Below, one piece after another: positions 1-64,000 of a stretch of DNA of 64,000 bases. The position numbers were made by a program, and so were the translations under genes. The stretch is from Tissierellales bacterium (GTDB taxonomy: Bacteria > Bacillota > Clostridia > Tissierellales > Sedimentibacteraceae). The notes below the pieces were generated by a model, which was not told the DNA's origin, did not search any database, and saw nothing but the letters and a program-made list of their open reading frames with translations. The DNA lies in NCBI GenBank assembly GCA_018433765.1, contig JAHDQO010000004.1:124001-188000 (forward strand). Direction: 5' to 3'. The number at the start of each line of letters is the position of its first letter. Within the stretch, counting starts at the first letter, position 1.

Positions 1-764
1 TTTTTACAAACAAAGGAAAAGTATATAGAATAAAAGCTTACCAAATTCCTGAGGCAAGAAGACAAGCAAAAGGAACAGCTTTAGTTAATTTGATGCAGCT
101 TGATCCTAAAGAGAAAGTAACAGCTGTAATACCTATTAAAGATTTTAATATTGAAGAAGAATTTTTATTATTAGTTACAAGAAAAGGTACTATCAAAAAA
201 ACTAAGTTAAGTATGTTTGATACATCAAGGAAAACAGGTTTAATAGCTATAAAACTTGCGGATGATGATGAACTTATAAGTGTTAAGAAAACAGATGGTA
301 CAAAAGATATTTTTATAGTAACTAAAAAGGGTAAAGCTATACGTTTTAACGAAAAAGATGTTAGAGATATGGGAAGAAATGCAGCAGGAGTAAGAGCTAT
401 AAGACTAGCAAATAAAGACAAACTAGTTTCAATGGATGTTTTGGATGAAGAAAAACAAATTCTTTCTATTACAGAGAAAGGATTTGGTAAAATGACTAGT
501 ACAGAAGAATATAGATGTCAAACTAGAGGTGGAAAAGGAGTAAAAACATATAAAATAAGTGAGAAAACAGGTGATATTATTGATTCAATAATTATAGAAA
601 AAGAAGATGAAGTAATGCTAATTAGTCAACAAGGTTCAATAATTAGAATGCAGGCATCTGATATATCATCTATGGGTAGAGATACACAAGGTGTTAAAGC
701 AATGAGACTTAATGATGGAGATGAAGTAGTTTCAGTTGCAAAAATTATTCAAGAAAATAATTAA
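1..764 (+). CDS. gyrA: DNA gyrase subunit A, C-terminal part (5' end outside window)
   Basis: The reading frame is open from base 3 to the TAA at 764, with no start in the window, so this is the 3' end of a longer gene. It encodes the GyrA C-terminal beta-pinwheel that wraps DNA and lets gyrase introduce negative supercoils. The blades show as repeated units, and the opening residues (TNKGKVYRIKAYQIPE) and the QTRGGKGVKTYK block are typical of GyrA. The catalytic tyrosine half lies upstream. The gene ends 14 bases before rsbV, so read-through into the sigma-factor operon is possible. It ends in an ordinary Asn-Asn without a long acidic tail. Identity is clear from these motifs. Confidence 0.95.
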   Translation, partial: FTNKGKVYRIKAYQIPEARRQAKGTALVNLMQLDPKEKVTAVIPIKDFNIEEEFLLLVTRKGTIKKTKLSMFDTSRKTGLIAIKLADDDELISVKKTDGTKDIFIVTKKGKAIRFNEKDVRDMGRNAAGVRAIRLANKDKLVSMDVLDEEKQILSITEKGFGKMTSTEEYRCQTRGGKGVKTYKISEKTGDIIDSIIIEKEDEVMLISQQGSIIRMQASDISSMGRDTQGVKAMRLNDGDEVVSVAKIIQENN

Positions 765-778
765 GAAGGGGGATTTTT

Positions 779-1096
779 ATGTCTCTTAATATTAATATCC
801 AAAAAATTGAAGAATTAGAATACTATGAAATTACTCCAATAGGAGAAATAGACATTTATACATCACCTGAATTTAAAAATGCTGTTTTGAAAATTATTGA
901 AGAAAATAAAGAGAACATAGTTATTAATGGAGAAAAACTAGATTATATGGATAGTACAGGTTTAGGTGTATTAATGAGTCTTTTAAAGAAAACAAAAGAG
1001 AAAAATATAGAAATAACATTAAAAAATTTAAAACCAAATATCTATAAACTTTTTGATATAACCGGATTAAATAATGTTTTTAATATTGAAAGGTGA
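779..1096 (+). CDS. rsbV: Anti-sigma factor antagonist, STAS domain (RsbV-like)
   Basis: This 105-residue protein is a single STAS domain. It has the signature DYMDSTGLGVL, and Ser59 is the expected phosphorylation site. In the partner-switching scheme, unphosphorylated antagonist binds the anti-sigma kinase and frees the sigma factor. The start follows AAGGGGG at a normal distance. The stop lies 4 bases before the better start of the next gene, so rsbV and rsbW are translationally close. An anti-sigma factor and a sigma-B/F/G-type factor follow. Assignment to the RsbV class rather than SpoIIAA rests on gene order next to gyrA, a layout I recall from Clostridioides difficile, and is an inference. 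Confidence 0.9.
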   Translation: MSLNINIQKIEELEYYEITPIGEIDIYTSPEFKNAVLKIIEENKENIVINGEKLDYMDSTGLGVLMSLLKKTKEKNIEITLKNLKPNIYKLFDITGLNNVFNIER

Positions 1097-1100
1097 GCAA

Positions 1101-1490
1101 ATGAAAGATAAAATAAAACTAGTTATTCCAAAAAAATCAGAATATGTGAGTGTTGTGAGACTAACAACTTCTTCTATATCAAATTTAAATGGATTTAATA
1201 TAGAAGATATAGAAGATTTGAAAGTTATATTATCAGAAATTTGTGTATTCTTTATAAATAGTATTGATTATGACGATAAATGTATTGAGATAGAATACTG
1301 TATATTTGAAGATAAACTTGAAACAACGGTTATTGATACAAATGTAGGAAAATTATCTCAAGACAATAAAGATAATAGTAAACTTAGTATGTTAATAATT
1401 GAAAGCCTTGCTGATAAATTTGAAATAGATTATTTAAATAAGAAAATTATGTTTACTAAATTTATAAATAAAAAATTACGCTCAAAATGA
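1101..1490 (+). CDS. rsbW: Anti-sigma factor, RsbW-like histidine-kinase-type ATPase, divergent
   Basis: The ATG at 1101 is preferred because AAAGGTGAGCAA precedes it; an in-frame ATG at 1074 overlaps rsbV. The product has 129 residues and the expected RsbW/SpoIIAB layout (EDIEDLKVILSEIC, then LSMLIIESLADKFEI). The nucleotide site looks worn. The N-box position that normally reads EACTN reads EICVF, so the metal-coordinating Asn is missing. The later glycine-rich GLGLFLI region reads LSMLIIE. It probably still binds the sigma factor encoded downstream, but kinase activity on RsbV is uncertain. Family assignment rests on context as well as sequence. Confidence 0.8.
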   Translation: MKDKIKLVIPKKSEYVSVVRLTTSSISNLNGFNIEDIEDLKVILSEICVFFINSIDYDDKCIEIEYCIFEDKLETTVIDTNVGKLSQDNKDNSKLSMLIIESLADKFEIDYLNKKIMFTKFINKKLRSK

Positions 1491-1542
1491 CAGGAAATAA
1501 TTTATAGGCATTAATTGAGTAAGCGAAAGGAATGTCTGTTAA

Positions 1543-2310
1543 ATGAGTGATGTAGTTAAAGACATTACAAAAATAAAAAATTATGAACTTTTTATAGATT
1601 ACCGTGAAACTAAAAGTAAAGAAACTAGAAATGAAATATTTAAGAAATATAAATATATAGCAGAGATTGTTTCAAAAAGGTTCATAAACAAAGGCATTGA
1701 ATATGATGATATATATCAAATAGCATGTATTGGACTATTATATGCTATTGATAGATATGATATCGAAAAAGGATTTGAATTTACAAGTTTTGCAACTCCT
1801 ACAATAATAGGTGAGATAAAAAAGTATTTTAGAGATAAAGGCTGGTCTATTAGGGTTCCAAGAAGAATTCAGGAAGCTTCAAAAAAAATAAATGATGCAA
1901 AAGATATACTGGTGCAGAAATTACAGAGAACTCCTAAAGTAAAGGATTTATCAGATTTCTTAGGGTATACTGAAGAAGACATATTAGAAGCAATGGAAGC
2001 AAGTAAATTATTTTCTCCTAAATCTTTAGATTTAAGTTTAGATATTTCAGATGAAGAGAAAGATGTAAAAATTATTGATTTAATTGGTACAGATGATAAA
2101 TATTTTTCAGAACTTGAGAATCAAGATTTTGTTAATAGTGTTTTATTAAAATTAAATAAATTAGAAAAGACAATAATAAATGAAAGATATTATAATAATA
2201 AGACACAAGCCCAAATAGCAAAACAAATAGGTATATCACAAATGACAGTTTCAAGAGTAGAAAAAAAAGCAATAGAAAAATTTAAACTTGAATTAAAAAG
2301 AATACTTTAA
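1543..2310 (+). CDS. sigB: RNA polymerase sigma factor, SigB/SigF/SigG family
   Basis: The 255-residue protein has sigma region 2 (YDDIYQIACIGLLYAIDRYD, then FTSFATPTIIGEIKKYFRD), region 3 (GWSIRVPRRIQEASKKI) and region 4 with a helix-turn-helix (TQAQIAKQIGISQMTVSRVE). It is expected to redirect RNA polymerase to a stress or envelope regulon once released from the RsbW-like partner. The likely ribosome site is the GAAAGGA run about 10 bases before the ATG. It ends the gyrA-adjacent rsbV-rsbW-sigB cluster. A sporulation role (SigF or SigG) is possible but less likely, since the partner genes are RsbV/RsbW-like and divergent. Confidence 0.88.
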   Translation: MSDVVKDITKIKNYELFIDYRETKSKETRNEIFKKYKYIAEIVSKRFINKGIEYDDIYQIACIGLLYAIDRYDIEKGFEFTSFATPTIIGEIKKYFRDKGWSIRVPRRIQEASKKINDAKDILVQKLQRTPKVKDLSDFLGYTEEDILEAMEASKLFSPKSLDLSLDISDEEKDVKIIDLIGTDDKYFSELENQDFVNSVLLKLNKLEKTIINERYYNNKTQAQIAKQIGISQMTVSRVEKKAIEKFKLELKRIL

Positions 2311-2362
2311 TTTATAGGTAATGAATTTGTTAATTTAATAAAAACTATAAAAAGGAGAAAGC

Positions 2363-2803
2363 ATGAATTTTATTAAAATGAATAAGAAGAAGAATATTGC
2401 TTTAATAGCACATGATAATAGAAAAGATGATCTTGTCAGATGGGTAAATAATAATAAAGATAAATTAAAAAATCATAATCTTTTTGGTACGGGCACTACT
2501 GCGAAAATTATAAGAGATAAAACAGGGCTTAATGTCAAGGGATTTAATAGTGGACCTCTTGGAGGAGATCAGCAGATAGGCGCTAGAATAGTTGAAGGAT
2601 ATATAGATTTTATGATTTTCTTTTGGGATCCTATGACGTCTCAACCTCATGATCCAGATGTTAAGGCTTTATTAAGAATAGGTGTTCTATATGATATACC
2701 TGTAGCTTCAAATCAAGCGACTGCTGATTTTATGTTTAGCTCAGAATTAATTGGAGAAGTATATAACAGAAGAGTTATTGATTACTCAAGAAGAATAGAT
2801 TAA
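2363..2803 (+). CDS. mgsA: Methylglyoxal synthase
   Basis: This cytoplasmic enzyme converts dihydroxyacetone phosphate to methylglyoxal and phosphate, a bypass that relieves phosphate limitation in lower glycolysis. The 146-residue length is typical. Family motifs include NIALIAHDNRKDDL near the N-terminus, the phosphate-binding GTGTT, the catalytic-Asp motif SGPLGGDQQIGA, and FFWDPMTSQPHDPDVKALLR. The first ATG has an AAAAAGGAGAAAG ribosome site. A second in-frame ATG five codons on would remove a short non-conserved extension. It is followed at 30 bases by niaR, with no obvious terminator between them. Confidence 0.96.
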   Translation: MNFIKMNKKKNIALIAHDNRKDDLVRWVNNNKDKLKNHNLFGTGTTAKIIRDKTGLNVKGFNSGPLGGDQQIGARIVEGYIDFMIFFWDPMTSQPHDPDVKALLRIGVLYDIPVASNQATADFMFSSELIGEVYNRRVIDYSRRID

Positions 2804-2833
2804 AAAAAGTTATTATTAGTTAGGGATGATATT

Positions 2834-3352
2834 TTGGAAACCAAGAAAAGAAGAAAAAAGCTTTATGAAATTTTAAAAGAAACTAATGATCCTATAAAGG
2901 GTAATGAATTAGCTAAAAAGTTTAAAATAAGCAGACAAGTAATAGTTCAAGACATTGCAGTGCTTAGGGCTCAAGGTTGTAATATTTTAGCAACACCTCA
3001 GGGTTATATAGTATTAAACAAATCTAATGGTAAAATTTTAGAAACAATAGTATGTAAGCATCAAGGTTATAACGAAATTAAAGATGAATTAAATGCAGTA
3101 GTTGAATGCGGCGGTGAAATAGTGGATGTTATAGTTGAACATCCTATTTACGGAGAAATTAAAGGAAATTTGATGATAAAGACAAAACTAGAAGTGGAAA
3201 AATTTATGAAAAAAGTTATTTCTTTAAAAGCCGAACCCCTTGCAAAATTGTGTGATGGTATACATATTCACACTATAAGTGCGGATGAAAAAGAGACAAT
3301 AGATAAGGTTAAAGATGAGCTGAGGAAAAAGGGATTTTTAATAGAAGATTGA
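2834..3352 (+). CDS. niaR: Niacin-responsive transcriptional repressor NiaR
   Basis: This 172-residue repressor has an N-terminal HTH_11 winged helix (residues about 6–60, ELAKKFKISRQVIVQDIAVL) and a C-terminal 3H domain. Conserved histidines are His76 (CKHQGY), His103 (VEHPIYGE) and the pair His144/His146 (GIHIHTIS), which match the metal and niacin site of the family. NiaR represses NAD biosynthesis or niacin uptake genes when niacin is plentiful. No such target gene lies in this window, so it probably acts elsewhere. Translation starts at a TTG behind a weak GGGATGAT site. Confidence 0.93.
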   Translation: METKKRRKKLYEILKETNDPIKGNELAKKFKISRQVIVQDIAVLRAQGCNILATPQGYIVLNKSNGKILETIVCKHQGYNEIKDELNAVVECGGEIVDVIVEHPIYGEIKGNLMIKTKLEVEKFMKKVISLKAEPLAKLCDGIHIHTISADEKETIDKVKDELRKKGFLIED

Positions 3353-3427
3353 TAAATATACTATAAATTTCGCTTACAAATATTAATAATTATAAATTCT
3401 ATAATTAAATTGTTTGAAAATGGGAAT

Positions 3428-3460
3428 AATAGGTAGTATAATAGTACTATCTATTTTTTT
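3428..3460 (+). terminator. Rho-independent terminator after niaR
   Basis: An 11-bp stem (AATAGGTAGTA with TACTATCTATT, one G·U pair) and a 6-base loop are followed by a run of T. It separates niaR from the UPF0182 gene. Confidence 0.85.
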
Positions 3461-3564
3461 AGCTAATAAGATAAGACAAAATAAAGCTAATTACATAGCA
3501 AAATATCGTATTAAACTATTTAATAAAATATGAAAAAAACTGCTCTATGAAAGGAGAAATGAAG

Positions 3565-6336
3565 ATGAGTAAGAAAAATCAATTTATTGGTTTAATAATT
3601 TTTATTCTTATAATATTTATATTTAGTTCTTTTAGTAGTATTATAGGATTTATAACTGACTATAAATGGTTTTCTGAGCTTGGATATACAGGAACTTTTT
3701 TAACTAAGTTAAAAACTCAATTTTTAATAGGTATACCACTTTTTATCGGTTTATTTATAGTATTTTATTTATATTTAAGATCATTAAAGAAAAAATATTA
3801 TAAAGATGCTAACATAGTAGAAAATAAAAACAATGATAAAAAAATTAATTTAGGAGTTAATATAGGAACATTATTAATTAGTTTTTATTTTACAGTAAAG
3901 ATTACTTCAAGACTTTGGTTTGAAATACTTAAGTTTGCTAATGCACAGAATTTCGATATTAGTGATCCTATATTTGGAAATGATATTTCATTCTATGTGT
4001 TTAAGCTTCCGCTTATATCTAGTATTTTATCGTATGTAATAAGTATATTGTTTATTTTGATAGTATTAACAATTATATTTAATATCTTTATGTATGTTTC
4101 TAGAAGACCAGCGTCTGGCGGCGATACTATTGATTTTGAAGAATTTAGAAGAAGAGGAACGATAGATTATTCAGAATTCTTAAATAAAAAATTAATTACT
4201 AATGTTATTAAGCAAATAGCTGTATTAGGTTTATTACTGCTGGTAATTATAGGAATAAATTTATATCTTAAGTCCTATGATCTTCTATATTCACAAAGAG
4301 GTAAGGTCTTTGGAGCTGGTTTTACTGATGTAAAAATTTCTTTAACAGTTTATAGAATAATGGGGATTGTAGGTTTAATATCTGCAATAACATTTTTCAT
4401 TGGTGCAAAGAAAAGAAACTTAAAATTTGCGCTTACTGTACCGGCCTTATTAATTGTTATATCAATAGCTGGAGGTATAGTGAGTGGTGTTGTTGAAAAG
4501 TTCATAGTTGAACCTGATCAAATTTCAAAAGAAACAAAATACATTGAATATAATATAGAATATACCCAAAAGGCATATGGTTTAGAAAATGTAAAAGAAG
4601 TAGATTTCCCTGCCGAAAATAATTTAACAAAGCAAGATTTAATAAACAATGAAAATGTAATAAAAAATATACGAATAAATGATTATAAACCTATTAATCA
4701 AGTATATAATCAACTTCAAGGAATTAGATCATATTATGTATTTAATGATGTAGATGTTGATAGATATTATATTAACGATGAATATACACAAGTATTTCTT
4801 TCAGCAAGAGAATTAGACCAAAATAAACTTGATAGTCAAGCACAAACTTGGATAAATCAATATCTGAAGTATACTCATGGTTATGGTTTAGCTCTATCAC
4901 CTGTTAATTCAGTTACATCTGAAGGACAGCCGCAACTTTTAATTAAAAATATTCCACCTACAACAGATACTAACTTAAATGTAACTCAACCGGAAATATA
5001 TTTTGGTGAAAAAACAAACGATTATATTATAGTTAATACAAATGAACAGGAATTTGATTATCCTTCAGGTTCTGATAATATTTATACTACATATGAAGGA
5101 AATGCAGGAATTAAGCTAACTGGATTTAATAAATTGTTATTTGCTATAAGAGAAGGAAGTTTAAAATTAATTATATCAAATAGAATAAATTCTGATAGTA
5201 GAATTGTTATAAATAGAAATATAGTTGATAGAGTAAATAAAATAGCACCTTTTATTTATTATGAAGGTAATCCTTACTTAGTGTTAAATGAGGAAAACGG
5301 AAAACTTTATTGGATTATAGAAGGATTTACAATGAGTGATAAATATCCTTATTCTCAGCCGCTAGAACGTACTACAATGAACTATATTAGAAATTCAGTT
5401 AAGGTAGTAATAGATGCATACAATGGAGATACAGACTATTATATTGCAGATGAGAAAGACCCTATTATTATGACATATAAAAAAATATTTCCAGATTTGT
5501 TTAAATCAATGGATCAAATGCCGCAATCTCTAAGAGAACATACAAGATATTCTAAATACTACTTTGATGTACAAAGTGAAATATATAGAGTATATCATAT
5601 GGATAATCCTACAGTATTTTTTACTAGAGAAGATAAGTGGGATATATCTAAAGAAAAATATATGCTTCAATTAGAACAACCAGTAGAATCAAACTTTGTA
5701 ATGTTTAAATTACCTGAAGAAGATAATGTTGAGTTTTTACTTACAGTGCCGTATTCGCCTAAGGAAAAAGATAATATGAATGCATTGTTTGTAGCTCGAA
5801 ATGATGGCGAAAATTATGGTGAGCTTGTATTATATAAATTCCCTAAAAATAAGAATATAAAGGGTACTAATCAAATAGAAAAGAAAATTGATAATGATAC
5901 AGAAATATCACCACAGCTCACATTGTGGAGTCAAAAAGGTTCAAATGTTTTAAGAGGTAATTTATTAGTTACACCAATTGAAGAATCACTATTATATATT
6001 GAACCTATCTATATTCAAGCAGATAATGAAAATAGTCTACCTGAAATGAAAATGGTTGTAGTAGCTTATGAAGATAACATTGTAATGGAAAGAACATTAG
6101 ATCTTGCTTTAAACAAAATTTTTGGTGATGGATATGGTGAAACTCCAGTTGAAGAACCTGATGTTGATATAGATATAGACATAGAAAATAAAACATTATC
6201 AGAATTAATAGACAGAGCAAATGATTTATTTAATAAGGCTAATGAGGCATCAAAAGAAGGAAACTGGGCAGAATATGGAGATTATTTAGATGATCTTAAA
6301 GATGTGTTAAATAAATTAGGTACAATAAGTGAATAA
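3565..6336 (+). CDS. UPF0182 family integral membrane protein
   Basis: A 923-residue protein of the UPF0182 (COG1615) family, whose function is unknown. About seven hydrophobic segments occupy roughly the first 320 residues, starting with a helix at residues 8–28. A large hydrophilic domain of some 550 residues, probably extracytoplasmic, follows. The C-terminus carries an acidic stretch (VEEPDVDIDIDIENK) and a helical tail typical of the family. The ATG at 3565 is chosen because AAAGGAG at 3550–3556 lies 8 bases before it; earlier in-frame ATGs overlap that site. The gene stands alone between two terminators. Confidence 0.88.
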   Translation: MSKKNQFIGLIIFILIIFIFSSFSSIIGFITDYKWFSELGYTGTFLTKLKTQFLIGIPLFIGLFIVFYLYLRSLKKKYYKDANIVENKNNDKKINLGVNIGTLLISFYFTVKITSRLWFEILKFANAQNFDISDPIFGNDISFYVFKLPLISSILSYVISILFILIVLTIIFNIFMYVSRRPASGGDTIDFEEFRRRGTIDYSEFLNKKLITNVIKQIAVLGLLLLVIIGINLYLKSYDLLYSQRGKVFGAGFTDVKISLTVYRIMGIVGLISAITFFIGAKKRNLKFALTVPALLIVISIAGGIVSGVVEKFIVEPDQISKETKYIEYNIEYTQKAYGLENVKEVDFPAENNLTKQDLINNENVIKNIRINDYKPINQVYNQLQGIRSYYVFNDVDVDRYYINDEYTQVFLSARELDQNKLDSQAQTWINQYLKYTHGYGLALSPVNSVTSEGQPQLLIKNIPPTTDTNLNVTQPEIYFGEKTNDYIIVNTNEQEFDYPSGSDNIYTTYEGNAGIKLTGFNKLLFAIREGSLKLIISNRINSDSRIVINRNIVDRVNKIAPFIYYEGNPYLVLNEENGKLYWIIEGFTMSDKYPYSQPLERTTMNYIRNSVKVVIDAYNGDTDYYIADEKDPIIMTYKKIFPDLFKSMDQMPQSLREHTRYSKYYFDVQSEIYRVYHMDNPTVFFTREDKWDISKEKYMLQLEQPVESNFVMFKLPEEDNVEFLLTVPYSPKEKDNMNALFVARNDGENYGELVLYKFPKNKNIKGTNQIEKKIDNDTEISPQLTLWSQKGSNVLRGNLLVTPIEESLLYIEPIYIQADNENSLPEMKMVVVAYEDNIVMERTLDLALNKIFGDGYGETPVEEPDVDIDIDIENKTLSELIDRANDLFNKANEASKEGNWAEYGDYLDDLKDVLNKLGTISE

Positions 6337-6346
6337 TTAAAAAATA

Positions 6347-6389
6347 AAAGTCTTGTGAAACATGATATTGTTTCACAAGACTTTTTTTA
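6347..6389 (+). terminator. Strong terminator between convergent genes
   Basis: A perfect 15-bp stem (AAAGTCTTGTGAAAC with GTTTCACAAGACTTT) with an 8-base loop ends in a T run. The A-rich 5' side lets it also serve the minus-strand gene that converges on it. Confidence 0.93.
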
Positions 6390-6403
6390 TTTTAAATAAA
6401 TAT

Positions 6404-7813
6404 TTAGTTTAGATTAGTTTTATTAATTATTTTATTAACTAAGTTGTAATTTAAATTACTTACTTTTATATTATTGCCAAAGTTGTTGCTAAAAATATTT
6501 GTATTCAAATTGCATAATCCTTTTAGTCTCTGAAAATATGAATATGATATTTCAAAAGATTGAGCTGCGTTAAGCTTAACAATAGATTGTACTTTATTAA
6601 AGCCATTTCTACTCATAAAAACTAAATCATTACTTATGCCTACAGCAGAATTTTTATACTGCATATAACCTAGAATAAGCGAAATAGGAATAAGTAAAAT
6701 GCTAAAATATCCATATTGAGAGAAATAAATAGAAACACTAATTATTAGTGAAACGAAAACTAATTTTTTGAATATAAATCTAAATAAAGCAGGTTTTTCA
6801 GATTTATATATATTTCCCCGGAAATTAAAAAAAGGCATAAGATTATTAATAATCTCCTTTTGTGAATTTAGATTTATTATAGGAAATAAAATAGCTTTTT
6901 CATCATCCTCATCTCCATATCCAATACTTTCTATTTCTATAGTTCTTAAATTAAAGAGTTGCATAGTTAAATTTTGCTTAATATGTAAGCCCTTTATCTT
7001 GTTAATTTGAAACGAATAATTTTTTTTATTAAATAGACCATAACTTATATTTAATTTATTTTTTTCAACAAATACTTTAAAATTATAGTATTTAATAAAA
7101 CTTTTTATAATAGCTAAAATGACGCTAATACTAAGAATAAATAACAATCCAAAAATTATTTTAATAAAACTAAAATTAGTTATATTTAATTTGCTAAATA
7201 AATCAATATCAAGAATGTTATTAATATAATCATCTACAAAATTATATAGAATAAATATTATACCAATACCATTTAAAATAGTGTTGGATGTTAGAGAATA
7301 AATAAGTAAATCTTTACTGTTCAATTTAAAAATATTATTATTCTTTTCTAATTCATCTGAATTAATTTCATTATTTAACAACAAATTTTTTAGTTCTTTT
7401 GCTCTATAGCTTTTTAATAGAAGCGAAAGTTCACTTTTACTAGTTTTAACTGTTCCAGTGTCTATTTTAATTTGGGACAAATTAAATATTTTTTGTATAA
7501 TATTTTGAGATATATCAACTGTGTTAACTTTTTCAAAAGGTATTTCTCTTTTTGTTATCGAAAAAACACCTTTTTTTAATACAATAGAGCTTTCTTTTAA
7601 ATAGAAAAAACAATTGTACCAACTAATAAAGCTAATAACTAAAATACTAACTAAACATATTAATATGATAATGAGTGATTCATATACATCAAATTTTTTA
7701 AATAAGTAGTTAAAACCTAATACAAAAAATATAATATTTTTAAATAATATATTAAACAATAGAGAAAATAATTGAAATATATGATTTCTTTCTATATTAT
7801 TCAACTTTACCAC
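6404..7813 (-). CDS. PH-domain membrane protein, YdbT-like
   Basis: A 469-residue membrane protein with repeated bacterial PH (bPH2, formerly DUF304) units, each following paired hydrophobic helices. PH-like strands show at KKGVFSITKREIPFEKVNTV, at SYGLFNKKNYSFQINKIKGL and near the C-terminus (SRNGFNKVQSIVKLNAAQSF). This is the architecture of Bacillus subtilis YdbT. Its start overlaps the end of the preceding YdbS-like gene by 17 bases, so the two are translationally coupled. In B. subtilis the YdbS/YdbT pair has been linked to defence against some antimicrobial peptides. That role is not shown by this sequence. Confidence 0.85.
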   Translation of the reverse strand: MVKLNNIERNHIFQLFSLLFNILFKNIIFFVLGFNYLFKKFDVYESLIIILICLVSILVISFISWYNCFFYLKESSIVLKKGVFSITKREIPFEKVNTVDISQNIIQKIFNLSQIKIDTGTVKTSKSELSLLLKSYRAKELKNLLLNNEINSDELEKNNNIFKLNSKDLLIYSLTSNTILNGIGIIFILYNFVDDYINNILDIDLFSKLNITNFSFIKIIFGLLFILSISVILAIIKSFIKYYNFKVFVEKNKLNISYGLFNKKNYSFQINKIKGLHIKQNLTMQLFNLRTIEIESIGYGDEDDEKAILFPIINLNSQKEIINNLMPFFNFRGNIYKSEKPALFRFIFKKLVFVSLIISVSIYFSQYGYFSILLIPISLILGYMQYKNSAVGISNDLVFMSRNGFNKVQSIVKLNAAQSFEISYSYFQRLKGLCNLNTNIFSNNFGNNIKVSNLNYNLVNKIINKTNLN

Positions 7814-8282
7814 TCTTTTCTATTTGATTTTTTAATGTTTCAGATATTATTTCTGCCTCTTTATTAGTTAAAGCTGGTATTTCATGTATAGAACCTGCTG
7901 TATTTAATCTTAGAGTAGCTAGTCCAAATTTTCTATATATAGGTCCTTGCACTATATCTAAATGCTGTACTCTTGATATTGGTATTATTATTCTTTTTCT
8001 AATAAAAATACCATTAATAAGTTCAATTTTGTCATTTGAAATAATATATTTCCATTCTTTATATTCAATAATTGGAAAAATAAATGTATTTATTAATAAA
8101 AATATTCCTATTAATATTGTTAATATGTTTAGTCCGTATTCTAAAATTGCTACATGAACAAAATTTGGAATTATTAACTTATATATTAACAATCCGTATA
8201 TAATAGAAAATATTAAAAGAAATATAATTCTTCCTATATACCAGGATTTAATAGCATTTTTATTAATTTTATTATATTCCAT
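7797..8282 (-). CDS. PH-domain membrane protein, YdbS-like
   Basis: The 161-residue protein has two N-terminal hydrophobic segments (about residues 15–35 and 48–70). A single bPH2 domain follows, with the conserved pieces IELINGIFIRKRIIIPISRV and QHLDIVQGPIYRKFGLA. It is the first gene of a two-gene operon with the YdbT-like protein. An AGGAGGGAA ribosome site lies just before the ATG. A clear promoter and a palindrome lie upstream. The YdbS-plus-YdbT pairing makes family assignment firm; function is not established. Confidence 0.86.
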   Translation of the reverse strand: MEYNKINKNAIKSWYIGRIIFLLIFSIIYGLLIYKLIIPNFVHVAILEYGLNILTILIGIFLLINTFIFPIIEYKEWKYIISNDKIELINGIFIRKRIIIPISRVQHLDIVQGPIYRKFGLATLRLNTAGSIHEIPALTNKEAEIISETLKNQIEKSGKVE

Positions 8283-8322
8283 AATTCCCTCCTAATTTTA
8301 TGAATTTATAAGCATAGATATA

Positions 8323-8350
8323 ATTATATATATATTGATATCTATGTCAA
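8323..8350 (-). promoter_or_regulatory. Sigma-A-type promoter for the PH-domain operon
   Basis: Read on the minus strand, TTGACA (8350–8345) and TATAAT (8328–8323) are separated by 16 bases and point into the YdbS-like gene. Confidence 0.65.
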
Positions 8351-8355
8351 CTAGA

Positions 8356-8380
8356 ATAAATTTACTTAAAGTAAATTTAT
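8356..8380. promoter_or_regulatory. 25-bp palindrome beside the PH-operon promoter
   Basis: A perfect 12-bp inverted repeat (ATAAATTTACTT, centre A, AAGTAAATTTAT) lies immediately upstream of the minus-strand -35 box and about 90 bases before the CAP-domain gene. It may be an operator for either divergent transcript. It lacks a T run, so it does not look like a terminator. Confidence 0.5.
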
Positions 8381-8470
8381 AACCTTAAATTGCTAATAAT
8401 ATAAATTTGTTATAAAACTTAATAAATGTCCCAATACTATTATTAAAAAATAATATGAGGTGAAGTTTTT

Positions 8471-9223
8471 ATGAGTAAAAAGAAATATATAATTCTATTT
8501 ATAATATGTTTATTACTTACTTGTTCATGTAATAAAATAAAAGATATTAATAATAAAAACCTTGAGACAATGGTTGGTGAAGCAGCTGCTTTTATGGCAG
8601 CAGATGTTGACAATGTAAAAATAACAACTTATAGACTTAATATTAGAGCTGGAGCAGGAACTAATCATACTATTGTAGGAATCTTAAATGAGAACGATAT
8701 TGTAGAAGTTGTTGGAAAAATAGGTACATGGTATGTAATACATATGCCAAATGATCTTGTAGGATGTGTATCCTCTAAATATGCAAAACCTATAGTAGTT
8801 GATGATAAACCTGAACAAATAGTTCCTTATGAATTGACAAGTTTAGAACAGCAAATGGTAGATTTAATAAATCAAGAAAGAACTAAAAGAAATCTAAAAC
8901 CTCTTGAAGTAGATTGGGAAGTTGCTAGAGTAGCAAGGATAAAATCTCAAGATATGGTGGATAATAATTATTTCAGCCACAATTCTCCTATTTATGGAAG
9001 TCCATTCAAAATGCTTACAGATTTTGCTATTAAATATACTTATGCAGGTGAAAATATTGCTGCAAACTCATCTGTTGAAAGGGCTCATACTAGTTTAATG
9101 AATTCAGAAGGTCATAGAAACAATATATTGAATTCAAATTTTACACATATAGGAATAGGAATAGTACAAAGTAATAAATATGGTTATATCTTTACACAGC
9201 AATTTATTAGTAAGCCTAGATAA
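8471..9223 (+). CDS. Secreted SH3b–CAP (SCP/PR1-like) domain protein
   Basis: The 250-residue protein begins with a lipoprotein-like signal (hydrophobic core, then LLTCSC). The lipobox is atypical, so lipid anchoring at Cys18 or Cys20 is uncertain. Residues about 50–100 form a bacterial SH3 domain (YRLNIRAGAGTNHTIVGIL), and residues about 125–247 a CAP domain with FSHNSP, AGENIA and EGHRNNILNSNFTHIGIG. SH3b domains usually bind peptidoglycan. CAP domains of this YkwD type are extracellular and of unknown chemistry. An ATGAGGTGAAG ribosome site precedes the ATG, and a terminator follows. It is monocistronic. Confidence 0.88.
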   Translation: MSKKKYIILFIICLLLTCSCNKIKDINNKNLETMVGEAAAFMAADVDNVKITTYRLNIRAGAGTNHTIVGILNENDIVEVVGKIGTWYVIHMPNDLVGCVSSKYAKPIVVDDKPEQIVPYELTSLEQQMVDLINQERTKRNLKPLEVDWEVARVARIKSQDMVDNNYFSHNSPIYGSPFKMLTDFAIKYTYAGENIAANSSVERAHTSLMNSEGHRNNILNSNFTHIGIGIVQSNKYGYIFTQQFISKPR

Positions 9224-9243
9224 AACATAAATTACCCTAATAT

Positions 9244-9280
9244 AATAACACCATATTAAAAATATTATATGGTGTTATTT
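9244..9280 (+). terminator. Hairpin terminator after CAP-domain gene
   Basis: A 13-bp stem (AATAACACCATAT with ATATGGTGTTATT) around a short A/T loop lies 20 bases after the stop. The trailing T run is short. Confidence 0.75.
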
Positions 9281-9387
9281 AATAATTATTAAAAATAAAG
9301 ACTTTACTTATTAATAAAAGTTATCTAGAATAATAAGGAACAAAATAAAATATAAATCTAGTTAATATTTAACTTCATGGAGAGAAT

Positions 9388-10758
9388 ATGATCAATAATC
9401 TATATTCAATAAGTACATTTATAACTTTAGTAATAGTTTCATATTTTGGAGTAAGATCAAGTAAAAATATAAAAAATTCGAGTGATTTTGCTGTAGGAGG
9501 TAGAAATTTTTCTAGTTCACAAGTAGCAGCTAGTATTATTGGAACCTTAGTAGGTGGAGCTTCTACTATTGGTACTGCACAAGCAGCATTTGTTAGTGGA
9601 TTTAATGGTATTTGGTTTACATTAGGTGCAAGCATAGGTTGCTTATTTCTTGGAGCTTTTTTATCAAAGCCACTTAGAAATTCAAATGTAAATACAATAC
9701 CACAATTTATGGTTACTTACTATGGTGAAAAATCTAGAATTATATCTAGTTCTATTTCTTCTATAGCAATTTTTGTTCATATTACAGGTCAAATATTATC
9801 AACTGTAGCTATAATAACATCTCTTTTTTATATCAGTGAAAATGCAGCAGTAATAATTACTATGCTTTTAATAATCTCATATATATTTTTTGGAGGATTT
9901 TTAGGATCTAGTATAGTAGGTTCTTTAAAAACAATATTGCTATACGTAACATTATCCATTAGCATCTTTATAGTATTGAAAGAGTTTAATGGAGTAAAAG
10001 GAATTGTTAATACATTTCCTAAAGACCCATGGTTTAATATATTTAGTGAAGGTATTCTAACGGGTTTAGCAAGTGGATTTTCTCTTGTAGTTGGAGTTTG
10101 TTCAACTCAAACTTATCTGCAAGCAATTTTCTCCGGAAAAAATTATAAAGCCTCTAGAAAGGGAGCTTTTATATCTGCTTTATTGATACCTCCAATTGGA
10201 TTAGTTTGCACTCTAATAGGAATGTTTATGAGAGCTAATTATCCAAATATAGTTTCTAAACAAGCATTACCTCTTTTTGTTACTAATCATTTAGACCCTG
10301 TAATAGGGGGAATAATGATAGCTACATTAATAATTTCAGTAGTAGCCACAGGAGCAGGTTTGACTTTAGGAATAAGTACTATGATTAGTAAAGACATTTA
10401 CAAAGGATTTATTAATAAAAATGCTGATGATAAGAAACAACTTTTTGTACTAAGAACATCAATACTTATAATTTCACTATTTGCTACAATTATTGTATTT
10501 TTAAATATGGATTCACTTATTCTAAAATGGGCATTTCTTTCTATGACACTTAGAGGTACTGTTATATTTATGCCATTAATATTTGCACTTTTATTAAAGA
10601 ATAAAACTCCTAAAAAAGCGGGGTTAATATCTATGATAACTGCACCCATATTAACTGTTTTCTTGAGTATAATTGATGTAATAAATATTGATCCATTATA
10701 TATAGGAATTAGTATAAGTTTAATAATATTTTTAATAGGATATAATATAAAAAAATAA
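9388..10758 (+). CDS. Sodium:solute symporter family transporter
   Basis: A 456-residue integral membrane protein of the SSS family (PanF/PutP type), with about 12–13 hydrophobic segments. Family signatures include the early YFGVRSSKNIKNSSDFAVGG segment and the glycine-rich GTLVGGASTIGTAQAAF region of the sodium and substrate site. It probably imports an organic solute with sodium. The substrate cannot be told from sequence. The ATG follows TGGAGAGAAT. A long intergenic region lies downstream, and no metabolic gene is linked to suggest a substrate. Confidence 0.83.
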   Translation: MINNLYSISTFITLVIVSYFGVRSSKNIKNSSDFAVGGRNFSSSQVAASIIGTLVGGASTIGTAQAAFVSGFNGIWFTLGASIGCLFLGAFLSKPLRNSNVNTIPQFMVTYYGEKSRIISSSISSIAIFVHITGQILSTVAIITSLFYISENAAVIITMLLIISYIFFGGFLGSSIVGSLKTILLYVTLSISIFIVLKEFNGVKGIVNTFPKDPWFNIFSEGILTGLASGFSLVVGVCSTQTYLQAIFSGKNYKASRKGAFISALLIPPIGLVCTLIGMFMRANYPNIVSKQALPLFVTNHLDPVIGGIMIATLIISVVATGAGLTLGISTMISKDIYKGFINKNADDKKQLFVLRTSILIISLFATIIVFLNMDSLILKWAFLSMTLRGTVIFMPLIFALLLKNKTPKKAGLISMITAPILTVFLSIIDVINIDPLYIGISISLIIFLIGYNIKK

Positions 10759-10940
10759 AACTTTGTGTATGTTTTGATAGGTGATATTAATTGTAATAAC
10801 TGATAGATACGAGTATAAATTTTAATTAGTTCATTATATCTATAACTATAAGTAATCAATAATATAGTTGACTTTTTAATGTAAATAGTTTAAAATAAAA
10901 TGGATAAATAATGTTTGTGCCTAAAGATAGTAGATAATAG

Positions 10941-10981
10941 AAGGCAAATTTTAACATATAAAGTATGTTAAAGTTTGCCTT
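10941..10981. terminator. 18-bp hairpin, probable terminator
   Basis: AAGGCAAATTTTAACATA pairs with TATGTTAAAGTTTGCCTT (one G·U) around a 5-base loop, followed by TTAATTTATT. It lies 180 bases after the symporter gene, so it may end that transcript or a small unrecognised RNA. Confidence 0.6.
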
Positions 10982-11260
10982 TTAATTTATTAAGAGTCTA
11001 TTTTTAGGTTTAAATCATATAATTAATTTCTATTTAACGAGCAACTTCTGTATTGTATAAGAAACAAATCAACTATTATCACAATGTTAAAGATTAAAAA
11101 TTCAAAATTCAAAATGTAAGTATAAAAAAGATATATGTTAGGTATGGGAAAACCTTTTTGTGTTTAAATATCAAGGGTGAGAATAATACTTATAATTAAT
11201 ATATTCTACAAAAAGATAAGAAGGCGTAAGAGTTTAAAGAATATTATGATTTATATGATA

Positions 11261-11275
11261 AACAAACGTTTGCAT
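11261..11275 (-). promoter_or_regulatory. LacI/CcpA-type operator candidate
   Basis: The perfect 10-bp palindrome CAAACGTTTG sits in ATGCAAACGTTTGTT on the minus strand, which resembles a catabolite-responsive element. It lies about 65 bases before the YuiF-like gene. Confidence 0.4.
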
Positions 11276-11337
11276 CTCGAATTAATGTCTATCTGAATTG
11301 AAAATTAAAAAAAGACTAATAAAAGGGAGATATTTCT

Positions 11338-12648
11338 ATGATTTTAACTAATCCAATAACAATTTCTGTTATACTAATGAGTGTTTTATGTTTATTAAAG
11401 TTAAATGTAATTTTTTCATTGTTAATATCGGCTATAGCGGCAGGTTTACTATCAGGTATGGATTTATCACAAACGATGTCTGTTTTTATAGACGGAATGG
11501 GTGGCAATACAGAAATAGCTTTGAGCTATTTATTGTTAGGAACATTGGCAGCAGCAATAAAGAAAACAGGATTAGCTGATATATTGTCAAGAAAGATAGC
11601 AATAATGATTAAAGGAAAAGGTATTCTTATGTTAATTTTATTAGCATTAATAGCAATTTGTGCGGAAACTATAATACCTGTACATATAGCTTTTATTCCT
11701 ATATTAGTTCCTCCACTTCTTATAATAATGAATAAGTTAAAAATGGATAGAAGGGCAGTAGCATGTGCACTTGCTTTTGGACTAAAAACTCCGTACATAA
11801 CTTTACCTATAGGATATGGACTAATATTTCATAGTATAATAGCAAATTCTATGACAGATAATGGAATGTCTATTACTAGTATGGATGTATGCAAATCAAC
11901 TTGGATATTAGGGATTGGCATGATTGTTGGATCAATAGTAGCTATTCTTATTACATATAGAAAACCTAGAGAATATAAAAATATTAATAATGTTTATAAA
12001 GAAATGGCAGTATCAGAAGACAACTTGAAAATGAATAAAAATCACTACATTGCATTATTAGGTGCTGTTTCAACACTTTTAGTTCAATTGAAGTTTAGTT
12101 CAATGCCTTTAGGTGCATTAGTGGGTGTACTAATAATTGTAATATTTAAAGCAGTTGAGTGGAAGAGTTTAGATGATTTAATATCAGAAGGCATAAAACT
12201 CATGGGCTTTATTGCATTTGTAATGCTTGTAGCTTCAGGTTTTGGAAATGTAATTAGAGAAACAGGAAGTATAAATTCATTAGTTAATGCAGCAATAGGT
12301 ATAGTTGGACAAAGTAAATTATTGGCAGTTTTGGTAATGTTATTATTAGGATTAATTATAACTATGGGTATAGGAACTTCTTTTGGCACAGTACCTATAC
12401 TTGCAGTAATATATGTTCCATTTGCTATGAAAGTAGGATTCAGTATACCAGCAACAGTTGTACTTATAACTACAGCAGCAGCTCTTGGAGACGCTGGTTC
12501 ACCAGCATCGGATACAACACTAGGACCTACAGCAGGATTAAATGCAGATGGGCTGCATGATCATATTTGGGACACATGTGTGCCAACATTTTTACACTAT
12601 AATATACCATTGATTGTATTTGGTATAATAGGAGCAATGGTATTTTAA
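11338..12648 (+). CDS. NhaC-type Na+/H+ antiporter family transporter, YuiF-like
   Basis: A 436-residue membrane protein with about 11–12 hydrophobic helices. Conserved features include the N-terminal half FIDGMGGNTEIALSYLLLG and the C-terminal GDAGSPASDTTLGPTAGLN followed by DHIWDTCVPTFLHYN. Those signatures match the COG2056 (YuiF) branch of the NhaC/ion-transporter superfamily, often annotated as Na+/H+ antiporter or predicted amino-acid transporter. The ribosome site is AAAAGGGAGATATTTCT. It stands alone, with a possible CcpA or LacI operator upstream. Amino-acid exchange is an alternative to cation exchange. Confidence 0.82.
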   Translation: MILTNPITISVILMSVLCLLKLNVIFSLLISAIAAGLLSGMDLSQTMSVFIDGMGGNTEIALSYLLLGTLAAAIKKTGLADILSRKIAIMIKGKGILMLILLALIAICAETIIPVHIAFIPILVPPLLIIMNKLKMDRRAVACALAFGLKTPYITLPIGYGLIFHSIIANSMTDNGMSITSMDVCKSTWILGIGMIVGSIVAILITYRKPREYKNINNVYKEMAVSEDNLKMNKNHYIALLGAVSTLLVQLKFSSMPLGALVGVLIIVIFKAVEWKSLDDLISEGIKLMGFIAFVMLVASGFGNVIRETGSINSLVNAAIGIVGQSKLLAVLVMLLLGLIITMGIGTSFGTVPILAVIYVPFAMKVGFSIPATVVLITTAAALGDAGSPASDTTLGPTAGLNADGLHDHIWDTCVPTFLHYNIPLIVFGIIGAMVF

Positions 12649-12695
12649 GTATTAAATAAAAAATTTAAACTTTTAAACTATTAAAAATAAGTACC

Positions 12696-12724
12696 TTGAC
12701 AAAACATATTTAATATAATATTAT
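12696..12724 (+). promoter_or_regulatory. Promoter of the serS T-box transcript
   Basis: TTGACA at 12696–12701 and TATTAT at 12719–12724 are separated by exactly 17 bases. This places the transcript start just before the T-box leader. Confidence 0.75.
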
Positions 12725-12728
12725 TAAA

Positions 12729-12966
12729 GGAATAAGAAATTGACTTTGATGGAAAGCAGTAAATAGTATTATATTTAAAGAGAATTAGTGGTTGGTGTAA
12801 ACTAATATTATGATCTATTGAATCCGTTCCGGAGTTTTTAGGGTTTTAACCTGAACGTTTAAAACGTTATATTTACCGAGTGATTATACTTGATAGAGTA
12901 TAATAATTAGGGTGGCAACGCGGATATACTTCCGTCCCTTTGTTGAAAGGGATGGGAGTTTTTTTA
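12729..12966 (+). promoter_or_regulatory. Serine T-box riboswitch leader
   Basis: The leader carries the T-box AGGGTGGCAACGCGG (12909–12923). Its TGGC would pair with the acceptor end of an uncharged tRNA whose discriminator base is G, as in tRNA-Ser. A Stem I motif (GGTTGGTGTAAAC, around 12790–12802) precedes a specifier-like GAATCCG in which TCC at 12823–12825 is a Ser codon. A terminator follows (CTTCCGTCCCTTT with AAAGGGATGGGAG, then T7). Uncharged tRNA-Ser should favour the antiterminator and switch on serS. Confidence 0.93.
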
Positions 12967-12982
12967 TTTTAAGGAGGAATGA

Positions 12983-14260
<1,278 letters not shown>

Positions 14261-14281
14261 CTTAAGAAAATTTTAATAATT

Positions 14282-14341
14282 TAGATGGTTGCCATTAATC
14301 TAATAACATACTATAATGTATTTAGATTCGACAACCGTCTA
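14282..14341 (+). terminator. 60-base imperfect hairpin after serS
   Basis: TAGATGGTTG pairs with CAACCGTCTA, and an inner TAATCTAA/TTAGATT helix extends it. The T-rich tail is weak, so termination is only probable. The 12-mer GACAACCGTCTA in its 3' arm recurs at 38854–38865. Confidence 0.5.
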
Positions 14342-14424
14342 TTTAATTTCAATTAAATTTGACACATTAACTAATTAAATTACAGATAAATGAATAGAGG
14401 TAAAGTTTTTGAGTGGAGGACGAA

Positions 14425-15600
14425 ATGAATAAAATTAACAAAATAATTAGTATGATTTTAATAATCATGCTGTTGACAATCAATATGGCTTTTGCAGATA
14501 TTGATGTAAGTAAAGATGTAAAAGGAGCACTGCTAGGAGATTTAGATTCAGGTGAAATATTATATGAATACAATATAAAAGAAAAAGTAGAACTAGCAAG
14601 TGTTACTAAACTTATGACATATTTAGTAATGAGAGAGGCTATAGAAAATGGTGATGTTTCAGTAGATGATAATGTATTTATAAGTAAAAATGCAGCTGAA
14701 ACTGAAGGCAGTAGTTTTGGATTAGTAGAAGGTGAAACTTTTAAACTTTCTGATTTAATAGAACCTCTCTTAGTTGTTTCGGGAAATGATGTTGCGGTAG
14801 CAATTGCTGAACATGTTGGTGGAACAGAAGATAAATTTATTGAAATGATGTATAAAAAGGCAGAAGAGATAGGAATAACTTCAGCAAGATTTATTTGTCC
14901 AAATGGGCTGCCTATAGATGATGAAGAAACTGACCAAAATTATATGTCTACTGAGGACATCTTTAAGTTAGCTAGATATATATTACAAAAATATCCTGAA
15001 ATAACTGAAATAACATCAAAAAAAGAACTAGTCATTCCTGAAAGAAAATATGAAGGAAAAAGTACTAATTATCAGTTACTTACTGAACTGCCAGGAGTAG
15101 ATGGTCTAAAAACAGGATATACTCACAAAGCTAGATGTTGTTTAGTATCTACTATACCAGTAATAAACAAAGAAGATCAAAATAAAAATTACAGATTGAT
15201 TGCGATTGTAATGGGAGCATATACAAATGATGAAAGAACTGAGAAATCAAAGGCACTTCTTGAATATGGAATGAAAGACTACATAAAAGAAAAAATCGTT
15301 GATAAAACAGTTAAAGTTGAAACTATTACTATAGAAAATGCAAAAGACCAACAAGTAGATGTATATCCAGCAGAAGATTATTATAAACTTATTAAAAATG
15401 GAACAAAAGTAAGAACAGAAATAGAATTTGATACTTCAATTAAAGCTCCTTTAGCAAAAGGAGATTCTGTAGGTAAAATTAATTTATATATAGAAGATGA
15501 AAAAATAGATCAAGTAGATATTGTAGTTAATCAAGATGTACAAAAAGCTAATATATTTGTAAGATTTGTAAGATTTATAAAAGGTATTTTTGGATTATAA
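14425..15600 (+). CDS. dacF: D-alanyl-D-alanine carboxypeptidase, DacF/PBP5 type
   Basis: A 391-residue penicillin-binding protein that trims the terminal D-Ala from peptidoglycan stem peptides. It has a cleavable signal (MNKINKIISMILIIMLLTIN, then MAFA). The peptidase S11 core has SxxK at Ser59-Lys62 (ASVTK), an SGN motif (VVSGNDVAV) and KTG (DGLKTGYTHKA). A PBP5 C-terminal beta domain (DVYPAEDYYKLIKNGTKV) and a basic amphipathic tail (RFVRFIKGIFGL), which probably docks on the membrane, follow. The ATG at 14425 is chosen over a GTG at 14413 that lies inside the GTGGAGGA ribosome site. It has a truncated paralogue at 19484. Confidence 0.92.
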   Translation: MNKINKIISMILIIMLLTINMAFADIDVSKDVKGALLGDLDSGEILYEYNIKEKVELASVTKLMTYLVMREAIENGDVSVDDNVFISKNAAETEGSSFGLVEGETFKLSDLIEPLLVVSGNDVAVAIAEHVGGTEDKFIEMMYKKAEEIGITSARFICPNGLPIDDEETDQNYMSTEDIFKLARYILQKYPEITEITSKKELVIPERKYEGKSTNYQLLTELPGVDGLKTGYTHKARCCLVSTIPVINKEDQNKNYRLIAIVMGAYTNDERTEKSKALLEYGMKDYIKEKIVDKTVKVETITIENAKDQQVDVYPAEDYYKLIKNGTKVRTEIEFDTSIKAPLAKGDSVGKINLYIEDEKIDQVDIVVNQDVQKANIFVRFVRFIKGIFGL

Positions 15601-15608
15601 TATAAATA

Positions 15609-15640
15609 AAGGCTGAGTTATTATGATTCAGCCTTAATAT
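15609..15640 (+). terminator. Hairpin terminator after dacF
   Basis: AAGGCTGA pairs with TCAGCCTT across an 11-base loop, followed by AATATTTTAATT. The tRNA-Arg promoter begins immediately after it. Confidence 0.7.
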
Positions 15641-15645
15641 TTTAA

Positions 15646-15674
15646 TTGACAAATATTTAAATATATTATAAAAT
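15646..15674 (+). promoter_or_regulatory. Promoter of tRNA-Arg
   Basis: TTGACA (15646–15651) and TAAAAT (15669–15674) have a 17-base spacer and lie 18 bases before the tRNA. Confidence 0.65.
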
Positions 15675-15691
15675 CTTTATGCTGTCATTGT

Positions 15692-15769
15692 GCACCTGTA
15701 GCTCAGTAGGATAGAGCAGTGCCCTCCTAAGGCATGTTTGCGGGGGTTCGAATCCTCTCAGGTGCACCA
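15692..15769 (+). tRNA. tRNA-Arg (anticodon CCT), CCA encoded
   Basis: A 7-bp acceptor stem (GCACCTG with CAGGTGC), discriminator A and an encoded CCA end are present. The anticodon arm GTGCC-CTCCTAA-GGCAT gives anticodon CCT, reading AGG. The D arm (AGCTCAGTAGGATAGAGCA) and T loop (GGTTCGAATCC) are normal. The 78-base length includes CCA. It is a single gene with its own promoter. Confidence 0.95.
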
Positions 15770-15878
15770 TTTTCAAAACCAAAAAGGGACGGTTCTTTTT
15801 TGCTCGTTTCTATTAAATATGAAAGTCATAAATTTATATTTAAGAAAAATATATTTGGTCTTAAGTTCAAAATTACAA

Positions 15879-16595
15879 TTACTCTGATTGAAGTTTCTTT
15901 AACAAAAAACTACATAGTATAGTTGCTGTTAAGAAGATAACTAGCAAAGGAAGAAAGTTATTAAAATGAAAATTATTATCTATTAACAACTTATATCCCC
16001 AAGTTGCGGGAAATATTTTTCCTGCAAATTCCAAAATTTTAGGAAGTAAATCAATGGAAAACATAATGCCTGACAGCATAATTGATGGTAAAAATACAAG
16101 TTGAGAAATCATGGTGAGTTTTGCTTGGTTTTTTATCAATAGTCCTAAGACACTACCAATGCTTAAAGATACTGCAATAAAGATAACGAGTGAGCCAAAA
16201 TACAATGGAAGATTAGATGGAGGCGTTGCATCAAAAGCTATAGGAGCAATAATGTATATAACAGCACACATAATTAATAGATGGATAAAAGCTGACAAAA
16301 ACATTGAAACTAGACCAAGATACAGCGGTACGCCATTTGATTTATAGACTTTCTTTATATCACTTCCGTATATTTCTACAAGGGAAGGTGGTAAACCTAT
16401 TAGTGCACCCATTGATACACCCATTACAGTCATGGATTGAATGAGCGTATACTTAGATTCTGGCATTATGGATGTGTAAATTCCACCCATAATAATAAAG
16501 AATAAAAGAGGAACTATATAACAAGTAATAAGTAGTGACTTACTTCGTATATCCAATTTCCATTGTAATGCTACTCCATATAAAAATGCATTCAT
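15879..16595 (-). CDS. ABC-2 type exporter permease
   Basis: A 238-residue membrane protein with six hydrophobic segments, the layout of ABC-2 drug and peptide exporter permeases. Examples are the N-terminal LLITCYIVPLLFFIIMGGIY and the later LGLLIKNQAKLTMISQLVFL (residues about 150–170). Its start overlaps the ATPase gene by 4 bases (ATGA-type junction), so the two proteins are co-translated partners. The substrate is unknown. The stop lies about 110 bases beyond the oppositely oriented tRNA-Arg. The G+C and codon choice of this cassette look higher than in its neighbours, a hint of transfer. Confidence 0.85.
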   Translation of the reverse strand: MNAFLYGVALQWKLDIRSKSLLITCYIVPLLFFIIMGGIYTSIMPESKYTLIQSMTVMGVSMGALIGLPPSLVEIYGSDIKKVYKSNGVPLYLGLVSMFLSAFIHLLIMCAVIYIIAPIAFDATPPSNLPLYFGSLVIFIAVSLSIGSVLGLLIKNQAKLTMISQLVFLPSIMLSGIMFSIDLLPKILEFAGKIFPATWGYKLLIDNNFHFNNFLPLLVIFLTATILCSFLLKKLQSE

Positions 16596-17416
16596 TCGTT
16601 ATTCCCCCTTGCTATTTTGATGAAATGCTGTTCAAGTGATCCTCTATCTATTTTTATGTCTAGCACAGTAATGTTTCTTTGCTTAAAATCCTCAAGCAAA
16701 GTCAGCATTGTTTCACCGATATTATGAGATTCAAAATTTTGATTACCTTGACTAGTCTTAATATGAATAGTATAATGTCTACTAATTTTTGCAGTCAATT
16801 CAGCAACAGTATCTAAAAAAACAATCTCTCCATCATTTATGATAGCAATACGATCACACAGACTTTCAACTTCAGCCATATCATGACTGGCTAAGATTAT
16901 TGTCTTTCCTTGTGCTTTCAATTTACGAATTTGGTTATGAAGAGATATTCTGCCTTCAACATCAAGTCCAGCGGTCGGTTCGTCAAGAAAAACAATGTCT
17001 GGATCGCTAATTAAGGCAAGGACTAGATGCAAACGTCGTTTTTGCCCCATAGACATTTCTACATATCTCTTTTTTTCTAATTCTTTAATACCAAGTGCAA
17101 TTAGCATAGATTGATCTATTTTGGCTTTGTTCCATTTTGCAAATAAACGCACAGCTTCCATCGGTTTAATGTGGGCGGGAAGAGAAGATGATTGCAGTTG
17201 AATACCCATTTTTCCATTTACTACGATACTTCCACTATCATACTTTCTTAAATTTTCTATACATTCAAGGGTAGTAGTTTTACCTGCTCCATTTACACCA
17301 AGTAACGCAAAAATTTCACCTTTTATAACATTGAAATTTAACCCTTTTAGCACATCATTATTGCCATAACTTTTCTTTAGATTATTTATTTGTATAGCAT
17401 AGCTCATTTTATTCAC
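16592..17416 (-). CDS. ABC exporter ATP-binding protein
   Basis: A 274-residue ATPase with Walker A GVNGAGKTTT, signature MSMGQKRRLHLVLAL, Walker B DIVFLDEPTAGLD and switch His (LASHDMAEVE). The short Q-loop stretch (MGIQLQSSSLP) is typical of CcmA-type exporters. It pairs with the ABC-2 permease downstream. The ATG overlaps the end of the MerR gene by 4 bases, so merR-ATPase-permease form one coupled operon. Drug or bacteriocin export under MerR control is the likely theme; the substrate is unknown. Confidence 0.92.
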   Translation of the reverse strand: MNKMSYAIQINNLKKSYGNNDVLKGLNFNVIKGEIFALLGVNGAGKTTTLECIENLRKYDSGSIVVNGKMGIQLQSSSLPAHIKPMEAVRLFAKWNKAKIDQSMLIALGIKELEKKRYVEMSMGQKRRLHLVLALISDPDIVFLDEPTAGLDVEGRISLHNQIRKLKAQGKTIILASHDMAEVESLCDRIAIINDGEIVFLDTVAELTAKISRHYTIHIKTSQGNQNFESHNIGETMLTLLEDFKQRNITVLDIKIDRGSLEQHFIKIARGNNE

Positions 17417-18204
17417 TCCTCAAACGGATTATAATTTATTGTTGTGAAATACGCTTCTAAAGCTGGTTCGATAAAAGTATTTGAAATTTCTTGTATATGT
17501 TTCCACTCTTTGCAAGGAATGTTAAAGTTAACAGTCTCCATAAGTTTAGACAACATACTCATATCACCGCCTGTAAACTCCATAACCATATCCCAATATT
17601 CTTTGGCAAAGCTTTGCCCCTTATCACTTTCTGGCGGTACACCTATTTTTTCAAGTTGTATTGCTTTATCGTGCAGACGAGTGATAGTCTCCATCATTAT
17701 TAAGCCACTATTCTTATCAAAATGATTTCGAAAATGATTAAGAGTCTTATCATCAAAATGTTTAATAATCCAGTAGAACTCATTTTTCATCTGCAAATTT
17801 ATGATAATATCGGCATACTTTTTAAAATCTACCGTTTTCATTTGTAACACTTCTTTTCTTAACTTTTCTATTTCTGTTAATGATTTTGATAGGCTTTCTA
17901 TCTTTTTACGAATAGCTGCAGCTTGTTCTGTAAGTACGTTGGCAACATCATCAGGTGTATCTAGAGAAATAAGGTGGTTCTTTATATCGTCCAATGAAAA
18001 ACCTAAAGACTTTAATGATAGAATTTGGTAAAGCTTAATCTTATCTTTGTCAGTATAAAGTCTACGACCACCATCACTTTTTGATGAAGGAGAAAGCAGA
18101 CCTTCTTTGTCATAGTATTGTAAGGTACGGACAGTAGTATCCATCTTTTTAGCAAGTTCTCCCACTGTCATATATCCTTGCGGTATTGCTCTGTTTTTTT
18201 CCAT
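17413..18204 (-). CDS. MerR-family transcriptional regulator
   Basis: The 263-residue regulator has a MerR winged helix at residues about 12–80 (MTVGELAKKMDTTVRTLQYY, then GGRRLYTDKDKIKLYQILSL). A dimerising coiled coil (AAIRKKIESLSKSLTEIEKL) follows, then a roughly 130-residue helical effector domain, larger than metal-sensing MerR proteins and closer to multidrug-sensing ones. It heads the ABC exporter operon and overlaps the ATPase gene by 4 bases. AGGAGGTATTAAT precedes the ATG. Its own promoter has the 19-base spacer that MerR proteins act on, so it probably activates this operon when a ligand binds. Confidence 0.92.
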   Translation of the reverse strand: MEKNRAIPQGYMTVGELAKKMDTTVRTLQYYDKEGLLSPSSKSDGGRRLYTDKDKIKLYQILSLKSLGFSLDDIKNHLISLDTPDDVANVLTEQAAAIRKKIESLSKSLTEIEKLRKEVLQMKTVDFKKYADIIINLQMKNEFYWIIKHFDDKTLNHFRNHFDKNSGLIMMETITRLHDKAIQLEKIGVPPESDKGQSFAKEYWDMVMEFTGGDMSMLSKLMETVNFNIPCKEWKHIQEISNTFIEPALEAYFTTINYNPFEE

Positions 18205-18223
18205 ATTAATACCTCCTAGCTAT

Positions 18224-18254
18224 ATTATAATTCATTACGTTACGTCATAATCAA
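18224..18254 (-). promoter_or_regulatory. MerR-type promoter with 19-bp spacer and palindromic operator
   Basis: On the minus strand the -35 is TTGATT (18254–18249) and the -10 is TATAAT (18229–18224). The 19-base spacer contains the near-perfect dyad ATGACGTAACGTAAT, whose half-sites read ATnACGT. Over-long spacers with a central dyad are the hallmark of MerR-activated promoters. Confidence 0.85.
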
Positions 18255-18384
18255 GTTTTTTTACTCGTTTGTCTCAATAATTATAAGGCATTTTATTTCA
18301 GTATGTAGCATAAAAATATTAATAGATATTGTCTAAAGTTTAGAACTTTGGACAAAATAATAATATATAGGGGGAATTAGTTAA

Positions 18385-18714
18385 ATGCCTTGGTATGTTT
18401 TAGTTATTGTTGTTGTAGTTATTGTAGGATATTTTATATATCTTTATAAAAAGCAAGGTAAAGAAAAGGCGTTGACAAAACTTAGAGAATGTATATATCA
18501 ATTAATGCTATATGCTGAAAGAAATTTTGATGAGGAAAAAGGACGAGAAAAGTTAGAGTGGGTTGTAAATCAGTTAATTGAGTCATTGCCTGATTATGTT
18601 GAGAAATTCATTGATAAAGAAAAAGTTGTTGAAAAGGTAGAAGAATTTGTACAAAATCTTTATAATCAAGCAAAAGATTGGCTTGAGGATGGCGTAATAG
18701 ACCAGACCAGTTAG
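18385..18714 (+). CDS. Small membrane protein, similar to LL-H-type phage holins
   Basis: The 109-residue protein starts with one hydrophobic helix (residues 3–21) and continues as a charged helical domain with GREKLEWVVNQLIESLPDYV and FVQNLYNQAKDWLEDG. That pattern resembles the Holin_LLH family of phage proteins. No endolysin, capsid or integrase gene is nearby, so it is probably a domesticated or host-derived relative rather than part of a prophage. The ribosome site is AGGGGGAATTAGTTAA. It is bounded by its own terminator. Confidence 0.6.
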   Translation: MPWYVLVIVVVVIVGYFIYLYKKQGKEKALTKLRECIYQLMLYAERNFDEEKGREKLEWVVNQLIESLPDYVEKFIDKEKVVEKVEEFVQNLYNQAKDWLEDGVIDQTS

Positions 18715-18729
18715 CTCAGGTCAAACTAT

Positions 18730-18770
18730 TGACAGACATTTAAGTTTCTTAAAGGTCTGTCATTTTTATT
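18730..18770 (+). terminator. Terminator after the holin-like gene
   Basis: TGACAGAC pairs with GTCTGTCA, with an inner TTTAAG/CTTAAA helix, followed by TTTTTATT. Confidence 0.85.
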
Positions 18771-18870
18771 AATAAGACAAATTATTGTAAACTGTAGATA
18801 TAATAATTCTTCTTTACATTTTTTTGTAATACCTATATAATTTATTTATGGTAAATTATGGAGGATATAT

Positions 18871-19314
18871 ATGAAAATAAAAATATCTATAATATTAATG
18901 ATAATTTCATTATCTATGTGTACTAGCTGTAATAATATAGAAGAAGAAAAAGAAGTACTAGATTCTGCTATATGGATGGAAATTGTTAATAAAGAATGGC
19001 TTATTTCTGAAGATGTGTTTGCTGGTGTTTATTTTTATGAAAGAGATAATCTTCCTATTTGTGCGTATATGCTTTACGGGAGCGGAGTTCCGATAATAAA
19101 ACTACATGAATCTAAAGTTGAAATTATAGATGACAAAATTGCATTTGAAGTATTAACAGCTAATAAGATGTTAGATAATTATGATATTGAAAAAGCTTAT
19201 TTTACTTACAGTGATGGAAAATTGATTAATGATAGTACTAGCTATGAGCAGTTATCAAGAGGTGATGTTGTTATTGAATTTATAGAGGATTATAAAAAAA
19301 GAAATAATAAATAA
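18871..19314 (+). CDS. Putative lipoprotein of unknown function
   Basis: The 147-residue protein carries a lipoprotein signal with lipobox-like MCTSC at residues 16–20. The mature part of about 125 residues is acidic (EEEKEV; ESKVEIIDDK), with alternating strands and no family I recognise. A ribosome site (TGGAGGATATAT) precedes the ATG. A hairpin with an AAGCTG/CAGCTT stem and T run lies 25 bases after the stop, so it is monocistronic. Surface localisation is inferred from the signal only. Confidence 0.7.
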   Translation: MKIKISIILMIISLSMCTSCNNIEEEKEVLDSAIWMEIVNKEWLISEDVFAGVYFYERDNLPICAYMLYGSGVPIIKLHESKVEIIDDKIAFEVLTANKMLDNYDIEKAYFTYSDGKLINDSTSYEQLSRGDVVIEFIEDYKKRNNK

Positions 19315-19337
19315 AATAAATATAAGAGAAAATAATT

Positions 19338-19370
19338 AAGCTGAGGCTCAAAAGAGCAGCAGCTTTTTTA
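19338..19370 (+). terminator. Terminator after the lipoprotein gene
   Basis: AAGCTG and GCTC on the left pair with GAGC and CAGCTT on the right around AAAA, followed by TTTTTA. Confidence 0.75.
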
Positions 19371-19392
19371 TTATGTTTTAGTAAAAAGCATA

Positions 19393-19421
19393 TTGACATC
19401 AACTGTATCATTATATATAAT
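19393..19421 (+). promoter_or_regulatory. Consensus promoter of the GntR–ABC operon
   Basis: TTGACA (19393–19398), a 17-base spacer and TATAAT (19416–19421) form a perfect consensus promoter. Such a strong promoter is expected to be repressed. Confidence 0.85.
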
Positions 19422-19454
19422 ACAGTTACAGAGTGTATTAATTAATGTAATACA
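19401..19454. promoter_or_regulatory. Two dyad operators, candidate GntR (YtrA-type) sites
   Basis: AACTGTAT–N11–ATACAGTT (19401–19427) spans the spacer and -10 box. TGTATTA–N7–TAATACA (19434–19454) lies just downstream of the start site. Both share the TGTAT/ATACA core. The GntR regulator encoded in the operon is the obvious candidate, giving autorepression. Confidence 0.55.
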
Positions 19455-19483
19455 GTTAATATGTTATGTAATGTGGAGGAAAG

Positions 19484-19996
19484 ATGAGTAAGAAAAGTAA
19501 AATAATAAGTGTAGTCTTAATGATTGTACTAATTTGTACTATGAATGTTGTTTATGCAGATATTAATAATGACTTTTTAGACAATAATATTTCTGCATTA
19601 TTAAATGTATTGAAGGTATCAAATGAAAATGCAGAGGAAAAAATTGTAGATTTAATGCTCGAAAAGATACAAAGCAGTTATATGATAGAGAAAGTTATTG
19701 ATAAAGATGAGAGAATAGATACAATTTTAATTAAGGATGCTAAAGAAGAAGTAAATATATATCCAACTAATGATTTTTATAAATTAATAAAAAATGGTAC
19801 AAAAATAAGAAAAGAAATAGTATATGATTCATCATTAGTGGCTCCTTTATCAAAGGGAGATAAAGTAGGAAAAGTAGTATTGTACATAAAAGACGAAGAG
19901 ATAGGCTATATTGATATTATTGTTGAAAAAGATGTAAAAAAAGCAAATATATTTATAAAATTTAGAAGGCATATTATAAAATTGTTAGGGTTTTAA
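19484..19996 (+). CDS. Secreted protein consisting of a DacF/PBP5 C-terminal domain only
   Basis: The 170-residue protein has a signal peptide ending VVYA, a short linker, and then a region that aligns with the end of the DacF protein encoded at 14425 (NIYPTNDFYKLIKNGTKI here, DVYPAEDYYKLIKNGTKV there; both then have APL-KGD-VGK). The serine peptidase core with SxxK, SGN and KTG is absent. It keeps the terminal basic tail. It therefore cannot be a carboxypeptidase and may act as a binding or regulatory module at the envelope. It is the first gene of the GntR–ABC operon and reads as an intact gene, not a decayed one. Confidence 0.75.
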   Translation: MSKKSKIISVVLMIVLICTMNVVYADINNDFLDNNISALLNVLKVSNENAEEKIVDLMLEKIQSSYMIEKVIDKDERIDTILIKDAKEEVNIYPTNDFYKLIKNGTKIRKEIVYDSSLVAPLSKGDKVGKVVLYIKDEEIGYIDIIVEKDVKKANIFIKFRRHIIKLLGF

Positions 19997-20014
19997 TTAG
20001 AAAGGAGGATGTTT

Positions 20015-20398
20015 ATGATACATATTGATAATAATAGTTCAAAACCTATTTATGAACAAATATATGACCAATTCGTCAAATTAATTATATCCAAAGTATT
20101 AAAACCTGATGAAAAACTACCATCTGTAAGAGAACTTGCATCAATTATTAGAATTAATCCAAATACTATACAAAAAGCTTATAAAATGCTAGAAAATAAT
20201 AATTATATTTATTCTTTGAAGGGAAAAGGTAATTTTGTTAAAGATGATGATGAATTATACAAAATATATTTAAAAAGTATAGAAAACGAATTAAGAAAAT
20301 TAATTAGATCTCTAAAAAAATTAAATATTAAGGATGATGAAATTCTACTAATAATTAATAACATATTGAAAGGAGATGATGTAATTGCTGAAAATTAA
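20015..20398 (+). CDS. GntR-family regulator, YtrA subfamily
   Basis: The 127-residue protein has the GntR winged helix in residues about 5–75 (KPIYEQIYDQFVKLIISKVL; LPSVRELASIIRINPNTIQK; LKGKGNFVKDD), with only a short C-terminal helix for dimerisation, as in the YtrA subfamily. The ATG at 20015 is chosen because AAAGGAGG (20001–20008) would overlap the earlier ATG at 20009. YtrA-type regulators repress adjacent ABC transporter genes and are often released by cell-wall antibiotics. Two dyads at the operon promoter are likely targets. It overlaps the ATPase start by 14 bases. Confidence 0.92.
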   Translation: MIHIDNNSSKPIYEQIYDQFVKLIISKVLKPDEKLPSVRELASIIRINPNTIQKAYKMLENNNYIYSLKGKGNFVKDDDELYKIYLKSIENELRKLIRSLKKLNIKDDEILLIINNILKGDDVIAEN

Positions 20399-21287
20399 TG
20401 ATCTAAGCAAAAAATTTAAAAATTTTGAAGTTCTAAAAAGTATTAATATAAATGCAGAATCATCACAGATTTACGGGTTAATTGGTTCTAATGGATGTGG
20501 TAAAACTACTTTATTGAAACATATTATTCAAGTTTATAAACAAGATACCGGAGAAATTTTTTATAAAGGCACTAAAATTGATGAAATTTCAGATGTAATA
20601 AAAGATTTTTATTATGTTCAAGATGATTTATTTTTTCCATATCAACATACTCTTAATATGCTGTTTAATTATGAGAAACTTTTATATAAAAATATGTCTA
20701 AAGATAAATTTGACAAGTTAGCAAAGTTTTTTAATTTAGATAAGAATAAAAACCTGAATAGATTATCAAAAGGACAAAAAAAGCAAGCCGCTTTTGTTTT
20801 AGCAATTGCTGCTAATCCTAAAGTATTATTATTAGATGAAATAGTTGACGGCTTAGACGCAGTGGTTAGGAGAAAATTTTGGAATGTTTTGATACAAGAT
20901 GTAATTGAAAGGGAAATGACGGTTATTGTATCATCTCATGATTTAAAAGAATTAGATAATATTTGTGATAAAGTAGGTATAATGCATCAAGGAACTATAA
21001 TAAAAGAAGAAAAGCTAGAAGATATAAAAGATAATATTAAACGAGTACAATTTGCAGTAGATTCTGAGTTTAAGCCAATAGAAGGTGAGTCATTTAAAGT
21101 AGTTAAGACCTCAAAAATTGGAAGTGTATACTTTTGTGTTATAAAAGGAAATGTTGATGAATTCAAAAAGGCATTGGAGAATAAATATAAAATATTGGTT
21201 TTTGATGAGCTGCCGATGAACTTAGAAGAAATATTTATTACTGAATTAGGAGGTGTAGGGTATGGTATTGAAGACTTTATTTCCTAA
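20385..21287 (+). CDS. ABC transporter ATP-binding protein (GntR-linked)
   Basis: A 300-residue ATPase with Walker A GSNGCGKTT, signature LSKGQKKQAAFVLAI, Walker B VLLLDEIVDGLD and switch His VSSHDLKELD. The Walker B Glu is followed by IVDGLD instead of the usual PTxGLD, as in several YtrB-type proteins. About 90 residues after the core form an accessory region. Translation starts at a TTG behind AAAGGAGATGATG, inside the gntR 3' end. The C-terminus overlaps the permease by 26 bases, so the operon is tightly coupled. Confidence 0.9.
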   Translation: MLKINDLSKKFKNFEVLKSININAESSQIYGLIGSNGCGKTTLLKHIIQVYKQDTGEIFYKGTKIDEISDVIKDFYYVQDDLFFPYQHTLNMLFNYEKLLYKNMSKDKFDKLAKFFNLDKNKNLNRLSKGQKKQAAFVLAIAANPKVLLLDEIVDGLDAVVRRKFWNVLIQDVIEREMTVIVSSHDLKELDNICDKVGIMHQGTIIKEEKLEDIKDNIKRVQFAVDSEFKPIEGESFKVVKTSKIGSVYFCVIKGNVDEFKKALENKYKILVFDELPMNLEEIFITELGGVGYGIEDFIS

Positions 21288-23052
21288 AAATACAGGTATA
21301 TTAATATATGATAGGTTATATGCTAAGAAAAATTGGCTTTTAATATCTATAGCTATTTTGCTAATAACAGTAGTTTTGTTACCTATACTTATTTTAGGTA
21401 AAATAAGAGAAGAAAACATTATTATTGGAGTAGTAGAAATATTTATTATTGTTTTTATTAACTGTATAATGAGCTTTAATTACTTTCATGATTCGAAGAA
21501 GTTGTCTTATTATGTATCAAAACCTATAACTAATATCCAAAAAGTTAATATAAATATTATTACTAATATTATTTTTACAGTAATATTATTAGGTATATTA
21601 ATGATAATAAGTAATTATGCTGAAATGTATTTTTCCATGTTTGAAATATATAAATTAATCATACCATGGCTATTAGTAGGTATATTAATATCTGCATTAT
21701 CATGTATATTAACTGGAAATTCAATAATAGCAGGTATTTCTACTATAATAAATTTTACATTACCATTTTCTTTTTTAGCTATTATAAGTTATATGTTTAA
21801 AATATTAGAAGATGTTGCTTTAGGCTTTAATGCTGATATTTTGTTAAGTAATTTTGTAGATAATTATTATAGAATAGATTATTTGTATTTTTATAGATAT
21901 ATTGATAATAAAATAAGTATTTCTTATTTTGTAATATTAATTATTTTAATTATATTTGTATACAGTTTGATATACTTTTTATTAAAACGCAGACAAAATG
22001 AACGTACAGGAGATTTTATTGTTTATGATGGTTATAAAAATTTAATATCTGTATTAATAGCTTGTTTAGCGCCAATAGGGTTTTTAACCATAATTAATGA
22101 GGGAGACTTTATAAGTAAGAGTATTTCATTCTTTATACTTTCAGCACTTTCCTATTATATAATTGTTGCTATTTTAGAAAAGTCTTTCAGAGTTTCAAAA
22201 TCGTCTATTAAATTGTTTGCTGTATTCATGATAATATTATTTTTATTTATACAAGTAGCAAATATTGCTACTAACAGTTATGAAAATTATGTGCCAAATA
22301 ATAGTGATGTTGAAAGTGTGTATTTAGGAGATAGTACACATATATATTCTAAATATCTTGAAGAAGGAGTGCATATAAGTAATTTAGATAAGGATTTTAT
22401 GATTAGAGCAGAAGATATTCAAGTTTATACCGAAAAAGAAAACATAGAAAGTGTAATAAACTTACATAAAGAAATCATAGATAATAGATCTTTCTATAAT
22501 TATGGTAGAATTGTTATTGCATATAATCTTAAAAATGGTAAAATGCTAATAAGATATTATGAACTTGATGTAAATTCAGAATCTTATGATGGAAAGAAAG
22601 ATGATGCAATTAAACCTTTAGTTAACAGTGAAGAATTTAAGAAAAAAACATTCAAGTTTATTTACGACGATGAATATGCAAATAATCTTGATATTAATAA
22701 TATAATAATAGAAATAAACAGCAGTGAATCAACTGAAGTTTTTGAAATTTATAAAGATGAAATCGATTTAGATAAATTTAGAAATGCACTGAAAAAAGAT
22801 TATGATGCTTATTTAGCTACTAATAATAATTATTTGGATCTGGCTAGACGTGGACGGTATGTTGAAAGATTTGAACAAAATTATAAACAAAAAGATACAA
22901 TTGATACTTATGAAATTGTTACATACAGTATTGGTATTTATAATCAAAGTATTGATAAGTATAAGAAGAACAGCGAGAACTTAACGATTGATGAACGTTT
23001 TATAAATACAGTTAAATATATAGAAGAATTAATTAAAGTAAAACAACAATAA
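21262..23052 (+). CDS. ABC-2-like permease with large extracytoplasmic domain
   Basis: A 596-residue membrane protein. About ten hydrophobic helices occur in residues 20–350, including pairs near 25–60, 95–150 and 160–190. A hydrophilic region of about 240 residues (from about residue 350) follows and is probably outside the membrane. Permeases of YtrC/D-type GntR-linked operons have similar layouts. It starts within the ATPase gene behind AGGAGGTGTAGGG. Its role is presumably export or sensing of envelope-active compounds, inferred only from its neighbours. A strong terminator ends the operon. Confidence 0.75.
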   Translation: MVLKTLFPKNTGILIYDRLYAKKNWLLISIAILLITVVLLPILILGKIREENIIIGVVEIFIIVFINCIMSFNYFHDSKKLSYYVSKPITNIQKVNINIITNIIFTVILLGILMIISNYAEMYFSMFEIYKLIIPWLLVGILISALSCILTGNSIIAGISTIINFTLPFSFLAIISYMFKILEDVALGFNADILLSNFVDNYYRIDYLYFYRYIDNKISISYFVILIILIIFVYSLIYFLLKRRQNERTGDFIVYDGYKNLISVLIACLAPIGFLTIINEGDFISKSISFFILSALSYYIIVAILEKSFRVSKSSIKLFAVFMIILFLFIQVANIATNSYENYVPNNSDVESVYLGDSTHIYSKYLEEGVHISNLDKDFMIRAEDIQVYTEKENIESVINLHKEIIDNRSFYNYGRIVIAYNLKNGKMLIRYYELDVNSESYDGKKDDAIKPLVNSEEFKKKTFKFIYDDEYANNLDINNIIIEINSSESTEVFEIYKDEIDLDKFRNALKKDYDAYLATNNNYLDLARRGRYVERFEQNYKQKDTIDTYEIVTYSIGIYNQSIDKYKKNSENLTIDERFINTVKYIEELIKVKQQ

Positions 23053-23057
23053 AACAA

Positions 23058-23097
23058 ATAGAACATTTCCTAAAAATAGTAGGAATGTTCTATTTTT
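23058..23097 (+). terminator. Bidirectional terminator between the ABC operon and birA
   Basis: AATAGAACATTTCCTA pairs with TAGGAATGTTCTATT around a short A-rich loop with T6 after it. It overlaps the last codons of birA on the other strand. Confidence 0.9.
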
Positions 23098-24076
23098 TAT
23101 TATAAAAATTTTTCAATGATATTTCCCCGGAAATCAAGTTTTCAGTTTCTCCATTCTCATATTCAACTACTAGCTCGCCTTCATCATTTATATCTACAGC
23201 TTTTACACTTATTGTTTTGTTATTTTTTATTATATTTATTTTTTTTCCTAAAACAATTGATTTTTTTCTGCATATATCTAAAGATTTATTTGTATTTCCG
23301 TCAATAATAAATTGTTTATATAGTGTTTCGAAATGGTTCAATACTTTAGCAGCTATTTTTTTTCTCATAAATTCTTTTCCTAATGCTGATTTAATAGATG
23401 CAGCTGTATTTTTAATACTATCAGGGAATTCATTTTCATCTATATTTACATTTATACCTATTCCTAATACTGCATAATTTATTTTATTTAACTCACAACT
23501 CATTTCGGTAAGTATACCGCATACTTTCTTATTGTTAATAATTATATCATTAGGCCATTTGATATAAACTTCAATTTCCATTTCAGATATAGCTAAACAT
23601 ACTGCAGCGGCACTTATTTGTGTTATTTTTGCAACATGAATTGGATTAATATTGGGTCTAAGTATAATTGACATCCAGATACCTTTATACTTAGGAGCAA
23701 TCCAAATTCTTCCAAGTCTTCCTCTTCCTAAAGTTTGCTCTTCACTTATTATAACAGTACCTTCTTTTTCACCAGTTTCAGCAAGTTCTTTAGCTTTAAT
23801 ATTAGTAGAATTTATTGTATCAAAATGAATTATTTTATTACCAATAAAATCAGTGTTTAGGTATTCTTTTATTTCTTCATAAGTTAATATATCGGGACTA
23901 TTTATTATCTTATAGCCTTTTCTTGAAATAGATTCTATATCATAGCCTTCTTCTTTTAAAGTATTAATATACTTCCAAACAGCAGCTCTGCTAACTCCTA
24001 TTTCTTTACTAATTTTTTCACCTGATAAAAAATTATTCTTATTTTCTTTTAAAAGGTTAAGTACTTTATTTTTCAC
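23090..24076 (-). CDS. birA: Bifunctional biotin–protein ligase / biotin operon repressor
   Basis: BirA biotinylates carboxylase subunits and, when biotinyl-AMP accumulates, represses biotin genes. Residues about 1–55 form the HTH (FLSGEKISKEIGVSRAAVWK). The ligase domain has GRGRLGRIWIAP and KWPNDIIINNKKVCG, and the C-terminal SH3-like domain ends the protein. The GTG at 24076 gives 328 residues beginning at the HTH. It sits about 12 bases after GAAAGG, slightly far; a TTG at 24115 would add 13 unconserved residues. Two BirA operators lie between it and the divergent bioY gene. Confidence 0.95.
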   Translation of the reverse strand: MKNKVLNLLKENKNNFLSGEKISKEIGVSRAAVWKYINTLKEEGYDIESISRKGYKIINSPDILTYEEIKEYLNTDFIGNKIIHFDTINSTNIKAKELAETGEKEGTVIISEEQTLGRGRLGRIWIAPKYKGIWMSIILRPNINPIHVAKITQISAAAVCLAISEMEIEVYIKWPNDIIINNKKVCGILTEMSCELNKINYAVLGIGINVNIDENEFPDSIKNTAASIKSALGKEFMRKKIAAKVLNHFETLYKQFIIDGNTNKSLDICRKKSIVLGKKINIIKNNKTISVKAVDINDEGELVVEYENGETENLISGEISLKNFYNKK

Positions 24077-24193
24077 AATACATTCAATCCTTTCATTCTT
24101 TAAAGCAAGTAACAAATATAGTAACTTTATTAATTATTATTTTAATTATACATTTTATTATTTAATGAAGCAATGTTATTAAAAATTTTCAGT

Positions 24194-24229
24194 TATTGTA
24201 AACTAAAAGCAATATACTGGTTGACAATA
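24194..24229. promoter_or_regulatory. BirA operator 1
   Basis: TATTGTAAACT and GGTTGACAATA are inverted half-sites separated by 14 bases, the arrangement of BirA boxes. The right half contains the TTGACA of the bioY promoter, so bound BirA would block it. It is also the half nearer birA. Confidence 0.85.
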
Positions 24230-24249
24230 AAGAAAACCTATAGTATATT
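24221..24249 (+). promoter_or_regulatory. bioY-bioB-bioY promoter
   Basis: TTGACA at 24221–24226 and TATATT at 24244–24249 have a 17-base spacer. The promoter lies across operator 1 and just before operator 2. Confidence 0.75.
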
Positions 24250-24285
24250 TATTGTAAACCACAAAAGAATATGTAGTTTACAATA
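24250..24285. promoter_or_regulatory. BirA operator 2
   Basis: TATTGTAAACC and AGTTTACAATA are inverted half-sites with the same 14-base gap as operator 1. They cover the expected transcription start. Confidence 0.9.
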
Positions 24286-24305
24286 ATACATAGAAAGGAA
24301 TTATT

Positions 24306-24869
24306 ATGAAAATTACTACAAAGAGTATGATATTGACTGCCTTTTTTGCTGGATTAACTGCAGTTGGATCGGTATTGCTTAAGATTCCAGTTGGACCTGT
24401 TCCTATTACTTTACAGGTGTTTTTTACTGCTTTATCAGGAATTATTTTAGGTTCGAAACTTGGTGCCTTATCTCAGATTGTTTATGTTGCAATGGGACTA
24501 ATTGGTCTTCCTGTATTTGCAGGAGGTGTAGGAGGGGTGTCTCATATTTTTAGCCCTACATTTGGTTATTTATTAGGGTTTATAATTGGAGCGTATATTA
24601 TTGGAATGATATCAGAAAAACAAAAGAGTAATAGCTTTTTAAATTTGTTTACAGCTACTCTTGTTGGATTATTTGCAATATATGCTGTAGGTTTTCCTTA
24701 TCTTTATATAGTTTTAACAAGAGTAAATAATTTGGATGTAACTTTTTATAGCGTTTTAAAAAGCGGTGTTTTAATATTTATTCCGGGTGATTTAGTTAAA
24801 TGTTTATTAGCTGCAGTTTTAGGTGTTCAAGTTATTCCTATCTTAAAAAAAGAAATGTTAAGAAACTAA
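24306..24869 (+). CDS. bioY: Biotin transporter BioY (first copy)
   Basis: The 187-residue substrate-binding membrane subunit of the ECF biotin transporter. It has six hydrophobic helices and family motifs such as LKIPVGPVPITLQVFFTALS, GAYIIGMISE and a conserved GLIGLPVFAGG loop. It starts behind AGAAAGGAATT, 21 bases after BirA operator 2. Biotin or a precursor is imported with the shared EcfA/A'/T module, which is not encoded here, or by BioY alone. A close paralogue follows bioB. Confidence 0.95.
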   Translation: MKITTKSMILTAFFAGLTAVGSVLLKIPVGPVPITLQVFFTALSGIILGSKLGALSQIVYVAMGLIGLPVFAGGVGGVSHIFSPTFGYLLGFIIGAYIIGMISEKQKSNSFLNLFTATLVGLFAIYAVGFPYLYIVLTRVNNLDVTFYSVLKSGVLIFIPGDLVKCLLAAVLGVQVIPILKKEMLRN

Positions 24870-24903
24870 AATCTTCTAAACTTAATCTAACAATGGAGGT
24901 ATT

Positions 24904-25863
24904 ATGTTAAATGTAAAAGAAATGGAATTAAAGGTTATAGAAGGTTGTGATATAACCTTTAGTGAAGCATTTGAATTAATTAAAACTGATAACATAGAAG
25001 ATTTGTTTAATTCAGCTAATGTTATCAGAGACAATTTTTGTTCAAATAAAGCTGAACTTTGTACTATAATGAATGCTAAATCTGGACAATGTTCTGAAGA
25101 TTGTAAGTATTGTGCTCAATCTGTATACCATACTACCAATATTAAAGTATATCCACTTGTGAATAAGGAAGAAATTTTTAAAATAGCTTATGAAAATATG
25201 CAAAAAGGTGCAGCTAGATTCTCTCTTGTTACGAGTGGTAAAGGACTTGAAGGTAAAGATTTTGAAAAAATTTTAAATATTTATAGATATTTAAAAGAAA
25301 AATTAAGTATTAAACTATGTGCATCACATGGAATCTTATCCTATGATAAAATACTAATGTTGAAGCAGGCTGGTGTTTCAAGATATCATCATAATATTGA
25401 AACTAGTAAAAATTATTATAAAAATATATGTTCAACCCATACATATGAAGATAGGATAAATACAATAAAAAATGCACAAAATGCAAAAATTGAAGTTTGT
25501 TCGGGTGGGATTATTGGACTCGGTGAGAGTATAGAAGATAGACTGAATATGGCTTTTCAACTTAAAGATTTAAATATAAAATCTATACCTATTAATATTT
25601 TAAGTCCGGTCAAAGGAACTCCTTTAGAAAAAACAAGTCCTATGAATCCAATAGATATCTTAAAAACTATATCAATATTTAGATTTATAAACAAAGATGC
25701 ATATATAAGGTATGCAGGTGGAAGACATAATTTAAAAAATATGCAGGATAAAGGATTAAAAGCTGGAATAAATTCAGCATTGACAGGAGACTATTTGACA
25801 ACTACTGGGAGCAGTATATTAAAAGATATTGAGATGTTTATAAACAATAGTTTTAGATTATAA
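24904..25863 (+). CDS. bioB: Biotin synthase
   Basis: This radical-SAM enzyme inserts sulfur into dethiobiotin to make biotin. The radical cluster cysteines are Cys63, Cys67 and Cys70 (GQCSEDCKYCAQS). RYHHNIETS, ICSGG-like EVCSGGIIGLGES and a C-terminal radical-SAM fold match BioB. The 319-residue length is normal. It lies between two bioY genes in one BirA-controlled operon. No other biotin synthesis genes occur in the window, so the substrate dethiobiotin may be imported. An AATGGAGGTATT site precedes the ATG. Confidence 0.97.
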   Translation: MLNVKEMELKVIEGCDITFSEAFELIKTDNIEDLFNSANVIRDNFCSNKAELCTIMNAKSGQCSEDCKYCAQSVYHTTNIKVYPLVNKEEIFKIAYENMQKGAARFSLVTSGKGLEGKDFEKILNIYRYLKEKLSIKLCASHGILSYDKILMLKQAGVSRYHHNIETSKNYYKNICSTHTYEDRINTIKNAQNAKIEVCSGGIIGLGESIEDRLNMAFQLKDLNIKSIPINILSPVKGTPLEKTSPMNPIDILKTISIFRFINKDAYIRYAGGRHNLKNMQDKGLKAGINSALTGDYLTTTGSSILKDIEMFINNSFRL

Positions 25864-25896
25864 ATAATATAACTACTTTATGAAGGGGGAATCTAT

Positions 25897-26460
25897 ATGA
25901 GAATTACTACAAGAAATATGATATTAACAGCTTTCTTTGCTGGGTTGACTGCAATAGGTGCAGTGTTAATAGAGATACCTATTGGGCCTGCGCCTATTAC
26001 TTTACAAGTACTTTTTACTACTTTAGCTGGTGTAGTATTAGGTGCAAAATTAGGAGCATTATCTCAAATAGTTTATGTTTTTATGGGTCTAGTTGGGCTT
26101 CCTGTTTTTTCAGGAGGAAGTGGAGGACCAGCATATATATTTCACCCAACTTTTGGTTATATGATGGGATTTATACTTAGTGCATACGTTATTGGAAAAA
26201 TATGCGAAAAACAAAAACATCCAAAGTTTATAAATTTATTTTTAGCATCTTTAGCTGGTTTAGCTGTTATATATGCTATTGGATTTCCTTATTTATATTT
26301 TGTACTAGCAAAAATAAATAATTTAGATGTTACTTTTTATGGAGTTTTGAAAAGTAGTGTTTTAGTATTTATTCCTTGGGATATATTAAAATGTATATTA
26401 ACAGCATTATTAGGAGTTAGAATTATACCTTTATTAAGAAAAGAAAATTTAGGTATTTAA
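25897..26460 (+). CDS. bioY: Biotin transporter BioY (second copy)
   Basis: A 187-residue paralogue of the first BioY, collinear over the whole length (ITTRNMILTAFFAGLTAIGA, LIEIPIGPAPITLQVLFTTL, GLVGLPVFSGGSGG). Small differences lie around the second helix and the binding loop (GGSGGPAYIFHP versus GGVGGVSHIFSP). It follows bioB by 33 bases behind GAAGGGGGAATC and ends the operon before a terminator. Having two BioY proteins beside a lone bioB suggests one may prefer biotin and the other dethiobiotin, which is an inference. Confidence 0.95.
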   Translation: MRITTRNMILTAFFAGLTAIGAVLIEIPIGPAPITLQVLFTTLAGVVLGAKLGALSQIVYVFMGLVGLPVFSGGSGGPAYIFHPTFGYMMGFILSAYVIGKICEKQKHPKFINLFLASLAGLAVIYAIGFPYLYFVLAKINNLDVTFYGVLKSSVLVFIPWDILKCILTALLGVRIIPLLRKENLGI

Positions 26461-26472
26461 AGTATAAATTAT

Positions 26473-26518
26473 TAAAAACTTTAGATTTTATTGTACTATA
26501 GGATCTAAAGTTTTTTTT
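26473..26518 (+). terminator. Terminator of the bio operon
   Basis: AAAACTTTAGAT pairs with ATCTAAAGTTTT with T8 following. It lies 13 bases after the second bioY. Confidence 0.9.
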
Positions 26519-26686
26519 GTTATTTAAAATTAGGTATTGACATATTGAAAAGAAAGTTGTAAAATCTACGGAAGAATAATAATACAGAGCAAAGTATAAA
26601 TATACAAAATAAGTAACATTATACACTTTCTTATTCAAAAACATTAAAAAAATAACAAAACTTATAGTAAAGGAGGAATTGTATTA

Positions 26687-27589
26687 ATGAACAAATCTAA
26701 AAATATTAAAGATGTAGTGCAGCCTACAAAATGGTATTCTGAATTACCAAGGAAACAGTATGAAAATTATACAAAAGTAGGAGTATACCAAAATTGGTTT
26801 GAAGTATATAGATTACCTCATAATGTTTATGCAATTTATGAATCAGGACATTTTCAAGAGGTGATTTCTTTTCTTATATTAGGAAAAGAAAAAGCAATGC
26901 TTTTGGACACAGGTTTAGGTATGGGAAATATTAAGCTTGTTGTTGAAGATTTAACAGAACTACCGGTCATTGTAGTTAATAGTCACTGTCATTTTGATCA
27001 TATAGGTGATAATTATAGATTTGATAATATATATATTTATAATGATGAAGGTGCTATTTCCAGAGCTGAAAAAGGACTTGAAAATTGTGAAGTAGAAGAA
27101 AATCTTGTTGGTGATAGTACATATATTCCATATCCAATTGGATTTAATCCTGCTAATTATCACATAAAACCTGCAAATAAAATCACAGTAATTGAAGATG
27201 GTCATGTTTTTGATTTAGGTGACAGAGAGTTAATTGTAAAGCATACACCTGGTCATTCACCAGATAGTATTATGTTGCTAGATGAGAAAAACAGTATTTT
27301 ATTTACTGGTGATACTTTTTATCCAGCAGTACTTTATGCTCATTTAGAATCAAGTGATAATGTTAATTCTGTATTTGATATATATTTGCAAACAATGAAA
27401 GAACTATCTAATACTATAGATGTTAAATATCTTTACTGCAGTCATAACTATCCGATTGTTAAAGGTAGTAAATTAAAGGAAGCTGCAAAAGCATTTATAG
27501 ACATTAAAAATGGTGGGTTAGAATTTGTTGAAGACAGCAAAGGACTTAAGAAATATACTTTTGATGAATTCTGCATTGTTACTAAATAA
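26687..27589 (+). CDS. Metallo-beta-lactamase-fold hydrolase
   Basis: The 300-residue protein has the metal-binding HxHxDH motif at His100-Cys-His102-Phe-Asp104-His105, a second histidine in HTPGHSPDS and the bridging Asp in FTGDTFYP. A late histidine (CSHNYPIVKG) completes the site. An N-terminal extension of about 40 residues (YENYTKVGVYQNWFEVYRLP) precedes the fold. No signal peptide is seen, so it is cytoplasmic. MBL-fold enzymes hydrolyse many substrates, including thioesters and lactones; the substrate here is unknown. It stands alone behind AAAGGAGGAATTG. Confidence 0.88.
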   Translation: MNKSKNIKDVVQPTKWYSELPRKQYENYTKVGVYQNWFEVYRLPHNVYAIYESGHFQEVISFLILGKEKAMLLDTGLGMGNIKLVVEDLTELPVIVVNSHCHFDHIGDNYRFDNIYIYNDEGAISRAEKGLENCEVEENLVGDSTYIPYPIGFNPANYHIKPANKITVIEDGHVFDLGDRELIVKHTPGHSPDSIMLLDEKNSILFTGDTFYPAVLYAHLESSDNVNSVFDIYLQTMKELSNTIDVKYLYCSHNYPIVKGSKLKEAAKAFIDIKNGGLEFVEDSKGLKKYTFDEFCIVTK

Positions 27590-27710
27590 CACAAATTGTG
27601 GATAGATGATAAATTTTTTATAAATATTGTGGATAAACTTAAATAGAATTAAAAAATAGAGAAATGAGAAACTATACAATATCAACTATCAACTGTATCT
27701 TTGTTACTAG

Positions 27711-27737
27711 TTATTTATTATTTATTATTTATTATTA
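27711..27737 (+). repeat. Heptanucleotide repeat next to a ribosome binding site
   Basis: TTATTTA occurs three times, followed by a partial TTATTA, ending exactly at the GGAGGAAATG ribosome site of the next gene. Copy number could change by slippage. Confidence 0.7.
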
Positions 27738-27749
27738 GGAGGAAATGAA

Positions 27750-28505
27750 ATGAAAAAAATAATTTTAATTACTTTATGTTTAGTTTTATTATTTGCAGTT
27801 GCTTGTAATTCTAAGCAAGATACAAATTTAACAGGATATGAAGCAGAAATCCAAAAACCAGGAACGTTAGTTGTTGGTACTAGTCCGGATTATCCGCCTT
27901 TTGAATCACTAGATGGAGAAGAACTGGTAGGTTTTGATATAGATTTTATGAATGCTATAGCCGAAAAAATTGGAGTAGAAGTTGATTTTAGACAGCAGGA
28001 TTTTTCTATAATAATATCTTCATTGCAAAGTGGTCAAATTGATTTAGGAGTTTCAGGATTTACTTATGATCCAAAAAGGGATGTATTGTTTTCTACACCA
28101 TATTATATGAGTGCACAGGTTGCAGTTGTAAGAGCAGATTCAGATATTACAACTATAGAAGACTTAAAAGGAAAAAAATTAACTGCTGGGTTGGGAACTA
28201 CTGGTGATGAAGCTGCAAAAAATATAGAAGATGCTGAAGTAGTTTACCCTGATGATTACTTAGTAGGATTTGAAATGCTTAAAAATGGTCAAGTTGATGC
28301 AGTTATTTGTGATCTTGGAGTAGGAAAAGAATACGGTTCAATGGAAAATTTCAAAATGTTAGATGAATATATTCAAAAAGAAGAAATGTCTATTATTATC
28401 AAAAAAGGTAACGAAGAGTTATTAAAGACAGTTAATAATGCAATAGAAGAATTTAAAAATTCAGAAGAATATACAAAATTAATAGAGAAGTGGGAATTGG
28501 AATAA
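27750..28505 (+). CDS. Amino-acid ABC transporter substrate-binding lipoprotein
   Basis: The 251-residue lipoprotein has a lipobox at LLFAVAC (Cys19) and a periplasmic-binding-protein type 3 domain. Conserved parts are GTSPDYPPFESLDGEELVGF, SGFTYDPKRDVLFSTPYY and DLKGKKLTAGLGTTG. These match polar amino-acid (His/Gln/Arg/Cys type) binding proteins. It delivers the ligand to the permease and ATPase encoded directly downstream with 2-base and overlapping junctions. The exact amino acid cannot be told. It lies behind AGGAGGAAATGAA. Confidence 0.92.
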   Translation: MKKIILITLCLVLLFAVACNSKQDTNLTGYEAEIQKPGTLVVGTSPDYPPFESLDGEELVGFDIDFMNAIAEKIGVEVDFRQQDFSIIISSLQSGQIDLGVSGFTYDPKRDVLFSTPYYMSAQVAVVRADSDITTIEDLKGKKLTAGLGTTGDEAAKNIEDAEVVYPDDYLVGFEMLKNGQVDAVICDLGVGKEYGSMENFKMLDEYIQKEEMSIIIKKGNEELLKTVNNAIEEFKNSEEYTKLIEKWELE

Positions 28506-28507
28506 TA

Positions 28508-29182
28508 ATGGCAGAACAAATATTAACTCTAGATAACATAAAGTTTTTATTAATAGGAGCAGGTGTATCTTTATTATTAGCCGTTGGAGCAATGATAATG
28601 GGATTAATTTTAGGTATAATTGGAGCAACTGCTAAAATATCAAAAAATAAAATTGCTAATGCTATTTCCTTTGTATATGTAGAAGTTATTAGGGGAACAC
28701 CTATGCTTCTACAAATACTATTTTTATTTTTAGGATTTCCAAATTTATATACATTAATAACAGGAAATTATATTTCTCCAAATCCTTTTATAGTTGGACT
28801 TATTGCAATGGGTATAAATTCTGGAGCATATGCAACAGAACTTATCCGTTCTGGAATACAGTCAGTACCTAAAGGTCAGTGGGAAGCAGGTAGATCTATA
28901 GGTCTTAATAATTCTATGACTATGAGATATATAATTTTACCTCAAGCATTTAAAAATATATTACCCCCTCTTGTAAGTGAATTTATAGTTCTTACTAAGG
29001 ATTCATCATTAGTATCAGTTATAGGTGCTGCTGAACTTTTGAGAAGAGCTAGAACATTAGGAGCTACGTATTATAATTATTTGATTCCTTTGTTTTGTGC
29101 ATCACTAATGTATCTAGTTATGACTATGACAATTTCTTATTTTGCACGTAAGCTTGAGAGGAGGTTGAAATTAAGTGATTAA
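28508..29182 (+). CDS. Amino-acid ABC transporter permease
   Basis: The 224-residue inner-membrane permease of the HisMQ/GlnP family has five hydrophobic helices. The EAA loop ([20 protein letters not shown]) contacts the ATPase. The ATG at 28508 lies 2 bases after the previous stop and follows GGAATTGGAA. A TTG at 28490 would overlap the binding-protein gene. It overlaps the ATPase gene by 8 bases. One permease gene suggests a homodimeric channel. Confidence 0.92.
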
Positions 29183-29897
29183 TATAAAAAATCTTCATAA
29201 AAAATTTGATTCTTTGGAAGTTTTAAAAGGAATAGATATGAAAATAAATGAAGGTGAAATAATATGTGTTATTGGACCTTCAGGTTCTGGAAAAAGTACA
29301 TTGGTTAGATGTATAAATGGGTTAGAGCAAATAAATGACGGAGAAATCTGGATAGGAGATAAGGAAATTTCTCATAATAAAACTGATGTTGATTTACTTA
29401 GAGCTAAAACAGGCTTTGTATTCCAAAATTTTAACCTTTTTCCTCATATGACAGTACTTAAGAATCTTACTTTAGGACCTACTAAAGTATTAAAAAAGAA
29501 AGATGATGATGCTATTAAAACAGCAGAAAAATTTTTAAAGACAGTAGGACTTATTGATAAAAAAGATAGTTATCCGTCTCAATTATCAGGAGGACAATGT
29601 CAAAGAGTAGCTATAGCTAGAGCTTTGTGTATGAATCCCGAAATTATTTTGTTTGATGAACCTACATCTGCTTTAGACCCTGAAATGGTTAATGAAGTTT
29701 TGGCTGTTATAAGAGATTTAGCTACACAAGGCATGACTATGGTAATTGTTACTCATGAAATGGGTTTTGCAAAGGAAGTTGCATCAAAAATAATTTTTAT
29801 TGATGATGGTGTCATTGTAGAACAAGGTTCTCCAAATGAGATATTTGAAAATCCTAAAAATCAAAGGACAAAAGATTTTATTAGTAAAATAATATAA
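29175..29897 (+). CDS. Polar amino-acid ABC transporter ATP-binding protein
   Basis: The 240-residue GlnQ/HisP-type ATPase is complete: Walker [11 protein letters not shown]-loop [15 protein letters not shown], signature [15 protein letters not shown], Walker [14 protein letters not shown] and switch His VTHEMGF. It begins at GTG behind GAGAGGAGGTTG, 8 bases before the permease stop. It powers the importer of the two preceding genes. A terminator follows at 29911. Confidence 0.96.
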
Positions 29898-29942
29898 ACA
29901 TTAAATAACTATACTCTCTTTTTAATAAGGGAGTATTTTTTT
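29891..29942 (+). repeat. Direct repeat copy 1 containing the ABC-operon terminator
   Basis: The stretch from AATATAAACATTAAATAA through the ATACTC/GAGTAT hairpin to T7 is nearly identical to 30513–30564, with about three differences in 52 bases. Confidence 0.8.
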
Positions 29943-30272
29943 ATTTAAAAATACATAAATAGTTATGTTTAATATTATTTATAATAAATATAGTAAAACA
30001 TGCTTATGATAATACTTTAGTCAAATTAATTTTCATAAAGGAAATTTTTTATTAATGACGAATATCTTACATAAATATTAACACATATATATTTTTAAGA
30101 GTTTAATATTGAATTTTAATGTTTATACCATATTCTTAAAATAATAGTATTATTATTTAAATGACTATATTTTATATATAATAACTTAGTATATAATTTT
30201 TAGTTTTTTATTTGAATTTGTACATTAAAATAGTATTACCATAAAAAAATCTTATTAGGAGGTAGTAATAAG
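29898..30272. other. 375-base A/T-rich intergenic region
   Basis: After the terminator hairpin (29911–29942) nothing coding or structured stands out. The last 20 bases contain the AGGAGG site of the 61-residue protein. Confidence 0.5.
29911..29942 (+). terminator. Terminator of the amino-acid ABC operon
   Basis: ATACTC pairs with GAGTAT over a T-rich loop, followed by T7. Confidence 0.8.
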
Positions 30273-30458
30273 TTGGATTTTATTAAGTATATTTTTGGAG
30301 TTATTTTATTAATGATTTTAATTGAGCTTCTTAACTTGCCAGATTGGATCGGTAGGAAATTACGTGGTGATATTTCTAATAAAGAATTGAGAGAAAGAAT
30401 AAACTCGATTGAAAAAAGTATAAAAGAATTACAGCGAAATAATGATGTTAATAAATAA
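30273..30458 (+). CDS. Small membrane-anchored coiled-coil protein, 61 residues
   Basis: It starts at a TTG with a good AGGAGG site 10 bases upstream. Residues 4–22 form a hydrophobic helix (YIFGVILLMILIELLNLP), and residues 36–56 a charged coiled coil (NKELRERINSIEKSIKELQ). No family is recognised. The gene lies between two near-identical copies of a 52-base terminator segment, so it may have arrived or been trapped by a duplication. The start and helices make coding likely but not certain. Confidence 0.55.
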   Translation: MDFIKYIFGVILLMILIELLNLPDWIGRKLRGDISNKELRERINSIEKSIKELQRNNDVNK

Positions 30459-30512
30459 TGTAATTAAAAATAAGCATTATATTTAATAATCAACAAAGTT
30501 AAAGAATTAGAT

Positions 30513-30564
30513 AATATAAACATTAAATAATGATACTCTCTTTTTAATAGGGAGTATTTTTTTA
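30513..30564 (+). repeat. Direct repeat copy 2, terminator of the 61-residue gene
   Basis: This is a near-identical copy of 29891–29942, including the ATACTC/GAGTAT hairpin and T run, 622 bases downstream. Confidence 0.8.
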
Positions 30565-30648
30565 TATTATATAAATGCTTGATAAAAAGAAAAATATAAT
30601 ACATAATATTATATAAGAAATAAAAAAAACTAATATGCAGGTGCATTT

Positions 30649-31110
30649 ATGTATAATTTTTATATGGAAGAAGCTTTAAAAGAGGCAAAGAAAGCCTATG
30701 AAATTAATGAAGTTCCTATTGGTGCTGTAATAGTAAAAGATAATATTATTATAGCTAGAGGATATAACCTTAGAGAAACTAAAAAGGACCCTACTATGCA
30801 TGCGGAAATCATTGCAATAAAAGAAGCAGCCAAATTTCTTGGAGGTTGGAGATTGTTAGGCTGTACAATGTATGTGACAATAGAACCATGTGCTATGTGT
30901 GCAGGTGCATTAATAAATTCTAGAATTGCAAATCTTGTTATTGGAGCTAAAGATTATAAGATGGGAGCATGCGGTTCAATTATTAATATAGTTGAACATG
31001 AAAAAATGAATCATAAAATAAATGTTACTTATGGTGTAATGGAAGAACAATGTTCAGCTATAATAAAAGAATTTTTTAGAAAATTGAGAAAAAAAGGAAA
31101 TGCAACTTAA
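30649..31110 (+). CDS. tadA: tRNA-specific adenosine deaminase TadA
   Basis: The 153-residue zinc deaminase converts A34 to inosine in tRNA-Arg(ACG). The zinc and catalytic site is HAE (TMHAEIIAIKEA) with EPCAMCAGAL supplying two cysteines. RIANLVIGAKDYKMGACGS and the C-terminal FFRKLRKKGN are typical. Starts at ATG behind GCAGGTGCATTT. It lies alone, with no dnaX or signal-recognition RNA beside it as in some relatives. Confidence 0.95.
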   Translation: MYNFYMEEALKEAKKAYEINEVPIGAVIVKDNIIIARGYNLRETKKDPTMHAEIIAIKEAAKFLGGWRLLGCTMYVTIEPCAMCAGALINSRIANLVIGAKDYKMGACGSIINIVEHEKMNHKINVTYGVMEEQCSAIIKEFFRKLRKKGNAT

Positions 31111-31202
31111 TATGCAACTAATGGTTGCTAATAATCAAATAGAGTTGGTAGAATGTTATTAGACAGTTGATATATAATAACTGCATGAAAGGAGAGTGGA
31201 TC

Positions 31203-31862
31203 ATGGTAAATAATATAGGTGAAAAAATAACAAAATTAAGAAAAGAAACAATGATGTCACAAGAGAGTTTAGCAGAAAAAATAGGAGTTTCTAGGCAGGC
31301 AATATCAAAATGGGAAAGAGATGAAACGTTACCTGACATACAAAATCTTATAGCTCTTTCTAATGTTTTCGGCGTTAGCGTTGATGATATAATAAATAAT
31401 TCTAATGTAAATAATAATGAAGAAAGAAAGCAATTTACTAGAATGGATTTAAAGAAAAAATCGGAAATACTAATTATAATTGCTGTAATGATGTATATTG
31501 GAAGTGTTTTTGCTTTTTTAATTTTACCTTTTGAAGAACAAATGAATATCTTCGTCTTTGGTATAATAATTGCTATAGCTACAGGTGTTATAATATATGC
31601 AGCTTTTTTAAATGATAGATTTAAATTATTAAATTCCCTTGATGATAATTATAGACCTATAGAACAGCAAACACAAAGTTATGAGAAGAGTGATAAAGAT
31701 TTTGAAAATTTTAGTACAGCAGTATCTATAATCACTGTAATAATATATTTAGTACTAGGATTCGTATATGGAGCTTGGCATCCGGGATGGATAGTGTTTT
31801 TAGCTATTCCTGCCTTAATTTCTATATATTCAATTTTTAATAATAAAAAGACAACAGAATAA
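31203..31862 (+). CDS. XRE-family HTH regulator with membrane segments
   Basis: The 219-residue protein has an N-terminal HTH_3 domain (EKITKLRKETMMSQESLAEK, VSRQAISKWERDETLPDIQN) and a C-terminal membrane region with about four hydrophobic segments (from about residue 90). This looks like the widespread membrane-tethered XRE type. ATG at 31203 is preferred because AAAGGAGAG precedes it by 7 bases; upstream starts overlap that site. It is not linked to an obvious target gene. The tether suggests it responds to envelope state, an inference. Confidence 0.85.
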   Translation: MVNNIGEKITKLRKETMMSQESLAEKIGVSRQAISKWERDETLPDIQNLIALSNVFGVSVDDIINNSNVNNNEERKQFTRMDLKKKSEILIIIAVMMYIGSVFAFLILPFEEQMNIFVFGIIIAIATGVIIYAAFLNDRFKLLNSLDDNYRPIEQQTQSYEKSDKDFENFSTAVSIITVIIYLVLGFVYGAWHPGWIVFLAIPALISIYSIFNNKKTTE

Positions 31863-32009
31863 CTAACAAAGTTAAAAATGAAAAGATAATAGATAAAAGT
31901 TATGGAAATTTTGCTATGCAAAATAATTTAAACCATAACTTTTAATTATAAACTTTCAACTTTAAACTTGATAGAAGGAGATAGACAATAAGGGTCAGGA
32001 GGTGAATAA

Positions 32010-32534
32010 ATGATACAATTGTTAAAATCTAGGAGAAGTATAAGGAAATATAAAGATAAAAAAATTGAACCTGAAAAAATTGAAAAGCTTAAGCAAGCAG
32101 CATTGTTATCACCTACATCTAAAAGTAAAAGAGGCTGGGAATTTATCTTTGTACAAAACAAAGAAACTCTTAAAAAATTATCAGAGGTAAAACTTCATGG
32201 TGGAAAAATGTTAGAAAAAGCAGCTCTTGGTATAATAGTAGCGGTAGATGATACAGATAATGATGTATGGATAGAAGATGCTTCTGTAGCTGCAACATGT
32301 ATACATTTAGCTGCACATGATATGGGATTAGGATCTTGTTGGGTGCAGATTAGAAACAGAATGTACGATTACGATGAGAATATATCATCAGAGAAATTAG
32401 TTAAAAAAATATTAGATATTCCTGATAAATTAAATATAGTTTGTATAATATCAGTAGGTTATTCAAATGAAAATAAGACTGAGTATGATATTAAAAAATT
32501 AAATTATAGTAAAATACATGAAGAACGTTATTAA
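32010..32534 (+). CDS. Nitroreductase-family flavoprotein, short type
   Basis: The 174-residue protein begins LLKSRRSIRKYKDKKIEPEK, the FMN-phosphate-binding start of the nitroreductase fold. It continues with LLSPTSKSKRGWEF and the helix LAAHDMGLGSCWVQI. It is likely an NAD(P)H-dependent flavin reductase acting on nitro or quinone compounds; the physiological substrate is unknown. AGGAGGTGAATAA precedes the ATG. A terminator follows. Confidence 0.88.
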   Translation: MIQLLKSRRSIRKYKDKKIEPEKIEKLKQAALLSPTSKSKRGWEFIFVQNKETLKKLSEVKLHGGKMLEKAALGIIVAVDDTDNDVWIEDASVAATCIHLAAHDMGLGSCWVQIRNRMYDYDENISSEKLVKKILDIPDKLNIVCIISVGYSNENKTEYDIKKLNYSKIHEERY

Positions 32535-32547
32535 GCATATGTAGACC

Positions 32548-32580
32548 AAAAGTCAGTATATTTAGTTACTGGCTTTTTTT
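32548..32580 (+). terminator. Terminator after nitroreductase gene
   Basis: AAAGTCAGTA pairs with TACTGGCTTT (one G·U) across TATTTAGT, then T7. Confidence 0.85.
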
Positions 32581-32725
32581 ATACAATAATTACCACAGCA
32601 AAATTAAAAAAAAATTATAGTATTGTGTTGATTCTTATACTAGCAAGATGTTAATATATATATTAAATTATTTTTTAATAATAGAAGGGAATATTTTAAC
32701 AATAATTAATAGGAGGAGGAATTAA

Positions 32726-33919
32726 ATGAAAAGTACAAGAGAGATAATTGAACTAACTAACAAATTTGGAGCCAAAAACTACAGTCCAACTGAAGTAGTT
32801 TTTAGCAAAGCTGAAGGAGTATGGGTAGAAGATCCTGAAGGTAAAAAATACATTGATATGCTTAGTGCTTATTCAGCTATAAGCCATGGGCATAGACATC
32901 CTAAAGTAATCCAAGCAGCTAAAGATCAAATGGAAAAAGTAACACTTGTTTCAAGAGCATTTCATAATGAATTATTAGGAACTTTCTATGAAAAACTATC
33001 AAAACTTACAAAAAAGAATATGATACTTCCTATGAATACTGGTGCAGAAGCAGTAGAGACTGCTCTTAAATGTGCAAGACGTTGGGCGGTAGATGTAAAA
33101 GGTATTGAAGATGGAAAACAAGAAATAATAGCTTGCAATGGAAATTTTCATGGAAGAACAATATCAATAATTACAATGAGTACAGAAAAAGCATATCAAA
33201 GAGGATTCAAACCTTTAACACCGGGTTTTAGTACTATTCCTTATGGAGACATCGATGCATTAAGAGAAGCAATTACTCCAAATACTGCAGCATTTATAAT
33301 GGAGCCAATTCAAGGTGAAGGTGGAATTATTATACCTCCTGCAGGTTTTATGAAAGCAGCATACGAATTATGTAAAGAAAACAATGTTTTATTTATAGCT
33401 GATGAAGTACAAACAGGATTTGCAAGAACAGGAAAGATGTTTGCAAGTGAATGGAATGAAGTAGAACCTGATATATATGTATTAGGTAAGGCTTTAGGTG
33501 GTGGAGTATTCCCTGTATCTGCTGTTGCAGCAGACAAGAGTATACTGGGAGTATTTAATCCCGGTTCTCATGGTTCTACTTTTGGCGGAAATCCATTAGG
33601 ATGTGCAGTAGCTATTGCAGCTATGGATGTAATGGTAGAAGACAATTATACTGAAATGGCGCTAGAAAAAGGCGAATATTTTATGAACAAGTTAAGAGAA
33701 ATAAATAATCCTAATATAGTAGAAGTAAGAGGAAAAGGATTGTTAATAGGCGTTGAATTTAATTGTAAGGCTGAGCCTTTCTGTAATGAACTAAAAGAAC
33801 TAGGAGTGTTAGCTCATGAAACACATGAAACGGTAATTAGATTTGCTCCTCCTTTAGTAATAACTAAAGAGGAAATTGATTGGGCTATGGAAAGAATAAA
33901 AAAAGTTTTAGATAAATAA
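32726..33919 (+). CDS. rocD: Ornithine aminotransferase
   Basis: The 397-residue class III PLP enzyme moves the delta-amino group of ornithine to 2-oxoglutarate, giving glutamate-semialdehyde. It matches Bacillus RocD closely in length and motifs: [64 protein letters not shown], and the PLP lysine in [11 protein letters not shown], then [12 protein letters not shown]. It lies upstream of recQ and an ornithine-racemase-like gene, so ornithine use is a local theme. A strong AGGAGGAGG site precedes the ATG, and a terminator follows. Confidence 0.95.
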
Positions 33920-33930
33920 TATAAATATAA

Positions 33931-33967
33931 AAATCTCACAATTGCATAAATTGTGAGATTTTTTTGT
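33931..33967 (+). terminator. Terminator of rocD
   Basis: AAATCTCACAATT pairs perfectly with AATTGTGAGATTT around GCATA, then T5. Confidence 0.92.
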
Positions 33968-34083
33968 TAAGACTATTTGTCTTTATAATATAAATTAATC
34001 TATATTCCTTGTAAGTAAAAGTTATCTATACTATAATTATACAAGATTGAAATTATTAGTTTATTATTTTAGAGGTAAATAAA

Positions 34084-36234
34084 TTGGTTGATATATATTT
34101 AATAAAAAAGTTTCTAAAAGAAAAATATGGTTATGAAAATTTTCGTAATAGTCAAGAAAATATAATTACAGATATTTTAGACGGAAGAGATGTTTTTACT
34201 ATCATGCCTACAGGAGGAGGAAAATCAATATGTTATCAAATACCTTCTCTAGTTTTTGAAGGTATTACTATTGTTGTTTCTCCGTTAATATCTTTAATGA
34301 AAGATCAAGTAGATGAACTTATTAGAATTGGTATACCTGCTGTTTATATAAATAGTACATTGACGTCTAAACAATATATGGAGAGGGTTAATGGTATAAG
34401 AAATGGTGAGTATAAAATAATATATATTTCGCCTGAGAGGATAGAAACAGAAGGTTTTATTAACCTAATCAATGAAGTTAATATATCGTTTATTGCTATT
34501 GATGAATCTCACTGTGTTTCACAATGGGGTCATGATTTCAGACCAAGTTATAAAAATATAAAACCATTTATTGATTCTTTTAATAAAAGACCTGTAATTG
34601 GTGCATTTACTGCGACAGCAAACGAAGAAGTAAAAAAAGATATAATTAGTTTATTAGGTTTAAGTGAACCTAATGTATATGTTACAGGATTTGATAGAGA
34701 AAACCTTGAGTTAAAAGTATTTAGAGGAATAGATAAAAATGTTTATATTGAAAACTATGTAAATAATAATAGAGAAAAATCAGGCATAATATACTGTTCA
34801 ACGAGAAAAAGAGTTGATGATTTATATAATAAATTAAAGAGTAAAGATTATTCTGTAAGCAGATATCATGCAGGCATGACAGATAAAGAACGAAATGAAA
34901 ATCAGGAAGACTTTATATATGATAGGACAAACATTATCATAGCAACAAATGCTTTTGGTATGGGTATAGATAAATCAAACATAAGATATATCATCCATTA
35001 TAATATGCCTCAAAGTTTAGAAAATTACTATCAAGAAGCAGGAAGAGCAGGAAGAGACAGTATGCCAGCTGAATGTATGCTGCTTTTTAGTCCACAGGAT
35101 ATAAATATACAAAAATATCTTATAGAAAACACATTAGAAAATCCTATCAGAATTAAATATAAATATAAGCAGCTTAAAATAATGTCTGACTACTGTTATA
35201 CTGGCGAATGTCTTAGAAAATATATACTTAGATATTTTGGAGATAACAATTTACAAGAAAATTGCGGCAATTGTTCAAACTGTGATGATAATTTAGAAAA
35301 AGAAGATATAACTACTGAGGCTCAAAAAATAATATCTTGTGTTTATAGATTAAGAGAAAATTTTGGTACAGGCATAGCCGCAGAAGTTTTAAAGGGGTCA
35401 AGTAATAAAAAAGTATTAAGATATAACTTTAATAAACTGTCTACTTATGGGATAATGTCAAATTATAAGTTAAAAGAAATAAAGGAATTAATTAATATAT
35501 TAGCAGCAGAAGGGTATTTAAGAATAACAGATGACAAATATCCTGTAGTAAAGCTAACAAAGAAATCATCAGAGATGTTAAAAAATAAAGAAAAAGTCTA
35601 CAGAAAAGTTGAGAAGAAAACTGAAAAAGTTGAAGAAAGAAATGAATTATTAGTAATGCTTATAAACTTAAGAACAGAAATTGCAAAACAGGAAAAAATA
35701 CCACCATATATAGTTTTTCATGATAAGGCACTCATGGAAATGAGCAGTTATTTCCCGGTAAATAAAATGCAACTTTTACAAATAACTGGAGTTGGAGAAT
35801 CAAAAGCTCAAAGATATGGAGAGCGGTTTATAGAAGTAATTAGAAATTATATGGCTGAAAATGATATAGAAATTGATGAAAATAAACTAATTAAAAAAAA
35901 TGATACTTCAAATGTAAGAACGACATCTAGTAAATCAAACAAGATACCAAGTCATCATATAACTTACGAATTATATAAAGATAATAAATCAATAGATGAA
36001 ATAACAAAAGAAAGAAATGTGAAAAGAAGGACAATAGAAGAGCATATAATGAAATGTGCACTTGAAGGAATGGAGATTAACCTTGATGAATTTATTAATC
36101 AAGAACATGAAAAATTAGTATTAGAAGCAATTGATAAAGTAGGAGCATCTAGATTGAGAAATATAAAAGAAATAGTGCCTGATGAAATAAGTTATTTTGA
36201 AATAAAAGCAATAATTACTAAGAGCCAGTTATGA
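34084..36234 (+). CDS. recQ: ATP-dependent DNA helicase RecQ
   Basis: A 716-residue 3'-5' helicase. Motif I MPTGGGKSICYQIPSL (Lys47), motif II DESHCVSQWGHDFRP and motif VI QEAGRAGRDS mark the two RecA-like cores. A zinc-binding C4 region (CLRKYILRYFG, ENCGNCSNCDD) and an RQC winged helix follow. An HRDC domain (residues about 525–600, FHDKALMEMSSYFPVNKMQL) and a helical tail with a further HTH (YKDNKSIDEITKERNVKRRT) follow. It acts in recombination and fork repair. Start TTG at 34084 follows AGAGGTAAATAAA. The length is typical of the longer firmicute RecQ. Confidence 0.97.
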   Translation: MVDIYLIKKFLKEKYGYENFRNSQENIITDILDGRDVFTIMPTGGGKSICYQIPSLVFEGITIVVSPLISLMKDQVDELIRIGIPAVYINSTLTSKQYMERVNGIRNGEYKIIYISPERIETEGFINLINEVNISFIAIDESHCVSQWGHDFRPSYKNIKPFIDSFNKRPVIGAFTATANEEVKKDIISLLGLSEPNVYVTGFDRENLELKVFRGIDKNVYIENYVNNNREKSGIIYCSTRKRVDDLYNKLKSKDYSVSRYHAGMTDKERNENQEDFIYDRTNIIIATNAFGMGIDKSNIRYIIHYNMPQSLENYYQEAGRAGRDSMPAECMLLFSPQDINIQKYLIENTLENPIRIKYKYKQLKIMSDYCYTGECLRKYILRYFGDNNLQENCGNCSNCDDNLEKEDITTEAQKIISCVYRLRENFGTGIAAEVLKGSSNKKVLRYNFNKLSTYGIMSNYKLKEIKELINILAAEGYLRITDDKYPVVKLTKKSSEMLKNKEKVYRKVEKKTEKVEERNELLVMLINLRTEIAKQEKIPPYIVFHDKALMEMSSYFPVNKMQLLQITGVGESKAQRYGERFIEVIRNYMAENDIEIDENKLIKKNDTSNVRTTSSKSNKIPSHHITYELYKDNKSIDEITKERNVKRRTIEEHIMKCALEGMEINLDEFINQEHEKLVLEAIDKVGASRLRNIKEIVPDEISYFEIKAIITKSQL

Positions 36235-36294
36235 TAAGAATTAAAATTTACAATGCAAAATTATAAATTATTGAATTGAGAGGAGATAATTAAT

Positions 36295-37389
36295 ATGGTA
36301 AAAAGATATCCTTGCTTAGAAGTTGATTTAAATAAGATTTATAGTAATACTAAAATTGTAAAAGATTTATGTTCTAATCATGATATTAGAATAGCAGGTG
36401 TTATCAAAGGATTTAATGCAATTCCTGAAGCTGCAAGAAAAATGGTAGAGGCAGGCTGTGAATGGATAGGAAGTTCTAGGATTGAACAGCTTCAACAGAT
36501 GAAAGAGTTTGGTATAAAAGTTCCAACATTACTATTAAGAATACCTATGTTTTGTGAAATAGAGGACGTAGTTAATTATGCAGATGTTAGTTTAAATTCA
36601 GAAAAAGAAACACTCCAAAAGATAAATGATGAAGCTAAACATCAAAATAAAATTCACAAAGTAATATTAATGTATGATTTAGGTGATTTAAGAGAAGGAG
36701 TTTTTGATAGAAAAGAATTAGTAGAATTAGCACAATATGTAGAAAACAAGCTTGAAAATATAGAGTTAAATGGAATAGGTACAAATTTAAGTTGCTATGG
36801 TTCAGTTATTCCTACTACTAAAAATCTAACCGAACTTGGATTAGCAGCAGAAGAAATAGAAGAACTTATAGGAAGAGAGTTAGAAATAGTATCTGGGGGT
36901 GCAACAACTGTACTGCCTTTATTAGTAAAAAATGGTGTTCCTAAAAAAATAAATCATTTAAGGCTTGGAGAAGGTGTTGTAAATACTCAGGATCTACCTT
37001 TACATTGGAATACTGAAATTAATGGATTAGATAAAGATACTTTTATATTAAAAGCTCAAATAGTAGAATTGAATAAAAAACCAACTTATCCAATTGGTGA
37101 GTTAGGCGTTGCTTCTTTTGGAGAAGCAGGAGTGTATGAAGACAGAGGTATAAGAAAAAGGGCTATATTAGCTATTGGTAATCAAGATTTAGGAGACAGC
37201 TCTAAATTAATACCTAAAGATAAAAACATAACAGTACTTGGTGCTAGCAGCGACCATACAATAATTGATATTGATGACTGTGATAAAGATTACAAACTTG
37301 GTGATATTGTAGAATTTAATATTCTATATCAAGCTATGCTTTTTACTACTCAAAGCAAATCAGTTTATAAAATAATTAAAAATAACTGA
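36295..37389 (+). CDS. orr: Ornithine racemase-type PLP enzyme (alanine racemase fold)
   Basis: A 364-residue fold-type III PLP enzyme of the alanine-racemase N-terminal family, most similar in motifs to clostridial ornithine racemase. The PLP lysine is Lys38 (IRIAGVIKGFN). LMYDLGDLREGVFDRKEL, LEIVSGGATTVLPLL and HLRLGEGVVNTQDLP are family hallmarks. Interconversion of L- and D-ornithine feeds reductive ornithine degradation via D-ornithine 4,5-aminomutase, whose genes are not in this window. AGAGGAGATAATT precedes the ATG. Another amino-acid racemase activity cannot be excluded. Confidence 0.8.
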   Translation: MVKRYPCLEVDLNKIYSNTKIVKDLCSNHDIRIAGVIKGFNAIPEAARKMVEAGCEWIGSSRIEQLQQMKEFGIKVPTLLLRIPMFCEIEDVVNYADVSLNSEKETLQKINDEAKHQNKIHKVILMYDLGDLREGVFDRKELVELAQYVENKLENIELNGIGTNLSCYGSVIPTTKNLTELGLAAEEIEELIGRELEIVSGGATTVLPLLVKNGVPKKINHLRLGEGVVNTQDLPLHWNTEINGLDKDTFILKAQIVELNKKPTYPIGELGVASFGEAGVYEDRGIRKRAILAIGNQDLGDSSKLIPKDKNITVLGASSDHTIIDIDDCDKDYKLGDIVEFNILYQAMLFTTQSKSVYKIIKNN

Positions 37390-37417
37390 TAAATACTATT
37401 AATGTTAACATTAATTT

Positions 37418-37559
37418 AAGATTCTTCGACTTTCGCTCAGGATGACCCAATATAGTCAATCATCTCTAAGCAGGAAAGAGACTAATGATTAAACTAAACC
37501 ACTTTGGTTCTTTACTTGTACTTAGATTTAGTAAAATCAAAGCTGAAGAATCTTTTTTT
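37418..37559. repeat. Non-coding element with terminal inverted repeats, MITE-like
   Basis: AAGATTCTTC at the left end is the reverse complement of GAAGAATCTT at the right end, which continues into T7. Inside are ATCAT...ATGAT, CTCT...AGAG and AACC...GGTT helices. The left end continues GACTTTCGCTCAGGATGAC, a sequence style I recall as dispersed in clostridial genomes. It could be a folded mobile remnant that also supplies the orr terminator. Confidence 0.5.
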
Positions 37560-37695
37560 ATAATTAAATGCAGTTTTTGATTATTAAATTGAGTGATAAT
37601 TTTGAAAATATTATGTTAATAAAAGTAAGAATATAAATAGTCATATATTTGGTAACAACCTAGTTAATTTTAATATAAAGTGGGACATATTGTGC

Positions 37696-37724
37696 TTGAC
37701 ATAAATATAATTTAAGTTTATAAT
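37696..37724 (+). promoter_or_regulatory. Consensus promoter of the lacI-led locus
   Basis: TTGACA (37696–37701), a 17-base spacer and TATAAT (37719–37724) form a perfect consensus promoter. Confidence 0.88.
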
Positions 37725-37727
37725 CAA

Positions 37728-37741
37728 CTTAAACGTTTTAG
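37728..37741. promoter_or_regulatory. LacI-family operator
   Basis: CTTAAACGTTTTAG is a 12-of-14 palindrome centred on the CG typical of LacI/GalR operators. It directly follows the -10 box, so binding would repress the regulator and possibly the downstream nucleoside genes. Confidence 0.75.
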
Positions 37742-37773
37742 TAGCTTATTAATAAATTAGGTGAATAGAGTCT

Positions 37774-38796
37774 ATGAGAGTAACGATTAAAGATATAGCT
37801 AAATCAGCAAATGTATCAACTGCAACTGTTTCAAAGGTTGTTAATAATAAAGTTGACGATATTAGTAAAGCTACAATTGAAAAAGTAAATAAAGTTATTA
37901 AAGAACAAAATTATACTCCAAATTCATTAGCTAGAAGCATGGTAACTAAGAAAACTAAAACAGTAGGTTTAATTATTCCAGATGTAAGGAATCCTTTTTT
38001 TACTGATTTAGTTAGAGGTGCAGAAGATATAGCGGTAGATAGAGGGTATAATTTATTTTTTTGTAATACTGATGATGATTTAAGTAAAGAGATAAGATAT
38101 ATTAATACTTTAATTGAAAAACAAGTTGATGGTATAGCTTTAGCTGGATCGGCAAATAGAAATCCCGATATAGAAAAAGATGTTAATATTAGTGTTCCCC
38201 TAGTTACTTTAGATAGAAATGTATACTTTAGTAAAGTAAAGGGAATTATAGAAATAAATAACTTTAAAGGAGCTTATGAAGCTACAACACACCTTATTAA
38301 TTTAGGACACAAAGATATATTGATTTTAGTTGGCTCTCAGGATTTAAAAATTTCTAGAGATAGATTGAGAGGATATAAAGAAGCATTAAAAGATAATAAT
38401 ATAATAATTAATGAAAGTAATATTAAAATTGGTACATACGATAAAGAATTTGGTAAAAAAACTATGGATGAATTAAAATGTAATTCATCAGCTACTGCAA
38501 TATTTTGTGGAAATGATTTAATTGCTATTGGTGCTATGAAATCATTAAAAAAACAAGGATTAAATGTTCCTGAAGACATTAGTATCGTTGGATTTGATGA
38601 TATATATATTGCATCACTTTTAACTCCAGCTTTAACTACTGTACATCAGCCAAGTTACGAAATAGGGTATAAAGCGGTAGAATTGTTAATAAACAAATTA
38701 GAAAACAAGAATAATGTTAGTAAAAGCATAGTTATTGAACCACAGTTAATAGTAAGGGAATCAACATGTAAGATAAAAGATAAATTTAAAATTTAA
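37774..38796 (+). CDS. LacI/GalR-family transcriptional regulator
   Basis: The 340-residue regulator has an N-terminal LacI HTH (VTIKDIAKSANVSTATVSKV) and hinge helix (NSLARSMVTKK). A periplasmic-binding-protein-like effector domain (VGLIIPDVRNPFFTDLVRGA) follows and ends in the conserved VGFDDIYIASLLTPALTTVH. The nearest characterised relatives are RbsR/PurR-type, so ribose or a nucleoside is a reasonable effector, an inference supported by the downstream nucleoside genes. A consensus promoter with an overlapping operator lies immediately upstream. AGGTGAATAGAG precedes the ATG. Confidence 0.93.
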   Translation: MRVTIKDIAKSANVSTATVSKVVNNKVDDISKATIEKVNKVIKEQNYTPNSLARSMVTKKTKTVGLIIPDVRNPFFTDLVRGAEDIAVDRGYNLFFCNTDDDLSKEIRYINTLIEKQVDGIALAGSANRNPDIEKDVNISVPLVTLDRNVYFSKVKGIIEINNFKGAYEATTHLINLGHKDILILVGSQDLKISRDRLRGYKEALKDNNIIINESNIKIGTYDKEFGKKTMDELKCNSSATAIFCGNDLIAIGAMKSLKKQGLNVPEDISIVGFDDIYIASLLTPALTTVHQPSYEIGYKAVELLINKLENKNNVSKSIVIEPQLIVRESTCKIKDKFKI

Positions 38797-38896
38797 AATG
38801 CAAAATGCAAAATTAAATGTAAAAGAACACAATTAATAACAAATTACATATTTGACAACCGTCTAAGTAAAAAATTATTAAAGGAGTGGTATTATT

Positions 38897-39622
38897 ATGG
38901 CAACACCTCATAACAGTGCAAAAAAGGGTGATATAGCTAAAACAATTTTATTACCTGGAGATCCACTACGTGCAAAATTTATTGCAGAAAACTTTTTAGA
39001 AGATGTTGTACAGTTCAACAGTGTACGTAATATGTTTGGTTATACCGGAACATATAAAGGTCAAAAAGTATCTGTAATGGGTACAGGCATGGGTATTCCA
39101 TCAATAGGTATTTATACTTATGAGTTAATTCATTTTTATGGAGTGAAAAATTTGATACGTATTGGTTCATGTGGAGCTTTTACTGATAAATTAAAATTGT
39201 ATGATATAATTTTAGCTTCAGGAGCTTGTACTAATTCTAATTATGCTTCACAATATGAGTTACCCGGTACATTTTCTGCCGTAGCATCATGGAACCTTTT
39301 ATCAAAAGCTAAAGAAGTAGCAGATGAAAAGGATATAGATGTAACTGTAGGAAGCGTATTAACTGGTGATGTATTTTATGGCCCAAATCAAAATGAATGG
39401 AAGAAATGGGCTCAAATGGGAGTGTTAGCGGCAGAAATGGAGACATATGCTTTATACTGCAATGCTGCATATGCCGGAGTTAATGCATTAACTATATTAA
39501 CAGTATCAGATTCAATTGTAACAAAAGAAGAAACTAGCAGTGAAGAAAGACAAAAAGGATTTACTAAAATGATGGAAATAGCTCTGGAGGTTGCTAAGCG
39601 TGAAGGCATGGGAAATAATTAG
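38897..39622 (+). CDS. deoD: Purine-nucleoside phosphorylase
   Basis: The 241-residue DeoD-type enzyme cleaves purine nucleosides with phosphate to free base and ribose-1-phosphate. Motifs include LPGDPLRAKFIAENFL (phosphate site), GTGMGIPSIGIYTYEL, RIGSCGAFTD, AEMETYALY and ILTVSDSIVTKEETSSEER with the catalytic Asp. Length is typical. The 3' end overlaps the following ADP-ribosylglycohydrolase-like gene by 23 bases, suggesting translational coupling. An AAAGGAGTGGTATT site precedes the ATG. Confidence 0.96.
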   Translation: MATPHNSAKKGDIAKTILLPGDPLRAKFIAENFLEDVVQFNSVRNMFGYTGTYKGQKVSVMGTGMGIPSIGIYTYELIHFYGVKNLIRIGSCGAFTDKLKLYDIILASGACTNSNYASQYELPGTFSAVASWNLLSKAKEVADEKDIDVTVGSVLTGDVFYGPNQNEWKKWAQMGVLAAEMETYALYCNAAYAGVNALTILTVSDSIVTKEETSSEERQKGFTKMMEIALEVAKREGMGNN

Positions 39623-40988
39623 GGACTTATATTCAAATGCAAAACCAGTAGTACTAGAAGAAGAAGATCAAACATGGACTGCTAATAATGATGTGTTAAA
39701 GTTTTATGATAGATTGTTAAGTCTTGATTGGTCTAGTAATGTTCCCGGTTCAGGAGCTCCAGAAAAAATCATGGTAGCTGCAATTCAAGCTTTAGAAAAT
39801 AGAGGATATCTTGTCACTAACAGCGAACATTTACTTCAAGAAGGTATCAAAGCACATGCTAATGGAGATTATATAAGATTACATAAAATTTCAGCTGAAT
39901 TAAGAAATGAAATGTTAAATGCTAATAAAAATTCAGAATCTCCTTACTGGAAATATAAAATATATAATAGTTTCGGAGAGTATGAAAAAAGTGTTTCATT
40001 TAATGACCCAGTAGAAGTTGAAGTTGATAGTAAAGGCTTTTATAATGCAACTAAGGCAGCGTGGCTGTCACAATTAATTGGAGCAGCTATGGGTACACAA
40101 GTTGAAGGCTATACATCTGATAATTTATATAAGGCATTTGGTGAAATAAAAGATTATATCAGAGAACCTAATACATATAATGATGACATTACATTTGAAT
40201 TATCTTTTCTTGAAGCATTCAATGAAAAAGGATATAATGTGACATCAAAAGATATTGCTCTTGAATGGGCAGGCTTAATTCCATGCGGTTGGTCTGCAGA
40301 AGAGATTGCATTAAGAAATATTAAATCAGGGATATTACCACCTGAAAGTGGAACTTATAACAATCCATTTAATGAATGGATTGGTGCCCAAATGCGTGGA
40401 GCTATTTGCGGCATGGTAGCACCAGGAAATCCAAAATTAGCAGCCAAATTAGCTTGGTATGATGGAGAAGTTTCTCACGCTAATAATGGAATATTAGGAG
40501 AAGTTTTCAATGCAGTAATGATATCTTTATCATACGTAAAAGATGATGTAAAAGATATTGTTAAATCTGCAATTGATATAATTCCTAAAGATAGTGAATA
40601 CTATTCAGTAGTAAAATTTGCACTGGATAAGTGTCAAAAGCATGATAATTGGAGAGAAGCATTAAAAGAATGTGAAGAAAAATACATAAAATATAATTGG
40701 ATTCATGCATATCCTAATGCCTGTATTGAAATAATAGCATTATGGTATGGTGAAGGTGATTATGATAAAACTTTGCATATTGTTACTATGTCAGGTATAG
40801 ATGTTGACTGTAATGCTGCACAAATTATGCCTATTTTGGGAATACAAAATGGAATGGAAAGCATTCCTACAAGGCTAATTCATCCAGCTTTTAATAAGAT
40901 TATAACGTATATGCGTTCTTATAAAGAAATAAGTCTTGATGAATTAGTATCAGAAACTATAGAAAGTATAAAAAAAGCTAAATTATAA
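39600..40988 (+). CDS. Divergent ADP-ribosylglycohydrolase-family protein with N-terminal extension
   Basis: The GTG at 39600 is preferred because CTGGAGG ends 9 bases before it; a TTG at 39591 touches that site. The 462-residue protein has about 150 N-terminal residues of unknown fold. The DraG/ARH-like core then starts at AAWLSQLIGAAMGTQVEG. The usual TDD motif reads NDD (TYNDDITFE) and the C-terminal GxDTDT motif reads GIDVDCNA, so the key aspartates remain but Thr/Ser ligands are altered. The product presumably hydrolyses an N- or O-ribosyl or ADP-ribosyl bond. It is coupled to deoD and precedes the nucleoside-importer genes. Confidence 0.8.
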   Translation: MKAWEIIRDLYSNAKPVVLEEEDQTWTANNDVLKFYDRLLSLDWSSNVPGSGAPEKIMVAAIQALENRGYLVTNSEHLLQEGIKAHANGDYIRLHKISAELRNEMLNANKNSESPYWKYKIYNSFGEYEKSVSFNDPVEVEVDSKGFYNATKAAWLSQLIGAAMGTQVEGYTSDNLYKAFGEIKDYIREPNTYNDDITFELSFLEAFNEKGYNVTSKDIALEWAGLIPCGWSAEEIALRNIKSGILPPESGTYNNPFNEWIGAQMRGAICGMVAPGNPKLAAKLAWYDGEVSHANNGILGEVFNAVMISLSYVKDDVKDIVKSAIDIIPKDSEYYSVVKFALDKCQKHDNWREALKECEEKYIKYNWIHAYPNACIEIIALWYGEGDYDKTLHIVTMSGIDVDCNAAQIMPILGIQNGMESIPTRLIHPAFNKIITYMRSYKEISLDELVSETIESIKKAKL

Positions 40989-41002
40989 TTAGGAGGAAAA
41001 AG

Positions 41003-42115
41003 ATGAAAAGATTATTATCAATTTTAATGATCGTAGTATTAATATTCTCACTTGTAGCCTGTGGTGAAAAAGGCGGAGAAGTTGGAGAAAATGGAGAAAA
41101 ACCTTTAAAAATTGCATTATTATTAAATGGAACATTAGGTGACAAATCATTTTTTGATTCATCAAATCGTGGATTAGAAATGGCTAAAGAAAAATTTGGT
41201 GACAAAATCGAATTCAAACCAGTAGAAATGACAACTGATGAAACAAAATGGAAACCAACATTATATGATTACTGTGATGATGGATCATGGGATGTTATAA
41301 TTGCAGGTACATGGCAGATGGTTGAGCCATTAGAAGAAGTTGCACCAAAGTATCCTGACCAAAAATTTATTTTATTTGATGATACAATGAATTATGATGG
41401 TGGTGCTTTTCCAAATGTTTATTCAATCTTATTCAAGCAAAATGAAGTATCATTCTTAGCTGGAGCATTAGCTGCAAGAATTACAACTTCTGAAGACATG
41501 GAAAAAGTTAATCCAGCAGATAAAATAATAGGTTTCTTAGGTGGTACAGAAAACACTACAATTGATGACTTTTTAATTGGTTATATTGAAGGTGCTAAAT
41601 ACATAGAAGAAGATATAAAAGTTGTAATTTCTTTTGTTGGTAACTTTTACGATACTCCAAAAGGAAAAGATTTAGCATTAGCACAATATCAACAAAATGG
41701 TGTAGATATTGGATTTAATGTTGCAGGACTTGCAGGATTAGGACAAATAGATGCTGCTGTAGATGTTGATAAATATGCAATTGGTGTTGACTCTGACCAA
41801 GCAGTAATAATGGGAGAACCAAAAGCTAATTATATACCTGCATCAGCTCTTAAAAATGTAGATAATGCAATTCTTAGAGCTGTATCATTAGAGCTAGAAG
41901 GAAAACTTGAATATGGTAAAAACGAAAGTTTAGGAATAAAAGAAGGTGGAGTAGCTATATCAGATAATGAATATTATCAAAAGATAGTACCTCAAACAAT
42001 TCGTGATGAAATTGCAGAATTATCTGATAAAATAGAAAATGGTGAAATAAAAGTTGATACAGCTTTTGGAAAAACGCCTCAAGAGATCCAAGATATAAAA
42101 GATTCAGTTAGATAA
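41003..42115 (+). CDS. BMP-family nucleoside-binding lipoprotein
   Basis: The 370-residue lipoprotein has a clear lipobox (FSLVAC, Cys20). Its BMP/Med domain has LLLNGTLGDKSFFDSSNRGL at the mature N-terminus, IAGTWQMVEPLEEVAPKYPD, the NEVSFLAGALAARI signature and YAIGVDSDQAVIMGEP. BMP-type proteins (BmpA, PnrA) bind purine or other nucleosides. It is the capture component for the ATPase and two permeases that follow. AGGAGGAAAAAG precedes the ATG. A stable hairpin between it and the ATPase gene probably raises its level relative to the rest. Confidence 0.93.
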   Translation: MKRLLSILMIVVLIFSLVACGEKGGEVGENGEKPLKIALLLNGTLGDKSFFDSSNRGLEMAKEKFGDKIEFKPVEMTTDETKWKPTLYDYCDDGSWDVIIAGTWQMVEPLEEVAPKYPDQKFILFDDTMNYDGGAFPNVYSILFKQNEVSFLAGALAARITTSEDMEKVNPADKIIGFLGGTENTTIDDFLIGYIEGAKYIEEDIKVVISFVGNFYDTPKGKDLALAQYQQNGVDIGFNVAGLAGLGQIDAAVDVDKYAIGVDSDQAVIMGEPKANYIPASALKNVDNAILRAVSLELEGKLEYGKNESLGIKEGGVAISDNEYYQKIVPQTIRDEIAELSDKIENGEIKVDTAFGKTPQEIQDIKDSVR

Positions 42116-42137
42116 AAATATTTATATTTTAAGAACT

Positions 42138-42166
42138 GGGTGGAATAGCTTTGTAGCATTCCACCC
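42138..42166 (+). promoter_or_regulatory. Intra-operon hairpin between binding protein and ATPase
   Basis: GGGTGGAAT-A-GCT pairs with AGC-ATTCCACCC around TTGT. There is no T run, so it looks like an mRNA-stabilising or processing hairpin rather than a full terminator. Confidence 0.7.
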
Positions 42167-42201
42167 TTATAGCATAAAAATAAAAATGGTGGTGAAAACA
42201 A

Positions 42202-43752
42202 ATGAGCGACATCATTTTAGAAATGAAGGACATACTTAAAATCTATCCTAATGGAATTGTTGCTAATGAACATATAAATTTGTCATTAAAAAAAGGTGAA
42301 ATACACGCACTGCTTGGCGAGAATGGTGCAGGAAAAAGTACATTGATGAAAGTTTTATTTGGTATTGAAATTCCTGAAGAAGGCGAAATAATACTAAAAG
42401 GTAAAAGAGTATATATCAAATCTCCTCACGAAGCTATAGCTAATGGAATAGGTATGGTGCATCAGCATTTCATGTTAGTTCCTTCACTAACAGCTGCAGA
42501 AAATATTATACTTGGAGTAGAGCCTAGAAAATTTGGGTTATTTACTAATATGGAAAAAGCTATAGAAGTAGCTGATAATATAGCTAAAATGTATAATTTT
42601 GATATAGATGTAAGGGCTAAAGTTGAAACTTTACCTGTTGGAATAAAGCAGAAAGTTGAAATACTTAAGGCTTTATACAGAGGAGCAGAGATACTTATTT
42701 TAGATGAACCAACTGCAGTACTAACTCCACAAGAGACAGAGGAACTATTTATTCAGCTTAATAAGCTAAAAGAGAAAGGTCATACAATTATATTCATTTC
42801 ACATAAACTAGATGAAATAAAATTAATATGTGATAGATTGACAATCATGAGAAATGGTAAAAATAAAGGTACGTATAAAACAGAAGATGTTACTACAGAA
42901 GAAATATCAAGATTAATGGTTGGAAGAGATGTTTTCTTAGAATTTGATAAAGAAAAAGCTAACCCTAAAAAAACAGTTTTAAAAGTTAGAGATGTTAGTG
43001 TTAAAAATAAGTTAGGAAATTTAAAGGTTAACAATATATCTTTTGACATAAGAGAAGGAGAAATATTAGGTATAGCTGGTGTAGAGGGAAATGGACAGAA
43101 TGAACTTGTAGATATATTAACAGGACTAAATGAAAACTATACAGGAAATGTTCTAATATTTAATAAAGAAGCAAAAGAATTAGGCATAAAAGGAATTAGG
43201 GATTTGAAAGTTTCTCATATTCCTGAAGATAGAATGACATATGGCTGTGCTAAAGATATGGATATTTTACAGAATGTTTTTTCAAATCAATATGGGGATG
43301 AAAAATATTCAAGTAAATATCTACTTAAATCAAAAGCTATGGAAACAAGAGCAGAAGAATTAATAGATGAATTTTTAATTAAATGTAACTCGTTTAAACA
43401 AAGTGTAGGTATGCTGTCAGGAGGCAATATCCAAAAAGTTGTTGTAGCTAGAGAATTTTCTGTTGGACCCAAAATAATTGTAGCTAATCAACCAACTCGA
43501 GGTATTGACGTAGGGGCTGCTGAATTTATAAGAAAGAAAATAATTGAGTTTAGAGATCAAGGATGTGCAGTTTTGCTAGTATCTGCTGATTTGAATGAGG
43601 TCTTTGAGCTAAGCGATAGACTAGCAGTTATGTATAAAGGTGAATTTTCGGGAGTATTTACTAATGTTGAAGAATTAACTGAAGAAGAATTAGGAAAATA
43701 TATGTTGGGACTTAAAAAAGATGAAAAGTTGGAGGGCATAATTTATGAGTAA
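42202..43752 (+). CDS. Nucleoside ABC importer, double ATP-binding protein
   Basis: The 516-residue protein has two fused nucleotide-binding domains. The first has Walker A GENGAGKST, Walker B ILILDEPTAVLT and switch His FISHKLDEIK. The second has a degenerate Walker A GVEGNGQNEL, signature LSGGNIQKVVVAREF and NQPTRGIDVG. This arrangement (RbsA/YufO/NupO class) powers ribose and nucleoside importers. It follows the BMP lipoprotein and overlaps the first permease by 8 bases. Start ATG follows ATGGTGGTGAAAAC. Confidence 0.95.
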   Translation: MSDIILEMKDILKIYPNGIVANEHINLSLKKGEIHALLGENGAGKSTLMKVLFGIEIPEEGEIILKGKRVYIKSPHEAIANGIGMVHQHFMLVPSLTAAENIILGVEPRKFGLFTNMEKAIEVADNIAKMYNFDIDVRAKVETLPVGIKQKVEILKALYRGAEILILDEPTAVLTPQETEELFIQLNKLKEKGHTIIFISHKLDEIKLICDRLTIMRNGKNKGTYKTEDVTTEEISRLMVGRDVFLEFDKEKANPKKTVLKVRDVSVKNKLGNLKVNNISFDIREGEILGIAGVEGNGQNELVDILTGLNENYTGNVLIFNKEAKELGIKGIRDLKVSHIPEDRMTYGCAKDMDILQNVFSNQYGDEKYSSKYLLKSKAMETRAEELIDEFLIKCNSFKQSVGMLSGGNIQKVVVAREFSVGPKIIVANQPTRGIDVGAAEFIRKKIIEFRDQGCAVLLVSADLNEVFELSDRLAVMYKGEFSGVFTNVEELTEEELGKYMLGLKKDEKLEGIIYE

Positions 43753-44812
43753 AACCTCGAAATTAAATATATTAAGGACCGCATTATCTATAATAATAGC
43801 TTTAGCTATTTCATTTATAATAATTTATTTTATAAGTGAAGAACCTTTTAGAGCTATTAATAAGATGATTTTAGGTCCATTGAGAAGCAGAAGAATATTT
43901 GGAAATGTAATTGAATTAATGATACCACTTATATTTACGGGTGTAGGTGTGTGCATAATGTTTTCAGCAAGTCAATTCAACTTAGGTGCTGAAGGTTCTT
44001 TTCATATAGGAGGGCTTGTAGGTGCGATGGCAGCATTATGGATTCCTTTACCAAGCTTTATACATCCTTTAGTTGCTATTTTACTTGGTGGTATTGCAGG
44101 TGCAATTTTTACTTTTATACCTGCTTTACTAAAAATAAAAACGTCATCAAGTGAATTGGTGTCATCTCTGATGCTTAATTATATTGCTTTATCATTTGGC
44201 AATTATATATTAAGCTACTTTTTGAAAGACCCTAAAGCAGGTGCCCCAGCTTCATATTTAATTCCAAATACCGCTAGATTATCAATTTTAATTAATGATA
44301 CAAGTATACATACTGGATTAATTATAGCAATATTAGTTACTATATTTGGATACATATTTTTATATAAGTCAAAAACAGGTTATGAAATAAGAGTAGCTGG
44401 TCAAAATGAACAGTTTGCTAGATATTCAGGAATAAATATAGTAAAAGTAATTTTGATATCACAATTACTTGGAGGCTTTATTGCAGGTATTGGCGGCAGT
44501 GTTCAATTATTAGGAATGTATAGAAGATTTTCATGGATTGTTTTGCTTGGCTATGGTTGGGATGCTGTAATTGTTACTACTTTAGCTAAGAAAAATCCAT
44601 TGTATGTACCTATTTCTGCATTTTTCTTAGCATACATCAGAATTGGTGCAGATATTATGTCAAGAACTACAGATGTGTCTCCTGAGATCGTATCTATTAC
44701 ACAAGGTGTAATAATTATATTAATTGTTGCAGAACAATTTTTATCTAAATATAGACATAAAATAATTACAAAAGAAGCTAAATCATTATTAGATACGGAA
44801 GGAGTTGAGTAA
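43745..44812 (+). CDS. Nucleoside ABC importer permease 1
   Basis: The 355-residue permease of the BPD_transp_2 family (YufP/NupP-like) has about nine hydrophobic helices. It includes MFSASQFNLGAEGSFHIGGL, which is characteristic of the family's N-terminal half, and a YEIRVAGQNEQFARYSGINI cytoplasmic loop. It forms the pore with permease 2. It starts 8 bases before the ATPase stop, behind TTGGAGGGCATAATT. Confidence 0.93.
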   Translation: MSKTSKLNILRTALSIIIALAISFIIIYFISEEPFRAINKMILGPLRSRRIFGNVIELMIPLIFTGVGVCIMFSASQFNLGAEGSFHIGGLVGAMAALWIPLPSFIHPLVAILLGGIAGAIFTFIPALLKIKTSSSELVSSLMLNYIALSFGNYILSYFLKDPKAGAPASYLIPNTARLSILINDTSIHTGLIIAILVTIFGYIFLYKSKTGYEIRVAGQNEQFARYSGINIVKVILISQLLGGFIAGIGGSVQLLGMYRRFSWIVLLGYGWDAVIVTTLAKKNPLYVPISAFFLAYIRIGADIMSRTTDVSPEIVSITQGVIIILIVAEQFLSKYRHKIITKEAKSLLDTEGVE

Positions 44813-44813
44813 T

Positions 44814-45743
44814 TTGCAGAGTGTTTTTAATATTATTTTTTCACCAGATTTTTTTTATGATGTATTAAGAGTAACAACTCCAATTTTGTTTGCAACTTTA
44901 GCTGCTACTGTTGCTTCAAGATCTGGTATCTTTAATATAGCTTTAGAAGGTATTATGCTAATTGCTGCATTAGTAGGTGTAATTTTTAGTGCTTATTTTA
45001 GCAGTGCATGGTTAGGTCTTTTGTTCGCACTAATATCAGGTGGATTAGTAGGGTTATTTTTAGGCTTTTTAGTTTTAAAATTGAAGACTGATGCTATTTT
45101 AGCCGGAATTGCTATTAATTTAATGGCTGCAGGTGGAACAATATTTTTATTATATATAATATCAGGAGATAGAGGTGTTTCATCATCAATCAAAAGTTTA
45201 GTATTGCCAAAATTTCCACTGCCTGTTATTAAAAACATACCTATTATAGGAACCATTTTATCAATGCAAAACATTTTAACATACGTTGTTTTATTAAGTG
45301 TTATAGTAATACATATATTATTATATAAAACACCTTTAGGACTAAAAATTAGGGCAGTAGGAGAAAACCCTAATGCTGCTGAATCAGTTGGAATAAATGT
45401 TCACAAAATTCAATATATAGCAGTAACAATAAGCGGTATTTTAGCTGCATTTGGTGGTGCATTTTTATCAATGGGATATCTCTCAATGTTTTCTAATGGA
45501 ATGACAGCTGGTCGTGGATTTATTGGGTTAGCCGCAGATGCAATGGGTGGTAGTACGCCTATAGGTGCATTGTTAGTATCCTTGCTGTTCGGTATAGCAG
45601 ATTCAATGGGTAATGTAATCCAAACGGGCATTAAAATTCCATATGAAATTGTTCAAATGCTTCCGTATATAACAACAATAGTTGGCTTAGCTATATTTAG
45701 CTATAGTAAAAAGAAACAGATAGAAAAATTAAAAAGTAAATAA
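44814..45743 (+). CDS. Nucleoside ABC importer permease 2
   Basis: The roughly 309-residue partner permease (YufQ/NupQ-like) has conserved TVASRSGIFNIALEGIMLIA, the loop LGLKIRAVGENPNAAESVGI and AGRGFIGLAADAMGG. The TTG at 44814 is preferred because GGAAGGAG lies 9 bases upstream; a TTG at 44805 directly abuts that site. The start lies 2 bases after permease 1, and the gene is followed by an ADP-ribosylglycohydrolase gene at 13 bases. Together with the upstream genes it makes a complete BMP-type nucleoside importer. Confidence 0.92.
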   Translation: MQSVFNIIFSPDFFYDVLRVTTPILFATLAATVASRSGIFNIALEGIMLIAALVGVIFSAYFSSAWLGLLFALISGGLVGLFLGFLVLKLKTDAILAGIAINLMAAGGTIFLLYIISGDRGVSSSIKSLVLPKFPLPVIKNIPIIGTILSMQNILTYVVLLSVIVIHILLYKTPLGLKIRAVGENPNAAESVGINVHKIQYIAVTISGILAAFGGAFLSMGYLSMFSNGMTAGRGFIGLAADAMGGSTPIGALLVSLLFGIADSMGNVIQTGIKIPYEIVQMLPYITTIVGLAIFSYSKKKQIEKLKSK

Positions 45744-45756
45744 AGGAACGGTAGAC

Positions 45757-46776
45757 ATGCATAAGAAAATATTAGGTTCTTTGATAGCTGCATGTGCAGG
45801 TGATGCAATGGGTGCAGTTACAGAAATGCGTACAACTAAACAAATTGTTAATAAATTTGGGGGATATGTAAAAGATTTTATAGATCCTCCTTCAGATATT
45901 TTTGCAAAAGGAAGAAAAGCAGGTCAAGTTACAGATGATTTTAGTATGGCTTATTATCTTATTTTAAGCTTCATTAAGTCAAATGGCTGCATTAACGATG
46001 CTTCGGTAAAAGAAGCATTATTAAACTGGGCTAATGATGAAGAATTTTTTGATAAATTTGCAGGTCCTACAACTAGAAAATCTCTTGAGGAACTAAAGAA
46101 CGGTAAATATTACGATCCTCAGGAAGTTTTAGGCATTGTGAACTATAATGGGCAGGCTACTAATGGGTCTGCCATGAAAATATTTCCAATAGGGCTTTTT
46201 AACCCTGGAAATATTGATAAAGCAGTAGAAGATACTATTACTGTTTGTAAACCTACACATTTTAATAATCTTTCAATATCAGGAGCTGCTGCCATATCTT
46301 GTTCTGTAGCAAAGGCTTTAGAAGATAACGTCTGTATAGAAGATATTATAGATGCAGGAATTTATGGTGCACATGAAGGTTTTATAAAAGGTGAAGAGTT
46401 AGGTAATATCGCAGCTGGCCCTAATGTTGAAAAAAGAATAAAACTAGCAGTTGGAATTGGTAAAAACTCCAAATCATTTGAAGATGCAATAACGGGCATA
46501 TCAGATATTATTGGATGCGGTATTCATATATCGGAGGCAGTTCCAGCAGTATATGGTCTTTTAGCAGCGTTTAATGGAGATACGTTAGAATGCTTATATG
46601 GCGCTGTAAATATGGGTAATGACACAGATACAGTTGCAACTATGGTAGGTGCTATATGTGGAGCTTTAAATGGGGTTGATTCACTTCCACAGGATTATCT
46701 ACCCTTACTTAACAAAGCTAATGATTATCAACTAGATAAAATAAGTAATCAAATTGTTAAAATAGTTAGGAAGTAA
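45757..46776 (+). CDS. ADP-ribosylglycohydrolase (ARH/DraG family)
   Basis: A 339-residue ADP-ribosylglycohydrolase-fold protein with intact motifs: ACAGDAMGAVTE at the start, the metal-binding TDD in GQVTDDFSMAYY and GNDTDTVATMVGAICGA near the end. The family releases ADP-ribose from modified proteins or cleaves related N-ribosyl bonds. Members inside nucleoside loci, such as E. coli YegU beside transporter YegT and kinase YegV, are probably metabolic. It is followed 2 bases later by a PfkB-family kinase, the same pairing as yegU-yegV. AAAGGAACGGTAGAC precedes the ATG. Confidence 0.88.
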   Translation: MHKKILGSLIAACAGDAMGAVTEMRTTKQIVNKFGGYVKDFIDPPSDIFAKGRKAGQVTDDFSMAYYLILSFIKSNGCINDASVKEALLNWANDEEFFDKFAGPTTRKSLEELKNGKYYDPQEVLGIVNYNGQATNGSAMKIFPIGLFNPGNIDKAVEDTITVCKPTHFNNLSISGAAAISCSVAKALEDNVCIEDIIDAGIYGAHEGFIKGEELGNIAAGPNVEKRIKLAVGIGKNSKSFEDAITGISDIIGCGIHISEAVPAVYGLLAAFNGDTLECLYGAVNMGNDTDTVATMVGAICGALNGVDSLPQDYLPLLNKANDYQLDKISNQIVKIVRK

Positions 46777-46777
46777 T

Positions 46778-47662
46778 ATGGAAGATTACATTGTATCAAT
46801 AGGAACAATTTGTATTGATGATATTATTACTAGTAGTATATGGCCTCAACTTGGCGATAAAACCTTAGCTAAATCTAAAGGATATATAGTTGGAGGTATG
46901 CCTTATAATACTGCTTGTGTATTATCTAACATGGGTGTTAAAACGTATATGTTAGATGTTATAGGAAATGATTATAAAGATTTAATTATTGATGATTTAA
47001 AAGAAAATAATGTCGATTATTCATTGTGTAATTATGACAATCATAAAACATTAAGGACAATAATTGTAAATGTTAATGGAGAAAGAGTAATTTTTGTTAT
47101 TAACGATTTTGATAAACCAGATATTATTTTAAATGATAAGAAAAAAGAATTACTTCTAAATGCAAAATATGTTTATACGAATATTCCCGAGATAAAAAGA
47201 ATAAAAGATAACAAAAATTTTATCAAGTTTTTACTAAACAATAATGTAAAGATTGTTTATGATATTGAAAGTACTATGATTAATTCTGTTCATAGAGATG
47301 AATTTTATTTTGAAAATGCATCTATTTTATCTTTCAATGAAAAGGGATTTAAAAAATTCATTAACAATAAACATTATAATTATATCAACAAATATTTAAA
47401 TAAAGGTATTACGATTATTGTGACAAAAGGTAAAAATGGATGTGAAGTTTTTACTAAAAATGTTCACGAAAAAATTGGCGGTCATAAAGTAAAACCAGTT
47501 GATACTACTGGAGCAGGAGATACTTTTAATGCTGTGTTTTTAGCGAAACAAATTATTGGAAATGACACTATAGTGTCTATAAAAGAAGCAAATAGAATTG
47601 CAGCTTTATCAACAGAATATTTTGGTGTAAACAAGTTTATAGGTAAAGTACTAAATAAGTAA
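46778..47662 (+). CDS. PfkB-family carbohydrate/nucleoside kinase, YegV-like
   Basis: The 294-residue kinase has the N-terminal IVGGMPYNTACVLSNMGV motif that binds the sugar, and the catalytic-base motif PVDTTGAGDTFNAVFLA. It phosphorylates a sugar, a ribosyl compound or a nucleoside with ATP. It is distinct from the true ribokinase at 52067. Its position 2 bases after an ADP-ribosylglycohydrolase gene suggests it acts on the product of that enzyme. The exact substrate is open. AGGAAGTAAT precedes the ATG. Confidence 0.85.
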   Translation: MEDYIVSIGTICIDDIITSSIWPQLGDKTLAKSKGYIVGGMPYNTACVLSNMGVKTYMLDVIGNDYKDLIIDDLKENNVDYSLCNYDNHKTLRTIIVNVNGERVIFVINDFDKPDIILNDKKKELLLNAKYVYTNIPEIKRIKDNKNFIKFLLNNNVKIVYDIESTMINSVHRDEFYFENASILSFNEKGFKKFINNKHYNYINKYLNKGITIIVTKGKNGCEVFTKNVHEKIGGHKVKPVDTTGAGDTFNAVFLAKQIIGNDTIVSIKEANRIAALSTEYFGVNKFIGKVLNK

Positions 47663-47695
47663 AATTGACAGATAAATATAAAAATGGAGGTAAAG

Positions 47696-48646
47696 ATGGA
47701 TAAAAGAAATATAATAATTGACTGCGATCCAGGCCATGATGATGTTATGGCAATTTTATTAGCATTAGCTAATCAAGATAAATTTAATATATTAGGAGTT
47801 ACGACAGTTGCAGGAAATCAAACTTTGGAAAAAGTAACTTTAAATTTACGAAAATTATATACGTATTTAGGTATAAGTATACCAGCTGCAAGTGGAAGTG
47901 CTAAGCCTATATCAAGAGAATTAGTATTGGGCGATGCAGTTCATGGAGAAACAGGACTTGATGGTTGGGATTTTCCTGAGCCGACATTTGAGCTTGATTC
48001 AACAAATGCTATTACATTTATGTACGACAAAATTATAAATTGTGATGGTAAAGTTACTTTAGTACCTGTTGGACCGCTAACTAATATTGGACTGCTGCTT
48101 TCTACTTTTCCTGATGTAAAGGAAAAGATAGAAGCTATTTCTTTAATGGGAGGTTCAATATACGCAGGTAATAATACTCCTTATGCAGAATTTAATATTT
48201 ATGTTGATCCAGAAGCAGCATCTATAGTTTTCAATTCAGGAATACCAGTAATTATGAGCGGACTTGAAGTAACACATGAAGCAGGAATTTTAGATTCAGA
48301 AATAGAGACTCTTATGAAAAAAGAAGGTAGAGTTTCTAAAATGTGTGGATATTTATTAAATTTTTATGTAAAATTCCATCACGCAGAAGGATATGCATCT
48401 TTTCCTTTACATGATGTTTGTAGTGTAATGTATTTATTAAATCCAGAAATTTTTGAATATAAAGACTTGCAAGTTGAAATAGATTGTTCTCACAGCATAC
48501 ATAGAGGAAGAACAGCAGCAGATAATAGAGAATGGATGAAATATGAAAAACCTAATACAAGAGTATTATTGAATATTGATAGAGAAAAATTCATACAAAT
48601 ACTCTTTAATGCTTTTGAAAAATTAGATAAAATATGTGATAGATGA
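47696..48646 (+). CDS. Inosine-uridine-type nucleoside hydrolase 1
   Basis: The 316-residue IUNH-family enzyme splits nucleosides to base and ribose. The calcium-binding motif DCDPGHDD lies at residues 9–16. VTTVAGNQTLEKVT, LVPVGPLTNIGLLLS and MSGLEVTHEAGI are family signatures, and HDVCSVMYLLNPEIF supplies the catalytic-loop Asp/His. ATG at 47696 has GGAGG at 47686–47690; an ATG at 47684 overlaps that site. A paralogue follows about 250 bases later, separated by a repeat element. Ribose released would be phosphorylated by the ribokinase downstream. Confidence 0.95.
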   Translation: MDKRNIIIDCDPGHDDVMAILLALANQDKFNILGVTTVAGNQTLEKVTLNLRKLYTYLGISIPAASGSAKPISRELVLGDAVHGETGLDGWDFPEPTFELDSTNAITFMYDKIINCDGKVTLVPVGPLTNIGLLLSTFPDVKEKIEAISLMGGSIYAGNNTPYAEFNIYVDPEAASIVFNSGIPVIMSGLEVTHEAGILDSEIETLMKKEGRVSKMCGYLLNFYVKFHHAEGYASFPLHDVCSVMYLLNPEIFEYKDLQVEIDCSHSIHRGRTAADNREWMKYEKPNTRVLLNIDREKFIQILFNAFEKLDKICDR

Positions 48647-48647
48647 G

Positions 48648-48843
48648 TAAAAACGAGGGATGAGGAACTAGTAACTAGTAACATGGAAGCTTTACTGATG
48701 TAAAGCAAGTAAAAACGAGAGATGAGAAACGAGTAACTAGTAACATTGAAGTGAAAAGATAAGGAATAAAAGTTAAGGGTGTTTTATCTTAGAAAAAATG
48801 TGAAGCACAATTCAGTGTTTTTACGTGTGCTTCAGTGGTTAAT
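48648..48843. repeat. Repeat element copy 1 between the two nucleoside hydrolase genes
   Basis: The 5' part (AAAACGAGGGATGAGGAACT, then AGTAACTAGTAAC and ATGGAAGC) and the 3' part (AGCACAATTCAGTGTT, AGTGGTTAAT) recur at 50519–50728. An internal partial tandem copy of the 5' part begins near 48709. The hairpin GCTTTACTGATGTAAAGC lies between. No coding potential is seen. Confidence 0.75.
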
Positions 48844-48898
48844 CAACTATCAATTATCAATTGTTATTAATTAACGTAGAGTGAGAGAGGTTTTTGAT

Positions 48899-49837
48899 AT
48901 GACTAGAAGAAATATAATTATAGATTGTGATCCTGGAATTGATGATGTTTTAGCAATACTTTTAGCTTTAGCTAATCAAGATAAATTAAATATACTTGGA
49001 GTGACGACAGTTGCTGGTAATCAAACTCTAGAAAAAGTAACATCTAATTTGCTCAAGTTATACACTTATTTAGGTGTTAAAACTGAAACTGCTAGTGGTT
49101 CAGTTAAACCGCTCATTAGAGAATTAAGAGTAGGAACTGTTCATGGAGAAACAGGTCTAGGTGATTTTGAATTTCCACAACCTGAAATAGAGCTTAATTC
49201 AACAAATGCAGTAACTTTCATATATGATAAGATAATGCAATCTAAAGAAAAAGTTACATTAGTACCTATAGGTCCACTTACAAATATAGGATTACTGCTT
49301 TCTACTTTTCCTGAAGTTAAAGAAAAAATTGAATTAATTTCTCTTATGGGGGGTTCTATTTTTACAGGAAATATAACTTCTAAAGCTGAATTTAATATAT
49401 ATGTTGATCCTGAAGCTGCTAAAATTGTGTTTAATTCAGGAGTACCTATTGTTATGAGTGGATTAGAAGTAACTCATAAAGCTTGTATTAACAAATCAGA
49501 AATAAGAGATTTAATGAATAGTCAGGGTAAAGTATCTAAAATGTGTGGTGAAATAATTAATTATTATTTTAAATTAGAAAAAGTTACTGAAGATAAAATG
49601 ACCCCAATACACGATGCATGCAGTATTATGTATCTATTATATCCTGAAATTTTTGAATATAAATATATGCAGATAGATGTTGATTGTTCAGAAGGATATA
49701 ACAGAGGTATGACAGTTGCTGATACTAGAGATTGGATAAAGTATGACAATTATAATACAAAAGCATTATTAAATGTAGATAGAGATGTGTTTAGTAGGAT
49801 ACTGCTTAATGCAATTTATAAATTAGATAATTTATAG
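48899..49837 (+). CDS. Inosine-uridine-type nucleoside hydrolase 2
   Basis: A 312-residue paralogue of the upstream enzyme with the calcium site DCDPGIDD at residues 8–15, VTTVAGNQTLEKVTSN, LVPIGPLTNIGLLLS, MSGLEVTHKACI and HDACSIMYLLYPEIF. Differences cluster in the substrate lid (for example the region around residues 70–85 and 210–230), so base preference may differ. ATG at 48899 follows GAGAGAGG by 8 bases; a GTG at 48881 overlaps that site. It and the next gene are bracketed by two copies of a repeat element. Confidence 0.93.
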   Translation: MTRRNIIIDCDPGIDDVLAILLALANQDKLNILGVTTVAGNQTLEKVTSNLLKLYTYLGVKTETASGSVKPLIRELRVGTVHGETGLGDFEFPQPEIELNSTNAVTFIYDKIMQSKEKVTLVPIGPLTNIGLLLSTFPEVKEKIELISLMGGSIFTGNITSKAEFNIYVDPEAAKIVFNSGVPIVMSGLEVTHKACINKSEIRDLMNSQGKVSKMCGEIINYYFKLEKVTEDKMTPIHDACSIMYLLYPEIFEYKYMQIDVDCSEGYNRGMTVADTRDWIKYDNYNTKALLNVDRDVFSRILLNAIYKLDNL

Positions 49838-49862
49838 CGTTAGAAAGGAAAAAGACTTTAAG

Positions 49863-50513
49863 ATGAATGAAGGAAAAATTGGCACAAAAAGAATAATAGT
49901 ATACGTAGTAGGTTTATTTTTTTATTCCTTAGGTATAGCATTAACAGCAAAAACAGATTTAGGTATTGCACCTATAAGTACATTTCCGTATGCATTATCA
50001 TTTATATTACCTTTTAGTTTTGGAATATGTACATTTTTCTTAACAATTACGTATATACTCATTCAAATAGTATTATTAGGAAAAGAGTTTGAGAAGAGGC
50101 AATATTTACAAATAGTAGTAGGTATTTTATTTAGTACATTTGTAGATTTTTCTATGTTTATATTGAGTCCTGTCAATCCGGAGTCATATATAAGCAGACT
50201 AATAATCTTAATCATAGGATGTTTTATTTTGGCATTTGGTATAACATTGTCTGTAATTCCAAATGTAATAATTCCTCCTGCCGAAGGGGCAATAAATGCC
50301 ATAGCTAAAAAATTAAACAAAAATTTTGGCAATGTCAAAATAGCATTTGATTCAACTGTTGTAATATTGGCTATAATAGTATCTTTAATATTCTTAGGTA
50401 GACTGGAAGGATTTAAAGAAGGAACCATCATATCAGTATTTGTAACAGGATATTTTACAAAAATACAAATGAAGGTTTTAAGAGATAAAATAGAAAAAAT
50501 ATGTAGAAGGTAA
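49863..50513 (+). CDS. YczE/YyaS-like membrane protein (DUF6198)
   Basis: The 216-residue protein has five to six hydrophobic helices and the family start RIIVYVVGLFFYSLGIALTA followed by KTDLGIAPISTFPYALS. IPPAEGAINAIAKKL is a conserved cytoplasmic loop. YczE-like proteins are membrane proteins of unclear function, sometimes suspected to be transporters. Here it may move a nucleobase or another product of the nucleoside hydrolase encoded 25 bases upstream, which is inference. AGAAAGGAAAAAGA precedes the ATG. Confidence 0.8.
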   Translation: MNEGKIGTKRIIVYVVGLFFYSLGIALTAKTDLGIAPISTFPYALSFILPFSFGICTFFLTITYILIQIVLLGKEFEKRQYLQIVVGILFSTFVDFSMFILSPVNPESYISRLIILIIGCFILAFGITLSVIPNVIIPPAEGAINAIAKKLNKNFGNVKIAFDSTVVILAIIVSLIFLGRLEGFKEGTIISVFVTGYFTKIQMKVLRDKIEKICRR

Positions 50514-50518
50514 ATAGA

Positions 50519-50728
50519 ACGAGGGACGAGACTAAAAACGAGAGACGAGGAACTAGTAACTAGAAATATGGAAGTTTTACTACGTAAAACAAAATAAGAT
50601 AATTAATTATATAAAAAGATTTGCGAAGTATGAGTAAATCAACATTGTTACTCGTTACTAGTTACTCATCCTTCGTTAAAAAAGTACGGAGCACAATTCA
50701 GTGTTCTTCAGTGTATTTAAGTGGTTAA
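50519..50728. repeat. Repeat element copy 2, with terminal inverted repeats
   Basis: It shares both blocks with 48648–48843. In addition, ACGAGGGACGAG and GAACTAGTAACTAG at the left match, in reverse complement, GTTACTAGTTACTCATCC and TTCGTT near 50651–50676. Its hairpin is GTTTTACTACGTAAAAC, in which the C-G pair of copy 1 is replaced by T-A. Confidence 0.75.
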
Positions 50729-50752
50729 TTTTAAGAAAGTCGGGTGATTTAA

Positions 50753-52030
50753 TTGGATAAAGATAAACTTATAAATATTATTGAAGATGAAAAACAAAGT
50801 ATTATAGATGTAGGAAACAAAATTTTTAAAAATCCTGAACTAGGTTATAAAGAAATCAAGACAAAGGAAACTATAAAAGATTTTTTGAAAGATATTCATA
50901 TAGAGGAATACAAAGAATTTGCTATTACAGGTATGAAAGCAACTATTGGTAAAGGTGATGGTTTACACATAGGGCTGTTATGTGATATGGATGGAACACC
51001 AACAATTAATCATCCTTATGCTAACAAAGAAGATAATGCAGCTCATTCTTGTGCACATAATGCTCAAATGGCAATTATGATGGCTGTTTTTAAAGCATTT
51101 GCATTAAGCGGATTACTTGACAAAATTAATGGTAAAATTTCATTAATAACTGCTCCAGCAGAAGAATTTGTTGATTTTGAGTATAGACTTAATTTAATGA
51201 AAGAGGGAAAGATAAGAGCGTTTTCAGGAAAGCAAAATCTCATAGTTGAAGGTGCATTAGATGATGTAGATATACTTCTTTCATCACACGGCAATGGGTT
51301 AGAAGGACATAAGATAGAAACAGATGTTTCGACTAATGGTTTTATAGCTAAAACAGCAGTTTTTAAGGGTAAGAGTGCACATGCAGGAGCGTATCCTCAT
51401 CTAGGAAAGAATGCTTTAAATGCAGCTACATTGGCAATTAATGCAGTTGGACTTTTAAGAGAAACTTTCCAAGATGACCATCATGTAAGATTTCATCCTA
51501 TTATAAAAAAAGGTGGTTCAGCTGTAAATGCAGTGCCTGATGAAGTAGTAATTGAGACATATGTTAGAGCAAGCGAAATTGAAGCGGTTTTTGATGCAAA
51601 CAGCAAAATAGATAACGCTTTTAAGCATTGTGCAGAAGCGTTAGGTTGTGAATGCGAAATAAAAAATATACCTGGGTATCTTCCAAGCAATTATTTTAGT
51701 CCACTAGCAGATTATATTGTAAAGAGTGCTGAAAAATTAGTAAAAAAAGAAGATATATTTAGAGGAGGTAAAACTTTTGCTTCTGATGATTTAGCAGACA
51801 TTTCTTCACTTTTTCCAGTTATACAGATTGGATTTAGCGGTTTTATAGGAGATTATCATAATTTTGATTTTGATATTAAAGATGAAGAAATGGCATATAT
51901 TATTCCGGCAAAATTACTTGCAATAACTGCTTATGATATGTTAACTGATATAGATATGAAACAAGTTTTATCAAAATTTATTCCTACATTAACAAAAGAT
52001 CAATATATAAAAAGCTGGTTACATAAATAA
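50753..52030 (+). CDS. M20-family metallo-hydrolase (amidohydrolase/aminoacylase type)
   Basis: The 425-residue protein has a di-metal M20 core: the first motif LLCDMDGTPT, then AAHSCAHNAQMAI with the metal His/Cys pair, the catalytic Glu pair PAEEFVDF, and a dimerisation domain beginning KGKSAHAGAYPHLGKNALNA. The Cys next to His (HSCAHN) is typical of the AbgB/IAA-amino-acid hydrolase branch, which cleaves amide-linked amino acids. The substrate is unknown. It starts at TTG behind GTCGGGTGATTTAA, within the nucleoside locus and just before ribokinase, so it may deamidate or hydrolyse a modified nucleoside; this is speculation. Confidence 0.8.
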   Translation: MDKDKLINIIEDEKQSIIDVGNKIFKNPELGYKEIKTKETIKDFLKDIHIEEYKEFAITGMKATIGKGDGLHIGLLCDMDGTPTINHPYANKEDNAAHSCAHNAQMAIMMAVFKAFALSGLLDKINGKISLITAPAEEFVDFEYRLNLMKEGKIRAFSGKQNLIVEGALDDVDILLSSHGNGLEGHKIETDVSTNGFIAKTAVFKGKSAHAGAYPHLGKNALNAATLAINAVGLLRETFQDDHHVRFHPIIKKGGSAVNAVPDEVVIETYVRASEIEAVFDANSKIDNAFKHCAEALGCECEIKNIPGYLPSNYFSPLADYIVKSAEKLVKKEDIFRGGKTFASDDLADISSLFPVIQIGFSGFIGDYHNFDFDIKDEEMAYIIPAKLLAITAYDMLTDIDMKQVLSKFIPTLTKDQYIKSWLHK

Positions 52031-52066
52031 GATATAATAAATTTGACTAATTGAAAGGAAGATAAA

Positions 52067-52945
52067 ATGCGTGATATTGTAGTAGTTGGAAGTATTAATG
52101 CAGACTTAGTTTTTACATCAAAAGTTAGGCCAAAAGCTGGTGAGACAGTACTTGGAGATGACTTTAAAATTATACCGGGCGGCAAAGGTGCCAATCAAGC
52201 TGTTGCAGCATCTAGATTAGGGTCTGATGTAGCAATGCTAGGATGTGTAGGCAATGATGAAAATGGTAAATTTTTAATAAACAATTTAGCTAATAACAAT
52301 GTAGATACAAAATCAGTAGAAAGAGTAGATAATGTTCCTAGCGGTGTTGCAAACATTATTCTTGCAGAAGAAGACAATAGTATCATTGTTATTCCGGGGG
52401 CTAATTATTCTATTACCCAGGAAATAATAGATAAACATAAAAATGTGTTATTAAATGCTAAAGTTGTAATACTTCAACTTGAAATTCCTATTTCAGTAGT
52501 TGAATATGTAGTTAATTTATGTTATGAAAATAATATAAAGACAATCTTAAATCCTGCTCCTGCTGTTAAGCTTAAGCAGTCGTTAATAGATAAAGTTACG
52601 TTTTTAACACCTAATGAACATGAATGCTCAATAATTTTTGGTGATAGTAATGTACAATCTTTGCTATCAAAATATCCTGAAAAATTATTAATAACAGAAG
52701 GTTCTAAAGGTGTTAAATATCATGATAATTTAGGTATAAAGCAAGTTCCTGCTCAAAAAGTTAAAGTAGTTGATACAACAGGTGCTGGCGATACTTTTAA
52801 TGGAGCATTTGCATCAGCAGTAATTAATAGCTATAAAATTGAAGAAGCCATATTATTTGCAAATAAAGCAGCAGCCTTATCAGTTACTAAATTTGGTGCG
52901 CAAGGCGGAATGCCTACACTAGAACAGGTAAAAAAATTTTGTTAA
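52067..52945 (+). CDS. rbsK: Ribokinase
   Basis: The 292-residue PfkB-family enzyme makes ribose-5-phosphate from ribose and ATP. Ribose contacts lie in NADLVFTSKVRPKAGET and IIPGGKGANQAVAASRLG. The catalytic base is in VDTTGAGDTFNGAFA, and the cation-binding tail reads AAALSVTKFGAQGGMP. The last two features separate RbsK from other PfkB kinases. It ends the LacI–nucleoside locus and would consume ribose released by the two nucleoside hydrolases. GAAAGGAAGATAAA precedes the ATG, and a terminator follows. Confidence 0.95.
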   Translation: MRDIVVVGSINADLVFTSKVRPKAGETVLGDDFKIIPGGKGANQAVAASRLGSDVAMLGCVGNDENGKFLINNLANNNVDTKSVERVDNVPSGVANIILAEEDNSIIVIPGANYSITQEIIDKHKNVLLNAKVVILQLEIPISVVEYVVNLCYENNIKTILNPAPAVKLKQSLIDKVTFLTPNEHECSIIFGDSNVQSLLSKYPEKLLITEGSKGVKYHDNLGIKQVPAQKVKVVDTTGAGDTFNGAFASAVINSYKIEEAILFANKAAALSVTKFGAQGGMPTLEQVKKFC

Positions 52946-52970
52946 TTGTAAAGTAATATAGTGACAATAT

Positions 52971-53011
52971 CCCATCTTATTTAGTTTATAATTAAATGAT
53001 GGGTTTTTTTA
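52971..53011 (+). terminator. Terminator of the nucleoside locus
   Basis: CCCATC pairs with GATGGG with further A/T pairing in a 21-base loop, then T7. Confidence 0.85.
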
Positions 53012-53033
53012 TTAAAAATTAAAGGTGAGATAA

Positions 53034-53723
53034 ATGAAGTATGATAATATTATTGAAGGAACTTTTATAAAAAGGATAAATAGATTTATTGCTGAAGTAA
53101 GAATAAATGGTAGTATTGAAACAGTTCATGTAAAAAATACTGGCAGATGTAAAGAATTATTTGTTGAAGGAAGAAAAGTATACTTACAAGAATCAAGCAA
53201 TCCAAAAAGAAAAACAAGATATTCATTAATAAGTATTTATAAAAATAATATACTTATAAACATTGATTCTCAGATTCCTAATTATGTTGTATTTGAGAGT
53301 TTAGAAAAAGAAATTTTTAAAGATTTTAAAGATGCCGTCGAAATAAAGAGAGAAAAAAAATATAAAAATTCACGATTTGATATATATTATAAAAAAGAAA
53401 ATGGACAAGAAGGCTTTATAGAAGTTAAAGGTGTTACTCTCGAAGAAAATGGATTAGCAATGTTTCCTGATGCTCCTACTGAAAGAGGTACTAAACATGT
53501 ATATGAAATGATAGATGCTGTTCAAAATGGATATGAAGGAAATATTTTTTTCCTAATACAAATGAATAAAATACAAGATTTTACTCCAAATGAAAAAATG
53601 GATCCTAAATTTACTAAAGCATTAAAAGAAGCCTTTAATAGTGGAGTAAATGTTTTAGTTTATGATTCTATAGTTACTAAAGACTCTATTCAAATTAATG
53701 AAAAAGTAAATCTATTATTTTAA
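53034..53723 (+). CDS. sfsA: SfsA family DNA/RNA-associated nuclease-like protein
   Basis: A 229-residue protein with the SfsA pattern: N-terminal OB-like half (VHVKNTGRCKELFVEGRKVY) and a C-terminal PD-(D/E)xK-like half (RFDIYYKKENGQEGFIEVKG, TLEENGLAMFPDAPTERGTK). SfsA was named for stimulation of sugar fermentation in E. coli; its biochemical role remains unclear. AAAGGTGAGATAA precedes the ATG. It stands alone between the nucleoside locus and the duplicated lipoprotein genes. Confidence 0.95.
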   Translation: MKYDNIIEGTFIKRINRFIAEVRINGSIETVHVKNTGRCKELFVEGRKVYLQESSNPKRKTRYSLISIYKNNILINIDSQIPNYVVFESLEKEIFKDFKDAVEIKREKKYKNSRFDIYYKKENGQEGFIEVKGVTLEENGLAMFPDAPTERGTKHVYEMIDAVQNGYEGNIFFLIQMNKIQDFTPNEKMDPKFTKALKEAFNSGVNVLVYDSIVTKDSIQINEKVNLLF

Positions 53724-53790
53724 TAAAAACTCTTCTATTAAAATTTTCTATATGAATATATATGCTTAAATATAAGCATGTTACAAAAAA

Positions 53791-53845
53791 GTTTACATAA
53801 CGGAAACAAATTTTTTATTCTTTAGAAATCTATGCTATTTATAAT
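53791..53845 (+). promoter_or_regulatory. Promoter with upstream box, copy 1
   Basis: The dyad-like box GTTTACATAACGGAAAC (53791–53807) lies 49 bases (start to start) before the -10 TATAAT (53840–53845). The -35 (ATTCTT) is poor, suggesting an activator. The same arrangement with identical spacing precedes the paralogue. Confidence 0.6.
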
Positions 53846-53876
53846 GTGATAAAAAGAATAAAGGAGAGTAAATATA

Positions 53877-55097
53877 ATGATCAACAAATGTAAATTGAAA
53901 AGGAAAATGAGTATTTTTTTGGCTTTAAGCATGGTACTTGTAGGTGTAACTGCATGTGGTGTTGAAGCCGTGAAGAATGAAATAGGAGATACGAAAGTTC
54001 CAGAAAATAGTCAACAAAATGTTGATGATATAGCTATTAAAGAAATTGATGAACTTCAATATTTTAAGTCTAAGAGTTGGTTAAATAGTGAAGAAATTAT
54101 AGGTATTAGTGAAAATAATCAAATTGACAATGTCTGCATTTTTAATAGCGAGACCAATGAGATGACAGCAGTAACTGATAATACTGATAAGGATGTTACT
54201 TTTAAAATACTCGGGTTAAGTACTATTGAAAAACAATTGAATAATGATTATTGTGTAATAAGTAAATTTAGGAAATCTCAATGGGAAACTTCATTAATTT
54301 TATATTCGATTAATTTTGAAGACAATTCTTTAAAAATTATAGAAGAAGGCGTAAGTGATTATGGTGTGTTAAATAACAATAAGTTAGTTTTAGCTAAAGG
54401 ATATGAAATATATGAATTAAATTTAGCTACTGGAGAAAAGAATCAGATTGTACTGCCAAATGAATTAATGAGTAAAATAAAAGAAATTCCTACTTTTGAA
54501 GAGTGTATAGATTTAATAGGGTTGTCGGATGAAGCTAGAGCAGATGACTCTTATATGGATATTTTTAAAAAAAAGTATCAAGAACAAATAGAGAGTAATT
54601 GTATAAAATCTGTACAAAAAAATGAAAACGAATTAATGATAGACACAGGTTACTTTAAAAACTATGTTTATCATTTAGATAGTAAAACGTTTGAGGAAGA
54701 TGATGATTGTTTTAGCACTTATGGATATATATTAGATTTAACAGATGAAAATAGCAGAATACAAGTAGGGGGTAGCAAAATATGGAAGGTAAATGGCAAT
54801 GGGGAGCGTTGTGAAATAATAGATGAAGGTAATAATATAAGTTATAGTGAATCTTTAGATCATAACAAATTAGTTTATTTTATAGAAAAAGACTCAGAAG
54901 ATGAACAATCTGCTAATAAAGTTAAAGCATATATTTGTAATATTAATTCTGGAAAGAAAGTACCTATATATGGAGCTGAAAATGTTGATTTAGTATTTTG
55001 GAATGAAACTTCAAATAAGTTTTATTATATAGATAATGTCTATGATGAAGAAAATGATAGATACAAGTCTGTAACAAGTGTGATTACGTTAAATTAA
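53877..55097 (+). CDS. Putative lipoprotein of unknown function, paralogue A
   Basis: The 406-residue protein has a signal peptide ending in a good lipobox (GVTACGV, Cys27). The mature part has repeated W/Y-rich strand motifs (WLNSEEIIGIS, VCIFNSET, LDLTDENSR, WNETSNKFYYID), suggestive of a beta-propeller-like sensor fold; no known family is recognised. Paralogue B follows as a tandem duplicate. Both lie just upstream of an OmpR-type two-component system, so an envelope-sensing or signalling role is plausible. GGAGAGTAAATATA precedes the ATG. Confidence 0.75.
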   Translation: MINKCKLKRKMSIFLALSMVLVGVTACGVEAVKNEIGDTKVPENSQQNVDDIAIKEIDELQYFKSKSWLNSEEIIGISENNQIDNVCIFNSETNEMTAVTDNTDKDVTFKILGLSTIEKQLNNDYCVISKFRKSQWETSLILYSINFEDNSLKIIEEGVSDYGVLNNNKLVLAKGYEIYELNLATGEKNQIVLPNELMSKIKEIPTFEECIDLIGLSDEARADDSYMDIFKKKYQEQIESNCIKSVQKNENELMIDTGYFKNYVYHLDSKTFEEDDDCFSTYGYILDLTDENSRIQVGGSKIWKVNGNGERCEIIDEGNNISYSESLDHNKLVYFIEKDSEDEQSANKVKAYICNINSGKKVPIYGAENVDLVFWNETSNKFYYIDNVYDEENDRYKSVTSVITLN

Positions 55098-55240
55098 TTA
55101 AATATATTTTTAAAAGTTTTGTTTAATTTGATACTCATAAAAAAGAACTTGTGCAGTTGTTATTTTAAGATATATAGAATTATTGTAATTAATATAAAGA
55201 AAGTATATCATTGTAATGTGATAATATGTTTTTCAAATAA

Positions 55241-55295
55241 GTTTACAAAACAGAAACATATTTTTTATTCTTTAGAAATCAAATGTAATTATAAT
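55241..55295 (+). promoter_or_regulatory. Promoter with upstream box, copy 2
   Basis: GTTTACAAAACAGAAAC (55241–55257) and -10 TATAAT (55290–55295) keep the same 49-base offset and poor -35 as copy 1. Confidence 0.6.
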
Positions 55296-55325
55296 GTAGT
55301 TAAAAAGAATAAAGGAGTAGATATA

Positions 55326-56567
55326 ATGATTAATAAAAAAAATCTAAAAAGGAAAGTAAGTATTTTATTAGCAGCAAGTATGGTGCTGGGAAGTGCAACA
55401 GTATGCAGTGCTGAAGCTGTAAATAATGAAAAAGGAGAAATAAAAGTTCTAGAAAACCAACAGCAAGAGATTAATGATGTATTGGCGATTAAAGAGATTG
55501 ATGAACTTCAATATTTCTACACCGAAAGTTGGTTAAATAATGATGAAATTATAGGCATAAGTAATGATAAACAAGTAGATAATGTTTGTATTTTTAATAG
55601 CAATACCGATGAGATGATAACAGTAACTGATAATACTGATAAGGATGTTGTTTTTGAAATACTAGGGTTAAGTCCAATTGAAAAACAATTGAATAATGAC
55701 TATTGTATAATAGAAGAATATAAAGAATCTAAGAGGAGTACTTCTCTAACTGTTCATGCATTTAATCTAAAAGACCATACAGTTAAAAAGATAGAAGAAA
55801 AAATAAGTAGTCATGGTAAAGTAAATAACAATAAATTAATTATAACTAAAATGTATGATGTATATGAATACAATTTAGCTACTGGTGAGAAGGAACAGAT
55901 TGTGATACCAGATGAAATAAAGAATATAAGGGAAGAAGTTCCTAGTAGTTTTGAAGAGTATATAGCTCAATGGGATCTTGATGATGATTTACTAAACAAT
56001 GAAAATTATATGAATTTCTTAAAGGAAATGTATCAGGATAAAAAAGAAAGTCCAGGTAGAGGAATTTATGCAGAAAAAAATCAAAACAAGTTAATGTTAC
56101 GTGCTGAAAATGGACAAGAATATGTTTATGATTTAGATACAAAAACATATGAGGAATGTGATAATTCGTATAAAACTTATGGATTTAAATTAAATCCAAC
56201 TAGTAGCATGATAGAAATAGAGGAAATTGGAGATAACAACAAGAAAATATGGAAGCTGGACGAAAATGGAGAGCGCTGTAAACTAATAGACGAAGGTGTT
56301 GTTGATGAGTATAGCGAGTCTTTAGATCATAGTAAATTGGCTTACTCTATGATAGAAGACTGTGCAGGCTGCCAATTTGCTAATGAAGTTAAGACATATA
56401 TCTGTGATCTTAATTCTGGAAAGAAAATATCCGTATATGTAACTGATAATATTGATCCAGGATTATATTGGAATGATGCTTCAGATAAACTTTATTATAA
56501 AGAATCTGACTTAGATAGAGAGACAGATGAAAACAAGTATGTAACTAATGTGGTTACATTAAATTAA
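55326..56567 (+). CDS. Putative secreted protein of unknown function, paralogue B
   Basis: The ATG at 55326 has AAAGGAGTAGATATA before it; longer in-frame extensions run through the promoter and are rejected. The 413-residue protein aligns with paralogue A along its length (IKEIDELQYF, VTDNTDKDV, IEKQLNNDYC, ESLDHSKLAYS). The signal peptide differs: instead of a lipobox it reads SATVCSAEA, with a Val before Cys and an AxA-like site after it, so it is probably released by signal peptidase I rather than lipid-anchored. Function is unknown. The response regulator follows 54 bases later without a terminator. Confidence 0.75.
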   Translation: MINKKNLKRKVSILLAASMVLGSATVCSAEAVNNEKGEIKVLENQQQEINDVLAIKEIDELQYFYTESWLNNDEIIGISNDKQVDNVCIFNSNTDEMITVTDNTDKDVVFEILGLSPIEKQLNNDYCIIEEYKESKRSTSLTVHAFNLKDHTVKKIEEKISSHGKVNNNKLIITKMYDVYEYNLATGEKEQIVIPDEIKNIREEVPSSFEEYIAQWDLDDDLLNNENYMNFLKEMYQDKKESPGRGIYAEKNQNKLMLRAENGQEYVYDLDTKTYEECDNSYKTYGFKLNPTSSMIEIEEIGDNNKKIWKLDENGERCKLIDEGVVDEYSESLDHSKLAYSMIEDCAGCQFANEVKTYICDLNSGKKISVYVTDNIDPGLYWNDASDKLYYKESDLDRETDENKYVTNVVTLN

Positions 56568-56621
56568 TTGTAATATTTAAAAACTGGTTTAGTTTATATC
56601 ACTCATAAAGAAGGTGTGCAG

Positions 56622-57314
56622 ATGAGAACAAAAGTGTTAGTTGCCGATGATGAAAAAAATATTGCTAATTCTATTGCTTATGCACTTAAGCGAGAAAATT
56701 ATGAAGTATATACAGCATATGACGGTGAGGAAGCATTAGAAATTATAGGAATACAAAATCCTCAAATTTTAATATTAGATGTAATGATGCCAAAATACAA
56801 TGGTTTTGATATATTGAAAAAAGTTTCAAATAATATGTTTTTTGGAATAATTATGTTGACTGCTAAGAGTGAATTGATTGATAAAGTATTAGGATTAGAA
56901 CTAGGAGCAGATGATTATATAACAAAACCTTTTGATATTCCAGAGCTAATAGCTCGTGTAAGATCTCTTTGCAGAAGAATAGAAAAAAGCAATGTGTTGC
57001 ATGAAGAAGATTGTTTTTCATATGATACTTTCAAGATTAAATTTGAAGATAGAATTGTTTATTTAGATGGAGAAGTAGTGTATTTTAAACCAAAAGAGTT
57101 TGACCTGTTAGCATTTTTAATGAACAATAAAAGGGTTACTTTTTCTAGAGAAGTTATTTTAGATAGAGTTTGGGGACAGGAATATCTCGGAGGAACAAGA
57201 ACCATAGATATACATATACAAAGAATAAGAAAAAAGTTAGGAAGATATGGAAGCTTAATTAAGACAGTACCAAAAATCGGATATAAAGCTGTGGCGGATA
57301 TAAATGAAAATTAG
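56622..57314 (+). CDS. OmpR/PhoB-type response regulator
   Basis: The 230-residue regulator has a receiver domain with acidic pocket VADDEKNI and phospho-acceptor Asp in ILILDVMMP, Thr in MLTAKS and Lys in DYITKPFD. A winged-helix output domain (FKPKEFDLLAFLMNNKRV, GGTRTIDIHIQRIRKKLG) follows. ATG at 56622 follows AAGAAGGTG by 6 bases; a GTG at 56616 overlaps that site. It overlaps the kinase gene by 11 bases. The duplicated box before the two secreted-protein genes is a candidate target. Confidence 0.93.
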   Translation: MRTKVLVADDEKNIANSIAYALKRENYEVYTAYDGEEALEIIGIQNPQILILDVMMPKYNGFDILKKVSNNMFFGIIMLTAKSELIDKVLGLELGADDYITKPFDIPELIARVRSLCRRIEKSNVLHEEDCFSYDTFKIKFEDRIVYLDGEVVYFKPKEFDLLAFLMNNKRVTFSREVILDRVWGQEYLGGTRTIDIHIQRIRKKLGRYGSLIKTVPKIGYKAVADINEN

Positions 57315-58761
57315 CATAAAGAGAAAATTCACGATTTTTATTATTTTGTTATTGATATTTAACCTTCTAATTATTAGTACATTAACTTTAAGAGGAATTG
57401 AAGATAATCAAAGAGTATCGTATGAAACTTTTCTAAAAGACAATAGTAAGACGGCTAATCTTTTCATACGACAGAAGTTTTATTTAAGTAAATATGAAAA
57501 TTTTGAATATTTTTATATAGATAGTGCTAGAGAGTTAAGCATTGAGTTAGGAAGTTTATTAAATATAAACACAATTCTATACGATAAAAATGGTAAATTA
57601 ATAGGCAGTAGTGACAAGGTGATTAATGATAAAAATGAGTATACAGAAATTATTATGAAAGCATTGGATAACAACATTGTTTATCAACAAATAGGAGATA
57701 CAATTGTTTACGCAGCGCCAGTATATGATTTTAATGATCAGATTGGTGTTCTAAAAATAGAGTATAATGTAAAAAAACAAAGAGTGTTTTACGAAGATAT
57801 TAAAGAACTTTTTATCAAAGTTGGTATAGTGTCTATAATCATAGCTTTATTAGCAGCTTCACTTTATTTTTGGTGCTTTGTCAAAAAAATTATTCAACTA
57901 AAAAAGTCAGTTAAGTTTGTTGAAGATGGTAACTATGATGCGGTTTCAATAATTAATACAAATGATGAACTTGGAGAGTTGAGTAAGGGTATAGTTGCAA
58001 TGTCAAATAAAATTCAAGACAATATAGAAGAGATTAATATAGAAAAATCAAAACTGCAAGCTGCACTAGAAAAGCTTCAAAAGTTAGAAAAAAAACAGAA
58101 AGAATTCATAGGTAATATAACACATGAATTTAAAACTCCTATTACTGTTATTAAAGCTCAATTAGATTTAATCACTTTATACGATGATGATGAAGATATG
58201 GTAGACAGATCAAAAGAAATTGCTGATAAAGAGCTAAAAAGATTAGATAATATGATAGAAAATATATTATATTTATCAAGTATGGAAAAATACGATTTTG
58301 AGCTTAAAAAAGAAAGAATTGACTCTCAAGTACTTCTAACAGAAATTATAGAGCGTATGAGTGGAAAAGCATCAAAATTTGGAATTCAAATTATATATGA
58401 TATAATACCTGTTGAAATTTATATAGATAGAGATAGTTTCATGCAAATATTTATTAATCTAATTGACAATGCAATCAAATATAACAAAAATAATGGAAAG
58501 ATAATTATAAAGAGTTATATCAAAGACGAGAAAAATATCATTGAAATCGAAGATACAGGAATAGGGATACCAGATGAGCATAAGAGTAGAATCTTTGAAC
58601 CATTTTACACAGTAGACAAGAATAGATCTAAAAATTTCTCTGGAACAGGGCTTGGGCTTTCATTAGTATATAAACTTTTGAAAAAACAAGACTCAGATAT
58701 AAAAGTAAAGGATTCAATTAAGGGAACCATCTTTCAAGTATCTATCCCTTTATATAAATAA
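57304..58761 (+). CDS. Sensor histidine kinase
   Basis: The 485-residue kinase has two membrane helices (residues about 8–28 and 172–196) framing a roughly 140-residue extracytoplasmic sensor. A HAMP region, a coiled coil (EKSKLQAALEKLQKLEKKQK) and the HisKA box (IGNITHEFKTPIT, phospho-His) follow. The ATPase domain has the N box LIDNAIKYNKN, G1 DTGIGIPDE and G2 GTGLGLSLVY. It overlaps the response regulator by 11 bases. Domains and order are typical of an envelope-signal kinase. The two secreted paralogues encoded upstream could be its ligand-binding partners, an inference. Confidence 0.95.
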   Translation: MKISIKRKFTIFIILLLIFNLLIISTLTLRGIEDNQRVSYETFLKDNSKTANLFIRQKFYLSKYENFEYFYIDSARELSIELGSLLNINTILYDKNGKLIGSSDKVINDKNEYTEIIMKALDNNIVYQQIGDTIVYAAPVYDFNDQIGVLKIEYNVKKQRVFYEDIKELFIKVGIVSIIIALLAASLYFWCFVKKIIQLKKSVKFVEDGNYDAVSIINTNDELGELSKGIVAMSNKIQDNIEEINIEKSKLQAALEKLQKLEKKQKEFIGNITHEFKTPITVIKAQLDLITLYDDDEDMVDRSKEIADKELKRLDNMIENILYLSSMEKYDFELKKERIDSQVLLTEIIERMSGKASKFGIQIIYDIIPVEIYIDRDSFMQIFINLIDNAIKYNKNNGKIIIKSYIKDEKNIIEIEDTGIGIPDEHKSRIFEPFYTVDKNRSKNFSGTGLGLSLVYKLLKKQDSDIKVKDSIKGTIFQVSIPLYK

Positions 58762-58794
58762 AAAAACAACTTTTGATTTATACACAGTTTGAAT

Positions 58795-58843
58795 ATAAGC
58801 GGTAATTAACTTAAAAGTATATAGTTATTTACCGCTTATTTCT
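58795..58843. terminator. Hairpin between convergent genes
   Basis: ATAAGCGGTAA pairs with TTACCGCTTAT, with some inner A/T pairing. The right arm TACCGCTTATTT recurs at 59871–59882. Confidence 0.65.
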
Positions 58844-58865
58844 AATTTATTTATAATGTTTTTGT

Positions 58866-59720
58866 TTAATTTACATTGAATTCAAAAGAAAACCTACCTT
58901 TTGCTTTTTCACCTTTGCATATAAGAAAATATTCTTCTTCTTCTTTTACCTCTATTACTAAACTGCCATTTTCATTTGGAGAAAAAGTTTGTACTAGCTT
59001 ATTATTATCATCTTTTAAAGCAGCATATAATAAACCCTTATCGCAGTTGAGGTCATAGTCTATAACTAAATTACCATCTTTTTCAATATTTATTTTTTTC
59101 TCCTCAGTTCCATCCCAACAAGAGAAACTTTTATTTATGTGGTGAGAAGATTCATTCTGTTCACTAAAAATATGAGTATTAGAGTTATTAATAAATCTAG
59201 TTGGAGCAAAATTTAAGATAAAAAATCCAATAGCAGCAACTACTGCAACAATAATTATTATAATTATAACTTTATTATCTTTATTACCGTCTTCATAAAA
59301 ATCATTGTACTTTGATTTTCGACTAGTGTTGTAATGTGTATTAGTTGTATATTTTGGAGTTGATGTTTGTTTTGAACTATACTGCATAGTCTCTTTATTA
59401 ATTATAGAGTCTGTGTTATCTAGTTTAGTCATGCAGTTAGGACATACTTTCCAATTTTTTTGTATTGGAGTGCCACAATTTCTGCATTTTAAATTATTCA
59501 TATATGGGTTAGTTTTATGAGTATTTCTTACAACTAGGTATATAATTAAACCTATAAAATTAGGAACTAAAAATACTATTAATGTCCATAAAATAGGTTC
59601 CATTCCTCTTTTTTTACTATCTTTATAAACAAATACAGCAAGTAAAATTTGAATTACTACAAATATAAAAAATATTGAGTTTATTGCGTAATAAGGGAAA
59701 AAATTATTGAAATAATGCAT
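58866..59720 (-). CDS. Zinc-ribbon membrane protein with PLDc_N-like helices
   Basis: ATG at 59720 follows AGGAGGTATTATT; a longer upstream start lacks a site. The 284-residue protein begins with two membrane helices around VYKDSKKRGMEPILWTLIVF, a pattern resembling the phospholipase-D nuclease N-terminal (PLDc_N) segment. A zinc ribbon (CRNCGTPIQKNWKVCPNCMT) follows at residues about 77–96. Then come a polar linker, a third helix (VIIIIIIVAVVAAIGFFI) and a beta-rich external C-terminal domain of about 90 residues. The role is unknown. It is bounded on both sides by TACCGCTTATTT copies. Confidence 0.75.
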   Translation of the reverse strand: MHYFNNFFPYYAINSIFFIFVVIQILLAVFVYKDSKKRGMEPILWTLIVFLVPNFIGLIIYLVVRNTHKTNPYMNNLKCRNCGTPIQKNWKVCPNCMTKLDNTDSIINKETMQYSSKQTSTPKYTTNTHYNTSRKSKYNDFYEDGNKDNKVIIIIIIVAVVAAIGFFILNFAPTRFINNSNTHIFSEQNESSHHINKSFSCWDGTEEKKINIEKDGNLVIDYDLNCDKGLLYAALKDDNNKLVQTFSPNENGSLVIEVKEEEEYFLICKGEKAKGRFSFEFNVN

Positions 59721-60023
59721 AATAATACCTCCTATTAAATTTATATATTGATTAAGTATATTTATACTATAATATCTTCTATTTATATCATAATACCATA
59801 TTATATAATAATTTTTGATTTTAATAAACAAATAACATTATTTAATTTAAAAATATTATTTAGATATTAATACCGCTTATTTAGAAAATGAATATTATAT
59901 TAGTATAGATTAAAATTTAAAATTTGGAATTATAAAACTATTTAACTTTACATTAGTAAAGTTACCATTAATTATCAAATATACACTGTAAATTATCAAC
60001 TATTGAGAAAGGGAGAGATTATA
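59721..60023. other. 303-base A/T-rich region before the YmaF-like gene
   Basis: It contains a small hairpin (AACTTTACATTAGTAAAGTT, 59943–59962) and the 12-mer TACCGCTTATTT (59871–59882). Nothing coding is seen. Confidence 0.5.
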
Positions 60024-60341
60024 TTGAATAATTACATGCAGCAGGTATATCCAAGAGCTCATGTTCATAGATATGAAGGAACAACCTCTTTAAATAGAGG
60101 ACACACTCATAGATATAATGGTATTACAAATATTCAAGTACCTGCTCGTGGAGGTCACGTGCATTATTATGAAGGCTACACTTCAGTAGATAATAATCAT
60201 AGGCATTTTTATAGGGGATATACAAGCAGACCAATACCGACAGAAACAGGTCATATCCATTATGTTATAGGTGTTACAAGTGTAGATAGAGAGCATAACC
60301 ATAATTATAGAGATAGAACTTCAGAACAAATTTATAGATAA
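60024..60341 (+). CDS. YmaF-like histidine-repeat protein
   Basis: TTG at 60024 is preferred, with GGGAGAG 7–8 bases upstream. The 105-residue protein is built of six HxHxYxGxTS-like repeats (HVHRYEGTTS, HTHRYNGITN, HVHYYEGYTS, HRHFYRGYTS, HIHYVIGVTS, HNHNYRDRTS), as in the YmaF family. Regular paired histidines suggest metal binding, perhaps zinc, copper or iron, or spore-coat association; neither is proven. It has no signal peptide. A terminator follows. Confidence 0.8.
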   Translation: MNNYMQQVYPRAHVHRYEGTTSLNRGHTHRYNGITNIQVPARGGHVHYYEGYTSVDNNHRHFYRGYTSRPIPTETGHIHYVIGVTSVDREHNHNYRDRTSEQIYR

Positions 60342-60352
60342 AATTATAAATA

Positions 60353-60388
60353 TAAAGGTGTTTGAAATATTATTTCAACACCTTTTTT
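60353..60388 (+). terminator. Terminator of the YmaF-like gene
   Basis: AAAGGTGTTTGAAAT pairs with ATTTCAACACCTTT with a loop of a few bases, then T4. Confidence 0.88.
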
Positions 60389-60533
60389 GTTGTATTATGG
60401 TTAGCACATCTATAGAATAAATTATAATACTTCATTTTTCAGTATAAAAGTTTTGATGCAGTTGAAGAATTAGTCAGTGTAGGGTTAAAAAAATTGGAAA
60501 TATGGTATAGATAACTTATTAAATGCTTTCAAA

Positions 60534-60566
60534 TAAAAAACGAAGCTTTATTGCTTCGTTTTTTTA
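60534..60566. terminator. Terminator of tRNA-Val (bidirectional)
   Basis: AAAACGAAGC pairs with GCTTCGTTTT around TTTATT with A and T runs on each side. On the minus strand it lies just after the tRNA end. Confidence 0.85.
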
Positions 60567-60642
60567 TGGTGGGCGTAACAGGGCTCGAACCTATGACCCC
60601 CTGCTTGTAAGGCAGGTGCTCTCCCAGCTGAGCTATACGCCC
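60567..60642 (-). tRNA. tRNA-Val (anticodon TAC), CCA encoded
   Basis: On the minus strand the acceptor GGGCGTA pairs with TACGCCC, followed by A and CCA. The anticodon arm CCTGC-CTTACAA-GCAGG has anticodon TAC for GTA/GTG. D arm GCTCAGCTGGGAGAGC and T loop GGTTCGAGCC are normal. The length is 76 bases. Confidence 0.97.
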
Positions 60643-60672
60643 ATATCAATATTCATTTTTGTCTGCTAGTCT

Positions 60673-60701
60673 ATATTAGCAAAAATATATAGATTTGTCA
60701 A
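60673..60701 (-). promoter_or_regulatory. Promoter of tRNA-Val
   Basis: On the minus strand TTGACA (60701–60696) and TAATAT (60678–60673) have a 17-base spacer, 31 bases before the tRNA. Confidence 0.75.
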
Positions 60702-60713
60702 TGAAATATTTTT

Positions 60714-61202
60714 TTACTTTTTAGGAAACCATGGTATACATCGATTTACTTGTTTTGTATAGTTAATATATTGCTGTCCAAAAGTGCTGCGTAATATAGT
60801 TTCTTCTTTTTTAATTAGTATAGTCATGATTACCCAAAAAAACAAAGGTAAAATAAGTAGAAATATATTGTTCTGCCAAAATAAAACGCCTGTAAATATA
60901 AAGGAAAAGGCTGAATAAATTGGATTCCTTACCCAAGCATATACACCTGTACTTACTAGTTTATTTTCTTTAATGTTTTTATCAATTTTTGAAATTAGCA
61001 CACTTGATATCCATAATATTAGTCCTATAGCAATGCATATTACAGAAATTACTTTAAATAGAATATTAAAATTCTGAATAATTCCCTTGGTTAATGGATA
61101 GTATTTTGCAATTTTAATTCCAATAACAGTTAGAACACTACAAATGGTTACATATATAGGTCCAATTCCAAAGTATGACATATGATTTTTTCTTCTATCC
61201 AT
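60714..61202 (-). CDS. Isoprenylcysteine/PEMT-type methyltransferase-family membrane protein
   Basis: The 162-residue protein has four to five helices and the C-terminal motif of the ICMT/PEMT (phospholipid methyltransferase) superfamily: STGVYAWVRNPIYSAFSF, followed by KKEETILRSTFGQQYINYTK. The RNP and EE residues in these stretches form the SAM-binding site of the family. The bacterial substrate is unknown. Start ATG follows TTAAGGACAAACT. It lies alone after the uraA terminator. Confidence 0.78.
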   Translation of the reverse strand: MDRRKNHMSYFGIGPIYVTICSVLTVIGIKIAKYYPLTKGIIQNFNILFKVISVICIAIGLILWISSVLISKIDKNIKENKLVSTGVYAWVRNPIYSAFSFIFTGVLFWQNNIFLLILPLFFWVIMTILIKKEETILRSTFGQQYINYTKQVNRCIPWFPKK

Positions 61203-61342
61203 AGTTTGTCCTTAATTAGCACTAGATTTAATTGATAACAGTATTCAATATCTATAATTATAATTCTAATATTAACAAATGTCAATGTATATTATAATTG
61301 GGATGTTTTTAAATGAATGTGTCGGTAAGTCAATTAAAGAAA

Positions 61343-61380
61343 TAAAGAAAGTGCGACTAATGACGGTCGCACTTTCTTTG
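61343..61380. terminator. Strong terminator after uraA
   Basis: AAAGAAAGTGCGAC pairs perfectly with GTCGCACTTTCTTT around 8 bases. The minus-strand exit is T-rich, placing it at the end of uraA. Confidence 0.85.
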
Positions 61381-61384
61381 AAGT

Positions 61385-62596
61385 TTACTTTCTATTTAAA
61401 ATTAAATTTAGTACTATTCCTATAACAGCTGCTAAGCTTAGATCACCAAAATGAATTTGATTATTTATCTTTAAATATATAGGTAAATTAAAATATGTTT
61501 CAGCTAAACCTATAAAGAGAATAACTAGCATAATAATTGTATTTGTAACATTAAACTCAACTTTTTCTCTTTTTATAGTTTGTACTCCTACATAAGATAT
61601 CATACAGTAAAGCATTAGAGATATACCACCCATTACAGGAACAGGTATGCTGTTTAGTATACCGCTAAATTTTCCTACGAAAGACAGAATTATAGCAAAT
61701 ATAGCTGCAATCCTTATATTAACAGGATTATAATTTTTAGTAATGGCTAATACGCTTGTATTTTCTCCGTAAGTTGTATTAGCGGGCCCTCCTATGAAAC
61801 CAGCAATAAGAGTTGCTAATCCATCTCCTAACAAAGTTTTATTTAAACCTGGATCTTCAATAAAGTTTTGACCAACAACTTGTCCGTTTGTAGTAACATC
61901 ACCTATATGCTCCATAAATACAGCAAGTACAATAGGTGCAATTACCATAACAGCTCCTATATCAAATATTGGTAATGTGAAGTTAGGAACATCAATTAAT
62001 TTTGCTGAAGTTATTAAACTTGTATCAATTTTTCCTATAATCATAGAAGCTGTATATCCTATTATTACAGCTAAAACGATGTTAAGCTGCTTTAAAAATC
62101 CTCTACCAAACAGATTAATAAGTATTGCTGAACCTAAAGTAATTATTGCTAGAGGCCAAAATTTTGAAGCATTATCTAAAGCTGTAGGTATTAACCTTAG
62201 ACCTATAACTATAATCATTGGGCCAACTACTTGTGCCGGCAACAGTTTTCTTATCTTTTTAACACCAATTTTATTAACAATTAATGAAAATAATACATAA
62301 ATAAGTCCTGCTGCTACAATTCCTCCTTGTGCATATCTAGTAGAACCATATGCTTCAGATACAGCTACTATTGGTGAAATAAATGCAAAAGACGATCCTA
62401 AGAATACTGGTACTTTTTTCTTTGTACAAATATGAAAGACGAGTGTTCCTACTCCAGCAGAAAATAAAGCTACAGATATATCAAGACCTGTCAATATAGG
62501 AACTAATACAGTAGCTCCGAACATTGCAATTAAGTGTTGAATACCTAGGATAAAATTCTTTATGGTTAGTTTTTGTGAATAGTTTGTTTCTGTCAT
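61385..62596 (-). CDS. uraA: Uracil permease, NCS2 family
   Basis: A 403-residue NCS2 nucleobase transporter, with 12–14 hydrophobic segments. Motifs AMFGATVLVPILTGLDISVA near the N-terminus, VFMEHIGDVTTNGQVVGQNF and FIGGPANTTYGENTSVLAIT in the middle define the uracil branch (UraA/PyrP) rather than xanthine permeases. It imports uracil with protons. AGGAGG lies 7 bases before the ATG. The leader carries a PyrR-like loop motif and mutually exclusive hairpins, fitting control by pyrimidine levels. Confidence 0.94.
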   Translation of the reverse strand: MTETNYSQKLTIKNFILGIQHLIAMFGATVLVPILTGLDISVALFSAGVGTLVFHICTKKKVPVFLGSSFAFISPIVAVSEAYGSTRYAQGGIVAAGLIYVLFSLIVNKIGVKKIRKLLPAQVVGPMIIVIGLRLIPTALDNASKFWPLAIITLGSAILINLFGRGFLKQLNIVLAVIIGYTASMIIGKIDTSLITSAKLIDVPNFTLPIFDIGAVMVIAPIVLAVFMEHIGDVTTNGQVVGQNFIEDPGLNKTLLGDGLATLIAGFIGGPANTTYGENTSVLAITKNYNPVNIRIAAIFAIILSFVGKFSGILNSIPVPVMGGISLMLYCMISYVGVQTIKREKVEFNVTNTIIMLVILFIGLAETYFNLPIYLKINNQIHFGDLSLAAVIGIVLNLILNRK

Positions 62597-62617
62597 TTTA
62601 ACTCCTCCTACTTTTTT

Positions 62618-62728
62618 CGCCTCACTGGGCTATAATTAAAAAGTCCTTCCTGATAATAGACATAGGAAGGTAGAGTGAGTTTATAATAATTTAGTTACAT
62701 TTCAACCTTCCTGATATCTCTGTATCAG
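62618..62728 (-). promoter_or_regulatory. Attenuator-like leader of uraA with PyrR-type loops
   Basis: On the minus strand CTGATA-CAGAGA-TATCAG (62728–62711) forms a 5' hairpin. Its 3' arm leads into AGGAAGG (62712–62706), which can pair with CCTTCCT (62670–62664). The same CCTTCCT can pair with AGGAAGG at 62651–62645, followed by ACTTTTT, making a terminator. Downstream AGCCCAGTGAGGCG (62631–62618) matches 12 of 14 positions of the PyrR site ARUCCNGNGAGGYU, as I recall it, right before the ribosome site. Confidence 0.65.
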
Positions 62729-62746
62729 TTTAAAGATTCCATGACT

Positions 62747-62775
62747 ATAATAATATTTTTTTAGACAAAAAGCAA
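62747..62775 (-). promoter_or_regulatory. uraA promoter
   Basis: On the minus strand TTGCTT (62775–62770) and TATTAT (62752–62747) have a 17-base spacer, giving a leader of about 140 bases. Confidence 0.5.
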
Positions 62776-62844
62776 CAAAAAATTGAAGTTTTTTATTTAA
62801 ATCCTTAATATAAAGAATCAATTTATATTTATCAAAGTAAAATC

Positions 62845-62873
62845 AGAAAATAGGATAGTATATCCTATTTTCT
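62845..62873. terminator. 13-bp hairpin downstream of the threonine dehydratase gene
   Basis: AGAAAATAGGATA pairs perfectly with TATCCTATTTTCT around GTA. The T run on the minus-strand exit is weak. Confidence 0.65.
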
Positions 62874-62911
62874 ACTTATTAATAATAAATATTAAAATCA
62901 CTGTATAATTA

Positions 62912-64000
62912 TTAATATACTCTATTAATGTAAAATTTTTCTTTTTTAAGAGTTTTTATTATTTGATTGATATGCTTGTGACCGTTGGTTTCTACAGTTA
63001 CTTCTAGTTGTACGTTCATATATCTATCTGTTGCTTTGAATTGATTATGTTCTAGTTTAATTACATTGCCGCCTAAATTAGATAATATTTGCGAAATTTT
63101 CAATAATTGACCTGGAGTATCTGGTAAATCAACAGAAAAGCAAAAAATCCTTCCTCTTGAAATTAATCCTTTATTTACTACTGATGAAATAGTTACTACA
63201 TCAATATTTCCACCACTTAATACACATACAATATTCTTGTTTTTAACATTTAATTTCTTTAGAGCGGCAAGTGATAAAACTCCAGCTGTTTCTGCTATAA
63301 TTTTGTGCTTTTCCAAGAGGAGTAAAAGAGCTTCCATTATATCTTCTTCTGAAACTGTTATTATGCCATCAACATATCTATTAACTAAATTAAAAGTTAA
63401 ATCTCCCGGCTTTTTAACGGCTACACCTTCAGCAGTAGTTTTTACAATGTCTAGTTCAACAACCTTTCCTTTATCAATAGATGATTTCATTGTCATAGCA
63501 CCTAGAGGTTCAACACCTATTACTCTTATATTAGGATTTATTGATTTTGCAGCAAGAGCAATGCCACTAATTAATCCACCGCCTCCGATAGGAACAAGTA
63601 TTTCATCAACATCTGCTAGCTGATCAATTATTTCTACACCTATTGTACCTTGTCCGCAGATTACATCATAATCATTAAATGGATGAACAAATGTATATCC
63701 TTTAGATTCAGCTAATCTTAAAGCTTCATTATATGCTTCATCATATACATTACCATGAAGTACAACTTCTGAACCATAAGATTTTGTAGCATTAACTTTG
63801 ATTAAAGGTGTAATGTTAGGCATAACTATGACTGACTGCAATCCTAGTTTTTGAGCTGAATAAGCAACTCCCTGAGCGTGGTTTCCAGCAGATGAAGCAA
63901 TGATTCCATTTGTTTTTTCTTTTTCTGAAAGATTTGCGATTTTATTAAAAGCTCCTCTAATTTTAAATGAACCTGTAAACTGCAAATTTTCTGGTTTTAA
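62912..64000 (-). CDS. ilvA: Threonine ammonia-lyase with ACT domain (5' end outside window)
   Basis: The frame is open to the window edge (LKPENLQFTGSFKIRGAFNK, whose Lys carries PLP), so the N-terminus is missing. It deaminates threonine to 2-oxobutyrate. SSAGNHAQGVAYSA, a glycine-rich PLP-phosphate loop (PIGGGGLISGIALA) and SGGNIDVV are typical. The C-terminal ACT-like domain (FSVDLPDTPGQLLKISQILS) is short, as in the catabolic/TdcB-like or short IlvA types. It is the first gene read on the minus strand at the right edge. Whether it serves isoleucine synthesis or catabolism is open. Confidence 0.9.
   Translation of the reverse strand, partial: LKPENLQFTGSFKIRGAFNKIANLSEKEKTNGIIASSAGNHAQGVAYSAQKLGLQSVIVMPNITPLIKVNATKSYGSEVVLHGNVYDEAYNEALRLAESKGYTFVHPFNDYDVICGQGTIGVEIIDQLADVDEILVPIGGGGLISGIALAAKSINPNIRVIGVEPLGAMTMKSSIDKGKVVELDIVKTTAEGVAVKKPGDLTFNLVNRYVDGIITVSEEDIMEALLLLLEKHKIIAETAGVLSLAALKKLNVKNKNIVCVLSGGNIDVVTISSVVNKGLISRGRIFCFSVDLPDTPGQLLKISQILSNLGGNVIKLEHNQFKATDRYMNVQLEVTVETNGHKHINQIIKTLKKEKFYINRVY

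Follow-up and report, generated by a model that had tools for sequence, protein, structure and literature searches.

The window, meaning the whole stretch of 64,000 nucleotides analysed here from a Tissierellales bacterium (contig JAHDQO010000004.1 of GCA_018433765.1), carries serS, a gene for DacF, a tRNA-Arg gene, a MerR-ABC group, two small genes, a promoter, a short gene and gntR, in this order (Table 1). The MerR-ABC group, which consists of a MerR regulator, an ABC ATPase and a permease, lies on the minus strand at 15879-18204, just past the tRNA-Arg(CCT) gene. The two small genes are located directly upstream of the operon described below. One of them (18385-18714) encodes a 109-aa protein with a sub-threshold match to a phage holin (LLH) family, at 22 bits against a cut-off of 34.75, and the other (18871-19314) encodes a likely lipoprotein of 147 aa, for which no family scored over the cut-off.

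Table 1. Features at the locus, with positions in the window and the basis of each assignment.
Feature	Position	Strand	Basis and remarks
Full-length DacF (S11 + PBP5_C), parent-type gene	14413..15600	+	ORF, Pfam, motifs; ATG 14425 is an alternative start
tRNA-Arg(CCT)	15692..15769	+	Follows dacF in the window and in relatives
Consensus sigma-A promoter, TTGACA-17-TATAAT	19393..19421	+	Hexamers 12/12; block also in relatives
Operator 1 (predicted), ACTGTA-N13-TACAGT	19402..19426	+	Overlaps the spacer and the -10
Operator 2 (predicted), AGTGTA-N13-TACAGT	19432..19456	+	Pattern match
Domain-II-only DacF paralogue (short gene; predicted)	19484..19996	+	ORF, Pfam, model: signal peptide ~1-25, linker helix 48-65, PBP5_C 69-153, C-terminal helix 156-168
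YtrA-type GntR regulator	20015..20398	+	Pfam GntR 8e-15; 55-64% identity to regulators of the syntenic operon in relatives
ABC transporter ATPase	20385..21287	+	Pfam ABC_tran 5.8e-23
Probable ABC permease	21262..23052	+	Position after the ATPase; no Pfam family over the cut-off

The short gene has 170 codons with no internal stop, and its RBS-like sequence, gtggagg, lies just 5' of position 19480. In the Pfam search, the PBP5_C domain (PF07943) of its protein scored 48.7 bits with an E-value of 8.6e-13 (cut-off 21.2), and Peptidase_S11 was not found. The patterns S..K, S.N, SGN, Y.N and K[ST]G were sought in the short protein, with zero occurrences. For DacF, Peptidase_S11 and PBP5_C both score, and the motifs SVTK, SGN and KTG are present. 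The dacF reading frame begins with GTG at 14413, and translation more likely starts from the ATG at 14425, which lies 3' of the ribosome-binding site. DacF is the closest relative of the short protein (44% identity over 144 aa, 3e-40). The two genes are also alike as DNA, in the 3' part (75% across 249 nt, 3e-41) and in the part covering the RBS and signal peptide (70% across 96 nt, 7e-5). On the basis of this protein and DNA likeness, the short gene is assigned as a copy of dacF that lacks the catalytic domain. The source genome has four PBP5_C genes, and only the short gene has an open frame of less than 380 residues. An earlier note on this DNA had described an intact gene for a secreted DacF relative, which keeps the signal peptide and the C-terminal domain and lacks SxxK, SGN and KTG, and this description agrees with our results. 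As judged from its sequence, the product is a predicted secreted DacF relative devoid of a catalytic domain.

An AlphaFold model of the short protein was built with four sequences, namely the two proteins of the window and those of two distant loci. The mean pLDDT was 71.8; the beta-sandwich was confident, with ten-residue blocks at 82-94 across residues 71-150, and the confidence was low in the first 43 residues. In the comparison by VIA-align, residues 43-155 matched PBP5 of E. coli and P. aeruginosa with Z of ~13, over a region made up of the final helix of domain I, the enzyme domain, and the whole of domain II. The best matches among the solved structures were PBP5/PBP6, with 4k91 first (Z 13.5, 113 residues aligned, rmsd 3.6) and 1sdn second (Z 13.2, 89 aligned, rmsd 1.4), and Foldseek agreed with VIA-align. 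The structure comparison that had been proposed for this protein thus gave a match of the model to PBP5 domain II, which serves as a consistency check rather than an independent discovery because DacF was among the aligned sequences. One PDB title among the fold matches is YxkC-DacA (9a4z), and a literature search for YxkC as a partner of DacA found nothing. The predicted helix 156-168 occupies the position of the C-terminal anchor helix of PBP5, and E. coli PBP5 is reported to be anchored by its C-terminal helix (PMC2909392). The helical moment of the tail was 0.39 for the short protein (permutation 0.18, weak to moderate by itself) and 0.49 for DacF (permutation 0.04).

The consensus promoter claimed in the earlier note was found upstream of the short gene, and two predicted operators overlap or follow it. 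YtrA of B. subtilis is reported to bind AGTGTA-13 bp-TACACT (PMC8060467); the operators of the window have exactly this spacing, with one variable base per half-site. The exact pattern ASTGTA-N13-TACAST occurs at three sites in the 4.19-Mb genome, two of which lie on the promoter of the short gene, 30 bp apart, and the reversed control pattern has one occurrence. When one mismatch was allowed, at least two matches appeared in the window by chance in 16 of 100 shuffles. For this reason, the weight was put on the exact matches, their tandem placement at the promoter and their conservation in relatives. The third exact site (L111:1501-1525, G000:C38:3363-3387) lies within a longer inverted repeat, which is located upstream of genes or between them and is perhaps a terminator.

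No terminator-like site was found in 19200-23200, from the promoter to the end of the transporter genes. The stop codon of the short gene is followed by gntR after 18 nt, and the gntR and ABC frames overlap each other. For gntR, the ATG at 20015 appears more likely as the start than position 20009 of the ORF list, since AAAGGAGG stands directly before 20009 and the proteins of relatives begin with MIxIDN. Only one match to the regulator was obtained in its own genome at E 1e-15 or better. The operon contains one ATPase and one permease, and the next gene is a birA-like gene on the minus strand. Beside the latter, two closely similar frames (24306-24869 and 25897-26460), which we take to be BioY-like (biotin transporter), surround a bioB-like gene. 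The short gene is predicted to lead an operon that also encodes a YtrA-type regulator and an ABC transporter. The earlier note had placed it at the head of a GntR–ABC operon, and the two YtrA-type operators make the tie to the regulator stronger than was claimed there. The note also spoke of an ABC pump, and of YtrA operons that respond to cell-wall antibiotics in other firmicutes; the ABC genes are present, but "pump" is an assumption, and a clear role of the B. subtilis Ytr system in antibiotic survival is unconfirmed in the available text of two sources (PMC8060467, PMC12772383).

The locus was compared across 32 genomes of families f1 and f6, namely those whose regulator is closest to that of the window (E 4e-39 or better, the genome of the window included). 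Of their operons, 31 of 32 have the promoter-operator block, counting the window, and it lies upstream of either gntR itself or a gene in the slot before gntR. The sole operon without the block by the pattern used (G010) has one operator-like repeat. The slot holds a PBP5_C gene in 1 of the 32 (the window), an unrelated gene for ~180 aa in 16, and no gene in 15. A PBP5_C leader was found in none of the 40 further loci that were read, two of which (G018 and G032) are within the 32. Three leader frames of at least 60 residues were present in those 40 loci, one being the 180-residue gene and the other two being frames of 453-456 residues of another kind. The ~180-residue slot protein was compared with Pfam for three members, none of which had a family over the cut-off, and with NCBIfam for two, again with no family. 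A sequence search of the PDB with tested members of this protein (L048:14035-14577 and 15 other related operons) gave no relative. By eye, the protein has a conserved His together with a Cys-Ser-Ser stretch, and it could, as a guess, be papain-like.

The order in relatives of the family is serS, dacF, tRNA-Arg, a variable stretch, and gntR with the ABC genes. As in the window, the tRNA-Arg gene comes after dacF in 13 of the 14 loci of relatives that were scanned, and it is absent from the stretch in the remaining one, L070 (family f6). Many of the relatives have other ABC genes in the variable stretch. In f1 relatives, the full-length dacF is a gene of its own upstream of the operon; it is the orthologue of the DacF gene of the window, and nothing like dacF was found between the operator and gntR in the relatives examined. 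The short gene is an extra copy. A full-length dacF at the place of the short gene, which would have marked the latter as a recent deletion, was not found in the relatives examined, all of other genera.

In an order-wide search of 249 genomes, four open frames of less than 300 residues besides that of the window were among the matches listed. Three of them were rejected as a second stand-alone PBP5_C protein: the frame of G013 has a run of unknown bases, that of G011 is broken at an unknown base, and that of G022 lies at a contig start. The fourth, a 248-aa open frame with a PBP5_C match in G127, was left aside in the count. A class-wide draw of 391 genomes gave five open frames of less than 270 residues among the best-scoring matches listed, and these were two broken frames, two contig ends and one N-terminally truncated gene, all of which keep the KTG stretch. 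The earlier note had suggested a search for such proteins beside GntR–ABC genes. Among the matches listed for the 249 genomes of the order (G127 aside) and the best-scoring ones listed for the 391 of the class, no second true stand-alone PBP5_C protein was found, and the leader gene of the window appears to be rare. On plasmids and phages (4 and 6 records, respectively), all matches were partial, at less than 60% identity. The two distant loci came from a scan of genome contigs; L032 is a full-length dacF-like gene, and L031 matched only from DacF residue 120 on. A literature search for PBP5 proteins without the catalytic domain found no paper among those listed.

We tentatively favor the reading that the short protein is a stress-induced, non-catalytic and membrane-tethered partner or competitor of DacF. 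In this reading, a YtrA-type operon would have acquired, between its operator-promoter and gntR, a dacF copy from which almost the whole catalytic domain was lost. Of this, the domain content, the gene order and the operators are evident from the sequence itself. In its favor are the PBP5_C domain without S11, the modelled domain II, the two operators at the promoter, the block in 31 of 32 operons, the 13 of 17 conserved PBP5_C columns that the short protein keeps (see below), and a branch that is only ~1.6-1.9 times as long as that of DacF. By homology, GntR would repress the short gene, itself and the transporter together, and stress on the lipid II cycle would lift this repression, as for YtrA of B. 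subtilis. The short protein would be exported and cut after VYA, and its C-terminal helix would tether it, like DacF and PBP5, to the outside of the membrane. Since the short protein keeps all of DacF outside the enzyme, our guess is that it competes or pairs with DacF at the membrane, through mixed dimers or a common docking partner. It might then lower or relocate the trimming of D-Ala during wall stress, as a built-in dominant-negative partner of DacF. In E. coli, PBP5 and PBP6a are reported to self-associate in vivo, and midcell bulges are reported for cells whose PBP5 is catalytically dead (S44G; PMC5596342). The Ytr system of B. subtilis is reported to be tied to wall homeostasis and to stimulate wall synthesis (PMC12772383), and its overexpression leads to a thicker wall (PMC8060467). 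A brake on D-Ala trimming at the time of stress fits this picture of Ytr, and the interaction with DacF is placed first for this reason, with modest confidence. Against docking on DacF, E. coli PBP5 is reported to localise by its substrate, and the authors argue against protein-protein docking (PMC2909392). Further points against the reading are the weak amphipathicity of the short tail by itself and the presence of the gene in a single genome. The more specific proposal, an inducible, membrane-tethered pseudoenzyme brake on D-Ala trimming under the same repressor as a Ytr-type transporter, with the slot as a lineage-specific effector site, is rather doubtful.

A role as a partner of the permease is about as likely as the role as a partner of DacF. 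The short protein would be an extracytoplasmic, membrane-tethered partner of the ABC transporter, contacting the soluble C-terminal part of the permease and handing over or sensing a wall precursor or peptide, comparable to the role proposed for YtrF of B. subtilis; this is possible rather than probable. The short gene and the transporter share an operon and a promoter with no terminator between them, and no further same-strand gene follows the single ATPase and the single permease before the birA-like gene. The permease has ~9 hydrophobic segments up to residue ~341, followed by a soluble part of ~255 residues that could be contacted. However, the empty slot in 15 and the unrelated gene in 16 of the 32 operons mean that the transporter needs no PBP5_C partner, and domain II has no known ligand site.

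The short gene might also be a decaying copy of dacF, transcribed by chance, and this we regard as unlikely. It is present in one genome only and has lost most of the enzyme. In the C-terminal ~110 residues, the identity is 51.8% between the short protein and its own DacF, and 50.5% between the latter and DacF of G026, another genus of the family. As the distance from the short protein to its own DacF is about that from this DacF to the next genus, the short gene is assigned as an old paralogue and not as a recent deletion. More than one order of splits is compatible with the tree: a clade of the short protein and its own DacF is not rejected (p-AU 0.37), and the best tree groups the DacF proteins of the family to the exclusion of the short protein, with weak support (65/31). 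The amino-acid branch lengths of the short protein and DacF are 0.62 and 0.38, or 0.73 and 0.38 in a second tree (ratio ~1.6-1.9). Of the columns with a conservation of 80% or more across 29 DacF rows, the short protein keeps 13 of 17 in PBP5_C; before PBP5_C, it keeps 3 of 18, an unconserved part that agrees with decay. The two genes differ at 35%, 20% and 44% of codon positions 1, 2 and 3, respectively, and dN and dS were 0.36 and 0.86 by NG86 and 0.32 and 0.45 by LWL85 (the ML dS was unusable); these values judge selection from the divergence of paralogues, with the short gene from a single genome. Against decay, 170 codons have stayed open with a signal peptide, an RBS and a complete domain despite ~48% divergence of the protein, and the 13 of 17 conserved PBP5_C columns also speak against it. 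When neutral decay was simulated in 1000 runs each, the frame was left without a stop in 0.8% (0.3 proposed substitutions/site) and 0.1% (0.5 proposed substitutions/site). The pattern, from one sequence, is in keeping with a domain that is maintained and a linker that is free to vary.

It is quite improbable that the short protein is a wall-binding module, whose domain II would attach to peptidoglycan or lipid II and act as a damage sensor of the operon. The signal peptide makes a location on the outer face likely, but the available text of the literature mentioned no wall binding by PBP5 domain II, and YtrA-type regulators are cytoplasmic, with no signal path visible. The peptidoglycan binding and the sensor role suggested in the earlier note are unsupported so far. 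Even less probable is an action in cis, in which the short gene is a leader frame for spacing or translational coupling of gntR and its protein is incidental. Different genes do occupy the slot before the regulator, and B. subtilis is reported to have the leader frame ytrG there (PMC8060467, PMC12772383), but the short gene encodes a conserved, folded and secreted domain, and about half of the related operons have no leader. A decoy for beta-lactams, as the decoy of the earlier note may be understood, was rejected as unlikely because the acylation site is missing entirely.

Neither the role of domain II in PBP5-type carboxypeptidases nor the purpose of Ytr-type operons is well understood, and a natural domain-II-only protein under a Ytr-type switch is a ready-made test. 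If the short protein alters the activity of DacF or binds the permease, domain II would gain a job and the transporter would be tied to wall trimming. Neighbouring lineages have unrelated genes in the slot between the YtrA-type operator and the regulator gene. By gene content, the operon of the window represents a new variant of the YtrA type, whose leader gene is a predicted non-catalytic DacF domain.

The short protein has the signal peptide, the last helix before domain II, the beta-sandwich of domain II and a predicted C-terminal helix in common with D-Ala-D-Ala carboxypeptidases of the DacF/PBP5 type. It differs from them by the absence of the catalytic S11 domain and its three motifs, and by its position under a YtrA-type operator. 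As to membership in the S11 carboxypeptidases, it has the PBP5_C domain II and does not have S11 with SxxK/SxN/KTG. Among the exporters of phenol-soluble modulins (PmtR-PmtABCD), PmtR was the best NCBIfam model of similar length for the regulator of the window (72 bits, cut-off 200), and PmtA was near for the ATPase (114 bits, cut-off 350). The identity with PmtR/PmtA was rejected, as these scores are far below the equivalog cut-offs and the make-up of the operon differs. The operon has the marks of the YtrA type, that is, a small GntR regulator followed by ABC genes and, as a sequence pattern, an inverted repeat at the promoter. Like B. subtilis ytrGABCDEF, it combines a GntR gene and downstream ABC genes with an AGTGTA-N13-TACACT-type operator and an extra gene before the regulator, whereas it has one ATPase, one permease and no YtrF-like gene. 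The leader genes differ in kind: YtrG of B. subtilis is reported to be a small transmembrane protein (PMC12772383), and the leader of the window encodes a predicted secreted DacF domain.
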